This document shows, piece by piece, positions 1 to 40,770 of a DNA stretch of 40,770 bases. A program made the position numbers and the translations under genes. The stretch is taken from the NCBI GenBank assembly GCA_012519925.1, contig JAAYPF010000129.1:1-40770 (forward strand), read 5' to 3'. Each line of letters begins with the position of its first letter. Within the stretch, counting starts at the first letter, position 1. This DNA comes from Clostridiaceae bacterium (GTDB lineage Bacteria > Bacillota > Clostridia > Acetivibrionales > Acetivibrionaceae). Below the pieces are notes generated by a model. It made no database searches. It saw nothing but the letters and a program-made list of their open reading frames with translations, and was not told where the DNA came from.

Positions 1-8
1 AAATTTGG

Positions 9-79
9 AAGTTGAGTGATGAAGGATGCCCGAACATTTATCAAAAAAGCTGAGTCCTTCATTCGGAGTATTCAACTTC
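9..79. repeat. Imperfect inverted repeat at the left edge
   Basis: GAAGTTGA (9-16) and ATGAAGGA (19-26) are matched by TCCTTCAT (55-62) and TCAACTTC (72-79), so about 16 base pairs can form around a 28-nt loop, with unpaired bases between the two helical blocks. There is no T-run after it, so it is not an obvious terminator. It could be a leader structure or the tail of a feature left of the window. Confidence 0.4.
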
Positions 80-96
80 TGATTTAATAAAACCAA

Positions 97-111
97 CGTA
101 ACTATGTTACG
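97..111. promoter_or_regulatory. Short perfect palindrome next to a -10-like box
   Basis: CGTAAC-TAT-GTTACG is a perfect 6-bp inverted repeat, followed 8 bp later by TATACT (119-124), which resembles a sigma-A -10 box. I see no good -35 match. The placement fits an operator for the ArsC-like gene that begins at 141, but no regulator can be named. Confidence 0.35.
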
Positions 112-140
112 AATTTATTATACTAGGGAGGCTATATAAT

Positions 141-500
141 ATGTTGTTAGTTTGTTATCCTAAATGCACTACATGTCAGAAAGCTAGAAAATGGCTTGAT
201 GACAATAAAGTTCGATATCAATTCAGAGATATTAAAGAGCACAATCCAACCTATGAAGAATTAAAACAGTGGTATCAAAAAAGTGGACTACCTCTTAAAA
301 GGTTTTTTAATACTAGTGGAGTTTTGTATAAAGAATTAGGATTAAAAGAAAAACTACCGAATATGAGTGAAGAAAAACAGCTTGAACTACTTGCAACTGA
401 TGGTATGCTTGTTAAGCGACCTATAGTTGTGAAGGAGGAAGAAGTCTTAGTTGGATTTAAGCAGGAGGAATGGGAACAAAAACTTTTATTTGAAAGATGA
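141..500 (+). CDS. ArsC/Spx-family thiol protein (arsenate reductase-like)
   Basis: A 119-residue protein of the ArsC/Spx/YffB thioredoxin-fold family. The N-terminal strand leads into C9-T-T-C12, the redox CXXC seen in Spx and YffB-like members, and the late VKRPIVV stretch (about 91-97) matches the conserved arginine-proline segment of the family. The length is normal. GGGAGG (127-132) lies 8 bp before the ATG. The gene stands alone, with no ars genes nearby, so a role in arsenate resistance is not supported. A thiol reductase or an Spx-type RNA polymerase-binding regulator is equally possible from sequence. Family assignment is firm; the substrate or role is open. Confidence 0.85.
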   Translation: MLLVCYPKCTTCQKARKWLDDNKVRYQFRDIKEHNPTYEELKQWYQKSGLPLKRFFNTSGVLYKELGLKEKLPNMSEEKQLELLATDGMLVKRPIVVKEEEVLVGFKQEEWEQKLLFER

Positions 501-548
501 AATTTTATAAGAAGCGATGCATAAAGTTAAAGAGTTTTAATATGCGTA

Positions 549-584
549 AAAATGGCTGTATTTAGTTGCTTATACAGCCATTTT
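549..584. terminator. Bidirectional terminator hairpin
   Basis: A perfect 13-bp stem (549-561 with 572-584) has A-rich sequence on its left and T-rich on its right, so it can end transcripts from both sides. It sits between the convergent ArsC-like gene (141-500, plus) and the 48-aa gene (593-739, minus). Confidence 0.8.
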
Positions 585-592
585 CGTGCAAT

Positions 593-739
593 TTAGAGCT
601 TAGTTTTGTTTTTGCGACCTTTTTTCTTTTCCATTGCTGATTTTATGGGTTCTTTGTTTTCATCAGTCTGATCATTATAAAAGGCCGGGTCTCCAATGGC
701 ATCAATGACGAATTTTTTGTCTTTTTTCTTTTCCTTCAT
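593..739 (-). CDS. Small, very basic hypothetical protein (48 aa)
   Basis: A 48-codon reading frame on the minus strand begins with ATG at 739, about 8 nt after a strong AGGAGG. It ends with TAA beside the shared terminator hairpin. The product opens with MKEKKKDKK, has a short middle section with FVIDAIGDPAFYND, and closes with the lysine-rich KKKGRKNKTKL. There is no cysteine, signal peptide or membrane segment. The ribosome binding site and adjoining terminator argue that it is a real gene. I do not recognise the family; the charge pattern could suit nucleic-acid or ribosome binding, which is only a guess. Confidence 0.6.
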   Translation of the reverse strand: MKEKKKDKKFVIDAIGDPAFYNDQTDENKEPIKSAMEKKKGRKNKTKL

Positions 740-1076
740 TTGAGAATCCTCCTGAAGATAATAATACTTATTGTGATACTCTTATATTATTTGTAGAATT
801 AACAAAAATATGAATAGGAGATCTTTCAATTTTGTAAGTGTGTTTGAAACTTATGATTTATAATTATGAAGCTTATGCTATTAATGGCTGATTTTGTGTT
901 GGTTTGTTAGTTTTGGTATTATTGAGGCGTAAAATATCTATAAGGAAAATTCAAAATATACCGAAATATGAAATAGAAAGGATTTTTTTCTGTTTTAAAA
1001 TTATTATAGAAAGAACCTATATTTCGGTTCAGAGTTTTTAGAGACAAATTATTAGTATTAAAAGGAGTGTGTCAAA
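740..1076. other. Intergenic region before the chemoreceptor gene
   Basis: An AT-rich stretch of 337 bp that must hold the divergent start signals of the 48-aa gene (minus) and the chemoreceptor (plus). A small GAACC/GGTTC hairpin lies at about 1013-1030, just before the chemoreceptor ribosome binding site AAAGGAG (1061-1067). I found no convincing sigma-28 promoter and no gene. Confidence 0.4.
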
Positions 1077-3323
1077 ATGATGAAATGGATTTCAAATTTG
1101 TCAATTAGAAACAAGATCTTATTGTTCATAATTGTAATGGTAGTTGGTGTTGCAATATTTGCAGTTTTTGCCGTTAAGTGGAGTAGTAATATACAAAATG
1201 AAGAAACTAGAATGTTAAAATCAGCACGTGCAGCAGAAGAGTCAATATTAAATGCTGACAGAGATTTATACCAGGCATATACAGCAGTTCAAAAACTAGT
1301 TTTAACGGATAGCACAAAAGAGGACATTGATAGAGAAATTGCTTTTTTCCATGACAACATTGAAACTGCAAAAGAAAGAATTTTAGAATCAAGAAATGAA
1401 ATGGATTCTACAAAAAACGATTGGATACAATTTAAAGGGAAAATTAGTAATTTAACAGCGTTTGAATTGTTTGATAAGATAATCCCCGGGATAGATGAAT
1501 GGGTTGAAGTTTCTACTTTATCTATAGACAATAAGGCTTTTGATAAAGGGTGGGAAGAGGGATTTAACCAACCACGTGAATATTTAGACGAAATAACAAA
1601 TTTGCTTGATGAAGCAGTAAATCTAAATGAAGAAAAATACGATAGTAAGAGAACTTTCGTTTTAACTAACATTTCAATAGGAGTGATACTTTTATTGGCT
1701 ATTCTTACTTTCATAGGTTATGTGGTGATTAAAGACATTTCTAATCCGCTTGTTTCGCTTGTAGGACAAATTAAAGAAATTGAGAAAGGTCACTTGAAAA
1801 TGAGGCAAAATTTAAATAGAAAGGATGAAATCGGTCAGCTTGCAGACTCTATGGATAGATATGCTGATGATCTTCAAAAATACATAGTAGGTGCATTGAA
1901 TAAAATAGCAGAAGGTGATTTTGATTTTGAGCTACTGATAAAAGATGATAGGGATGAGATAGGACCCGCATTTCAAAAGACCACTGAGGCGATAAAGGGA
2001 CTAGTTTATGAAGTGAATACATTAACCTCAGCAGCAATTGAAGGTAAACTTCACCATAGAGGAAGAGCAGAAAACTTCAAAGGATTATATCGTGAAATAA
2101 TTTTAGGAATAAATAAAACGCTAGATGCGGTTATTGAGCCAATTAATGAAGCGACAAGCGTACTTTCAGAACTTGAGAAGGGAAACTTACAGGTCAGTGT
2201 TAAAGGAGATTATAAGGGAGAACATGCGGTAATAAAAGAGGCTCTAAATAAGACAATATTCAATTTGAAGGACTATATAAGTGAAATTAGCCAAGTACTT
2301 AATGAAATGTCTGATGGAAACTTAGACATTATTATAGATAAAGATTTTAAAGGTGATTTTATCGAGATAAAAAATTCTCTCAATAATATTTTATCAGTAT
2401 TCAATGATGTTTTAGATAAGATGAGAGTGGTAGCATTTCAGGTGGCATCGGGTTCAAGGCAAATCGCAGACTCATCACAAATGTTGTCACAGAGCACAAC
2501 AGAACAGGCTAGTTCAATTGAAGAATTGACAGCTGTTATGAATGAAATAGCTAATCAAACTAAAAAGAATGCTGCTAATGCCCAAGAGACAAGTGAACTT
2601 GCGATGGAAGTTAAAGAAGATGCGGTTGAGGGTAATGAACAAATGAAGGAAATGTTAAAATCAATGGATGAAATATCCACAGCATCAACAAGCATTTCTA
2701 AAATAATAAAAGTTATAGATGAAATAGCATTTCAGACTAATATTCTTGCGTTAAATGCTGCTGTTGAAGCAGCTAGAGCAGGACAGCATGGAAAGGGATT
2801 TGCTGTTGTGGCTGATGAAGTCAGAAATTTAGCCGGCAGAAGTGCACAAGCGGCAAAAGAGACAACTGTTTTAATAGAGGGAACCGTCAAAAAAACTGAA
2901 AATGGAATGAATATAGCAAAAGATACTGCAGAAGCACTTAAAAAGATTGTTGAAGGAGTTACAAAAGCAACTGACTTTGTAAGTGAAATTGCGGTCTCAT
3001 CTAATGAACAGGCAACAGGAATTTCTCAAGCTAATCAAGGGGTATTACAAATTTCACAGGTTGTTCAGACAAATTCAGCAACTTCACAGCAAAGTGCTGC
3101 CTCAAGTCAGGAGTTGTCCAGTCAGGCAGATACCCTTAATGATATTGTAAGCAGATTTAAGGTGAGAAACAGTGGGAATGTAAAATCGGGATATGAAAGC
3201 ATAGACAAAGAAATAATGGGTTTATTAGAAGAGACGGGTAAGAATAAAAAGGCTAATTCAAAAAAGAAACTCATTAATGAAATGGATATTTCTATAAGTG
3301 ATACAGAATTCGATAAATATTAA
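1077..3323 (+). CDS. Methyl-accepting chemotaxis protein with a poly-HAMP array
   Basis: A 748-residue membrane chemoreceptor. The first transmembrane helix is at about 12-34 and the second at about 196-218, enclosing a roughly 160-residue, mostly helical extracellular sensor of the four-helix-bundle type. A canonical HAMP domain follows, then further HAMP-like repeats up to about residue 450, visible as recurring Gly-x-hydrophobic motifs (GHLKM, GDFDFEL, GKLHHRG, GNLQVSV, GNLDIII). The cytoplasmic coiled-coil signalling domain contains the family hairpin signature [19 protein letters not shown] from about residue 547. No NWETF-type adaptor tail is present; the protein ends in a lysine-rich then acidic tail. 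The ATG at 1077 follows AAAGGAG. The ligand is unknown. Confidence 0.95.
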
Positions 3324-3365
3324 AAAAAGGAAATGTTACAAAAATGTTTCAATTCTATATTTTGG

Positions 3366-3395
3366 TTGACTTTGCAAGTGTAGCTGTGTTACCAT
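3366..3395 (+). promoter_or_regulatory. Candidate sigma-A promoter for the 49-aa gene
   Basis: TTGACT (3366-3371) is separated by 18 bp from TACCAT (3390-3395). The -35 box is a near-consensus match and the -10 box is a 4/6 match. It lies about 95 bp before the start of the 49-aa gene, which leaves a fairly long untranslated leader. Confidence 0.45.
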
Positions 3396-3488
3396 ATACT
3401 TGCTGTATCTTAGAGAATGCTATTTAAAAAGCTATTATGTGTTTAAGGAAATTTTAATTCTAATGATTATGTGAAAGGAGGATTTACA

Positions 3489-3638
3489 ATGTATTGTTTT
3501 AGACCCTATGAATTTAAACAAATAAATATAGAAGCAAGATTATCAGAAAGACAAAGTATAGGTTTTGATAATATACATTGGTCTGGTCCTCTGTTATATA
3601 AATGCAGTATTAGCAATTTTGGTGGCATTATTACTTAA
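3489..3638 (+). CDS. Self-contained 49-aa hypothetical protein
   Basis: The frame starts with ATG at 3489, seven nt after AAAGGAGG (3475-3482), a near-perfect ribosome binding site, and ends with TAA at 3638. The product begins MYCFRPYEFKQINIEARLSE, continues with a central SERQSIGFDNIHW, and ends in SISNFGGIIT; it has two cysteines (residues 3 and 39) and no signal peptide. A candidate promoter precedes it and a textbook terminator follows, so it looks like a monocistronic unit. I do not recognise a family. The size and GG near the C-terminus could suggest a peptide precursor, but no modification or export gene is adjacent, so this stays speculative. Confidence 0.6.
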   Translation: MYCFRPYEFKQINIEARLSERQSIGFDNIHWSGPLLYKCSISNFGGIIT

Positions 3639-3676
3639 TGTTTGACTAAAGTTATATAAGCATTTAATAAAAATAG

Positions 3677-3714
3677 AGTGGTTAAGTCCAATGTAATGGA
3701 TTTAACCACTTTTT
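3677..3714 (+). terminator. Strong Rho-independent terminator
   Basis: A perfect 14-bp stem (3677-3690 with 3697-3710) and a 6-nt loop run into TTTTT. It ends the transcript of the 49-aa gene at 3489-3638. Confidence 0.9.
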
Positions 3715-3723
3715 GTTATGTCT

Positions 3724-3742
3724 CTTTCGAACGAAGTGAAAG
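3724..3742 (+). repeat. Small repeated palindromic element, copy 1
   Basis: CTTTCGAACGAAGTGAAAG occurs here, and its exact reverse complement occurs at 24568-24586. The outer CTTTC/GAAAG bases pair. A degenerate relative lies at 19811-19838. All copies are intergenic, as expected for a REP-like dispersed element. Confidence 0.55.
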
Positions 3743-3785
3743 GTGCATTTAATAAAAAGAATAATTACAGAAGTTGGTGAAAAGG

Positions 3786-4301
3786 ATGAGATTTTATAAT
3801 TCAATGCAAAAGAATATGAGTTTTGCAGATGTAGTTGCAAGTATAAGGTATTTTATTAAGGCAAATCCTGATTGTCATTATAGGATTGCAGTGGGAACTG
3901 ACTCACAGGTAAAGGGAAGATATACCTGTTTTGTAACTGGAATACATGTACATAGAGTCGGGCAAGGTGCCTGGTGCTGTGTAACTAAAGTGGTTGAGAA
4001 TAAAAGATATGTAAATCTAAAAGAAAAAATTTCTAAGGAAACTTTGATGACCTATGAATTGGTATATATGCTAAACGAACAGTTAATGGGTGTAATGTAT
4101 GATTTTACTGTAAGGTATAGAAATTTTGATTGTAAACTTGAAGCACATATAGATGTAGGAACGAAAGGAGAAACAAGAAAGCTTATACGAGAAATGGTCG
4201 GTTATTTTGAAGGTATAGGTATAGACGCAAAGATAAAACCCGATTCCTTCGTAGCAAGCAGTTATGCAAACAGATACAGCAAAAAATTCAAAGTAAGTTG
4301 A
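3786..4301 (+). CDS. YkuK-like protein, RNase H-like fold (DUF458 type)
   Basis: Resembles Bacillus YkuK and the DUF458 family, which has a ribonuclease H-like fold and no firmly established function. Diagnostic stretches are the N-terminal FYNSMQKNMSFADV, the IAVGTDSQV strand near residue 35 with an acidic residue where RNase H enzymes bind metal, a later HIDVGTKGETRKL, and the C-terminal KPDSFVASSYANRYSK. I prefer the ATG at 3786 (171 aa) because GGTGA (3776-3780) is 5 nt upstream and family members start with M-x-FYN. TTG at 3774 and GTG at 3777 are alternatives. It is followed after 15 bp by a small gene, probably in the same transcript. Confidence 0.85.
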   Translation: MRFYNSMQKNMSFADVVASIRYFIKANPDCHYRIAVGTDSQVKGRYTCFVTGIHVHRVGQGAWCCVTKVVENKRYVNLKEKISKETLMTYELVYMLNEQLMGVMYDFTVRYRNFDCKLEAHIDVGTKGETRKLIREMVGYFEGIGIDAKIKPDSFVASSYANRYSKKFKVS

Positions 4302-4316
4302 AAGGGTGATTATTTA

Positions 4317-4574
4317 ATGTTTATTTTAAAGGTTACTCCTGTTAGAAATGTTTTGATAGGAAAGCGTTGTTTTAAGAGTGAAAGGCCGGATATGTTTTTT
4401 ACAAAGGTTATTGAAGCAGATTCAAAGATCGACTTATATGATGTTTCGGATAGAAAGAATAAGTCAGTAAATGTGTCTGAAATAAACAAAAGAAATCATA
4501 GAATGATTATAAACGATAAAAAGTATTTTATTTGCTCAATAAATTATATGGGTGAAAGCAAAAAGGCTATTTAG
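4317..4574 (+). CDS. Hypothetical protein (85 aa) downstream of the YkuK-like gene
   Basis: This 85-residue protein is predicted to be soluble and basic, with alternating strands (MFILKVTPVRNVLIG, MIINDKKYFICSINYMG) and no membrane segment. An AAAGGGTGA ribosome binding site precedes the ATG, and the gene lies 15 bp after the YkuK-like gene, so the two are probably co-transcribed. I do not recognise the family; the strand-rich pattern would suit a small beta-barrel or binding domain. A long inverted repeat begins 19 bp after its stop codon. Confidence 0.65.
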   Translation: MFILKVTPVRNVLIGKRCFKSERPDMFFTKVIEADSKIDLYDVSDRKNKSVNVSEINKRNHRMIINDKKYFICSINYMGESKKAI

Positions 4575-4592
4575 GTAGTGATTTATCCTAAT

Positions 4593-4678
4593 ATATGTTG
4601 CGAAAAAGATTTTGGATCAGTAAGTGCAGTTAAAGCATCAGTATTTCTAGTCCAGAAGCCGAATTTTTCGCAACATAT
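4593..4678. repeat. 86-bp imperfect hairpin with perfect 15-bp arms
   Basis: ATATGTTGCGAAAAA (4593-4607) and TTTTTCGCAACATAT (4664-4678) form a perfect terminal stem. The interior also pairs: TTTTGGATCAG near 4610-4620 can match CTAGTCCAGAA near 4648-4658 with G-U wobbles. There is no T-run beyond the stem, so a plain terminator is unlikely. The arrangement suits a miniature mobile element (MITE) or a structured RNA. Confidence 0.6.
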
Positions 4679-4817
4679 GAATCTATAAAGATGTTTATAG
4701 CACAAAATATAGAAAAGTATTTGTGATAATTAAGATGCACTTGTATAAGCTAAGTAATTAATGTAAAATGCTTTATGTATTATGTATGTAATAATGATTA
4801 AAGTAAAGGTGTTGAAT

Positions 4818-5615
4818 ATGATTAAATTAATAGCTATAGATGTTGATGGAACTTTACTAAACGCAGAAGGCAAATTACCGGAAGGGTTTGGGGAATTATT
4901 ACTGAGACTTGTAGATAAAGGGGTGTATGTGGCAATTGCAAGTGGGAGACAGTATCACACACTAATTAATGATTTTGAGCCTTATAAGCATCAGCTTGTG
5001 TTTATAGCAGAAAATGGTTCGATTGTAATGCATAAAGGGAAAGAACTTTTTTTTCGTTCATTAGAAAGACAAAAGGTAGAAGGCATTATAAGAGATATTA
5101 GAGGAGCCGATAAATGCGATATAGTGCTTTGTGGGAAAAAAAGTGCCTATGTTGAGACGCTTAATAGTGAATTTGAGGCTGAAGTTAGAAAGTATTATCA
5201 TAGATGTGAACTAGTTGAGGATTTGTTGTGTGTAGAAGATGACGTACTCAAAATTGCCCTTTATGATTACATTGATGCCCAGGAACATTCATATCCTATT
5301 TTTGCTAGCAAATGGAGTAAAGAAACAAATGTAATTGTTTCAGGCAAGCATTGGATGGATTTTGGAAGGTTGGATGTGGACAAGGGCGTTGCAATAAAGA
5401 ATTTACAGGGTATGTTTGGTGTGGAATATAATGAAACTATGGTTTTTGGAGATTATTTTAATGATGTACCGATGATGGAAGAAGCATATTACAGTTATGC
5501 GGTTGAGAATGCTCCTGAAGGGGTAAGAGCAAAGGCTCGTTTTGTAGCTCCTGCTAATTCAGAGGAAGGTGTTTTGAAGGTTATCTATCAAAAGGAAAAG
5601 GATGGACTTATATAG
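4818..5615 (+). CDS. Cof-type HAD-superfamily phosphatase
   Basis: A cytoplasmic HAD hydrolase of the Cof/YidA (IIB cap) type, about 265 residues. Motif I is DVDGT near the N-terminus (nucleophile and acid Asp), motif II is IASGR, the motif III lysine lies in VDKGVAIKNL, and motif IV is GDYFNDVPMM. The family dephosphorylates sugar phosphates, flavin or pyridoxal phosphates; the substrate here cannot be told. ATG at 4818 is chosen because AAAGGTG precedes it by 6-7 nt and the protein then starts MIKLIAIDVDGT, as is usual; an in-frame ATG at 4782 would add 12 atypical residues. Confidence 0.9.
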   Translation: MIKLIAIDVDGTLLNAEGKLPEGFGELLLRLVDKGVYVAIASGRQYHTLINDFEPYKHQLVFIAENGSIVMHKGKELFFRSLERQKVEGIIRDIRGADKCDIVLCGKKSAYVETLNSEFEAEVRKYYHRCELVEDLLCVEDDVLKIALYDYIDAQEHSYPIFASKWSKETNVIVSGKHWMDFGRLDVDKGVAIKNLQGMFGVEYNETMVFGDYFNDVPMMEEAYYSYAVENAPEGVRAKARFVAPANSEEGVLKVIYQKEKDGLI

Positions 5616-5671
5616 TTATAATACGAATTTGAGCATACCCAAAGCATTTAAAAAAACAATATTAACAAAAT

Positions 5672-5707
5672 AAAGGCATTGTAGAATTTAGCTTCTGCAA
5701 TGCCTTT
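5672..5707 (+). terminator. Terminator after the HAD phosphatase gene
   Basis: A 15-bp stem with one G-U pair (5672-5686 with 5693-5707) and a 6-nt loop. The right arm ends in CTTT and is followed by CATACTTTTG, so the T-tract is short. Confidence 0.7.
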
Positions 5708-5738
5708 CATACTTTTGTACACTAATAAGTTGCTTTGT

Positions 5739-5767
5739 TTGCAGCTTTACTTTCTATATGTTATAAT
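5739..5767 (+). promoter_or_regulatory. Sigma-A promoter of the ABC-F gene
   Basis: TTGCAG (5739-5744), a 17-bp spacer and a perfect TATAAT (5762-5767), 33 bp before the preferred start codon of the ABC-F gene. Confidence 0.65.
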
Positions 5768-5785
5768 ATGCCGTAAAATAAATGA

Positions 5786-7417
<1,632 letters not shown>

Positions 7418-7430
7418 ATTTGAATAATAT

Positions 7431-7480
7431 AAGCGCCTTTTGTTGTGAAGCTATTGGCTTCAAAAATAAGAGGCGCTTTG
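7431..7480 (+). terminator. Two-tier hairpin terminator after the ABC-F gene
   Basis: Outer stem AAGCGCCT (7431-7438) with AGGCGCTT (7471-7478) encloses an inner stem GAAGC (7447-7451) with GCTTC (7457-7461). A TTTG tail follows. Confidence 0.65.
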
Positions 7481-7660
7481 TTTAGGAGATTTTTTGAAGG
7501 AGTTTTACTATATATCATTCATTTCCAGAATGTTCTATTTTATGGTATGCTAATAATTATTATCAGAATTAATTAAAAAATATTATGAATTATGCAAGTT
7601 TTGTTATATAATATTTCGCAGAGCTCAATTATGAGCAAGCACAATGAAGGAGTAGATATT

Positions 7661-10600
7661 ATGCCAAAAAGATCCGATATTAACAAAATAATGATAATCG
7701 GTTCAGGACCTATTATCATAGGACAAGCATGTGAGTTTGATTATTCAGGCACTCAGGCTTGTAAAGCACTGCGTAATTTAGGTTACCAGGTCATACTGGT
7801 AAATTCAAATCCTGCAACAATAATGACTGATCCGGGGATGGCCGATGCAACATATATAGAGCCGCTAAACGTACCACGATTAACTGAAATAATCGACAAG
7901 GAGCGTCCAGATGCAGTACTTCCAAACCTTGGAGGACAATCGGGATTAAATCTATGCTTGGAATTGTCAAAAGCAGGGATACTTGACAAGTATGGTGTTC
8001 AAGTAATAGGTGTACAGCTAGATGCTATTGAGCGTGGAGAAGACCGTATTGCCTTTAAAGAGACTATGACTAAGCTAGGTATAGAAATGCCTAGAAGTGA
8101 ACCTGCATACTCTGTTGAGGAAGCAAAACAAATAGCTCAAAAGCTTGGATTCCCTGTAGTAGTTCGACCTGCATATACTATGGGCGGTACAGGCGGTGGT
8201 TTGGTTTACAATATGGAGGAGCTGGAGCTTATAGCAGGAAGAGGAATTTCAGCAAGTATGGTGGGACAAGTACTTATAGAAGAGTCGGTTTTAGGCTGGG
8301 AAGAGCTAGAACTTGAAGTGGTTCGTGATTCAAATAACAAAATGATTACCGTTTGCTTTATTGAAAACATTGACCCTATGGGGGTTCATACAGGTGACTC
8401 TTTCTGTTCGGCACCTATGTTGACAATCAGTAAAGAACTTCAGGAAAGATTGCAAAAATATGCGTATTCTATTGTAGAGGCAATTGAGGTTATTGGAGGC
8501 ACAAACGTTCAATTTGCTCACGATCCTAAGACAGACAGAGTTGTAATTATAGAGATAAATCCAAGAACATCACGTTCATCCGCCCTTGCGTCTAAAGCTA
8601 CAGGTTTCCCTATAGCTTTAATTTCTGCACTGCTCGCAGCTGGGCTTACCCTTGATGAAATTCCATACTGGAAGGGTGGAACTCTTGACAAATATACGCC
8701 TTCTGGGGACTATATCGTTGTCAAGTTTGCAAGGTGGGCCTTTGAAAAATTCAAGGGTGCAGAAGATAAGCTTGGAACTCAAATGAGAGCTGTCGGAGAA
8801 GTGATGAGTATAGGTAGGACTTATAAGGAAGCTTTGCATAAAGCAATTCGTTCATTGGAAATAGGAAGACATGGTTTGGGATTTGCGAAGGACTATAATA
8901 AAAAGACACTTCCTGAGTTGATGGAAATGCTTGCAGAGCCAACTAGCGAAAGACAGTTTATAATGTATGAGGCTTTAAGAAAAGGTGCACAAGTTGATGA
9001 ACTACACAAGCTTACACATATTAAGAAGTATTTTATTGAGCAAATGAAAGAACTTGTTATGCTTGAGGAAGAAATATTGAAATATAAAGGCACAAATTTG
9101 CCTGATGATTTGCTTACTCGTGCTAAGAAAGATGGTTTTTCCGACAAGTATATAGCAAAGCTCCTTTCAGTTGACGAATCTGAGATAAGAAGCAAACGTG
9201 TCGAAATTGGTGTTGTTCAAGGTTGGGAACCGGTACCTGTCAGCGGAGTGGAAAATGCAGCATATTATTATTCCACTTATAATGCCCCAGACAAAACTCC
9301 AGTTAGCAGCAATAAAAAGATTATGATACTAGGAGGAGGACCAAATAGAATAGGTCAGGGTATCGAATTTGATTATTGCTGTGTTCATGCTGCCTTTGCA
9401 ATAAGGGATATGGGATATGAAACAATAATGGTAAACTGTAACCCTGAAACCGTATCTACTGACTATGATACATCGGATAAGCTTTATTTTGAGCCACTCA
9501 CCGTTGAAGATGTATTGAGTATCTATGAAAAAGAAAAACCTTTAGGTATAATTGTTCAGTTTGGAGGTCAGACACCACTTAATATAGCAGCAGAACTTGC
9601 TAAGGCAGGAGTTAAAATACTAGGGACAAGTACTGATGCTATCGATCTTGCAGAGGACAGAGATCAATTTCGTGTAATGATGAAAAAGCTTGATATTCCA
9701 ATGCCTGAAGCAGGTATGGCAAGTGATTTAGAGCAGGCTATCAAGATTGCAAATCGTATCGGATATCCATTAATGGTGCGTCCGTCATATGTTTTAGGTG
9801 GGCGTGGTATGGAAGTAATTTATGATGAATTAATGCTAAAGCAGTATGTGGAAGCTGCTGTTGATGTTACTCCCGAACGACCGATATTAATTGACAAATT
9901 CCTCGATAATGCTGTTGAAGCAGAAGCCGATGCTATTTCTGACGGAAAAGAAGTATTTGTGCCTGCAGTCATGGAGCACATAGAGCTTGCAGGAATTCAC
10001 TCTGGGGACTCTGCCTGTGTTATCCCGACTATCAGTATACAAGACAGGCACCTTGCAACTATACGCAAATACACCGAGAAGATCGCTAGAGAACTTAATG
10101 TTATAGGTTTGATGAATATGCAGTATGCCATTGCAAATGACAAAGTATATGTATTAGAAGCGAATCCTCGTGCTTCAAGAACAGTGCCGCTAGTTTCAAA
10201 GGTATGCAACATTAGAATGGCTCGTATTGCTACAGAGCTTATGGTTTCAAATATAGCAGAAGGAAAGAAATTTTCCGACTATAACTTCAAGTTGCTTAAT
10301 ATACCCCATTATGGTGTAAAAGAGGCAGTTTTCCCGTTTAATATGTTTCAAGAAGTAGATCCTGTTCTAGGACCTGAGATGCGTTCAACTGGGGAAGTTT
10401 TAGGTCTTTCAGATTCTTTCGGTCTTGCTTTTTTCAAGTCTCAGGAGGCTACACAGGTATCTTTGCCCGAAACGGGTACTGTTTTGATAAGTGTAATTGA
10501 CAGAGATAAAGCACAAGCTCTTGAAGTTGCAAAGGAATTTGTAAAAATAGGATTTAAAATCAAGGCAACTTCCGGGACTCAAAAATATCTGTCACAAAAC

Positions 10601-10885
10601 AATGTTGAAGCCGAAGTAATAAATAAGATAAATGAGGGAAGACCTAATATAGTAGATGCTATAACTAATAAAGAGATTCAATTAATAATAAATACCCCAA
10701 TCGGGAAAAAGAGTCAAGATGATGATTCCTATATACGTAAGACAGCTATCAAATATAAAATACCTTATATAACAACTATGGCTGCTGCAAATGCTTCGGT
10801 TAAAGGTATTGCTGCATTTAAAGAGAGTAAAAAACAAGTTGTACCAATTAAATCTCTTCAAGAATACCACAAAAATATACGCTAA
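7661..10885 (+). CDS. carB: Carbamoyl-phosphate synthase large subunit
   Basis: This 1074-residue enzyme makes carbamoyl phosphate from bicarbonate, ammonia supplied by the small subunit, and two ATP, for pyrimidine and arginine synthesis. The order is complete: N-terminal carboxyphosphate half opening with [20 protein letters not shown], first ATP-grasp ([13 protein letters not shown] near 170), oligomerisation region, second half opening with [20 protein letters not shown], second ATP-grasp ([12 protein letters not shown]), and a C-terminal MGS-like allosteric domain (about 930-1074). ATG at 7661 follows GAAGGAG by 8 nt; upstream codons lack family similarity. A TATAAT (7607-7612) and a small GCTCA/TGAGC hairpin (7622-7635) lie in the leader. 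No carA is adjacent, so the small subunit must be encoded elsewhere. Confidence 0.97.
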   Translation: [1074 protein letters not shown]

Positions 10886-10927
10886 ATTGAGCGTTAATAA
10901 ACATTATTTCTGTTATACTAAAGTATA

Positions 10928-10961
10928 AAGAAACAAGGTGTATATACCTTGTTTCTTTTTT
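10928..10961 (+). terminator. Terminator of carB
   Basis: A perfect 12-bp stem (10928-10939 with 10946-10957), a 6-nt loop and a T-run to 10961. Confidence 0.9.
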
Positions 10962-11543
10962 GATACCTAAGAAAATATTTTGGTTAAAAAATAAAGTTCC
11001 ATAATATGCATTTGCACGGTGACGAGTACCTTCTTTTTTGCTCTTTGAGTATGTGTACATGTTCGTTTTCATGATATGAAGTATATTAAAAAAATAATAA
11101 TAATTGTCGATATATTATATGTAATTAAAAAAAGAACTAGTCAATAGAAAATTTAGAAATTTGAGTTGACGGACTTTGTACTTAGAACCTGCAAAGGATA
11201 TTAAAAAATATTCTAATGAAATAAATAAAAAAAGATTTAAAAAAGGTTTTTATAAGAAAAAGTCGAATATTATAAATACGTATATAAATTTACATAACAA
11301 TTCTTTCTTTAATAGATGTCTAAAAATTTACAAATGTCGTTTCTATAAATATAATTATCTTTTTTCTGTTAGTACTTACTGTTTTTTTGTGGTATTTTAA
11401 AAACGGTAATACATACAGTTTTGGGATATAAAGTCATAATATCGCACACGAAAAGAACAACAAAGAATGTACATGGCTTGTATAGATAGAAGAAAAAATG
11501 CAAGATATTTTTACAAAAGCATGCATTTTGAGAGGAGGAGAAG
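10962..11543. other. AT-rich region without a convincing gene
   Basis: About 580 bp between carB and the CheX-like pair. A 74-codon plus-strand frame (11176-11400, TTG start) has no ribosome binding site and a product dominated by Lys, Asn, Tyr and Phe, as expected from AT-rich noncoding DNA. The promoter of the CheX-like genes should lie here, but I cannot place it with confidence. A GAGGAGG-type ribosome binding site closes the region. Confidence 0.5.
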
Positions 11544-12020
11544 ATGGATAAGAGATTGGAAGAACCATACTTATCTAGTACTAAGAATACAATTAAGCGA
11601 ATGGTAGGTATAGATATTTATGAATGTAAAGATGAAGAGTTAGAGAACGGTGAAATAATTTCCTATGGTGTCGGTTCTATAATTAATTTTACAGGCAAGA
11701 TAAAAGGCAGGTTTATGATTGACTTAGAAGTGGATTTGGCTTGTAAAATAGCATCGAAGATGCTTGGAAGACCGTGCTTTAATTTGAAAGACAGGGCATT
11801 CATAGCTGCAATTTCTGAACTCAGCAGCATTATTGCAGGGGATGCAAATACATATATAAATGATACTCATTCTTTAGATCTTCGTCTGGCTACTCCTGTT
11901 GCTTATACTGGAAAAAGTATAATTCTTTTAACTCCAAAAGTAATTTCTTCATCTTTTTTGTGTAATACAGCCTCCGGAAAAATAAAGCTTAACATTGGTT
12001 TTCAGGGGGGGTTGGAGTAG
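11544..12020 (+). CDS. CheX-like protein with degenerate phosphatase motif
   Basis: A 158-residue member of the CheC/CheX/FliY fold, the family that removes phosphate from the response regulator CheY-P. Its position and length match CheX, and it is directly followed by a second copy. The catalytic helix normally reads E-x-x-N with a later G-N; here it is E92-L-S-S95 and AGD, so the key asparagine is replaced by serine. The rest of the fold pattern (GRFMIDLEVDLACKIASKMLG, the TPVAYTGKSI strand) is kept. It may therefore be a weak or inactive phosphatase acting as a partner or sensor domain. A GAGAGGAGGAG ribosome binding site precedes ATG 11544. Confidence 0.75.
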   Translation: MDKRLEEPYLSSTKNTIKRMVGIDIYECKDEELENGEIISYGVGSIINFTGKIKGRFMIDLEVDLACKIASKMLGRPCFNLKDRAFIAAISELSSIIAGDANTYINDTHSLDLRLATPVAYTGKSIILLTPKVISSSFLCNTASGKIKLNIGFQGGLE

Positions 12021-12476
12021 TTGGATGCTAATCATGTAAACCCGTTTTTACGAGCCGTTGAATTGGTATTAGGTCAGCTAGGTATCAGTGACATCAAAAA
12101 GGGAGAAGTAAAAGTAAAAGATGAGATGTATGTTGATAGAGATATAACAGCTTTTCTTGGAATAGTTGGAGAGGTCAAAGGTAATGTTTTCTACTCTTTT
12201 GACTTTCAGACTGCTATAAAAATAGTTTCGTGCATGGTTGGAATGCCCGTTACAGAACTAAGAGAATTTGAAAGAAGTGCTTTAGCAGAGCTGGCAAACA
12301 TGATTACAGGAAATGCCGTAGGGGGGTTGAAGGGTTTTAGAGATCTTGATATTACTCCACCTTCTGTCATAATGGGTCATGATATATTTTTTGTTATGGG
12401 TACGGTACCAACTCTTATGATTAGTATTGAATCTTCAGTTGGAGTTATTGAAGTCAACTTTGGACTAGAATCATAA
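12021..12476 (+). CDS. CheX-like chemotaxis phosphatase
   Basis: A 151-residue CheX-family protein expected to dephosphorylate CheY-P. The catalytic motif is intact: E90-L-A-N93 followed by G97-N98 in the helix AELANMITGNAVGGL. The N-terminus MDANHVNPFLRAVELVLGQL matches the CheX pattern. The start is TTG, immediately after the TAG stop of the preceding gene, with GGAG about 5 nt upstream and no usable in-frame ATG, so the two genes are probably translationally coupled. With the chemoreceptor at 1077 it shows that the organism has a chemotaxis system, although no cheA or cheY lies in this window. Confidence 0.87.
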   Translation: MDANHVNPFLRAVELVLGQLGISDIKKGEVKVKDEMYVDRDITAFLGIVGEVKGNVFYSFDFQTAIKIVSCMVGMPVTELREFERSALAELANMITGNAVGGLKGFRDLDITPPSVIMGHDIFFVMGTVPTLMISIESSVGVIEVNFGLES

Positions 12477-12667
12477 TATAATATTGTAAGGGTAATATCT
12501 AGGTGATTTTTAAATAGCTGGCATTTGTAATAATAAAAAAATGGACTTCTAATATAGACAAAATACCCTTCGTACTATGAAATATGGTTATTTTACAAGT
12601 CTTTAGGGAATAATAATAGTACAATATTTATACCTCTACAAACACTAAATAAAAAGGAGGGCTTTGT

Positions 12668-12874
12668 ATGTTGATATGTGTTCCTAAATCTGATTTAAGA
12701 AAAGTATCCGATGGAGAAATACTTGCACTATTTACAGAAGATTCATTTATTGGGTATGCGAATGTTCTTGCTGTTTTAGAAAGTATAATCATTCTTGATG
12801 TTAGTAAAAAGGTTGCAAAACTATATGAGCACTTAGTTAGAAACAATAAGCTCGTGAATTTTCATATATGCTGA
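12668..12874 (+). CDS. Hypothetical protein (68 aa)
   Basis: The ATG at 12668 follows AAGGAGG by 6 nt, a strong ribosome binding site. The product begins MLICVPKSDLRKVSDGEILA and has a hydrophobic middle (VLAVLESIIILDVSKKVA), more like a buried strand-helix pattern than a membrane helix, then a basic LVRNNKLVNFHIC end. A terminator hairpin lies about 65 bp downstream. I do not recognise the family. It lies 190 bp after the second CheX-like gene and may have its own promoter. Confidence 0.6.
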   Translation: MLICVPKSDLRKVSDGEILALFTEDSFIGYANVLAVLESIIILDVSKKVAKLYEHLVRNNKLVNFHIC

Positions 12875-12938
12875 TGTTTTTTTAAACATATCGTGAAAAA
12901 TGAAAGCATAACGGATTAGTATTACATAAAACGTAAAC

Positions 12939-12982
12939 AAAGTGGTGAGGAAAAATAACTTTTTTTTCCTTCACCACTTTTT
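12939..12982. terminator. Bidirectional terminator between convergent genes
   Basis: AAAGTGGTGAGGAAAAA (12939-12955) pairs with the right arm 12963-12980 with one bulged base, and T-runs flank both strands in the right sense. It separates the 68-aa gene (plus) from the PurF-like gene (minus). Confidence 0.8.
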
Positions 12983-13027
12983 AAGAGTAACTAGCAAAAT
13001 CTAAGTGTTTTTCATTATTACTAAGTA

Positions 13028-14428
13028 TTACTCTTTGCCGTTCCAACAATAGGTACATACTTTGTCTTTTGGCAAGCCTATTGCATCTATCATATCGTCA
13101 AGTCTCTGATACTTCAATGTTGTAAGATTCAAACGCTTGCGTATACAGTCCACCATGCAACTGTGCTTTTCAGTGGAGGAATCGGTGTATTCATCAAAGG
13201 AAGCAGGTTCGCTGCCTTCTAATTCTACAATTGCACGACGAGTAGCCAAATCCAACTCGGTACGGGATCTTGAAAAGTTTAGATATTTACAGCCATAGAG
13301 AAGCGGTGGGCATGCTGAACGCATATGAACTTCTTTAGCATTACAGTTATAGAGTAGCTCGGCTGTTTCACGAAGCTGCGTACCGCGGACAATGGAATCA
13401 TCACAAAATAGTACACTTTTTCCCTGTACCAGTTCGGGAATTGGAATGAGTTTCATTTTTGCGACCAAGTTACGGATTTCTTGATCTTGTGGCATAAAAC
13501 TCCTTGCCCAGGTTGGAGTGTACTTTATAAATGGTCTGCCAAAGGGAATTCTAGCTTCATTAGAGTAACCGATTGCATGGGCCACTCCCGAATCGGGAAC
13601 ACCTGCAACAAGGTCAATGTCGAGAGAGTCTCTACGGGCTAATGCAGCACCATTGCGATAGCGCATTATTTCAACATTCATACCTTCATAGGATGAAGAT
13701 GGATAACCATAGTAGACCCACAAAAAGGCACATATCTTCATTTTATCACTGGGAGGTGTTATTTTTTCCATACCGTCAGGTGATAAGAATACAATTTCCC
13801 CTGGAGCAAGTTCGTATTTTATCTTGTAACCTAAATTTGGAAAAGCACAAGACTCGGATGCCACACAAAGAGCACCTTCTTTTTCCCCAACTATTAAAGG
13901 TGTCCTGCCATAGAAATCTCTAGCTGCATAAATGCCTTTAGAGGTCAGTATAAGCATTGTACAGGAGCCTTCTATCTCCTCCTGAGACCTTCTGATACCT
14001 TCTTTTATAGTACATTCTTGATCTATCAGAGCTGCCACTACTTCTGTAGGGTTTATTTCACCTTTGCTCATCTCAGAGAAATGGAGATAATGTCTCTCAA
14101 AGGTTTTATTAACGAGCTCATTGATATTATTAATACGTCCTACTGTTGTTATTGCGTAATTACCATGATGTGAAAATATAGACAACGGCTGTGCCTCATT
14201 ATCACTAATACATCCAACACCTATATTACCTGACATACCAGGAAGGTCGTTCTCAAATTTTGTCCTAAATTGAGTGTTTTCAATATTATGAATAGACCTG
14301 GTAAATCCATTACCGTTCCATACTGTCATGCCTCCACGACTTGTTCCTAAATGTGAATGGTAGTCGGTACCAAAAAATAGATCTGTCACACAATCATTTT
14401 TTGATGCCACCCCGAAAAGTCCTCCCAC
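13028..14428 (-). CDS. PurF-like PRPP amidotransferase paralogue lacking the glutaminase cysteine
   Basis: A 466-residue homologue of amidophosphoribosyltransferase (PurF). The phosphoribosyltransferase half is intact, with the PRPP loop VLFCDDSIVRGTQ near 335-350. Cysteines C233, C380, C458 and C461 sit where Bacillus PurF binds its 4Fe-4S cluster. The glutaminase half is altered: the protein starts M-G-G-L-F-G-V where active enzymes have a cysteine that becomes the N-terminal nucleophile, RGQE-type residues are replaced by SRGGM, and the usual NGN oxyanion segment is VGRIN. The GTG start at 14428 follows GGGGTGA by 7 nt and an in-frame stop lies just upstream, so no hidden cysteine is encoded. 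It could use free ammonia or do another reaction; a normal purF is expected elsewhere. Confidence 0.85.
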   Translation of the reverse strand: MGGLFGVASKNDCVTDLFFGTDYHSHLGTSRGGMTVWNGNGFTRSIHNIENTQFRTKFENDLPGMSGNIGVGCISDNEAQPLSIFSHHGNYAITTVGRINNINELVNKTFERHYLHFSEMSKGEINPTEVVAALIDQECTIKEGIRRSQEEIEGSCTMLILTSKGIYAARDFYGRTPLIVGEKEGALCVASESCAFPNLGYKIKYELAPGEIVFLSPDGMEKITPPSDKMKICAFLWVYYGYPSSSYEGMNVEIMRYRNGAALARRDSLDIDLVAGVPDSGVAHAIGYSNEARIPFGRPFIKYTPTWARSFMPQDQEIRNLVAKMKLIPIPELVQGKSVLFCDDSIVRGTQLRETAELLYNCNAKEVHMRSACPPLLYGCKYLNFSRSRTELDLATRRAIVELEGSEPASFDEYTDSSTEKHSCMVDCIRKRLNLTTLKYQRLDDMIDAIGLPKDKVCTYCWNGKE

Positions 14429-14484
14429 GAAAAAATCACCCCTGTTAAAAAATTAATATATATTAAGGTTTTGAAAATAACAAT

Positions 14485-14547
14485 CGCCTCTAGAAATTCA
14501 ACTAGTGACTATTTTAAAAAAAATAGCACATAGGAGAAATAGAGGCG
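14485..14547. repeat. Hairpin in the leader of the PurF-like gene
   Basis: CGCCTCTA (14485-14492) pairs with TAGAGGCG (14540-14547), with an inner A/T-rich CTATTTT/AAAATAG stem. It lies between the SulP gene and the PurF-like gene on the minus strand, so it could end the SulP transcript or sit in the PurF-like leader. It does not look like a purine riboswitch. Confidence 0.5.
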
Positions 14548-14678
14548 TTAATATTATCAAGCACTCATAATAATCATTATAAATCAATATAGCAATAGTT
14601 TAAAGTACTATTTAGGACATTTCAAAATTCCTATGCTTATATAAACAAGCTTTACAACATCTCATCTAGTCGCTAGTC

Positions 14679-16325
14679 TTAGGCTACAACCATATCTTGT
14701 GCAGCAATAATTGCCTGATCTGCACTCCAGAAAACCATACCTTTACCGATATGGTTTGCTAAATTACTTTTCTTAAGCATATCTTTTACATTTGGTTGAA
14801 GTCCGCATAACATAAGCTGGCAGTTTCTTTGATGCAATTGATGATAGAGTTCATCAAGGGCTTGAACGCCTGAAGTATCAATCAGAGGAACACCACGCAT
14901 AGATAGAATAAGAACTCCTATGTTATCTATATCAGACAGTTGTGAGTTTAATTGTTTTACCGTTGCAAAGAAAATGGGTCCTGTAAAATATACTACGCGT
15001 ATATGTGCTAAGGTTTTGTCTAAAAACTTCCCGCTTTTTTCGCTAAGTCTTTCTTTATCAACTTCATGAATACTGATTCCCATGTTTGAGATTTTGACCA
15101 AAAACATAAAGCTTGCGAATACAACTCCTATTATAATTGCCTGAGTCAGATCAAATACTATGGTAGCAAACATTGTAATTAAGTATTTTAGAATAGCACT
15201 TGTAAAACGTTTGGAAAAAATGTATTTAATGTTTTCCCATTCATTCATACGCCAGGCTGTAACCATAAGTACACCGGAAAGAGCAGCTAAAGGGATTTGG
15301 GACATAACAGGTGCAAGGATAAACATCGATATAAGAAGACCTACCGAATGAAAAATACTAACAAGTCTAGTTTGACTGCCTGACTTAATTGCAACACTTG
15401 TCCTTGCAATGGCAGCGGTTGACGGAACTCCTCCAAAGAAAGGTATTATTATATTACCTATTCCCTGGGCTACTAACTCACGGTTGGCATCTAACTTTTC
15501 ACCTTTCATTTTACTGCCTACTTCACCGCAAAGGAGACTTTCAATCATTCCAAGAGCAGCAATACTTAATGCAGGCATAACCATTCCCTTTAGACTTGAT
15601 ACATCAATATTTAAAAGATTTAACCTACTTTCAGGTAAGAGGGTTTTAGGAATTTCACCTATAACTGCAACATTAAAATCGAAAATCAAATGTACCACCA
15701 GTGCAACCACAAGCCCTACAAGGGATGAAGGTACTATGGCATTCCACTTTTTCGGCCATAATAGCATTGTTGCAATTACAATACACCCTAAAAGCACAGC
15801 AGACCAGTTTGGGGTTATACCGGTTTTGAAATAGTTGATAAATTTTATTGCTGTAGAACTAGCTTCCGCTGATTTTATTCCAAAAAAATTATCAATTTGA
15901 CCAATGGCGATAATCAATGCTATACCTGATGTAAAGCCTGTCACAACAGGTGCTGGTATGTAGGATACAATCTTGCCAAATTTCAATAGTCCTGCTATTA
16001 CAAGTATAACCCCTGACATCGCTCCTGCCAGCCAAACTCCGTTAAGACCATACTTTTGTGAAAGCAATATGAGGATAGCTGTCATCGCACCTGTAGGACC
16101 TGAAACTTGAAAGGAGGCTCCTGAAAGTGAGGCGATCACAAAACCTGAAATAATCGCGGTAATAAGACCAGCTGCCGCTGTTGCACCACAGCCTACACCA
16201 AAGGCAAGAGCAAGTGGCAGAGCGACTGCCGTGACAGTTAGACCTGCCAGCAGATCTTGTTTGAGTTTATTGGCGTTATAACCTTTAAACTCTTGCTTGA
16301 GGTCTCTTACGTATTCATTTATCAT
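14679..16325 (-). CDS. SulP-family anion transporter with STAS domain
   Basis: An integral membrane transporter of the SulP (SLC26) family, 548 residues. The N-terminal half has the family signature with many membrane helices (for example DLLAGLTVTAVALPLALAFG near 25-45, and SGPTGAMTAILILLS near 75-90). The C-terminal cytoplasmic STAS domain (about 430-548) contains GVLILSMRGVPLIDTSGVQAL. SulP proteins carry sulfate, bicarbonate, dicarboxylates or other anions; the substrate is not determined by sequence. A cysteine synthase gene lies 2.5 kb away, which makes sulfate worth considering but proves nothing. ATG at 16325 is preferred because GGAG lies 8 nt upstream; an in-frame GTG at 16334 would add three residues. 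Confidence 0.92.
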   Translation of the reverse strand: MINEYVRDLKQEFKGYNANKLKQDLLAGLTVTAVALPLALAFGVGCGATAAAGLITAIISGFVIASLSGASFQVSGPTGAMTAILILLSQKYGLNGVWLAGAMSGVILVIAGLLKFGKIVSYIPAPVVTGFTSGIALIIAIGQIDNFFGIKSAEASSTAIKFINYFKTGITPNWSAVLLGCIVIATMLLWPKKWNAIVPSSLVGLVVALVVHLIFDFNVAVIGEIPKTLLPESRLNLLNIDVSSLKGMVMPALSIAALGMIESLLCGEVGSKMKGEKLDANRELVAQGIGNIIIPFFGGVPSTAAIARTSVAIKSGSQTRLVSIFHSVGLLISMFILAPVMSQIPLAALSGVLMVTAWRMNEWENIKYIFSKRFTSAILKYLITMFATIVFDLTQAIIIGVVFASFMFLVKISNMGISIHEVDKERLSEKSGKFLDKTLAHIRVVYFTGPIFFATVKQLNSQLSDIDNIGVLILSMRGVPLIDTSGVQALDELYHQLHQRNCQLMLCGLQPNVKDMLKKSNLANHIGKGMVFWSADQAIIAAQDMVVA

Positions 16326-16945
16326 TATTTTCACTCCATTCTATTAAGTTGATTCAAAAGTAATCAATGCTAAGGTTAAAGTTCAATAAACTTGCTTTCT
16401 TTGAAAGGGTAATTGCAAAGTCCTTTTGCAATTACCTTTATTAGAAAAGTAAACAAGCATTATAAACATAGAGTTATAATCGGAGAAAGCATTTTGATAA
16501 ACTGATAATAAAAGTTAGTTTATCAGAATTTATACTAAATCCTAAATCATACCTTGTTAATTCTAAGACTATTTGGGTATAAAGACAATATGCAAAAAAG
16601 TTCAAATAATTTATGTTAGGACAAGCTTGGTCGTTTTTTGGTGTTTGTGTTAAATTTATTCTAAAATACTTGGACAAATAGCTATTTTCTATAGTAAATC
16701 TATATGGTTTTTATTACATTTTAGATTTTATAAAAATTTTTATTAAATATGCTGAAAAAAATGATATAATATCTTTTTAACTATATTAGTATTATTTGAT
16801 TTTTGCAAGCGAATATATTGAATATTCAAAAAACAAAATGCTCTAAAGATATAGTTTTTGAAGTGATAATTCATAAGCTTATGGATTTAATTTTGCTAAA
16901 GGGGTTTTATAAATATTATTAAGTATTTTTGAAAGGACAATAGGA
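16326..16945. other. Divergent intergenic region with two hairpins, no gene seen
   Basis: About 620 bp between the SulP gene (minus) and the YkgJ-like gene (plus). It holds TTGATT/AATCAA (16349-16367) near the SulP start; a long hairpin AAAGG(G)TAATTGCAAA (16404-16419) with 16425-16439; and TGATAAACT/AGTTTATCA (16495-16525). A TATAAT-like box lies near 16774. A 67-codon minus-strand frame at 16474-16677 crosses a hairpin and has no ribosome binding site, so I do not call it. Confidence 0.45.
16404..16439. terminator. Long hairpin upstream of the SulP gene
   Basis: A 15-bp stem with one bulged G and a short loop. The flanking T-tracts are weak on both strands (CTTTATTAG on plus, CCTTTCAAAG on minus). 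It may be an attenuator in the SulP leader rather than a classical terminator. Confidence 0.45.
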
Positions 16946-17203
16946 ATGGAATGTAGAATAGGTTGTGCTGCTTGTTGTATTGTTGTATCCATATCATCAC
17001 CAATACCAGGTATGCCTCAAGGAAAACCAGCTGGTGTAAGATGTGTTCAATTGACAGACGATAACAAATGTAAACTATTTGGGAAAAATGAGAGACCTGC
17101 TGTCTGTTTAAGTTTGAAGCCATCACATGAAATGTGTGGTACAGAGAATTCCTATGCCTATTCATATCTTGAAGTACTTGAAAATAGCACCAAACCTGCT
17201 TGA
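16946..17203 (+). CDS. YkgJ-type cysteine-cluster protein
   Basis: An 85-residue protein of the YkgJ family (CxxxCxxCC zinc- or iron-cluster domain). The N-terminus has C3, C7, C10 and C11 in MECRIGCAACCIVVSISSPI, followed by the diagnostic PGMPQGKPAGVRC, then CKLFG and CLSLKPSHEMCG, giving about nine cysteines in all. The family is presumed to bind a metal or Fe-S cluster, and its role is unknown. The length is normal for the compact form. It lies 165 bp before citrate synthase and may be transcribed separately. GAAAGGA precedes the ATG. Confidence 0.9.
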   Translation: MECRIGCAACCIVVSISSPIPGMPQGKPAGVRCVQLTDDNKCKLFGKNERPAVCLSLKPSHEMCGTENSYAYSYLEVLENSTKPA

Positions 17204-17368
17204 TAAATTATAGTAAATATATTGCTTGTTAATTGTAATTTATGTAAAATGGTAATAAAAATCAGAATTATTTACTGTTCTTTATTTTGTTCAACTTAGC
17301 TATATCTACATATATTAGCACTGCGAAATAGTTTGTTAAAAAAGTTTTCAATATGAGGAGGTAGTATT

Positions 17369-18733
17369 ATGGGAAATTTTAAACTTAAGGAACATAAAAG
17401 AGATATTGAAGAACTAAGCAAGTTAGCACAAAAGAGCAGTTTGATTAATCAAGAACTATTTCTCAAATATCAGGTAAAGCGTGGACTTCGAGACCTTGAC
17501 GGTAAAGGAGTACTTGTCGGATTGACGGAGATTGGTGAAGTACATTCTTATATTATTGATGAAAACGAGATGATTCCCGTTCCAGGAAGGCTCATGTATA
17601 GGGGAATAGATGTTACTGATCTTGCCGATGGTTTTATTAAAAGCGGAAGAAATGGTTTTGAAGAAACTTGTTATTTGCTATTGTTCGGAAATTTGCCTAA
17701 TAAAAAACAGTTGGCTGATTTTGAACAAATTCTTGCTGATTACCGATATCTTCCTGATAGTTTTGTAAGGGATATGATTTTGAATGCTCCAAGCAAAGAT
17801 ATGATGAATGTACTAGCTAGAAGTGTTCTCACCTTTTATAGTTATGATGACCGTGCTGATGACACTTCTATTGCAAATGTACTTGAACAATGCATTAGAT
17901 TGATTGCATGTTTTCCTTCTATTGCGGTATATGGTTATCATGCGTATTCCCACTATCACGAAAACAAAAGTTTGTTTATTCATAGCCCGAAACCAGAATT
18001 GAGTACTGCAGAGAATATATTGCATATGTTAAGACCTGATAGTCAATATACAAAGCTAGAGTCAACACTTTTAGATCTTGCCCTTGTACTTCATGCAGAA
18101 CATGGAGGTGGTAACAACTCCTCTTTTGTGACTCATGTAGTAACATCATCAGGAACCGACACATATTCTGTAATGTCAGCGGCTTTAGGTTCATTAAAAG
18201 GACCTAGACATGGAGGAGCAAATATTAAAGTAGTTCAGATGTTTGACGATATGAAAAAGAATCTAAAAGACTGGAATAGCGACACGGAAATAGAGGAGTA
18301 CTTGATGAAATTGCTCAAGAAAGAGGCCTTTGACTGTTCAGGACTTATATATGGTATTGGACACGCGGTATACTCAATTTCAGACCCCCGTTGTTTAGTT
18401 TTAAAAGAGTATGCACAGGAGCTGGCAAAAGAAAAGGGGCTTGAAGCAGAGTTTAATCTCTATTCAAAAGTGGAAGAATTGGCACCTAGAGTAATAGCAG
18501 AAGTGCGTAAAATGTATAAAGGTGTAAGTGCAAATGTAGATTTTTATTCTGGTTTTGTGTACAAAATGCTAGGTATTCCAAATGAAATGTTTACACCGAT
18601 TTTTGCAATATCTAGGATTGCAGGCTGGAGTGCTCACCGTATTGAGGAAATTGTAAATGCAGGAAAGATAATCAGACCTGCTTACAAAAGCGTTGCCCAA
18701 AGACGTGAGTATATAGATATTGAAGAAAGATAA
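17369..18733 (+). CDS. Citrate synthase
   Basis: A 454-residue citrate synthase family enzyme, condensing oxaloacetate with acetyl-CoA (or methylcitrate synthase acting on propionyl-CoA). Key segments are GRLMYRGIDVTDLADGF, the first active-site histidine region LHAEHGGGNNSSF, GPRHGGANIKVVQMF, the second histidine in GIGHAVYSISDPR, and the Asp in NVDFYSG. The roughly 50-residue N-terminal extension before the GLTEIGEV segment is typical of the clostridial long form. AGGAGG precedes the ATG. In anaerobic clostridia it feeds glutamate synthesis. The next gene, cysteine synthase, is 86 bp away behind a palindrome that may insulate or regulate it. Confidence 0.93.
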   Translation: MGNFKLKEHKRDIEELSKLAQKSSLINQELFLKYQVKRGLRDLDGKGVLVGLTEIGEVHSYIIDENEMIPVPGRLMYRGIDVTDLADGFIKSGRNGFEETCYLLLFGNLPNKKQLADFEQILADYRYLPDSFVRDMILNAPSKDMMNVLARSVLTFYSYDDRADDTSIANVLEQCIRLIACFPSIAVYGYHAYSHYHENKSLFIHSPKPELSTAENILHMLRPDSQYTKLESTLLDLALVLHAEHGGGNNSSFVTHVVTSSGTDTYSVMSAALGSLKGPRHGGANIKVVQMFDDMKKNLKDWNSDTEIEEYLMKLLKKEAFDCSGLIYGIGHAVYSISDPRCLVLKEYAQELAKEKGLEAEFNLYSKVEELAPRVIAEVRKMYKGVSANVDFYSGFVYKMLGIPNEMFTPIFAISRIAGWSAHRIEEIVNAGKIIRPAYKSVAQRREYIDIEER

Positions 18734-18751
18734 AATTAAGTTGAGCAATAA

Positions 18752-18800
18752 GGTGTTTCAAAATTTTGAAACACCCATTAACCAGTTTTTTTGAAACACC
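18752..18800 (+). promoter_or_regulatory. Perfect 24-bp palindrome plus third arm before cysK
   Basis: Positions 18752-18775 are a perfect palindrome (GGTGTTTCAAAA followed by TTTTGAAACACC). A second copy of the right arm, TTTTGAAACACC, lies at 18789-18800. The left arm can therefore pair with either right arm, as in a two-state leader. Alternatively it is a repressor operator and half-site. It lies between the citrate synthase stop and the cysK ribosome binding site. Confidence 0.6.
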
Positions 18801-18819
18801 TAATTAGAATGGAGAAGTC

Positions 18820-19734
18820 TTGGATATGATTGTTAATAGTGCTATTGATTTGATTGGAAATACCCCGATGATTTCCTTGAAAAAGCTAACTGGTATGTCC
18901 ATTTATGGTAAAGCGGAGTTCTTAAATCCTGGAGGAAGTATAAAGGACAGAATAGCAAAATACATGATTGAACAAGCCGAAAAACGTGGTGTATTAAAAA
19001 AGGGCATGACAATTATGGAACCTACATCGGGTAATACTGGAATAGGAATTGCATTTGTAGGTGTACAAAAGGGGTATAAAGTCGTAATTGTAATGCCTGA
19101 AAACATGAGTGATGAAAGAAAAAAACTTATAAAAGGTTTGGGTGCAGAACTGATTCTTACGCCTGCACAAGAGAGCATCGGCGGATCGGTTGAGGAAGTG
19201 GAAAGACGTGCGAAAAGTGATAGTTCTGTGTTTATTCCGCAACAATTTGCAAATTATGATAACCCCCAAATACATTACATAACAACAGGACCTGAAATAT
19301 GGCAACAGCTTAAAGGTAAAGTAGATGTATTTGTATCAGGGATTGGCAGTGGAGGCACTATTACGGGTGTTGGTCGTTTTTTGAAAGAAAAAAATCCTAA
19401 TTGCATAATTGTTGCTGTAGAACCAAAGAATGTTTCTGCACTTTTAGGTCACAGACCAGGTATTCATAAAATTCAGGGTATTGGTGATGGTTTTATACCT
19501 CAAATTATGGATACAAGCATCGTTGATGAAATTGTTGAAGTGGATGATGAGGATGCTATCAATGTTGCTAGAGAACTTGCTATGACGGAGGGTATCCTTG
19601 CAGGTATTTCGTCAGGGGCAAATATTTGGGCAAGCCGTATGATGGGTGAGAAATTTGGAGAAGATAAGGTGATAGCAACAATTCTTGTAGACAGAGCAGA
19701 ACGTTACTTTAGTGCCGGGCTTTTTAAAGAATAG
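18820..19734 (+). CDS. cysK: Cysteine synthase (O-acetylserine sulfhydrylase)
   Basis: A PLP enzyme of about 304 residues that makes cysteine from O-acetylserine and sulfide. The PLP lysine lies in PGGSIKDRIAKYM (near residue 42), the substrate loop is PTSGNTGIG, and the phosphate-binding glycine loop is GSGGTITGVG. The N-terminus NSAIDLIGNTPMISL matches CysK/CysM. Two starts are possible: TTG at 18820 (5 nt after GGAG) and ATG at 18826 (11 nt after); spacing favours the first, family length slightly the second. The palindrome upstream may control expression. No serine acetyltransferase gene is adjacent. Confidence 0.93.
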   Translation: MDMIVNSAIDLIGNTPMISLKKLTGMSIYGKAEFLNPGGSIKDRIAKYMIEQAEKRGVLKKGMTIMEPTSGNTGIGIAFVGVQKGYKVVIVMPENMSDERKKLIKGLGAELILTPAQESIGGSVEEVERRAKSDSSVFIPQQFANYDNPQIHYITTGPEIWQQLKGKVDVFVSGIGSGGTITGVGRFLKEKNPNCIIVAVEPKNVSALLGHRPGIHKIQGIGDGFIPQIMDTSIVDEIVEVDDEDAINVARELAMTEGILAGISSGANIWASRMMGEKFGEDKVIATILVDRAERYFSAGLFKE

Positions 19735-19763
19735 TAGTAAATAAAATTATATAAAAGCATATT

Positions 19764-19802
19764 AAAAATCAGTTCTGTGAATAATTCGCAGTACTGATTT
19801 TT
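19764..19802 (+). terminator. Terminator of cysK
   Basis: AAAAATCAGT (19764-19773) pairs with ACTGATTTTT (19793-19802), with extra inner pairing, and ends in a T-run. Confidence 0.8.
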
Positions 19803-19810
19803 GTATTGTT

Positions 19811-19838
19811 ACGCTCCTTAGAGTGAAATGAAAGGAGC
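19811..19838 (-). repeat. Degenerate copy of the palindromic repeat
   Basis: ACGCTCCTTAGAGTGAAATG and following bases resemble the element at 24568-24594 read on the opposite strand, and form their own hairpin GCTCCTT (19813-19819) with AAGGAGC (19832-19838). A short GGGG/CCCC hairpin with a T-run follows at 19847-19873, which may be a second terminator. Confidence 0.4.
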
Positions 19839-19884
19839 AAAACGAAGGGGTTGGATGCCCCGTAGTTTTTTTAGCAAAAAATAC

Positions 19885-19933
19885 TTGACTAACATAAATA
19901 TAAATAGTAATATATTTAGCATGCGAAATATAT
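19885..19933 (+). promoter_or_regulatory. Promoter and palindromic operator of the marR-ABC operon
   Basis: TTGACT (19885-19890), a 17-bp spacer and TAATAT (19908-19913) form a near-consensus sigma-A promoter. The 24-bp interval 19910-19933, centred on GCATGC, is a palindrome with a single mismatched pair and overlaps the -10 box. A repeat of its right half, ATGCGAAATA, follows at 19935-19944. This is the expected layout for autoregulation by the MarR protein encoded next. Confidence 0.75.
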
Positions 19934-20003
19934 CTATGCGAAATACTATTGTTTTCTTAACGAAAATGATATTACCGATAGATTTGAGGGAAGGAGCAAG
20001 ATA

Positions 20004-20438
20004 ATGAAGGATATGAGTAAGGGCATAGAAGTAGTTAGACTACTAAAACAAGTTATGGGACTTCTTAAGAATGCACATAAGCCTTGCAATGAAATGAACC
20101 TGACGGGACCACAGGCAATGCTTTTAGGGATCATAGCCCATTATGGAGAGATGAAAATTAGTGATTTAAGCGAAAAGATGGGTCTATCTAATAGTACTGT
20201 GTCTGGAATTGTGGACAGACTCGAGAAACAGGGAATTGTTGAAAGAATTCGAAGTAGTAATGATAGGAGAGTGGTTCGGGTAAATGTAACTTCAGAGCAT
20301 AAAGCACTTGTTAAAAACAAATTTGAAGTTATAGAGCAGAAATTCGAAGATGTAATGGATAAAGCTACTGAGGACGAAGTAAAAAAAGTATTTGAGGGCT
20401 TGGAAATATTAATAGGATTATTAGAAAAAACAATATAA
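20004..20438 (+). CDS. MarR-family transcriptional regulator
   Basis: A 144-residue winged-helix regulator. The recognition region is KISDLSEKMGLSNSTVSGIVDRLEKQGIVERI (about 51-82) and the wing contains the family pattern SSNDRRVVRVNVT. Such proteins bind palindromes as dimers and are released by small ligands or oxidants; C32 is a possible redox residue, without further support. The gene starts at ATG after GGAAGGAG and lies 29 bp before two ABC transporter genes, so it probably represses the exporter from the operator at 19910-19933. The inducing compound is unknown. Confidence 0.92.
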   Translation: MKDMSKGIEVVRLLKQVMGLLKNAHKPCNEMNLTGPQAMLLGIIAHYGEMKISDLSEKMGLSNSTVSGIVDRLEKQGIVERIRSSNDRRVVRVNVTSEHKALVKNKFEVIEQKFEDVMDKATEDEVKKVFEGLEILIGLLEKTI

Positions 20439-20467
20439 TAATTTATTGAATAGGAGTAGATATTATA

Positions 20468-22648
20468 ATGCATAAATTAACCAAATATTTAAAGCCTTTT
20501 ACCGGATTGATTCTTCTTGCTATAGTTTTTCTTTTCGGTCAGGCAATGGCAGATCTTGCACTTCCAGACTATATGTCAAAAATAGTTAATATCGGTATTC
20601 AAAATGGAGGCATTGAAAATGCAGTTCCTGAAGCGGTAAGGGCAAGCCAGATGGAGAAAATTTTAATGTTTGTGGGTGAAAAAGATAGACCAAAAGTGGT
20701 TGAAAATTATAAACTCATTGATAAGTCAAACACAGACTATCCTACTTATGTTAAGAAATACCCGGTTTTAGACAAAGAACCTGTATATGTGTTGAAAGAA
20801 AATGCTGAAATTGAGAAGCTCAATCTGGTGATGGGAAAAGCATTTGTTGCAGTTTCAGAGGTTGAAAAAATTAAAGAAGAAGTAAAGTATGGAGAACTTG
20901 AAATTAACGAACAAAATATCACAAAGGAGCAGTTCACTGAGAAGAACAAGGGTATGAATGACCTAATTGCTATTATGGATGAGGATACAGTTGTTCAGTA
21001 TGCCATAAACAGCGTCAAAATGGAGTACAAAGCATTAGGTATGAATGTGGATCAAATTCAAAACAGATACATTGTCAATATAGGGGTTAGTATGCTTTTA
21101 GTCTCACTTCTAAGTGCAATATGTGTGGTCTTTGTAGGTTACCTATCTTCAAGAACTGGAGCCGGGCTTGCACGTAATTTAAGAAGAGATGTATTTACAA
21201 AAGTTGAAAGCTTCTCCAATACAGAGCTGGATAAGTTCTCGACTTCATCTCTTATAACTAGAACTACTAATGATATAAATCATGTACAAATGCTTGTAAT
21301 GATGATGATAAGAATGGTATTTTATTCACTAATAATGGCTATAGGCGGTATAATTAAAGCAATTGGAAAGAGTCAGTCTATGACTTGGGTTATTGCGGTG
21401 GGGGTAATTGCAATTTTAGGCTTAATTCTTGCGGTGTTCTCTATTGCACTACCTAAATTCAAGCTAATTCAAAAACTTGTTGACAAACTGAATTTGGTTA
21501 CACGTGAGAATCTCTCGGGTATGATGGTTATTAGAGCATTTAACACTCAAAAGTTTGAGGAAGATAGATTTGATAAGGCAAATCAAGACCTTACAAAGAC
21601 AAATCTTTTTGTAAACAGGGTTATGGTTGTTATGTTTCCTAGCATGATGCTTATAATGAATGGAATTACTCTACTAATAATTTGGGTGGGTGCAAACCAG
21701 ATAGCTAATTCAAGTATGCGAGTAGGAGATATGATGGCATTTATACAATATGCTATGCAGATAATGTTCTCTTTTCTCATGATGTCCTTTATGTTTATTA
21801 TGGTACCTAGAGCTTCTGTAGCTGCTCAGCGTATAGTAGAAGTTTTAGAAACTGAGCCTGAAATAAGAGATCCGAAAGATGCAAAGAAGTTTAATAACCG
21901 TGAGAAGGGTGTTGTTGAATTCAGGAACGTGTCTTTTAAGTATAACAGTGCAGAAGAAAATATGCTTAAAGATATAAGCTTTAAGGCAATGCCCGGTCAG
22001 ACAACAGCTTTTATCGGTTCTACAGGGTCGGGTAAAACAACTCTAGTCAATTTGATTCCGCGTTTTTATGATGTAACTGAGGGGCAGGTTTTAGTTAATG
22101 GAATAGATGTAAGGGAGGTTACACAACATGATTTGAGGGACAAAATCGGTTATGTGCCTCAGAAGAGCTCACTTTTTAGTGGGACTATTGAATCAAATAT
22201 GAAGTATGCAAATGAGAACGCTTCTCAAGAAGATATCAAATTAGCTATAGAGATAGCACAAGCTAAAGAATTTGTGGATGAAAAGCCCGAAGGTATAAAA
22301 TCAGACATATCACAAGGAGGAAGTAATGTTTCCGGGGGTCAGAAGCAGAGGCTGTCCATCGCAAGAGCATTGATGAAAAAGCCGGAAATTTATATTTTCG
22401 ATGACAGTTTTTCAGCTCTTGACTTTAAAACCGATTCAGCACTAAGGAGGGCTTTGAAGCACAAAATCAAATCAGCTACTATTCTTATTGTTGCACAGCG
22501 TATTTCTACAATTATGGATGCAGAGCAGATAATTGTGCTTGATGAAGGAAGAATTGTAGGAAAAGGTACACATAAAGAATTAATGAAAAATTGCACAGCT
22601 TATCAGGAAATTGCTTTATCACAGCTGTCAAAGGAGGAATTGGCATGA
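20468..22648 (+). CDS. ABC exporter subunit with degenerate ATP site and large external insert
   Basis: A 726-residue fused membrane/ATPase half-exporter. The first transmembrane helix (about 10-32) is followed by an unusually long, charged segment (about 45-195) expected outside the membrane, then five further helices. The ATPase domain has Walker A GSTGSGKTT, signature VSGGQKQRLSIARAL and Walker B IYIFDDSFSALD, where aspartate replaces the catalytic glutamate. That replacement is typical of one subunit of heterodimeric exporters such as TM287/288. Its ATGA overlap with the next gene supports a heterodimer. The MarR gene just upstream suggests multidrug or toxic-metabolite export. Substrate unknown. 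Confidence 0.92.
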   Translation: MHKLTKYLKPFTGLILLAIVFLFGQAMADLALPDYMSKIVNIGIQNGGIENAVPEAVRASQMEKILMFVGEKDRPKVVENYKLIDKSNTDYPTYVKKYPVLDKEPVYVLKENAEIEKLNLVMGKAFVAVSEVEKIKEEVKYGELEINEQNITKEQFTEKNKGMNDLIAIMDEDTVVQYAINSVKMEYKALGMNVDQIQNRYIVNIGVSMLLVSLLSAICVVFVGYLSSRTGAGLARNLRRDVFTKVESFSNTELDKFSTSSLITRTTNDINHVQMLVMMMIRMVFYSLIMAIGGIIKAIGKSQSMTWVIAVGVIAILGLILAVFSIALPKFKLIQKLVDKLNLVTRENLSGMMVIRAFNTQKFEEDRFDKANQDLTKTNLFVNRVMVVMFPSMMLIMNGITLLIIWVGANQIANSSMRVGDMMAFIQYAMQIMFSFLMMSFMFIMVPRASVAAQRIVEVLETEPEIRDPKDAKKFNNREKGVVEFRNVSFKYNSAEENMLKDISFKAMPGQTTAFIGSTGSGKTTLVNLIPRFYDVTEGQVLVNGIDVREVTQHDLRDKIGYVPQKSSLFSGTIESNMKYANENASQEDIKLAIEIAQAKEFVDEKPEGIKSDISQGGSNVSGGQKQRLSIARALMKKPEIYIFDDSFSALDFKTDSALRRALKHKIKSATILIVAQRISTIMDAEQIIVLDEGRIVGKGTHKELMKNCTAYQEIALSQLSKEELA

Positions 22649-24519
22649 GTCAAAATCACAATAAACCGTCGGAGTTTAAGAGACCGCCAAGGCAAGGAAG
22701 AATGGGGCATGGTCCTGGAGCTATGATGGCAGGAGGTGAAAAGGCACGTAATTTTAAGGGCACGATGAAAAAGCTGCTAGAGCATTTAAGTGTTTATAAA
22801 ATTGCTATATTTATCTCGCTACTTTTTGCCATAGGAAGTGCTGCTTTTTCAATAGTTGGTCCGAGAATTATGGGTCAAGCTACGACAAAACTTTTTGAGG
22901 GAGTTGTGGCGAAAATTGCTGGAACAGGCGGCATTGATTTAAATCAAATAGGATGGATATTAATAAAACTTGTTGCCTTGTATTTGCTAAGTGCATTATT
23001 TGGATATGTACAGGGATGGTTGATGACTGATGTATCAATGAAGGTGAGCTACAAATTCAGAAAGGACATTTCCGAAAAAATCAACCGTATGCCTTTAAAA
23101 TATTTTGATGCTACAAATCATGGTGAGGTATTGTCCCGAGTGACCAATGACGTTGACACACTTAGTCAGACTCTCAACCAGAGTCTTGGACAGATAATCA
23201 CTTCTGTTACTACTGTGGTGGGAGTACTTATCATGATGTTTACAATAAGTTGGAGGATGTCTTTGGTAGCTATTGGAGTTTTACCTTTGTCTATGATACT
23301 TATAATGCTTATTGTAAAGCAATCACAAAAGTATTTTAAACAACAGCAAGATTTTCTTGGTAATTTAAACGGTCATATTGAAGAAATGTATGGAGGGCAT
23401 ATAGTAGTTAAAGCTTTTAATGGAGAAAAAAAGAGTATTGAAAAGTTTGATACATTTAATAGTAAGCTCTATGGCTCCTCGTGGAAATCTCAATTTTTGA
23501 CTAGTATTATGATGCCTCTTATGGGTTTTGTAGGAAATTTGGGTTATGTAGCAATTTGTATCTTAGGTGGTTATTATGCCGCAAGGGGAGTTATAAAAGT
23601 TGGTGATATTCAAGCTTTTATACAATATGTGCGTCAATTTACACAACCTATCTCGCAGCTGGCGAATATATCTAACATTCTTCAGCAGACAGCAGCTTCA
23701 GCGGAACGTGTATTTGAGTTTCTAGATGAAGAGGAAGAGGTGCAGGATGCTGTTGATTCGATTAAGCCAGGTAAAATTGATGGTAAAGTTGAGTTTAGAA
23801 ATGTTCATTTCGGATACAATAAGGACGAGATTATAATAAATGATTTCTCAATAGTTGTAAAACCTGGGTACAAGGTAGCTATTGTTGGTCCAACTGGTGC
23901 TGGTAAGACAACAATGGTCAAGCTATTAATGAGATTTTATGATGTAAATAAAGGCTCAATTCTAATTGATGACCATGATATAAGACAGTTTACCCGTGAA
24001 GATCTGCGTTCAATGTTTGGGATGGTACTACAGGATACATGGCTTTATAACGGCAGTATAATGGAAAATATCCGTTATGGTCGTCTTGACGCAACCGATG
24101 AAGAGGTTATTGCTGCAGCGAAGACCGCTCATGTTGACAGTTTTGTCCACACGCTCCCTAATGGCTATGCTATGGAGCTAAATGAAGAAGCGAGCAATGT
24201 ATCACAAGGACAAAAACAATTAATAACAATAGCAAGAGCCATATTGTCCGATCCGAAAATACTTATTCTCGACGAGGCGACAAGTTCGGTGGATACCCGT
24301 ACAGAGGTGCAGATTCAAAAAGCTATGACTAATCTTATGAAAAACCGCACAAGCTTTGTAATTGCACATCGCCTTTCAACAATACGTGATGCAGATGTCA
24401 TATTAGTTATGAACCACGGTGATATTGTTGAACAGGGCAATCATACCGAATTGTTAGCAAAGGGTGGCTTCTATGCAAACCTTTATTACAGCCAATTTGA
24501 AGTTTCAAAGGTAAGCTGA
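22645..24519 (+). CDS. ABC exporter subunit with catalytic ATP site
   Basis: This 624-residue half-exporter pairs with the preceding gene. After a basic, glycine-rich N-terminal tail there are six membrane helices (about 55-340) and an ATPase domain with Walker A GPTGAGKTT, Walker B LILDEATSSVD with the catalytic glutamate, and H-loop AHRLS. Its signature is SQGQ rather than SGGQ, the deviation expected where it completes the degenerate site of the partner. ATG at 22645 overlaps the upstream stop (ATGA) and follows AAAGGAGG, so it is chosen over an in-frame ATG at 22591. Confidence 0.93.
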   Translation: MSQNHNKPSEFKRPPRQGRMGHGPGAMMAGGEKARNFKGTMKKLLEHLSVYKIAIFISLLFAIGSAAFSIVGPRIMGQATTKLFEGVVAKIAGTGGIDLNQIGWILIKLVALYLLSALFGYVQGWLMTDVSMKVSYKFRKDISEKINRMPLKYFDATNHGEVLSRVTNDVDTLSQTLNQSLGQIITSVTTVVGVLIMMFTISWRMSLVAIGVLPLSMILIMLIVKQSQKYFKQQQDFLGNLNGHIEEMYGGHIVVKAFNGEKKSIEKFDTFNSKLYGSSWKSQFLTSIMMPLMGFVGNLGYVAICILGGYYAARGVIKVGDIQAFIQYVRQFTQPISQLANISNILQQTAASAERVFEFLDEEEEVQDAVDSIKPGKIDGKVEFRNVHFGYNKDEIIINDFSIVVKPGYKVAIVGPTGAGKTTMVKLLMRFYDVNKGSILIDDHDIRQFTREDLRSMFGMVLQDTWLYNGSIMENIRYGRLDATDEEVIAAAKTAHVDSFVHTLPNGYAMELNEEASNVSQGQKQLITIARAILSDPKILILDEATSSVDTRTEVQIQKAMTNLMKNRTSFVIAHRLSTIRDADVILVMNHGDIVEQGNHTELLAKGGFYANLYYSQFEVSKVS

Positions 24520-24567
24520 TTTTAATGCAATAAAGTTTTGGACCATCGAGCCCTTCCGTTTTTGTCT

Positions 24568-24586
24568 CTTTCACTTCGTTCGAAAG
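24568..24586 (-). repeat. Small repeated palindromic element, copy 2 (inverted)
   Basis: CTTTCACTTCGTTCGAAAG is the exact reverse complement of the 19-bp element at 3724-3742. The following GAAGCGTAA extends its similarity to the degenerate copy at 19811-19838. Confidence 0.55.
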
Positions 24587-24597
24587 AAGCGTAATAG

Positions 24598-24635
24598 AAA
24601 TACCAGGATTCTTTAATACTTGAATCCTGGTATTT
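24598..24635 (+). terminator. Terminator of the marR-ABC operon
   Basis: A perfect 14-bp stem (24598-24611 with 24622-24635) with a 10-nt loop, ending in TATTTCTTG. Confidence 0.8.
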
Positions 24636-25061
24636 CTTGTTTCTTAGAGCTGAAGAAGGATAAGCAGAGATTTGTTTGAAAAATAATTACACATTAATGC
24701 CTATTATTAAAAAAAGCCTGTTTGAAGAAATAAGGAATCTTCTGAATATGTCTATAATGTACATTGAATTCATGTTAATAATTTAAAAAATACTTTTTGA
24801 CCGTTACTATGTACAATTAAATGAGTATAATTATATAAAGCATCATATAATACTATTTCAAAAAATAAAACACTTGTATTTCAAAGGTCATAAAATCGAT
24901 TTTTTGAAATAGCAGGATTCGTGTAATCACTTAGGATGAGAATCGTACGATTTAAAAAATGAACTATATCTTTTCAAAAAGTGTCTTATAGCTTAAGATA
25001 TAAGACTTTTGGGTAAAATGATTTGGACTTAGAAAACAGGTTTTTTTGAGGAGAATAGGAT
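24636..25061. other. Structured leader region before the sigma factor gene
   Basis: No gene is seen. Two inverted repeats stand out: CTATTTCAAAAAAT (24853-24866) with a perfect match at 24899-24912, and AAAAGTGTCTTATA (24977-24990) with TATAAGACTTTT (24999-25010, two bulged bases). The promoter of the sigma/anti-sigma operon must lie in this stretch; I cannot identify it by consensus, which would fit control by an alternative sigma factor. Confidence 0.45.
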
Positions 25062-25643
25062 ATGATTGGTGTGTTAACTATGAACAAAGAAAGAGACAAC
25101 ATGTTGGTTGAAAACACCTTGAAAGGCAATATAAGTTCCTTTGAGGAGTTAATAAGGTTGTATCAGGTAAAGATTTTCAATTTCCTTTCAAAAATGACGG
25201 CATCACGAGAGGACGCAGAGGAAATAACTCAGGAAGTGTTTATAAAGGTTTATAAGAACCTATATAAATACAATAATAAATGGAGTTTTTCCACCTGGAT
25301 ATATCGTATAGCCATAAATACATTGAGGAGCGAGTACAGAAAAATAAAAAATAACAAAGATATTGATTACTACGCTACTATACCGGAGCTGCCTGCAAAT
25401 TTTAGCGATTACCCTGAGATAGCCTATGAAATTAAGGAGCAGAGTGTAGAAATTATAAAGCTTATTGACCAACTAAAAGAAGATCAGAAAACCGCATTGC
25501 TTTTACGCTGTATGCAGGATTTTTCTTTTAAAGAAATAGGCGATATATTAGGAATAACACCTGATGCTGCAAAGATGAAGATACAAAGGGCTAAGCAGTC
25601 TATTTGCAGGAAGTATGAAAAATTGCAAGAAAGGGGTAGATGA
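25062..25643 (+). CDS. ECF-like RNA polymerase sigma factor
   Basis: A 193-residue sigma-70 family protein with only regions 2 and 4, as in ECF sigma factors. Region 2 covers about 20-95 (SFEELIRLYQVKIFNFL, REDAEEITQEVFIKVY, SFSTWIYRIAINTLRSEYRK). Region 4 covers about 130-185 (LKEDQKTALLLRCMQDFSFKEIGDILGIT and the KMKIQRAKQSI recognition helix). GAGGAG lies 8 nt before ATG 25062; an internal ATG at 25080 is less well placed. Its TGA overlaps the next gene, a membrane-anchored zinc-finger protein that is the likely anti-sigma factor. The stress it answers is unknown; the GerMN partner hints at the envelope. Confidence 0.92.
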   Translation: MIGVLTMNKERDNMLVENTLKGNISSFEELIRLYQVKIFNFLSKMTASREDAEEITQEVFIKVYKNLYKYNNKWSFSTWIYRIAINTLRSEYRKIKNNKDIDYYATIPELPANFSDYPEIAYEIKEQSVEIIKLIDQLKEDQKTALLLRCMQDFSFKEIGDILGITPDAAKMKIQRAKQSICRKYEKLQERGR

Positions 25644-27040
25644 AAATGAAATGCAATTTTAATGTTGAAGACTTAATTAAATATACTGAAAATCTGCTTT
25701 CGGATGAAGATAAAGAGAGAGTTTTGGAACACTTGAATTCCTGTGAGAAATGTAAAAGAAACTATGGCGTGTTGAAATTCACGGAAACCTATGCAAAAGA
25801 CAGTTTACCCGTGAGTGAGAGCATCAGTAAAAATGTAATGGAGGCGATAGATGTGAATAGATACAGTAAGAATAAGAAATTTTGGCTGGGAGGTGCATTT
25901 CATAGAGCAATACCTGCTATTAAGCCAGTTTTAGCAGCGACAGCAGCAGTTGTGGTGTTATTGGGTGTAGCGAATTTTGGCAGTTTACGAGGATTGATTT
26001 ATAATCCCAGCAGTGTAGGACCTAGTACAACCGACCCCGTTAACCATCCTCAAAATACTAATCCGGCTGTTTTACCTGAAAGTACAAACGCTGTAACTAA
26101 AGAACCTGTGGAAACGAAACTAATTACTCTTTATTATGCAAATTCTAATGCAGACAAAGTGGTTGCTGAGAAAAGGGAAGTTGAAATAAGTAAAGACACA
26201 CAAATAGAAAAATTGGTGTTTGAAGAATTGCAAAAAGCCCCAAAAACTGAAGGTTTATATTTACCAATTCCTAAGGGGACAAAACTTTTATCGGCATCAA
26301 CCGAAGGCGGCATCTGCACTCTTGATCTTTCTAGGGAGTTTGTGGATAACAGCCCTGGAGGAACGGCAGGAGAATTAATGACTTTGTACTCAATAATTAA
26401 TACAATGACCGAGCTTCCTGATATTGATAAAGTCCAGTTTCTTATTGAAGGACAAAAGGAAGAAGTATACGTACATGCCATATTTGATGAGCCCTTTAAA
26501 AGAAATGATGATATTATCGAGAAAAGTTCAAGCGAGATAAAAGCTGAAGTTGAAGCTAGATCTCAAATAGCTATTAAAGCAATTAAGGAAAAGGATATGG
26601 AAAAGCTGGCTTCGTTAGTACATCCCGTTAAAGGCGTACTGTTTTCTCCCTATTCCTACATTGAATTAGAGAAGCATAAAGTGTTTACAAAGGATCAATT
26701 AAAAGACCTGTTGGAGTCGGAAAAAGTGTATAATTGGGGAGATTATGACGGATCAGGTCATCCGATTGAGTTAACCTTTAGGCAGTATTTTGATAGATTT
26801 ATATATAATCAGGATTTTGCGAATGCAGAAAAAATAGCATATAATGAAGTACAGCAACTGGGCAATACTATTGTCAATATTTCGGATATTTATCCTGAAA
26901 GTAAATTCATAGATTACTACTTTTCCGGCTTCAAACCTGATTTTGAGGGTATGGATTGGGCGAGCTTGAAGTTGGTTTTTGAAAAGTATGACGGTCAGTG
27001 GTATCTTGTATGTATTGCACATGGTGAATGGACTATTTAA
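25640..27040 (+). CDS. Membrane anti-sigma factor with zinc finger and GerMN domain
   Basis: A 466-residue partner of the sigma factor. The cytoplasmic N-terminus carries the anti-sigma zinc finger (H31 followed by C35 and C38 in HLNSCEKC). A single membrane helix lies at about 94-112 (AAVVVLLGVANFG). Outside, after a Pro/Thr/Asn-rich spacer, is a GerMN domain (about 160-290; ISKDTQIEKLVFEEL, GTKLLSASTEGGICTLDLSREF), a fold found in sporulation and germination lipoproteins. A distinct C-terminal domain (about 305-466) that I do not recognise follows, ending VFEKYDGQWYLVCIAHGEW. ATG 25640 overlaps the sigma stop; ATG 25646 (GGGG 9 nt upstream) is a close alternative. It probably senses an envelope signal and releases the sigma factor. 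Confidence 0.85.
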   Translation: MKMKCNFNVEDLIKYTENLLSDEDKERVLEHLNSCEKCKRNYGVLKFTETYAKDSLPVSESISKNVMEAIDVNRYSKNKKFWLGGAFHRAIPAIKPVLAATAAVVVLLGVANFGSLRGLIYNPSSVGPSTTDPVNHPQNTNPAVLPESTNAVTKEPVETKLITLYYANSNADKVVAEKREVEISKDTQIEKLVFEELQKAPKTEGLYLPIPKGTKLLSASTEGGICTLDLSREFVDNSPGGTAGELMTLYSIINTMTELPDIDKVQFLIEGQKEEVYVHAIFDEPFKRNDDIIEKSSSEIKAEVEARSQIAIKAIKEKDMEKLASLVHPVKGVLFSPYSYIELEKHKVFTKDQLKDLLESEKVYNWGDYDGSGHPIELTFRQYFDRFIYNQDFANAEKIAYNEVQQLGNTIVNISDIYPESKFIDYYFSGFKPDFEGMDWASLKLVFEKYDGQWYLVCIAHGEWTI

Positions 27041-27054
27041 ATAAATTATTTTTA

Positions 27055-27096
27055 AAATATACCGTTCATTGGTATTATCCCAAGAACGGTATATTT
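27055..27096 (+). terminator. Terminator-like hairpin after the anti-sigma gene
   Basis: AAATATACCGTTC (27055-27067) pairs perfectly with 27084-27096. The T-tract after it is weak. Confidence 0.65.
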
Positions 27097-27132
27097 CTAT
27101 AAAGAAAGAACTAAAAATTCCATAGTAAATAA

Positions 27133-27174
27133 AAACTACATTAAAAAGCTAAATCAACATTTTTAATGTAGTTT
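27133..27174. terminator. Second perfect hairpin at the IS boundary
   Basis: A perfect 15-bp stem (27133-27147 with 27160-27174) with A-rich left and T-rich right flanks. It lies directly before the truncated transposase reading frame, so it marks the edge of host DNA or a bidirectional terminator. Confidence 0.6.
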
Positions 27175-27179
27175 ATTAT

Positions 27180-27934
27180 AAACCTATTCCTATTAGCCAA
27201 GAAGAGTTAGGAATAAAGCAAATAATCGATGAGTTCTACACAAAACACCCTGATTATGGCTACCGAAGGATGACAACTATACTAAATAGGGATTATCATG
27301 TTGGAATTAATCAAAAAAAACACGCAGATATATGCGTGAAATGGGGAATCACGGTTTTTGTCCAGGTCCAAATCTAAGTAAACGTTTAAGAGGCAAGTAT
27401 GTTTATCCTTATCTTTTAAGAGGTTTAAAAATCGATCGTCCGAATCAGGTATGGTCTATAGATATAACGTATTGCAGGATGAAACATGGATTTATGTATA
27501 TGACAGCAATAATAGATTGGTATTCACGTTATATTGTTGGTTTTTCGGTAACTAACACGTTAGAGAAGACATCTGTTGTAGAAACTGTCAAGAAAGCAAT
27601 TAAAAAATATGGAGCTCCTGAGATAATGAACTGTGACCAGGGCTCGCAATTTACAAGTGATGAATATATAAGTGTATTGAAGGAAAATAGTATAAAAATC
27701 TCAATGGATGGAAAAGGACGTGCATTAGATAATCAAAGAATAGAGCGATTTTTCCGGTCATTTAAATGGGAAAAACTATATTTGGAAGAGTATGAAACCG
27801 GTCATGAGTTGAAACATATCATTCAAGAATATATAGAGTATTACAACAACCAAAGACCTCATCAATCACTAAACTATAAGACACCTGCTGAATATTATTT
27901 AGGAAATTTAAGAGATTTACCCGTTGCGGGATAA
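27180..27934 (+). pseudogene. IS3-family transposase orfB, truncated and frameshifted
   Basis: An upstream frame encodes ISQEELGIKQIIDEFYTKHP and DYGYRRMTTILNRDYHVGIN, the typical IS3 HTH/linker region. Reading then shifts by one base at an A8 tract (27313-27320) into a second frame. That frame runs from MREMGNHGFCPGPNLSKR (27332) to the TAA at 27934. The integrase core is intact there, with acidic residues in WSIDIT, NCDQGSQFTS and NQRIERFFRSFKWE (DDE), and the usual YNNQRPHQSLNYKTPAEYY end. One lost A would explain the shift. With the 5' end missing as well, the gene should be inactive. Confidence 0.85.
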
Positions 27935-28170
27935 AACCTTGGGGCACTGCCCCAAACCCTGTCCTCGCCGGAAGGCAACCGGTCTGTCATAACAGACCAT
28001 AAACAAAAGGATAATGGTGAATGGATGGGCTACGCCTCCAATGAACGAGCAAAACTCGCTCGCCCTTGACATCCCCCGACTAAGTAACTAACAATATACA
28101 TTATAAGGGAATTGCCAAAAAATGTACGGCATTTAAACTTGCAATTTATAAACTAAGCCAACGAAAAAAA
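27935..28170. repeat. GC-richer, hairpin-rich tail of the IS3 element
   Basis: Noncoding tail with several small stems: TTGGGGCA/TGCCCCAA (27939-27955), GGTCTGT/ACAGACC (27981-27998) and CGAGC/GCTCG (28046-28062). Its base composition differs clearly from the AT-rich host DNA on both sides. Confidence 0.5.
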
Positions 28171-28197
28171 TTGTCTTGACAATTGGGGGCATTATAA

Positions 28198-29700
28198 TCA
28201 GTTAACAAACATTGCTAAATGATCAATATTAAACACATATCCAGCCTGTTCTTTCAAAGCCTTGCTTTCTGAATCTATTGTAGCAGCTGAATTCCTAAAA
28301 TAACTAATCATATCCATATCATTCAGGCTATTCCCCATGACAAATACTTTATCCTCACAAAAATTATTTAGCTGACATATCTTAAGTACGCCTGTAAGCT
28401 TACTAGCATAATTAGAATTTATATTTACAATATCCTTTTCACAAGTTACTTTCAACATAGAATTTGACTCTATATTTGCCGGAATATTCTTTTTAAAAGC
28501 AAGTACTTTATATACCGAATCGTTCTCTTTATATACTCTAATTTTCGGTATATCCGACAATACTTCTAGAGCCTCTTTTTTCAGAGCTACTATCTCTTTA
28601 TAATTCAAACTAAAGTCAACTACCTGTCCACCATTTGCAAATACACCGCCACTTATATAATTTCTTATTGGATTACACTTTTTTAATGCAGTATGTAAAG
28701 GTAGCGATGTAGCAAGATAAATCCTGACTTTATCCTTTAGAAATCGTATATGCTCTATGGCCTTTTCATTTACTACCCCAAATTCATTAGTTATAGTGCC
28801 ATCAACATCAATAAATATGACCTCTATATCTTTTTTAAAGGGAACTCGTATAGGCGTATACTTCCCAAAGTATCTTTCAAGCTTTAGGTCATACCTATGG
28901 GAATAAGACAAATAACAGTCGCAAAATCTTTTGTCACAACTTAAGGGCTCTATCACACTTTGATTTGTATATATATTAAACATCCTGTTTTTGTTAATGT
29001 GGCAGGCAAAAACATCCCCATTTGCCCTAATAAAAACACTGTCAGTTCCTGCACTACAACAATTGTTCCTAACCCTGTTTCTTTGCAACTCATTGTAGAA
29101 AAGAGGATCCACTTCTATCAAAGATTTAATCTGAGATTCTGTATATCTTGTTTTCTCTCTCTCCTTTGCGTTAATCCACATATATACATCATGGGGTAAT
29201 TGTTTACGAAGTTCAAACACATTTTCCAGATCCCCAGGTATTGCAACTATTCCCACGCATAAATCAATACTGGTTTTCAGCAGCTTTACCTTATCTACAA
29301 ATTCATCAATAGAAACCATTTCAGGATGACAACTAGCCCACAACTTGACTTTTGATAAGTCAACCTTTAATGCCCTTAATTTCTCTAAAAACTCATACTC
29401 ATTAAAACTTAAATTAGTTTGAAAAGATATATACCTGCATTTTGGATTAATAGCAAGTTTCCCAATAGCTTCTACATAATGATCATGTATAAGCCCTTCC
29501 CCGTAGGGCGTAAAAAAAATTGAGACAGCATTTTTAAACTCTGTAGTATCAATAAACTCACAAAATTTATTCAGACACTCCTTGTCCTTTGAAAGCTCAG
29601 TTTTACAAGGCTCTTTTTTTGCAAAACAGCAATAGGAGCAGGAGTAATTGCAGGAAGACAATAAGCCTCTAAAATATATGTTTTTTACATCTTCAATCAT
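28198..29700 (-). CDS. STM4011-type radical SAM protein fused to a HAD phosphatase
   Basis: A 500-residue two-domain enzyme, last gene of the operon. Residues 1 to about 280 are a radical SAM domain with the 4Fe-4S motif C17-x3-C21-x2-C24 (CNYSCSYC). A cysteine-rich segment follows (CCSAG, FACHIN, SCDKRFCDC, about 210-260) that could hold an auxiliary Fe-S cluster. Residues about 288-500 are a Cof-like HAD phosphatase: FIDVDGTIT (motif I), LATSLP (motif II), a lysine in KLTGVLK (motif III) and MGNSLNDMDM (motif IV). As I recall, STM4011 relatives have only the radical SAM part, so the fusion is notable. ATG at 29700 has GGAGAG upstream and overlaps the previous stop by 8 nt. Substrate unknown. 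Confidence 0.85.
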   Translation of the reverse strand: MIEDVKNIYFRGLLSSCNYSCSYCCFAKKEPCKTELSKDKECLNKFCEFIDTTEFKNAVSIFFTPYGEGLIHDHYVEAIGKLAINPKCRYISFQTNLSFNEYEFLEKLRALKVDLSKVKLWASCHPEMVSIDEFVDKVKLLKTSIDLCVGIVAIPGDLENVFELRKQLPHDVYMWINAKEREKTRYTESQIKSLIEVDPLFYNELQRNRVRNNCCSAGTDSVFIRANGDVFACHINKNRMFNIYTNQSVIEPLSCDKRFCDCYLSYSHRYDLKLERYFGKYTPIRVPFKKDIEVIFIDVDGTITNEFGVVNEKAIEHIRFLKDKVRIYLATSLPLHTALKKCNPIRNYISGGVFANGGQVVDFSLNYKEIVALKKEALEVLSDIPKIRVYKENDSVYKVLAFKKNIPANIESNSMLKVTCEKDIVNINSNYASKLTGVLKICQLNNFCEDKVFVMGNSLNDMDMISYFRNSAATIDSESKALKEQAGYVFNIDHLAMFVN

Positions 29701-30979
29701 CACAAAATCTCTCCATTTTCTGTGCAACCACATCAGATATAAGCATAGGTCCAATATAATCCGACAATGAAAGACCAAGAGGTGTTAGTTTTATTCTTCC
29801 ATCGATTTCTGTAATCCACTTTTCTAGTTGGAATTTATTAAATACAGGGAAGTCCTCGTATGGACATGTGCCGAAGTACTCTTTATAGTCAGACAAAGGC
29901 ACTCCTCTATAGTAAAAGAGATTTTTAATTAAAAACCTCCGCTTCATTTCATCATTGTCCAGTTTATAAAAGCTTAATCCTTTAAAAAACTCATTTTGCT
30001 TTATATACTTATTCAAAGAGTCCCTGCATTTAGATTGCTTCGAGGTATACTTTTCGCAAAAATGCAGATTTCCAATGTAGCTTCTTCCTCCACAACCAAG
30101 GGCAATCATATTGTCAAATCCACAGCTGTTTTCTTCTGAAGGTTTATCTTTTACAAATCTTCTCATAGAAGTTTGGAAATATCCTTTATCTTTTAGAAAT
30201 TCGCATATCATAAAATACATTCTGTATTGAAGCTCTTTATCTAAATTAAAATTTCTATATATGCTTGTATTTGGTCTTTGATATAGAGGATAAACAAATA
30301 TCTCATTTGGTTCATAGGAGACAGTCATATCCAAGGAATATCTTAAGCTTTCCAAAGTCTGAGAACTAATCCCATATATCAAGTCAATATTAAGGCTATC
30401 AAAACCTACATGTTTAATATCTTTGAGGGCTTTCTTGACTTTGTCCACACTATGAAATCTTTTTAGCTTATCCAATTCTTTTTGTACAAAGGATTGAACA
30501 CCGATACTTACCCTGTTTACTTTCCTAGACTTTAAATATGCCAATTTTTCATGTGTAGTCTGGTTAGGTGAGGTTTCTACAGATATACTAACCTTATCCC
30601 AATCTATTCCAAAATCATACTTTGCTATATCAAACAGCTTCTCCAATTGATTTATGGAAAGGATAAGTGGTGTCCCGCCACCAAAAGTCAATGAATCAAA
30701 CTGAGCACCTTTAAAATTCAATACTTCCCTGTAGTTTTTGCTGTGGCGTTTAACTGCCTCAATATAACTATTTATTTTTTCAGCACTTTTGCAGGGTATG
30801 GAAAACAAATTGCAGTATCCGCATTTACTGTCACAAAAGGGTATATGAAAATATAGAGTTGTAGGACTTTTGACTAATTCTGAGCTACACTCATTTAACT
30901 GTAAATTTTCAATATATTGATAAGCAGTCTTATGGGGATAACTATACATATAACGCCTATATGCATTATGTATTACCAA
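29693..30979 (-). CDS. STM4012-type radical SAM protein (HemN-like)
   Basis: A 428-residue radical SAM protein related to coproporphyrinogen dehydrogenase HemN/HemW. The cluster motif is C49-x3-C53-x2-C56 in HIPFCDSKCGYCNLF, followed by the SAM-binding FGGGTP (near 97-102), SVETSPNQTT and VNRVSIGVQSF; a HemN-like C-terminal region follows (about 310-428). Its place between STM4013- and STM4011-type genes identifies it as the STM4012 type rather than a haem enzyme. The start is TTG at 30979, 4-5 nt after AAGGTGA; the next in-frame ATG (residue 11) has no ribosome binding site. It starts 12 bp after the upstream gene. Reaction unknown. Confidence 0.88.
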   Translation of the reverse strand: MVIHNAYRRYMYSYPHKTAYQYIENLQLNECSSELVKSPTTLYFHIPFCDSKCGYCNLFSIPCKSAEKINSYIEAVKRHSKNYREVLNFKGAQFDSLTFGGGTPLILSINQLEKLFDIAKYDFGIDWDKVSISVETSPNQTTHEKLAYLKSRKVNRVSIGVQSFVQKELDKLKRFHSVDKVKKALKDIKHVGFDSLNIDLIYGISSQTLESLRYSLDMTVSYEPNEIFVYPLYQRPNTSIYRNFNLDKELQYRMYFMICEFLKDKGYFQTSMRRFVKDKPSEENSCGFDNMIALGCGGRSYIGNLHFCEKYTSKQSKCRDSLNKYIKQNEFFKGLSFYKLDNDEMKRRFLIKNLFYYRGVPLSDYKEYFGTCPYEDFPVFNKFQLEKWITEIDGRIKLTPLGLSLSDYIGPMLISDVVAQKMERFCDD

Positions 30980-30991
30980 AATCTCACCTTC

Positions 30992-31852
30992 TTACAATAT
31001 AAAATGCTTGTAAGGAACAGTATAAACTATTTCATGGGACAAACAGTGAAAATGGTAACCATCTTCTCCGTAACAGCTTCCATGGTCCGAACAGGCTATT
31101 ACAAATGTTTTGCCCCTTGCTCTAAATAAATCAAACAGCCTCTCAATATGGTTATCTACATATTGCAGTGCTGCTGCATGGGTATCTACCGAGTCTCCCT
31201 TTGCCCCTTCAAGATAGAAATAATTCGGATAATGAATGCTGTCTATGTTCAAATACATAAAAACTCTTTTATTGTTATCATATTCTTTGAGTTTTCTTTC
31301 AATAAAATTTAATTGATTTTCAAAGCTATCTTTTATGTGGCAACTGAAAGATGGATGCCAGTAACTACGCTTAAACAGGCTTGGAAGAACTCTGTTTATT
31401 TCCGTTCTTTTATTAAAAAAGCCAACTCCACCAACACATATTGTTTCGTAGCCTACTTTTTCAAGCCCTTCTACAAAACTTGCACCCTCAAATAAGAAAG
31501 CTCCCTTAGGGGTGGGCGTATTGGCAGCCATATCCTTAGGTATAAAAAGTCTTTCCATTTCAAACATCGGCATTGGTTCTGCAGGAGTCGGCAAAAATCC
31601 TGCAAACATTGCCAAATGAGACGGATAAGTGAAATTACCTGGTGCATGACGCTTTTCCCATTTACCGTACCTGTTTAGATTTGGAGTACCGTTCTTTTCC
31701 TGCTCATTAAAGGCTACGTCATATCTTAAAGTATCTAGGCAAACAAATAAAATATCATGTGTACCTACTATCTCATTCATATTTACTGAGTATTTGGCTT
31801 TTGTAATATCTCCTAAGATTTCCATTGGTATTTCCTTGCTTCCCTTAGCCAT
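30992..31852 (-). CDS. STM4013-type hydrolase (sulfatase/alkaline phosphatase fold)
   Basis: A 286-residue member of the alkaline phosphatase/sulfatase superfamily, matching the STM4013/SEN3800 type. Metal-site and nucleophile regions are visible: VCLDTLRYD with D40, NFTYPSHLAMFAG with T75 and S78 as candidate nucleophiles, LNIDSIHYPN, and the histidine-rich CSDHGSCYGEDGYHFH near the C-terminus. No signal peptide is present, so it acts in the cytoplasm, unlike secreted sulfatases; no C-x-P-S-R formylglycine motif is seen, so it is more likely a phosphoesterase or phosphotransferase. Its ATG overlaps the stop of the ATP-grasp gene by 8 nt. Confidence 0.87.
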   Translation of the reverse strand: MAKGSKEIPMEILGDITKAKYSVNMNEIVGTHDILFVCLDTLRYDVAFNEQEKNGTPNLNRYGKWEKRHAPGNFTYPSHLAMFAGFLPTPAEPMPMFEMERLFIPKDMAANTPTPKGAFLFEGASFVEGLEKVGYETICVGGVGFFNKRTEINRVLPSLFKRSYWHPSFSCHIKDSFENQLNFIERKLKEYDNNKRVFMYLNIDSIHYPNYFYLEGAKGDSVDTHAAALQYVDNHIERLFDLFRARGKTFVIACSDHGSCYGEDGYHFHCLSHEIVYTVPYKHFIL

Positions 31853-32834
31853 AGTTCACCATCCTGATTAATTGATTTTTGTAAATTCTGTTTTCATTAT
31901 AAATATCTTGGTGTATCAAATCTCCTTGAGCATTCATTTCTATAATCACAGGCTCTAGATTTTTTCCTCTTAGAAGTATATCGATTCCTGCATAGTTTAG
32001 TCCATTAAAACAAGCTACAGCCTCCCTGCACACATATCCTATCTTGCAAATTACTGATTGAGGTAGTTTTAGTAAATTTATATCCAAGGCATTGTTGTTT
32101 AAATGTAGATTTGTGATAGGAGAACCTGAACACCTTGCAACCATAAAGTCTATTTTTCCAAATTGATAAACCACCCTTATATCATAATTAAAGTTTTTGT
32201 ATTTTGGTTTTGGTATCCATTTTTCAATGATATATGGCTGAGAAAAAATAAAATTGACCAGTTCCTCAACTCTTTCAATTTGGTCTATTCTAAGTGTTTT
32301 TTTTGTGTTAACAAACTTTCCGTCTATTTTATTAATAGATGTATAAATAAACTCCGAGCATATTTTGGGGTGATATCTATAAGCTATTATTCCAGCCGCA
32401 CCCGAGCCAAAACATGGCTTTATAAATAAACTGTAGGTTTTATTTTCTCTTATGTATCGCCTTAGGGCATCTATATCAGGAAATATTTCGTTAACTAAAG
32501 GAGTTACAGAAATCCTGTTTTTCACAAGAATGTCTTTACACTTTCTCTTATTGAGAGTATCAATGATACTTTCAGGAGAGTTCAGAAAAGTCAGTTTTTT
32601 GTTGCTGCCAATGTCTTCTAAATAAGAAGTGTATCCTTTTACCAGTATATTGAGATTGGATAGATCACAATCCTCATATTGGGGTGGATCTATTTTCACG
32701 ATACTGTTTTTTGCAACATGAACAAGGGATGAACCAATCTCATAAAAACTGACCCCTGCACCTAACTCTTGTGCTGCCTTCAAGAAATAGTCCCTTCTTT
32801 TAGTTCCTGGTTGCCCTATAAGAATAATATTCAT
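31845..32834 (-). CDS. STM4014-type ATP-grasp protein
   Basis: A 329-residue protein with an ATP-grasp fold, second gene of the operon. The N-terminus MNIILIGQPGTKRRDYFLKA is the STM4014 pattern as I recall it. The ATP-grasp core shows SLFIKPCFGSGAAGIIAYR (about 135-153), the acidic YIIEKWIPKPK, the arginine-containing FNYDIRVVYQFG, and the metal-binding end VIIEMNAQGD. Enzymes of this fold join a carboxylate to an amine or thiol through an acyl-phosphate, so a ligase step is likely; the substrates are unknown. It begins 13 bp after the LRR gene with AAGGA overlapping that stop codon. Confidence 0.86.
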   Translation of the reverse strand: MNIILIGQPGTKRRDYFLKAAQELGAGVSFYEIGSSLVHVAKNSIVKIDPPQYEDCDLSNLNILVKGYTSYLEDIGSNKKLTFLNSPESIIDTLNKRKCKDILVKNRISVTPLVNEIFPDIDALRRYIRENKTYSLFIKPCFGSGAAGIIAYRYHPKICSEFIYTSINKIDGKFVNTKKTLRIDQIERVEELVNFIFSQPYIIEKWIPKPKYKNFNYDIRVVYQFGKIDFMVARCSGSPITNLHLNNNALDINLLKLPQSVICKIGYVCREAVACFNGLNYAGIDILLRGKNLEPVIIEMNAQGDLIHQDIYNENRIYKNQLIRMVNYG

Positions 32835-32847
32835 AACCCAAAAATCC

Positions 32848-33699
32848 TTACTCTGTCAGCATGGGATAATTCCCATACTCTTCGTCATTTTCCATCTGTT
32901 CCTCAAGATTTATATTTATAGGAAGTCCTTTTAATTTTCTCACATAATCATCCGTAATGAAATGATAATGTAAGTCTAATAATTCTAGATTCTTAAGTTT
33001 ATCCGCATTGTCTATTATAAGCTGTGCACCTTTATTTGAAAGGTTTCCGTTGGAAAAATCCAATACCTTAAGATTTGAAATAATATCAGAGTTCAAAACT
33101 TGTCCAACAATCTCATCTTGAATTTCACTGTTACCTAATCCAAGATAATCTAAGCTTGTGAAATTCTTATTTTCGATAAGCTTTTTAATATCTTCAATAC
33201 TTCCATCAAATCCATAATCCTCAACTCCAAGATATAAATTAAGCTTCTTAAGTTTAGGTAAGTTGGAATTGGCGATTTCTAAAATCACTGATTTAGGAAG
33301 CCCACCACAGATAATTTCAAGGGATTCTAACTCAGTATGCTTTAATTCACCAAGACTAAGATTGTTGCTTCCTTTAATTTTCAGGTGTTTGAGATTTTTT
33401 AGCGACTTTAACAGCTCACTGTAATTTCCTTGCTCTATCCATGAAACTTCACATTCTTCAGAATCCATGTCTCCTATAAAAAGGGTTTCAATATGAGAGA
33501 GTTTGTCACTGTTTTCTGAGAATAGATCTAGAATGGATTGACAGCTATTATCATAGGATTCTCCCCAGCATCCTACAATTATGGCCTTAATAGAGCTTAA
33601 GTCTGGATCACTTATTATCTCCTCAGCTAATGTACTAGCATCCTTGCCACCATCCTCATAATCCTCGTAGTCATAAAAATATCTTTTTGTATCATTCAT
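32848..33699 (-). CDS. STM4015-type leucine-rich-repeat protein
   Basis: First gene of the operon, 283 residues. After an aromatic/acidic N-terminus (RYFYDYEDYEDGG) come leucine-rich repeats of the ribonuclease-inhibitor kind: LKSLKNLKHLKIKGSNNLSL, LPKLKKLNLYLG, LDYLGLGNSEIQDE, LKVLDFSNGNLSNKG and LELLDLHYHFITDD. It ends in an acidic EEQMENDEEYGNYPMLTE tail. There is no signal peptide. It is the only non-enzyme of the cluster and may be a scaffold, a binding partner or the substrate. ATG at 33699 lies 8 nt after GGGAGG; the in-frame GTG at 33708 overlaps that site. Confidence 0.85.
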   Translation of the reverse strand: MNDTKRYFYDYEDYEDGGKDASTLAEEIISDPDLSSIKAIIVGCWGESYDNSCQSILDLFSENSDKLSHIETLFIGDMDSEECEVSWIEQGNYSELLKSLKNLKHLKIKGSNNLSLGELKHTELESLEIICGGLPKSVILEIANSNLPKLKKLNLYLGVEDYGFDGSIEDIKKLIENKNFTSLDYLGLGNSEIQDEIVGQVLNSDIISNLKVLDFSNGNLSNKGAQLIIDNADKLKNLELLDLHYHFITDDYVRKLKGLPININLEEQMENDEEYGNYPMLTE

Positions 33700-33720
33700 G
33701 GTATACACCTCCCGAAAATT

Positions 33721-33749
33721 AGTATATCAGAATTAATCAGAGTTTGGAA
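33721..33749 (-). promoter_or_regulatory. Promoter of the STM4015-4011-type operon
   Basis: Read on the minus strand: TTCCAA, a 17-bp spacer and TATACT preceded by TGA (an extended -10), ending about 20 bp before the start codon of the LRR gene. The -10 is a good match and the -35 is weak. Confidence 0.55.
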
Positions 33750-33756
33750 TATTTGC

Positions 33757-33785
33757 TTTACCTTTACATCGATCTTTGGTATAGT
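33757..33785 (+). promoter_or_regulatory. Candidate promoter of the divergent lipoprotein gene
   Basis: TTTACC (33757-33762), a 17-bp spacer and TATAGT (33780-33785), 42 bp before the preferred TTG start. It is nearly back to back with the operon promoter on the other strand. Confidence 0.4.
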
Positions 33786-33827
33786 TATGCCAAGAACAGT
33801 ATAATTTTGTTTGGCGGGGTGTTTAAT

Positions 33828-35600
33828 TTGAATAAGTTGATAATAGCAGCTTTAGTGGGGCTTCTTGTTTTTACAGCTTGTGATGAAGATACAAACAAGA
33901 CTGGTAATGAAAATGTACTTCCGACAGTTACAAAGTCTGAAGATGTAATAAATATTGACGGAATTAATATCTCTAGCATTAATATTAAAGACTTAAATAC
34001 CGGACTAGATTCAATTCTAATTAAAGATGGTATAATCCGGGAGTTTTGTGAGCTTCTTAATGAAATGAAGTTTACAAAAATTGATGAATCATACATTCCA
34101 CAATATGAAGCGGAGATTTTTGATGGCGGGGAACCGGTTTTGAAAATAAGTTTTATGGGGAATGTGGTTTCTTTTAGTGAGAAAATGATGATAGGAAACA
34201 AAGTTTTGGAAAGTGGCAATTATGAGATAGAAAATTGGATATCTGATAATATTAAACACTTTTATGAAGGTACGGTTTTGGACCCTCAACAAATTGAACT
34301 TCCTGCAAGTATTTATTTGCCCGAAGCCGAGTTTGATTTGGAGATGGTTGACAGGGGAAGTACAAAGGTCAATCAGCAGGAAGTATATTCACAATTATAT
34401 GAATTTGTGGCAAAGAGTTTTTGTAGCCAGAAGGTTGAAATTGTGGAGTACGAAAGAGTAGATGATTATGAATTAATGGAGGAGAAGAAGCAAATTGCTA
34501 GGAAAAATACAAGGGCAATAATAATTCAAAACATAGGTGGTTATGGCAGTTACATAAAAGTGGATTCGGATAATGATTATGATGAATGGATTTCTGCCTC
34601 ATATATTGTATTGTCTGAGTGTATAGAAAAGCCAGGGATTTATCAACTATATTTAAATAGCTCAATAATTGATTTTAAAGCTGATGGTGAATTTGTCAGA
34701 ATTTTTAAAAATGTTTTTGATACAAATGCAAAAGAATCGAAGAATTTGACCCCTGATGAAATTGAAGCATTGTTCAATGAAAAGACACCTTACTATATGG
34801 ATTATATCTGCAAAAACCTTGGTATTGAAAGCTGGCGATGGAGAGAAGCTAATAGAGTAGAAAAGCATAAGAAGAGTTTAAATAGTGGGGAAGAACCTTA
34901 CACTGTTTTGGAATTATGTAATGATATTAACTTAAGGCTTTTATTCTTTAAAGAAGACAAGTTTATTGATTATATAGATTATGGACATAGAACTGCTGGA
35001 ACTGAGTACCGTTTGGAAAAGGTCGGAGATAAAATATTTATTGTAGGAAGGAAAAACAGAGGGCATGGGACAGGTGAGGAGAGGAATTTTGAAGAATGGT
35101 ATACATTGAGTGATGAAGGCAAAAAACTTGTTATCAGTTTTCCTTATTATGATTTTATTCAGCCGCCTTATAGGGGATATGAATTGACTGCAAATAACAT
35201 TAAATTAAATACCGGTGAAGATATGAGTATCGTAGTAAATTACAAGGTCAGAAAGTTTTATATGATGGATATGGATATTGCCAATGAGCACGGTCAGATA
35301 ACAATAGAGGGAACAAAGAGGGTTATATTTAAATGGGATGATGAAAAGTCTGTCTTTGTATCCGAATACGGTCAAAATGATATGGGTATGGTTGAAATTC
35401 CTCCTGAAAGTGATGATATAAATAAGAAATGTACCGAGCTGCTAAAAAATAAATATCAGCAATTAATTAAAATTATGTCACCAACATCTGAAGATATGAA
35501 AGACTCATGGAGAGATTTCCTATACAATTGTGAGGATTGTGATGAAAAGACTGCATTGCTTGAAAGGTTAAAGGACAAATATTTGATTATAAAGCCCTAA
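33828..35600 (+). CDS. Hypothetical lipoprotein (590 aa) divergent from the STM operon
   Basis: A secreted lipoprotein candidate. From the TTG at 33828 the protein reads MNKLIIAALVGLLVFTAC, a short signal peptide with a lipobox-like FTAC at residues 15-18; GGGGTG lies 6 nt upstream. Frames starting earlier (33744) place a long non-signal stretch in front and lack a ribosome binding site. The mature protein is acidic and strand-rich, with no membrane helix. Segments such as DNDYDEWISASYIVLSECIEKPGIYQL are not from a family I can name. It is divergently transcribed from the LRR gene, sharing a 128-bp promoter region, so a functional link is possible but unproven. Confidence 0.75.
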   Translation: MNKLIIAALVGLLVFTACDEDTNKTGNENVLPTVTKSEDVINIDGINISSINIKDLNTGLDSILIKDGIIREFCELLNEMKFTKIDESYIPQYEAEIFDGGEPVLKISFMGNVVSFSEKMMIGNKVLESGNYEIENWISDNIKHFYEGTVLDPQQIELPASIYLPEAEFDLEMVDRGSTKVNQQEVYSQLYEFVAKSFCSQKVEIVEYERVDDYELMEEKKQIARKNTRAIIIQNIGGYGSYIKVDSDNDYDEWISASYIVLSECIEKPGIYQLYLNSSIIDFKADGEFVRIFKNVFDTNAKESKNLTPDEIEALFNEKTPYYMDYICKNLGIESWRWREANRVEKHKKSLNSGEEPYTVLELCNDINLRLLFFKEDKFIDYIDYGHRTAGTEYRLEKVGDKIFIVGRKNRGHGTGEERNFEEWYTLSDEGKKLVISFPYYDFIQPPYRGYELTANNIKLNTGEDMSIVVNYKVRKFYMMDMDIANEHGQITIEGTKRVIFKWDDEKSVFVSEYGQNDMGMVEIPPESDDINKKCTELLKNKYQQLIKIMSPTSEDMKDSWRDFLYNCEDCDEKTALLERLKDKYLIIKP

Positions 35601-35632
35601 GATGCAATTTAAGCTCTTAGGGCTGTTTTTTT
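35593..35632 (+). terminator. Terminator of the lipoprotein gene
   Basis: AGCCCTAAGA (35593-35602) pairs with TCTTAGGGCT (35615-35624) and is followed by GTTTTTTT. The stop codon of the lipoprotein gene lies inside the left arm. Confidence 0.9.
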
Positions 35633-35647
35633 AATTATCCTTGACCC

Positions 35648-38110
35648 TTAAAATTCTGTTATCATGCCTAAAAGATACATTCTCATATATGCAAAGTCAA
35701 TTGAGTCGAAAAAGCCGTTCCTGTTAACATCGGCCGCCTGTTCTCCGTACTCATAGGGGAAATATGTACGAATTCCGAGTAAACTCTGTCTCATAGATGC
35801 AAAGTCAAGGGCATCTATAAATCCGTTTCCGTCCACATCTCCTATAATATAGGGTGGTTTTGGCGGAGGGGTGGAATTTGAATCTGTTTCTGAGTGTATT
35901 GTAAACGAATTCGGAGAGGCAGACACGAGTTTACCGTCAGAGAAAGTGACTAACTTAGAGGCATTGGTCGCGTTATATATAACATAAGTCTTTTTTGAGT
36001 CCCTTGTAAATACCGAGTACAAAGGTGTATTGGAGGTAACGCTGAAATCAGGCAAGCCCATATTGTCAAGATTATATATCCAGTGATAGGTATGTGCTTT
36101 GCTTTCACCCGATTCAGGTATTATGCTGTCGTTCCACTTAGCCTTTGCTGCGGCAGGGTCATACAGGGCATAGTACATGTATTGAATATCCTTCCAATTT
36201 TGAGGTTCATTTGACCCACACTCTTTTAGCATTTCTTCATAGTTTTGTTTTACATAGGATGGGTTTTTGCCAAGATAAAGGGAGGCTGCATTTATTGGAA
36301 GAAAATTAATACCATGCACTTCTGAATTTGTACCCGACCACCAAATTTCATGGCAGTGTTTTGCACCCCATACCATAGAAGCATAATTGAGGGGATAGGT
36401 CGAAGGAAATATATCATTATCTATATCAAACCAGTAGTTATTGATTGCTTCAATTTCAGTTGTATAAAGATAAATACCCAAGTCCCTAAGGGTTTTATTG
36501 CCAGTTGCTTCTCCCCATAATATTATTGCCTGCCAAGCATTTACTGCTTCGGAAGAGGACTCGTGGTTGTTGCCGTCATCAAAGCCAGCATTACCTGATG
36601 CCCAGGAGTGACCCTCATACGGGTCAAAGCTTCTTAAGAATGGAAATCTTGTATCTGATCTATCCCAGTTTGCAATATCTTTAATAACAGTCTCCACCAT
36701 TGAACCCCACTGTTCGGAGGATGCCCAAACAGGATCTCTTAGGGCAATTTGTGCAGCGGCATGAATAAAATATCCATAATGGAAATGGTGGTCGTTTAGT
36801 GTTTCGTCGCTACCGTAACTGGCGGGATATCCTATTAGAGTGCCCCAGTTTTTATCATAATAGAACAGCTTGGAGGTTTCGCCGGAACCCGCTACAAACC
36901 AATCTTCAAGGGTTGCTTTGATTATATCGGTAAACTTAGAAGCCGCGGAAAAATTCTGTGCCTGTTCAGCAATAGGAAGTGCATTTGCCAATTTGCCAAG
37001 GAATTTACCTGTCCAATATGTATCGTTTGCATCACTCACCGGGTTAGTTGCTAGTTCATTTATATAGCTGTTTAAAGTTGCTTTATCGTAGGACCCCTTA
37101 TCCGGCAGCGAGGGGAGAATACCCTGGTATTTGTAAGTTGTTTTGAAGGATGTGCCCGATATGGTCTTCATTAATCCTCTTACAGTAGTATAACTATAAG
37201 GAAGGGGTGATATTGAGGAGTTGTTCTTCCATTGGTGAGGGTAGAGAGCAAGTATTGTGTCTTTGTTTGAACCTTCCTTTATTTCAGTGGTAATTATGTA
37301 GTCAGTAGTCAATGTACTGTCATTTTCATTGTAATTCCAACTGACTTTTGTGTCTGTTACAAAGGCAAATGCCCGGGCTTGATAGTATCTAAAAGTGGAC
37401 TCGGAATTATCGGGTAATACTGCTATTACAAAGTAATTTTTGCCAGAAGGCAGGTTGCAGGTGAGCGTATTGGTTCCTAAACCGCTCCAGGTTGAACCGG
37501 CAGGGCCAAACAAGCCGTAGTTTGTTCCGTTTAGGGTTAGTCCGAGGAAGGAGGTATAAGCATCACCGTAGAACACATTGGCGTTTGACGACAGGGTAAC
37601 TTTAGGATTACCTCCCGTATAAGTAAAATAGGAATAAGGGCTTCCTTTAACTAAAGTTGATTTAAAAACGTTTGTTCCTGTAGACATTATCACATCAACA
37701 GCAAAGTCGGATATCTTGTCTCCTCTTGCATCGGGAAAAGTCTCTGCACTAGAGTGACCTAAAGTAATATCACAACTATGTCCTGCCCAAAATGCTATAT
37801 TATTGCCGCCTAGATTAGGCTTGCCAATTTCAAGTCCTTCTCCTTTAAATCTGAAAGAAAAGGGATGGGCAAATATATTAAGTGAATAAGGATACCAAAG
37901 TATAGAGCTTTCCCAGCTACTGGTGGGAATTGCATCTTTGAGGTTGTCTGTTTTGTAAATGGTGGACTGTGGACCTATAGATCCAGAAGGTAAAACATCG
38001 GTATAATTTCCGTTGCCCATTACATATATGGTAGCATTACAAGGAATAACCGACATGCACAATAAACCAATTAGCAATATAATGGATAAGTAAAATTTTG
38101 TTTTTGACAT
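35648..38110 (-). CDS. Secreted GH81 endo-beta-1,3-glucanase with dockerin
   Basis: An 820-residue secreted enzyme predicted to cut beta-1,3-glucans (laminarin, callose, fungal walls). The signal peptide is MSKTKFYLSIILLIGLLCMS through about residue 26. A GH81 catalytic domain fills about 40-720, with conserved LNDHHFHYGYF (near 438) and the glutamate-rich NHESSSEAVNAWQA (near 515) that holds the proposed catalytic acids. After a Ser/Pro linker (DSNSTPPPKPP) comes a type I dockerin (about 753-818) with two calcium-loop repeats, GDVDGNGFIDALDFASMRQS and ADVNRNGFFDSIDFAYMRMY, so the enzyme should dock to a cellulosome scaffoldin. Loop positions 10-11 are AL and SI rather than the ST common in C. 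thermocellum. Confidence 0.94.
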   Translation of the reverse strand: MSKTKFYLSIILLIGLLCMSVIPCNATIYVMGNGNYTDVLPSGSIGPQSTIYKTDNLKDAIPTSSWESSILWYPYSLNIFAHPFSFRFKGEGLEIGKPNLGGNNIAFWAGHSCDITLGHSSAETFPDARGDKISDFAVDVIMSTGTNVFKSTLVKGSPYSYFTYTGGNPKVTLSSNANVFYGDAYTSFLGLTLNGTNYGLFGPAGSTWSGLGTNTLTCNLPSGKNYFVIAVLPDNSESTFRYYQARAFAFVTDTKVSWNYNENDSTLTTDYIITTEIKEGSNKDTILALYPHQWKNNSSISPLPYSYTTVRGLMKTISGTSFKTTYKYQGILPSLPDKGSYDKATLNSYINELATNPVSDANDTYWTGKFLGKLANALPIAEQAQNFSAASKFTDIIKATLEDWFVAGSGETSKLFYYDKNWGTLIGYPASYGSDETLNDHHFHYGYFIHAAAQIALRDPVWASSEQWGSMVETVIKDIANWDRSDTRFPFLRSFDPYEGHSWASGNAGFDDGNNHESSSEAVNAWQAIILWGEATGNKTLRDLGIYLYTTEIEAINNYWFDIDNDIFPSTYPLNYASMVWGAKHCHEIWWSGTNSEVHGINFLPINAASLYLGKNPSYVKQNYEEMLKECGSNEPQNWKDIQYMYYALYDPAAAKAKWNDSIIPESGESKAHTYHWIYNLDNMGLPDFSVTSNTPLYSVFTRDSKKTYVIYNATNASKLVTFSDGKLVSASPNSFTIHSETDSNSTPPPKPPYIIGDVDGNGFIDALDFASMRQSLLGIRTYFPYEYGEQAADVNRNGFFDSIDFAYMRMYLLGMITEF

Positions 38111-38660
38111 TTTAATCTCCCTAAAAAAATAATTAATATCTTATCAAATTAAGGGAGTTATGTTTTTATCAATAAAAAATTATTTGCATCTATCTATTGA
38201 GCAAAGAATACTTAACAATAATATCAACTTGAAAGATAGTACGTCTTATAAATTAATTTATGTTCTGAGGTAATAGAATTTCAAACATTATAAAACTATA
38301 AATTGCTACTCCCTATTATTTACTTATAATTATAGTACATCTTTATGTAAGGAACAACCGAGAAATAAATGTTTCCTAAGAAAGTACATTGGTTTTATCA
38401 TAAGTAGAAAAATATTAGCAAATAAGATGTAAAAAAATGTAAATAAAGTCATTAATAAAACAAGCACCTTATAATGGCGAAATCTTCTCTTACATGATGG
38501 TTATGGACAATATAAAGCGGTGTTTTAAGCAGCTATTCCGATTACATTGAGGTCTATCTTACTGACTATTAATTAGCTCTGAGAAATTGATAAGTGTTAC
38601 ATTGCAAGATAGTATAATTGGCATAGATTCGAATGCTTACGATTAATGTAGAGAACTAAG
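38111..38660. other. AT-rich intergenic DNA, no intact gene
   Basis: Upstream region of the glucanase gene. I see no open frame with a ribosome binding site. From about 38540 onward, words such as CTATCTTACTGACTATTAAT recall leucine-rich-repeat coding DNA broken by stops, continuous with the relic that follows. Confidence 0.4.
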
Positions 38661-38786
38661 AGAAGTAGAGATATATCACCACTTCAAAGCCTTACTAAAT
38701 TAAAGTATTTGTATCTATCCGGAAATAATATAAGTGATTTTTCACCAATTAAACACCACCCTTATCTCGGATTTTATGAATATTAG
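38661..38786 (+). pseudogene. Leucine-rich-repeat gene relic
   Basis: One frame encodes SPLQSLTKLKYLYLSGNNIS followed by DFSPIK, exactly one internalin-type leucine-rich repeat, ending at TAG 38786. The preceding bases give LREL-like residues in another frame. No start codon or ribosome binding site is present. It is the remains of a secreted or surface LRR protein; the repeat type differs from that of the STM4015-type gene, so it is not a copy of it. Confidence 0.55.
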
Positions 38787-38812
38787 CGTATGAATTTTAT
38801 ATCATAAGCCAT

Positions 38813-38843
38813 AACCATCGGCTGAGGCGGTGGTTTGTTTTTG
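38813..38843 (+). terminator. Terminator-like hairpin after the LRR relic
   Basis: AACCATCG (38813-38820) pairs with CGGTGGTT (38828-38835) with one G-U pair, followed by TGTTTTTG. Confidence 0.5.
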
Positions 38844-38891
38844 TGATATATGTAATTTATGTTAATAGTAGAATTACATATATCACAAAAA
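38838..38891. repeat. Perfect 20-bp inverted repeat, 14-nt loop
   Basis: TTTTTGTGATATATGTAATT (38838-38857) matches 38872-38891 perfectly. On the minus strand the stem runs into a T-run and would act as a terminator. On the plus strand its right arm abuts the ribosome binding site of the mini-ORF at 38909, so it could also affect its translation. Confidence 0.65.
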
Positions 38892-38908
38892 AAGAGGGAC
38901 ATAAACTA

Positions 38909-39010
38909 ATGAAGAAAATTGTAGCATATTTACTTGTCGTTTCGATGATGTTTTGTATCACAACTTCAAATCAAGATTTATATTATTTGAAAAATAGTAT
39001 GAGTCCATAA
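38909..39010 (+). CDS. Signal-peptide-like mini-ORF (33 aa)
   Basis: ATG at 38909 follows AAAGAGGG. The product begins MKKIVAYLLVVSMMFCITTS and stops after 33 residues (YYLKNSMSP). It has the basic start and hydrophobic core of a signal peptide and almost nothing behind it. It is either the surviving 5' end of a decayed secreted-protein gene or a small membrane or secreted peptide. The decayed surroundings favour the former. Confidence 0.4.
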   Translation: MKKIVAYLLVVSMMFCITTSNQDLYYLKNSMSP

Positions 39011-39111
39011 ACTTCTATTGTACTTTGAAAATATGTTTGATATAGTATTAATATCTAAAAGGCATATCTTGTTATTTAAGCTCAAAAAAATAAATATGGG
39101 GGTTTTTACTT

Positions 39112-40320
39112 ATGAAAAAAGGTATTGTAAGAAGAATATCGTTGTCGCTTCTAGTTAGTATAACTGTAATATCATTGTTTGCATGTAATTCAAATAACGG
39201 TACCCTTATAACTCCGGAGCAAAATTTGCCTACAGCTACTCCTAGTTCGGAAGCTGTTGAACCAAGTGATGCAAATGTTGTAGTCGAAAGTACGCCAACT
39301 AGCACTCCTGAACTTCCTAATATTAACGAGAAGAGGGTTAAGGCTAAAGGATTATACTTAACTGCTTCATCAGCAGGTGCAAGGCTTGATCACTATATTG
39401 AGCTTGCTAACACCACAGAGATAAACAGTTATGTTATAGACGTAAAAAATGACTACGGTATTGTCAGTTATGATTCGGAAGTTCCTTTAGCAACAGAGAT
39501 AGGTGCAATTCAAAAGTTGTATAATGTTGAAAATCTTATAAAGGAACTGCATGACAATGATATTTATGCAATAGCAAGGATAGTATGCTTCAAAGATCCG
39601 ATACTGGCAAAAAACAAACCAGAAATGGCTATAAAGAATCCTGAAGGCGGACTTTATGTTCATAATAAAATGAATTGGGTAAATCCTTATAGCAAGGAGG
39701 CTTGGCAGTATAATATAGACCTAGCAAAAGAAGCTCTAGCAAAGGGTTTTGATGAAGTGCAGTTTGACTATATAAGATTCCCGGACGGAAGAAAAAGCCA
39801 AATGGTTTTTGATGGTAAAGATGACAGGGAAATATATGAAGTTATAAATGATTTTCTTGCTTATGCAAGACAGGAACTTCCAAATGCAATACTATCCGGG
39901 GATGTATTTGCGATTATTTTAGAGAGCCCTGGGGATACTGAGGGAATAGGGCAGTATTTTGAATATATTGGAGAAAACCTTGATTACTTGTGTCCAATGG
40001 CTTATCCTTCTCACTATGCAAATGGACAGATTATAAACAATGTTAGGTTCCCAAAACCAGACTTAGATCCTTATGGTGTTATCAAAAATACACTTCTTAA
40101 GGCAAAGGCTAGGTATGAGAAAGTAGAGGGGCATAAACCGATATTGAGAACCTATTTGCAGGACTTTTCAGCAACATGGATTGGAGCTGGGAACTGGCAG
40201 TATTATGAGGATGAGCAGGTTAGACAGCAAATCCAGGCTGTATATGATGCCGGATTTGAAGAGTGGTTCTTGTGGGATCCTATGAACAACTATAGAGAAG
40301 GGGCCTTTAAAAAAGAATAG
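39112..40320 (+). CDS. Lipoprotein, putative glycoside hydrolase (DUF4015 type)
   Basis: A 402-residue lipoprotein. The signal peptide MKKGIVRRISLSLLVSITVI ends at a lipobox LFAC (cysteine at about 26), followed by a Thr/Pro/Ser/Glu-rich linker to about residue 75. The rest matches the DUF4015 putative glycoside hydrolase family with a TIM-barrel pattern: KAKGLYLTASSAG, INSYVIDVKNDYGIVSYDS, AIARIVCFKDP, WVNPYSKEAWQYNIDLAKEA, FDEVQFDYIRFPDG, and LDYLCPMAYPSHY. The paired Asp/Tyr in VQFDYIRFPDG is a likely active-site region. It would act outside the membrane on an unknown glycan. GGGGG precedes the ATG. Confidence 0.88.
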   Translation: MKKGIVRRISLSLLVSITVISLFACNSNNGTLITPEQNLPTATPSSEAVEPSDANVVVESTPTSTPELPNINEKRVKAKGLYLTASSAGARLDHYIELANTTEINSYVIDVKNDYGIVSYDSEVPLATEIGAIQKLYNVENLIKELHDNDIYAIARIVCFKDPILAKNKPEMAIKNPEGGLYVHNKMNWVNPYSKEAWQYNIDLAKEALAKGFDEVQFDYIRFPDGRKSQMVFDGKDDREIYEVINDFLAYARQELPNAILSGDVFAIILESPGDTEGIGQYFEYIGENLDYLCPMAYPSHYANGQIINNVRFPKPDLDPYGVIKNTLLKAKARYEKVEGHKPILRTYLQDFSATWIGAGNWQYYEDEQVRQQIQAVYDAGFEEWFLWDPMNNYREGAFKKE

Positions 40321-40403
40321 AAAAGAATAAAGTTCAAAGTTTGTAACAGCTCTTTTTATAAATTCGAAAGAGGTATATAGATAAAAGCTGCCATAGGGTG
40401 ATA

Positions 40404-40570
40404 TGATACTTCCAAAGTAGACAGTCTAATTAATTAAAAATTAGATTTTCCACTTGGAGGTATTTTTTATGGGGGGAAATTCAAAGTTTAGTAAAGAAGT
40501 TAAGATACAAGCGTGTAAAGACTATGAAGAAGGTAATCTTAGTTTTGCATGTCTTTCAAAAATAAGGTAA
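40404..40570 (+). mobile_element. Left-end fragment of a second IS3-type element
   Basis: A stretch with TACTTCCAAAGTAGACAG and a TCTAATT/AATTAGA stem leads into the first codons of an IS3-type orfA. The rest of the element is missing; the sequence after 40570 shows no transposase. The exact left boundary is uncertain. Confidence 0.5.
40469..40570 (+). pseudogene. Truncated IS3 orfA (33 codons)
   Basis: After a GGAGG ribosome binding site the frame reads MGGNSKFSKEVKIQACKDYE then EGNLSFACLSKIR and stops. This is the N-terminus of the helix-turn-helix protein that IS3-family orfA encodes, cut off within the HTH. It cannot work as a transposase component. Confidence 0.7.
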
Positions 40571-40644
40571 ATCGCCATTGCTAGTAATCCGATTCTATGG
40601 GCTTTATGACTTGAATGTTGATAGATATTTTGTGAAATGTTCTA

Positions 40645-40675
40645 AATAAAGCAATTGAAGGGCTTTATTTTTTTT
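40645..40675 (+). terminator. Terminator before the last gene
   Basis: AATAAAGC (40645-40652) pairs with GCTTTATT (40662-40669) and is followed by a run of T. Confidence 0.7.
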
Positions 40676-40726
40676 ATTCTTTCAAATATAATAAAATTCC
40701 TATCAATAAAGGGAGGTGAATGAAAT

Positions 40727-40770
40727 ATGGCTGCGGAAAAGCACCCATCATATGAAGAAGAGTTAGAAAG
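40727..40770 (+). CDS. Start of a gene cut by the window edge
   Basis: A strong GGGAGGTGA ribosome binding site lies about 7 nt before an ATG. The visible product is MAAEKHPSYEEELE, running off the right edge. The opening resembles the N-terminus of clostridial HelD-type (UvrD-like) helicases as I remember them, but 14 residues are too few to name it. Confidence 0.5.
   Translation, partial: MAAEKHPSYEEELE

Follow-up and report, generated by a model that had tools for sequence, protein, structure and literature searches.

The window analyzed here, a stretch of 40,770 nucleotides from a Clostridiaceae bacterium, contains one gene of each of the STM4011 to STM4015 families, and this raises the question of what the five proteins do together. 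As shown in Table 1, the genes lie adjacent on the minus strand in the order 15-14-13-12-11, which is the same in most relatives (best 80 of 547), with 8-nt overlaps at 31852/31845 (STM4014/STM4013) and 29700/29693 (STM4012/STM4011) and intergenic gaps of 13 and 12 nt, in agreement with the arrangement given in the original prediction. The family assignments made there were borne out, as all five proteins exceeded the curated NCBIfam cut-offs. None of the five model descriptions names a reaction, and the literature search found no assigned reaction either; in the passages covered, STM4013 and STM4015 were each mentioned by one paper, a single time and as a line in a table, so the earlier statement that these families have no assigned reaction holds within the literature searched. 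Two further points had to be corrected. The single upstream promoter is not above chance, with 28 promoter-like sites between positions 27900 and 34000 against 25.7 (sd 4.7) in shuffles, and the fifth protein, described as a radical SAM protein, carries a C-terminal HAD-IIB phosphatase domain that had been overlooked.

Table 1. Features of the STM4015-4011 operon in the window.
Feature	Positions	Strand	NCBIfam model, bits/cut-off	Remarks
STM4015-family LRR protein, proposed carrier	32848..33699	-	NF038076, 319.5/275	283 aa from ATG; GTG at 33708 also in frame; homologue PDB 2ra8
YPMLTE motif	32851..32868	-		Directly before the stop; last Glu is the proposed attachment point
STM4014-family ATP-grasp ligase	31845..32834	-	NF038074, 278.8/175	329 aa; AF2 pLDDT 93.9
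STM4013-family enzyme, alkaline phosphatase superfamily	30992..31852	-	NF038075, 406.5/250	286 aa; Thr75 at nucleophile position; AF2 pLDDT 91.4
STM4012-family radical SAM protein, HemN/HemW-like	29693..30979	-	NF006067, 501.1/380	TTG start; 428 aa; CxxxCxxC C49/C53/C56
STM4011-family gene including HAD domain	28198..29700	-	NF038073, 277.4/200	ATG; alternative GTG at 29703
STM4011 radical SAM part	28830..29700	-		CxxxCxxC C18/C22/C25, numbered from GTG 29703
HAD-IIB (Cof-type) phosphatase domain fused to STM4011	28198..28830	-		Residues ~293-491; Pfam Hydrolase_3 52.4 bits, cut-off 20.9

The conservation of the gene set was then considered. All five genes were found together in 71 of 80 related loci, these being the best 80 of 547 relatives, in such a way that close relatives are favoured, and the 71 include one locus with only a fragment of STM4012 (L031) and another with STM4014 in two frames (L063). 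At locus L079, likewise one of the 71, STM4012-4011 are placed in front of STM4015. Among the same best 80 there is a single STM4014-STM4013 fusion (L046), a single STM4013-STM4012 fusion (L080) and many STM4011-HAD fusions. In a sample of 398 genomes covering STM4013, STM4014 and STM4015, these three families were above cut-off in the identical 8 genomes; STM4011 and STM4012, searched over chosen genomes, were above cut-off in 14 and 13 of 14, respectively. The genes are retained jointly even where the operon is dispersed, and the set is present in Bacillota, Actinomycetota, Deinococcota, Pseudomonadota, Bacteroidota and Cyanobacteriota.

Each of the proteins has a familiar fold, as would be expected of ordinary HemN, RimK and phosphatase genes that became neighbours by chance. 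We regard this explanation as hardly conceivable: the STM4011-4015 cut-offs were passed, whereas STM4012 scored below the equivalog cut-offs of HemW (174.3/205.4 bits) and HemN (145.1/324.95 bits), and the co-occurrence of three families in the same 8 genomes and the presence of the set in six phyla refute it. Since the gene order is conserved and the genes co-occur, a chance neighbourhood is untenable, and the outcome that the original prediction had named as its refutation, ordinary families with no conserved co-occurrence, is not what was found.

The horizontal spread suggested earlier is supported only in part. In a midpoint-rooted FastTree tree, with record titles as taxon labels and the grouping judged from the gene tree, Paenibacillus grouped with Actinomycetota, Deinococcus, Methylobacterium and Nostoc, and Salmonella was placed on the side of Clostridia and Bacteroidota, away from Methylobacterium. 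The window copy clusters with other clostridial relatives (Acetivibrio, Thermoclostridium and Anaerovirgula), so that the tree does not demonstrate a recent arrival in this lineage. A megablast search of 5,426 E. coli genomes, which needs close DNA identity, gave no match to the window DNA or to the Salmonella STM4012-4011 DNA. Three phage records matched; judging from their names and the identity, these may represent DNA of Salmonella.

The main new observation concerns the C-terminus of the LRR protein, STM4015. Its last residue is glutamate in all 109 distinct complete C-termini, behind an acidic linker (5 frames cut by the locus end were excluded; the scripted ORFs begin at the first possible start, so that N-termini are often too long and C-termini are unaffected). 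The same holds for 90 of 90 representatives at less than 80% ungapped identity over the last 150 residues, with pairs diverging down to 23% identity. For the other four proteins of these loci, the most frequent C-terminal residue accounted for 9/82 ends in STM4011, 23/83 in STM4012, 44/87 in STM4013 and 13/83 in STM4014. The glutamate is encoded by GAA in 59 cases and by GAG in 38, all three stop codons are used, and an overlapping start codon of the form tested for is absent from 42 of 97 STM4015 ends, supporting that the residue and not the DNA is conserved; an origin of the glutamate as an artefact of start-codon overlap was excluded on these same grounds. A locus can contain as many as four LRR paralogues (37-49% identical in Nostoc), and all keep the glutamate. 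No STM4015 protein extends more than 40 residues beyond the profile at the C-terminus, although one N-terminal fusion was found (L134) and fusions between other proteins of the operon exist, as listed above. The tails of the relatives are of the ..MLTE or ..YVAVGE type, and the protein is strongly acidic, with a net charge of -29 in the window (286-aa reading) and a median of -31 in 40 rows.

The LRR character of STM4015 is supported by its homology to solved LRR structures and by Pfam LRR models, which match up to 21 of 40 members. A member of the family has in fact been solved, as PDB 2ra8, an 'uncharacterized protein' from Bacteroides fragilis (Q64V53_BACFR; E 1.2e-94), of which no mention was found in the literature searched. 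It has around 80 additional N-terminal residues compared with the window protein and the alignment takes in its own ...YPMITE, ending at residue 354 of 362; the 8 residues behind this motif would fit a purification tag. The proposal that the LRR protein serves as scaffold or substrate gains support and is narrowed to an invariant C-terminal glutamate. We put forward, with about even confidence, that STM4015 is a carrier whose C-terminal glutamate is loaded by STM4014, the load being remodelled by the radical SAM and phospho-enzymes.

AF2 models were made of STM4013 and STM4014. In a Foldseek search with the STM4014 model, the ArgX-LysW complex 3vpb ranked first (E 1.2e-14). On structural alignment, 3vpb gave a Z of 24.1 (268 aligned, 2.7 Å), LysX 3vpd 23.8 and five RimK entries 23.5-24.0, and these count as tied because they lie within 1 unit; the margin to the other ATP-grasp ligases amounts to 2-3 Z units (DcsG 21.8, GshB 21.3), and the older LysX entries 1uc9 and 1uc8 rank lower (20.0 and 19.9). 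The idea of a carrier predates this structural search. When the STM4014 profile was aligned with E. coli RimK by hhalign (probability 89.9, E 1.7e-6), the pairs K139/K141, R220/R189, T241/S212, N242/N213 and N301/N262 were obtained (STM4014/RimK), the RimK positions being reported as ADP or glutamate contacts in the Pseudomonas enzyme (PMC10092738). Two RimK contacts, E178 and F210, face different residues in STM4014 (K205 and P239), and those before residue 75 fall outside the alignment. At E 0.001, Pfam RimK matched 2 of 46 STM4014 members, ATPgrasp_ST 38 and YheCD 20, and a PDB sequence search returned mainly D-Ala ligases (first), along with cyanophycin synthase and RimK, none of them a strong match (best E 0.0016). 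From its modelled fold, STM4014 is predicted to be a ligase of the ArgX/LysX/RimK type.

The pair STM4015/STM4014 resembles the LysW/ArgW systems, including the Streptomyces AmCP Vzb22, in that the carrier is acidic and ends in glutamate and the ligase, LysX or ArgX, is of the same ATP-grasp type. A C-terminal Glu-to-Ala mutation of ArgW is described to cause auxotrophy and LysX/ArgX to recognize LysW via GSWGR/EDWGE (PMC10433800), and electrostatic recognition is described for the acidic amino-group carrier proteins (PMC9303977). On the other hand, LysW is a small zinc-finger protein with Zn-binding cysteines whereas STM4015 is an LRR protein, the tail is EDWGE in LysW and YPMLTE or YVAVGE in STM4015, and the GSWGR of LysX/ArgX is absent from the window STM4014, where the glycine loop, if the loops are equivalent, is GSGAAG at 143-148. 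The partners also differ from those of the LysW system, consisting of a pair of radical SAM proteins together with phospho-enzymes, and none of the five genes encodes a counterpart of the LysW-pathway kinase, reductase, aminotransferase or hydrolase, which counts against the carrier reading. The operon may function like an amino-group carrier system, yet it is not classed as one because the LysW zinc finger, EDWGE and the LysX GSWGR are all absent. A second parallel is offered by the pearlin pathways (TglA), in which a genetically encoded scaffold receives a building block at its C-terminus, where the block is then modified (PMC9303977); loading in that case uses aminoacyl-tRNA and a peptide aminoacyl-tRNA ligase (PEARL) and the scaffold is a short peptide, whereas an ATP-grasp enzyme and an LRR protein are proposed here.

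The tie with RimK, the ribosomal protein S6 glutamate ligase, has to be weighed as well. RimK has the same fold and aligned active-site residues as STM4014, and it too acts on a protein C-terminus (PMC7343187 and PMC11957791), so that STM4014 could place a RimK-type mark, with the radical SAM and phosphatase genes having their function elsewhere or working on that mark. The substrate protein of RimK is different from STM4015. To our knowledge, RimK has no radical SAM partners. This alternative appears fairly unlikely to us, as it offers no explanation for the radical SAM pair, STM4013 or the HAD domain, although these are kept along with the ligase even in dispersed operons.

With respect to the radical SAM enzymes, the solved relatives of STM4012 are HemN (1olt) and the methyltransferase NocN (9p2u). 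STM4011 found almost nothing in a PDB sequence search, the best match being a weak one to SkfB (E 0.011). Its C-terminal cysteines 216, 234, 256, 261 and 263 (numbered from GTG 29703) are SPASM-like and conserved in 82-83 of 83 sequences, with Pfam SPASM at 15.2 bits for a cut-off of 21.5. Such extra cysteines are common in peptide-modifying radical SAM enzymes, and STM4015 has a patch, D80/E84/E87/S89/W90, in which each residue is conserved in more than 90% of 98 rows. The radical SAM enzymes could thus modify internal residues of the LRR body, for instance those of the patch, the glutamate being a recognition tag only. We hold this unlikely: a mere tag might tolerate Asp or an extension, neither of which was found among the STM4015 C-termini, and there would be no obvious job for an ATP-grasp enzyme with the fold of a C-terminal ligase. 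PADLOC hits were limited to the pair of radical SAM proteins (PDC-M51A at E 1.5e-9, viperin at E 1.5e-5 and at 3.3e-4) and absent for the remaining three, and a defence-system reading was rejected.

The remaining activities are probably related to phosphate. The model of STM4013 has the phosphoethanolamine-transferase/sulfatase/phosphonate-hydrolase fold; phosphoethanolamine transferases ranked first in Foldseek, and VIA-align gave a tie between choline-sulfatase (19.0) and EptC (18.7). Of the putative nucleophile and metal-binding residues, as in the EptA/MCR type of transferase, D40 and T75, the latter in the motif FTYPSH, are conserved in 88/88 aligned sequences and D256 and H257 in 87/88. 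In formylglycine sulfatases the nucleophile derives from the Cys or Ser of a CxPxR-type motif; the nucleophile position of STM4013 is an invariant Thr, so the sulfo-hydrolase activity contemplated previously is unlikely. The HAD phosphatase is fused to STM4011 in 46 of the best 80 of 547 relatives, as in the window, and in Salmonella it is a separate, adjoining gene. The presence of two phospho-enzymes points to a small substrate that is phosphorylated, and LRR domains usually bind partners, as would be the case if STM4015 only assembled the enzymes of a soluble small-molecule pathway or sensed its product, never being modified itself. This we consider quite improbable, as it predicts neither the invariant free C-terminal glutamate nor the ArgX/RimK-type fold of the ligase.

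According to the carrier reading, STM4014 would use ATP to activate a carboxylate of the last glutamate in the acidic tail of STM4015 and join an amino acid or another amine to it; in LysX and ArgX the amide is formed with the gamma-carboxyl of the last Glu of the carrier. The tethered compound would be rebuilt by STM4012 (HemN/class-C-like) and STM4011 (SPASM-like), with phosphate chemistry by STM4013 (putatively a Thr-dependent phosphoryl transfer) and by the HAD phosphatase where present. As no conserved release peptidase was found in the operon, the product might be freed by a general cell protease, or the modified LRR protein itself might be the product. This reading starts from the five-gene set and its co-retention, the invariant glutamate, the acidic carrier and the fold and catalytic residues shared by the ligase, and from these we infer covalent attachment, substrate identity, step order and product; against it, the invariant residue could be a docking tag and not the attachment site. 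Somewhat more tentatively, we suggest a new type of carrier pathway, present in at least six phyla, in which the compound assembled by the two radical SAM and two phospho-enzymes, either a metabolite or a cofactor of the LRR protein itself, would stay bound to the C-terminal glutamate of that protein during its construction.

Carrier-protein biosynthesis has so far been described for lysine and arginine and for a small number of further amino acids (PMC9303977); if our proposal is true, radical SAM chemistry and a new carrier fold would be added to its range. The proposal would also give a first testable reaction to a gene set known only by Salmonella gene numbers, whose families are named without a reaction and occur in six phyla, with Salmonella and gut Lachnospiraceae among the bacteria that have them. 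The invariant glutamate and the type of the ligase reduce the matter to one quick question, whether STM4014 adds mass to the tail of STM4015, and the crystal structure of the carrier homologue 2ra8 is already public.

The flanks of the operon were searched for recurrent genes by clustering six-frame ORFs of at least 80 residues with BLAST (E 1e-8) and taking the clusters present in at least 4 loci, a procedure that small or diverged partners could escape. No core candidate for a release peptidase or a transporter was found among these clusters; they included ABC transporters and MATE-like proteins, with neither distance nor strand constant. A DUF6745 protein and a small partner adjoin the operon only in loci of Actinomycetota, Deinococcus and Methylobacterium; DUF6745 copies at a distance from the operon were detected as well, five of them in the Nostoc genome, and the domain was present in 7 of 19 genomes overall.

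The family search called for by the original prediction placed all five proteins of the minus-strand, co-directional STM4015-to-STM4011 series above the NCBIfam cut-offs, and the promoter-like site also claimed there was not more than is expected by chance.

Operon genes in the window and their family assignment
Gene	Coordinates	Strand	Family search
STM4015	33699..32848	minus	NCBIfam curated cut-off exceeded
STM4014	32834..31845	minus	NCBIfam curated cut-off exceeded
STM4013	31852..30992	minus	NCBIfam curated cut-off exceeded
STM4012	30979..29693	minus	NCBIfam curated cut-off exceeded
STM4011 + C-terminal HAD-IIB domain	29700..28198	minus	NCBIfam curated cut-off exceeded

The STM4011 protein of the window (501 aa vs a family model of 278 positions) is longer than its family because of a HAD-IIB phosphatase domain at its end. 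In Salmonella (locus L022), a domain of this type is encoded by its own gene directly behind STM4011, and among the best 80 of 547 relatives the fusion was found in 46 loci, STM4011 without HAD in 29, and no STM4011 in the locus in 5. Around the operon, an integrase-core (rve) transposase frame of 200 aa (27332-27934) lies about 260 bp from its end, and a gene oriented divergently from the operon (33744-35600) encodes a 618-aa protein without Pfam match at E 0.001. Further out, 25062-27040 encodes a Sigma-70-family factor (regions 2 and 4) and, behind it, a zinc-finger/Germane-domain protein, likely a sigma/anti-sigma pair, and a dockerin-bearing family 81 glycosyl hydrolase is encoded at 35648-38110, as in cellulosome-forming clostridia.

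Relatives were collected by a genome-collection scan with an STM4013 alignment, and the best 80 of 547 were analyzed. The complete five-gene set was present in 71 of these loci, counting L031 (STM4012 fragment), L063 (STM4014 in two frames) and L079 (STM4012-4011 in front). Six of the nine incomplete loci (L036, L066, L069, L072, L092 and L104) are close to the end of a contig, and the other three (L075, L082 and L083) have a broken-up operon. Whole-genome searches recovered most of the absent genes elsewhere in the same genomes: STM4015 in five of the six contig-end genomes (it was not found in that of L036), STM4014 in 7/7 genomes searched (over the cut-off in 6), STM4011 in the genome of L092 and not in that of L066, and both STM4011 and STM4012 in the three genomes with a broken-up operon. 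The L082 genome holds the genes at three distant places: about 1.15 Mb for STM4015-4014, about 0.06 Mb for STM4013 (if its contig is the one that the lengths point to) and about 2.33 Mb for STM4012-4011; STM4012 there is spread over two frames and slightly below the cut-off. Two plasmid records were also noted. In Bacteroides finegoldii (L028:6789-10956), STM4015, STM4014 and STM4011-HAD are present, STM4013 is only a fragment and STM4012 was not found in the locus. In a 178-kb "plasmid" record of Salmonella Infantis (L022, NZ_CP019203.1 18612-33472), the operon adjoins ompL, typA, glnA and glnL, genes expected on the chromosome.

In 398 evenly drawn genomes of the phylum, STM4013, STM4014 and STM4015 co-occur, each exceeding the cut-off in the same 8 genomes, and STM4011 and STM4012 did so in all 8; these are not eight independent cases, because five come from one taxonomic family. 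In one genome of the sample, three contigs carry STM4015, STM4014 and STM4013-4012-4011, respectively. Matches below the cut-off appeared in further genomes (STM4013 in 11, STM4014 in 79, STM4015 in 1). None of the families exceeded it in 14 control genomes, where the weaker matches (STM4013 3, STM4014 5, STM4015 0, STM4011 2, STM4012 14) fit enzymes that belong to large superfamilies. Inter-family distance correlations ranged from 0.79 to 0.96 for the five families over 75 loci, as raw values. A tree of four concatenated proteins placed Paenibacillus, Nostoc, Methylobacterium, Deinococcus and Actinomycetota on one side, and Bacteroidota, Clostridia and Salmonella on the other. As phyla are mixed on each side, the tree taken by itself suggests the horizontal transfer previously proposed.

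STM4015 is a leucine-rich repeat (LRR) protein with a net charge of -29 in the window (median -31 over 40 rows). Leaving aside 5 frames truncated where a locus ends, its final residue was Glu in all 109 distinct complete C-termini of the final set (97/97 in the first set, 105/105 after loci were added), and in 90/90 representatives below 80% identity. The common letters of the last six residues are [YN]-[APV]-[MA]-[LV]-[TG]-E, preceded by a linker of variable length, about 36% acidic; none of the four companion proteins in these loci ends in a comparable way. Translational coupling was considered as the source of this Glu and ruled out, since the Glu is written with either of its codons, each of the three stops occurs behind it, and the tested overlapping start codon is missing in 42 of 97 genes. 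Several LRR paralogues often accompany a single enzyme set, all keeping the Glu, as in a Nostoc locus (L109) with four that are 37-49% identical. The family has a solved member, PDB 2ra8 from Bacteroides fragilis, whose alignment runs through ...YPMITE to residue 354 of 362. One 778-residue frame (L134:1498-3834) has about 490 extra residues ahead of STM4015 and still ends in YPMLTE; the whole frame gave no Pfam match at E 0.1.

The idea of a carrier preceded the predicted STM4014 model (mean pLDDT 93.9), whose top match in the PDB was the ArgX-LysW complex 3vpb (Foldseek E 1.2e-14; Z 24.1). RimK and LysX (3vpd) tie with it by Z; DcsG, glutathione synthetase and D-Ala ligases lie 2-3 Z units below these, and two older LysX entries scored 20.0 and 19.9. 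Passages of PMC10433800 describe how LysX/ArgX join the substrate amino group to the gamma-carboxyl of the final Glu of LysW, and that an ArgW Glu-to-Ala mutant is an arginine auxotroph; RimK, as described in parts of PMC10092738, adds glutamates to ribosomal protein S6. In a profile alignment with E. coli RimK, which leaves out the contacts before residue 75, the pairs K139/K141, R220/R189, T241/S212, N242/N213 and N301/N262 were found. These RimK positions are ADP or glutamate contacts in the Pseudomonas enzyme (same parts of PMC10092738), whose letters there are those of E. coli. Each of the five STM4014 residues is conserved in at least 82 of 84 rows, and the RimK contacts E178 and F210 pair with different residues.

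For STM4013, phosphoethanolamine transferases rank first by Foldseek, and VIA-align scores choline-sulfatase and other sulfatases equally high or marginally higher (19.0 vs 18.7). Phosphoryl transfer seems likelier than sulfate removal, judging from residues, because the nucleophile position is Thr in 88/88 and D40, D256 and H257 are conserved. STM4012 has the radical SAM triad, with HemN and the methyltransferase NocN as nearest solved relatives by sequence; STM4011 has the triad and five further conserved Cys, SPASM-like, with the Pfam SPASM model below its cut-off.

The simplest account of the operon is a carrier-protein pathway, in which STM4014 would attach a compound to the STM4015 tail and the radical SAM enzymes and phospho-enzymes would act on it while bound. 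It is weakest on release, for which the operon offers no enzyme, on the identity of the substrate, and on the choice between ArgX/LysX and RimK, which tie. The operon so read resembles the LysW/AmCP systems in its working, but is not filed under them, because STM4015 lacks the zinc finger and EDWGE, and STM4014 lacks GSWGR. Pearlin pathways follow the same logic, but aminoacyl-tRNA ligases do the loading (parts of PMC9303977). In the full text of 5.39 million open-access papers, a scope leaving most subscription papers and all bioRxiv preprints outside, the STM4011-STM4015 and SEN3800 names, DUF6745 and the STM4012/STM4014 family names led to two papers, each with a single table-line mention of one gene; nothing linked leucine-rich repeats to radical SAM together with either ATP-grasp or precursor peptide, and 2RA8/Q64V53 was not mentioned.

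Some distant relatives and neighbors were also observed. A Streptomyces albidoflavus plasmid (L026:4878-8327) carries a divergent STM4013 relative (39% identical) beside a MoaA-like radical SAM protein, a thymidylate-kinase-like protein, a 159-aa protein and a NUDIX hydrolase, a neighborhood that may hint at phosphorylated substrates; no further STM gene was found in this locus. Ten Agrobacterium plasmid records (e.g., NC_002147.1 56830-57666) hold a more distant one, at about 25%, annotated as sulfatase-like hydrolase/transferase. In Streptomyces, Methylobacterium and Deinococcus, the operon is repeatedly flanked by a DUF6745 protein and a partner of about 100 aa (L023:2168-3632, L025:3504-4829, L027:10034-11343, L029:9979-11276), and the N-terminal half of the Methylobacterium and Deinococcus DUF6745 proteins appears by eye to be repeat-rich.
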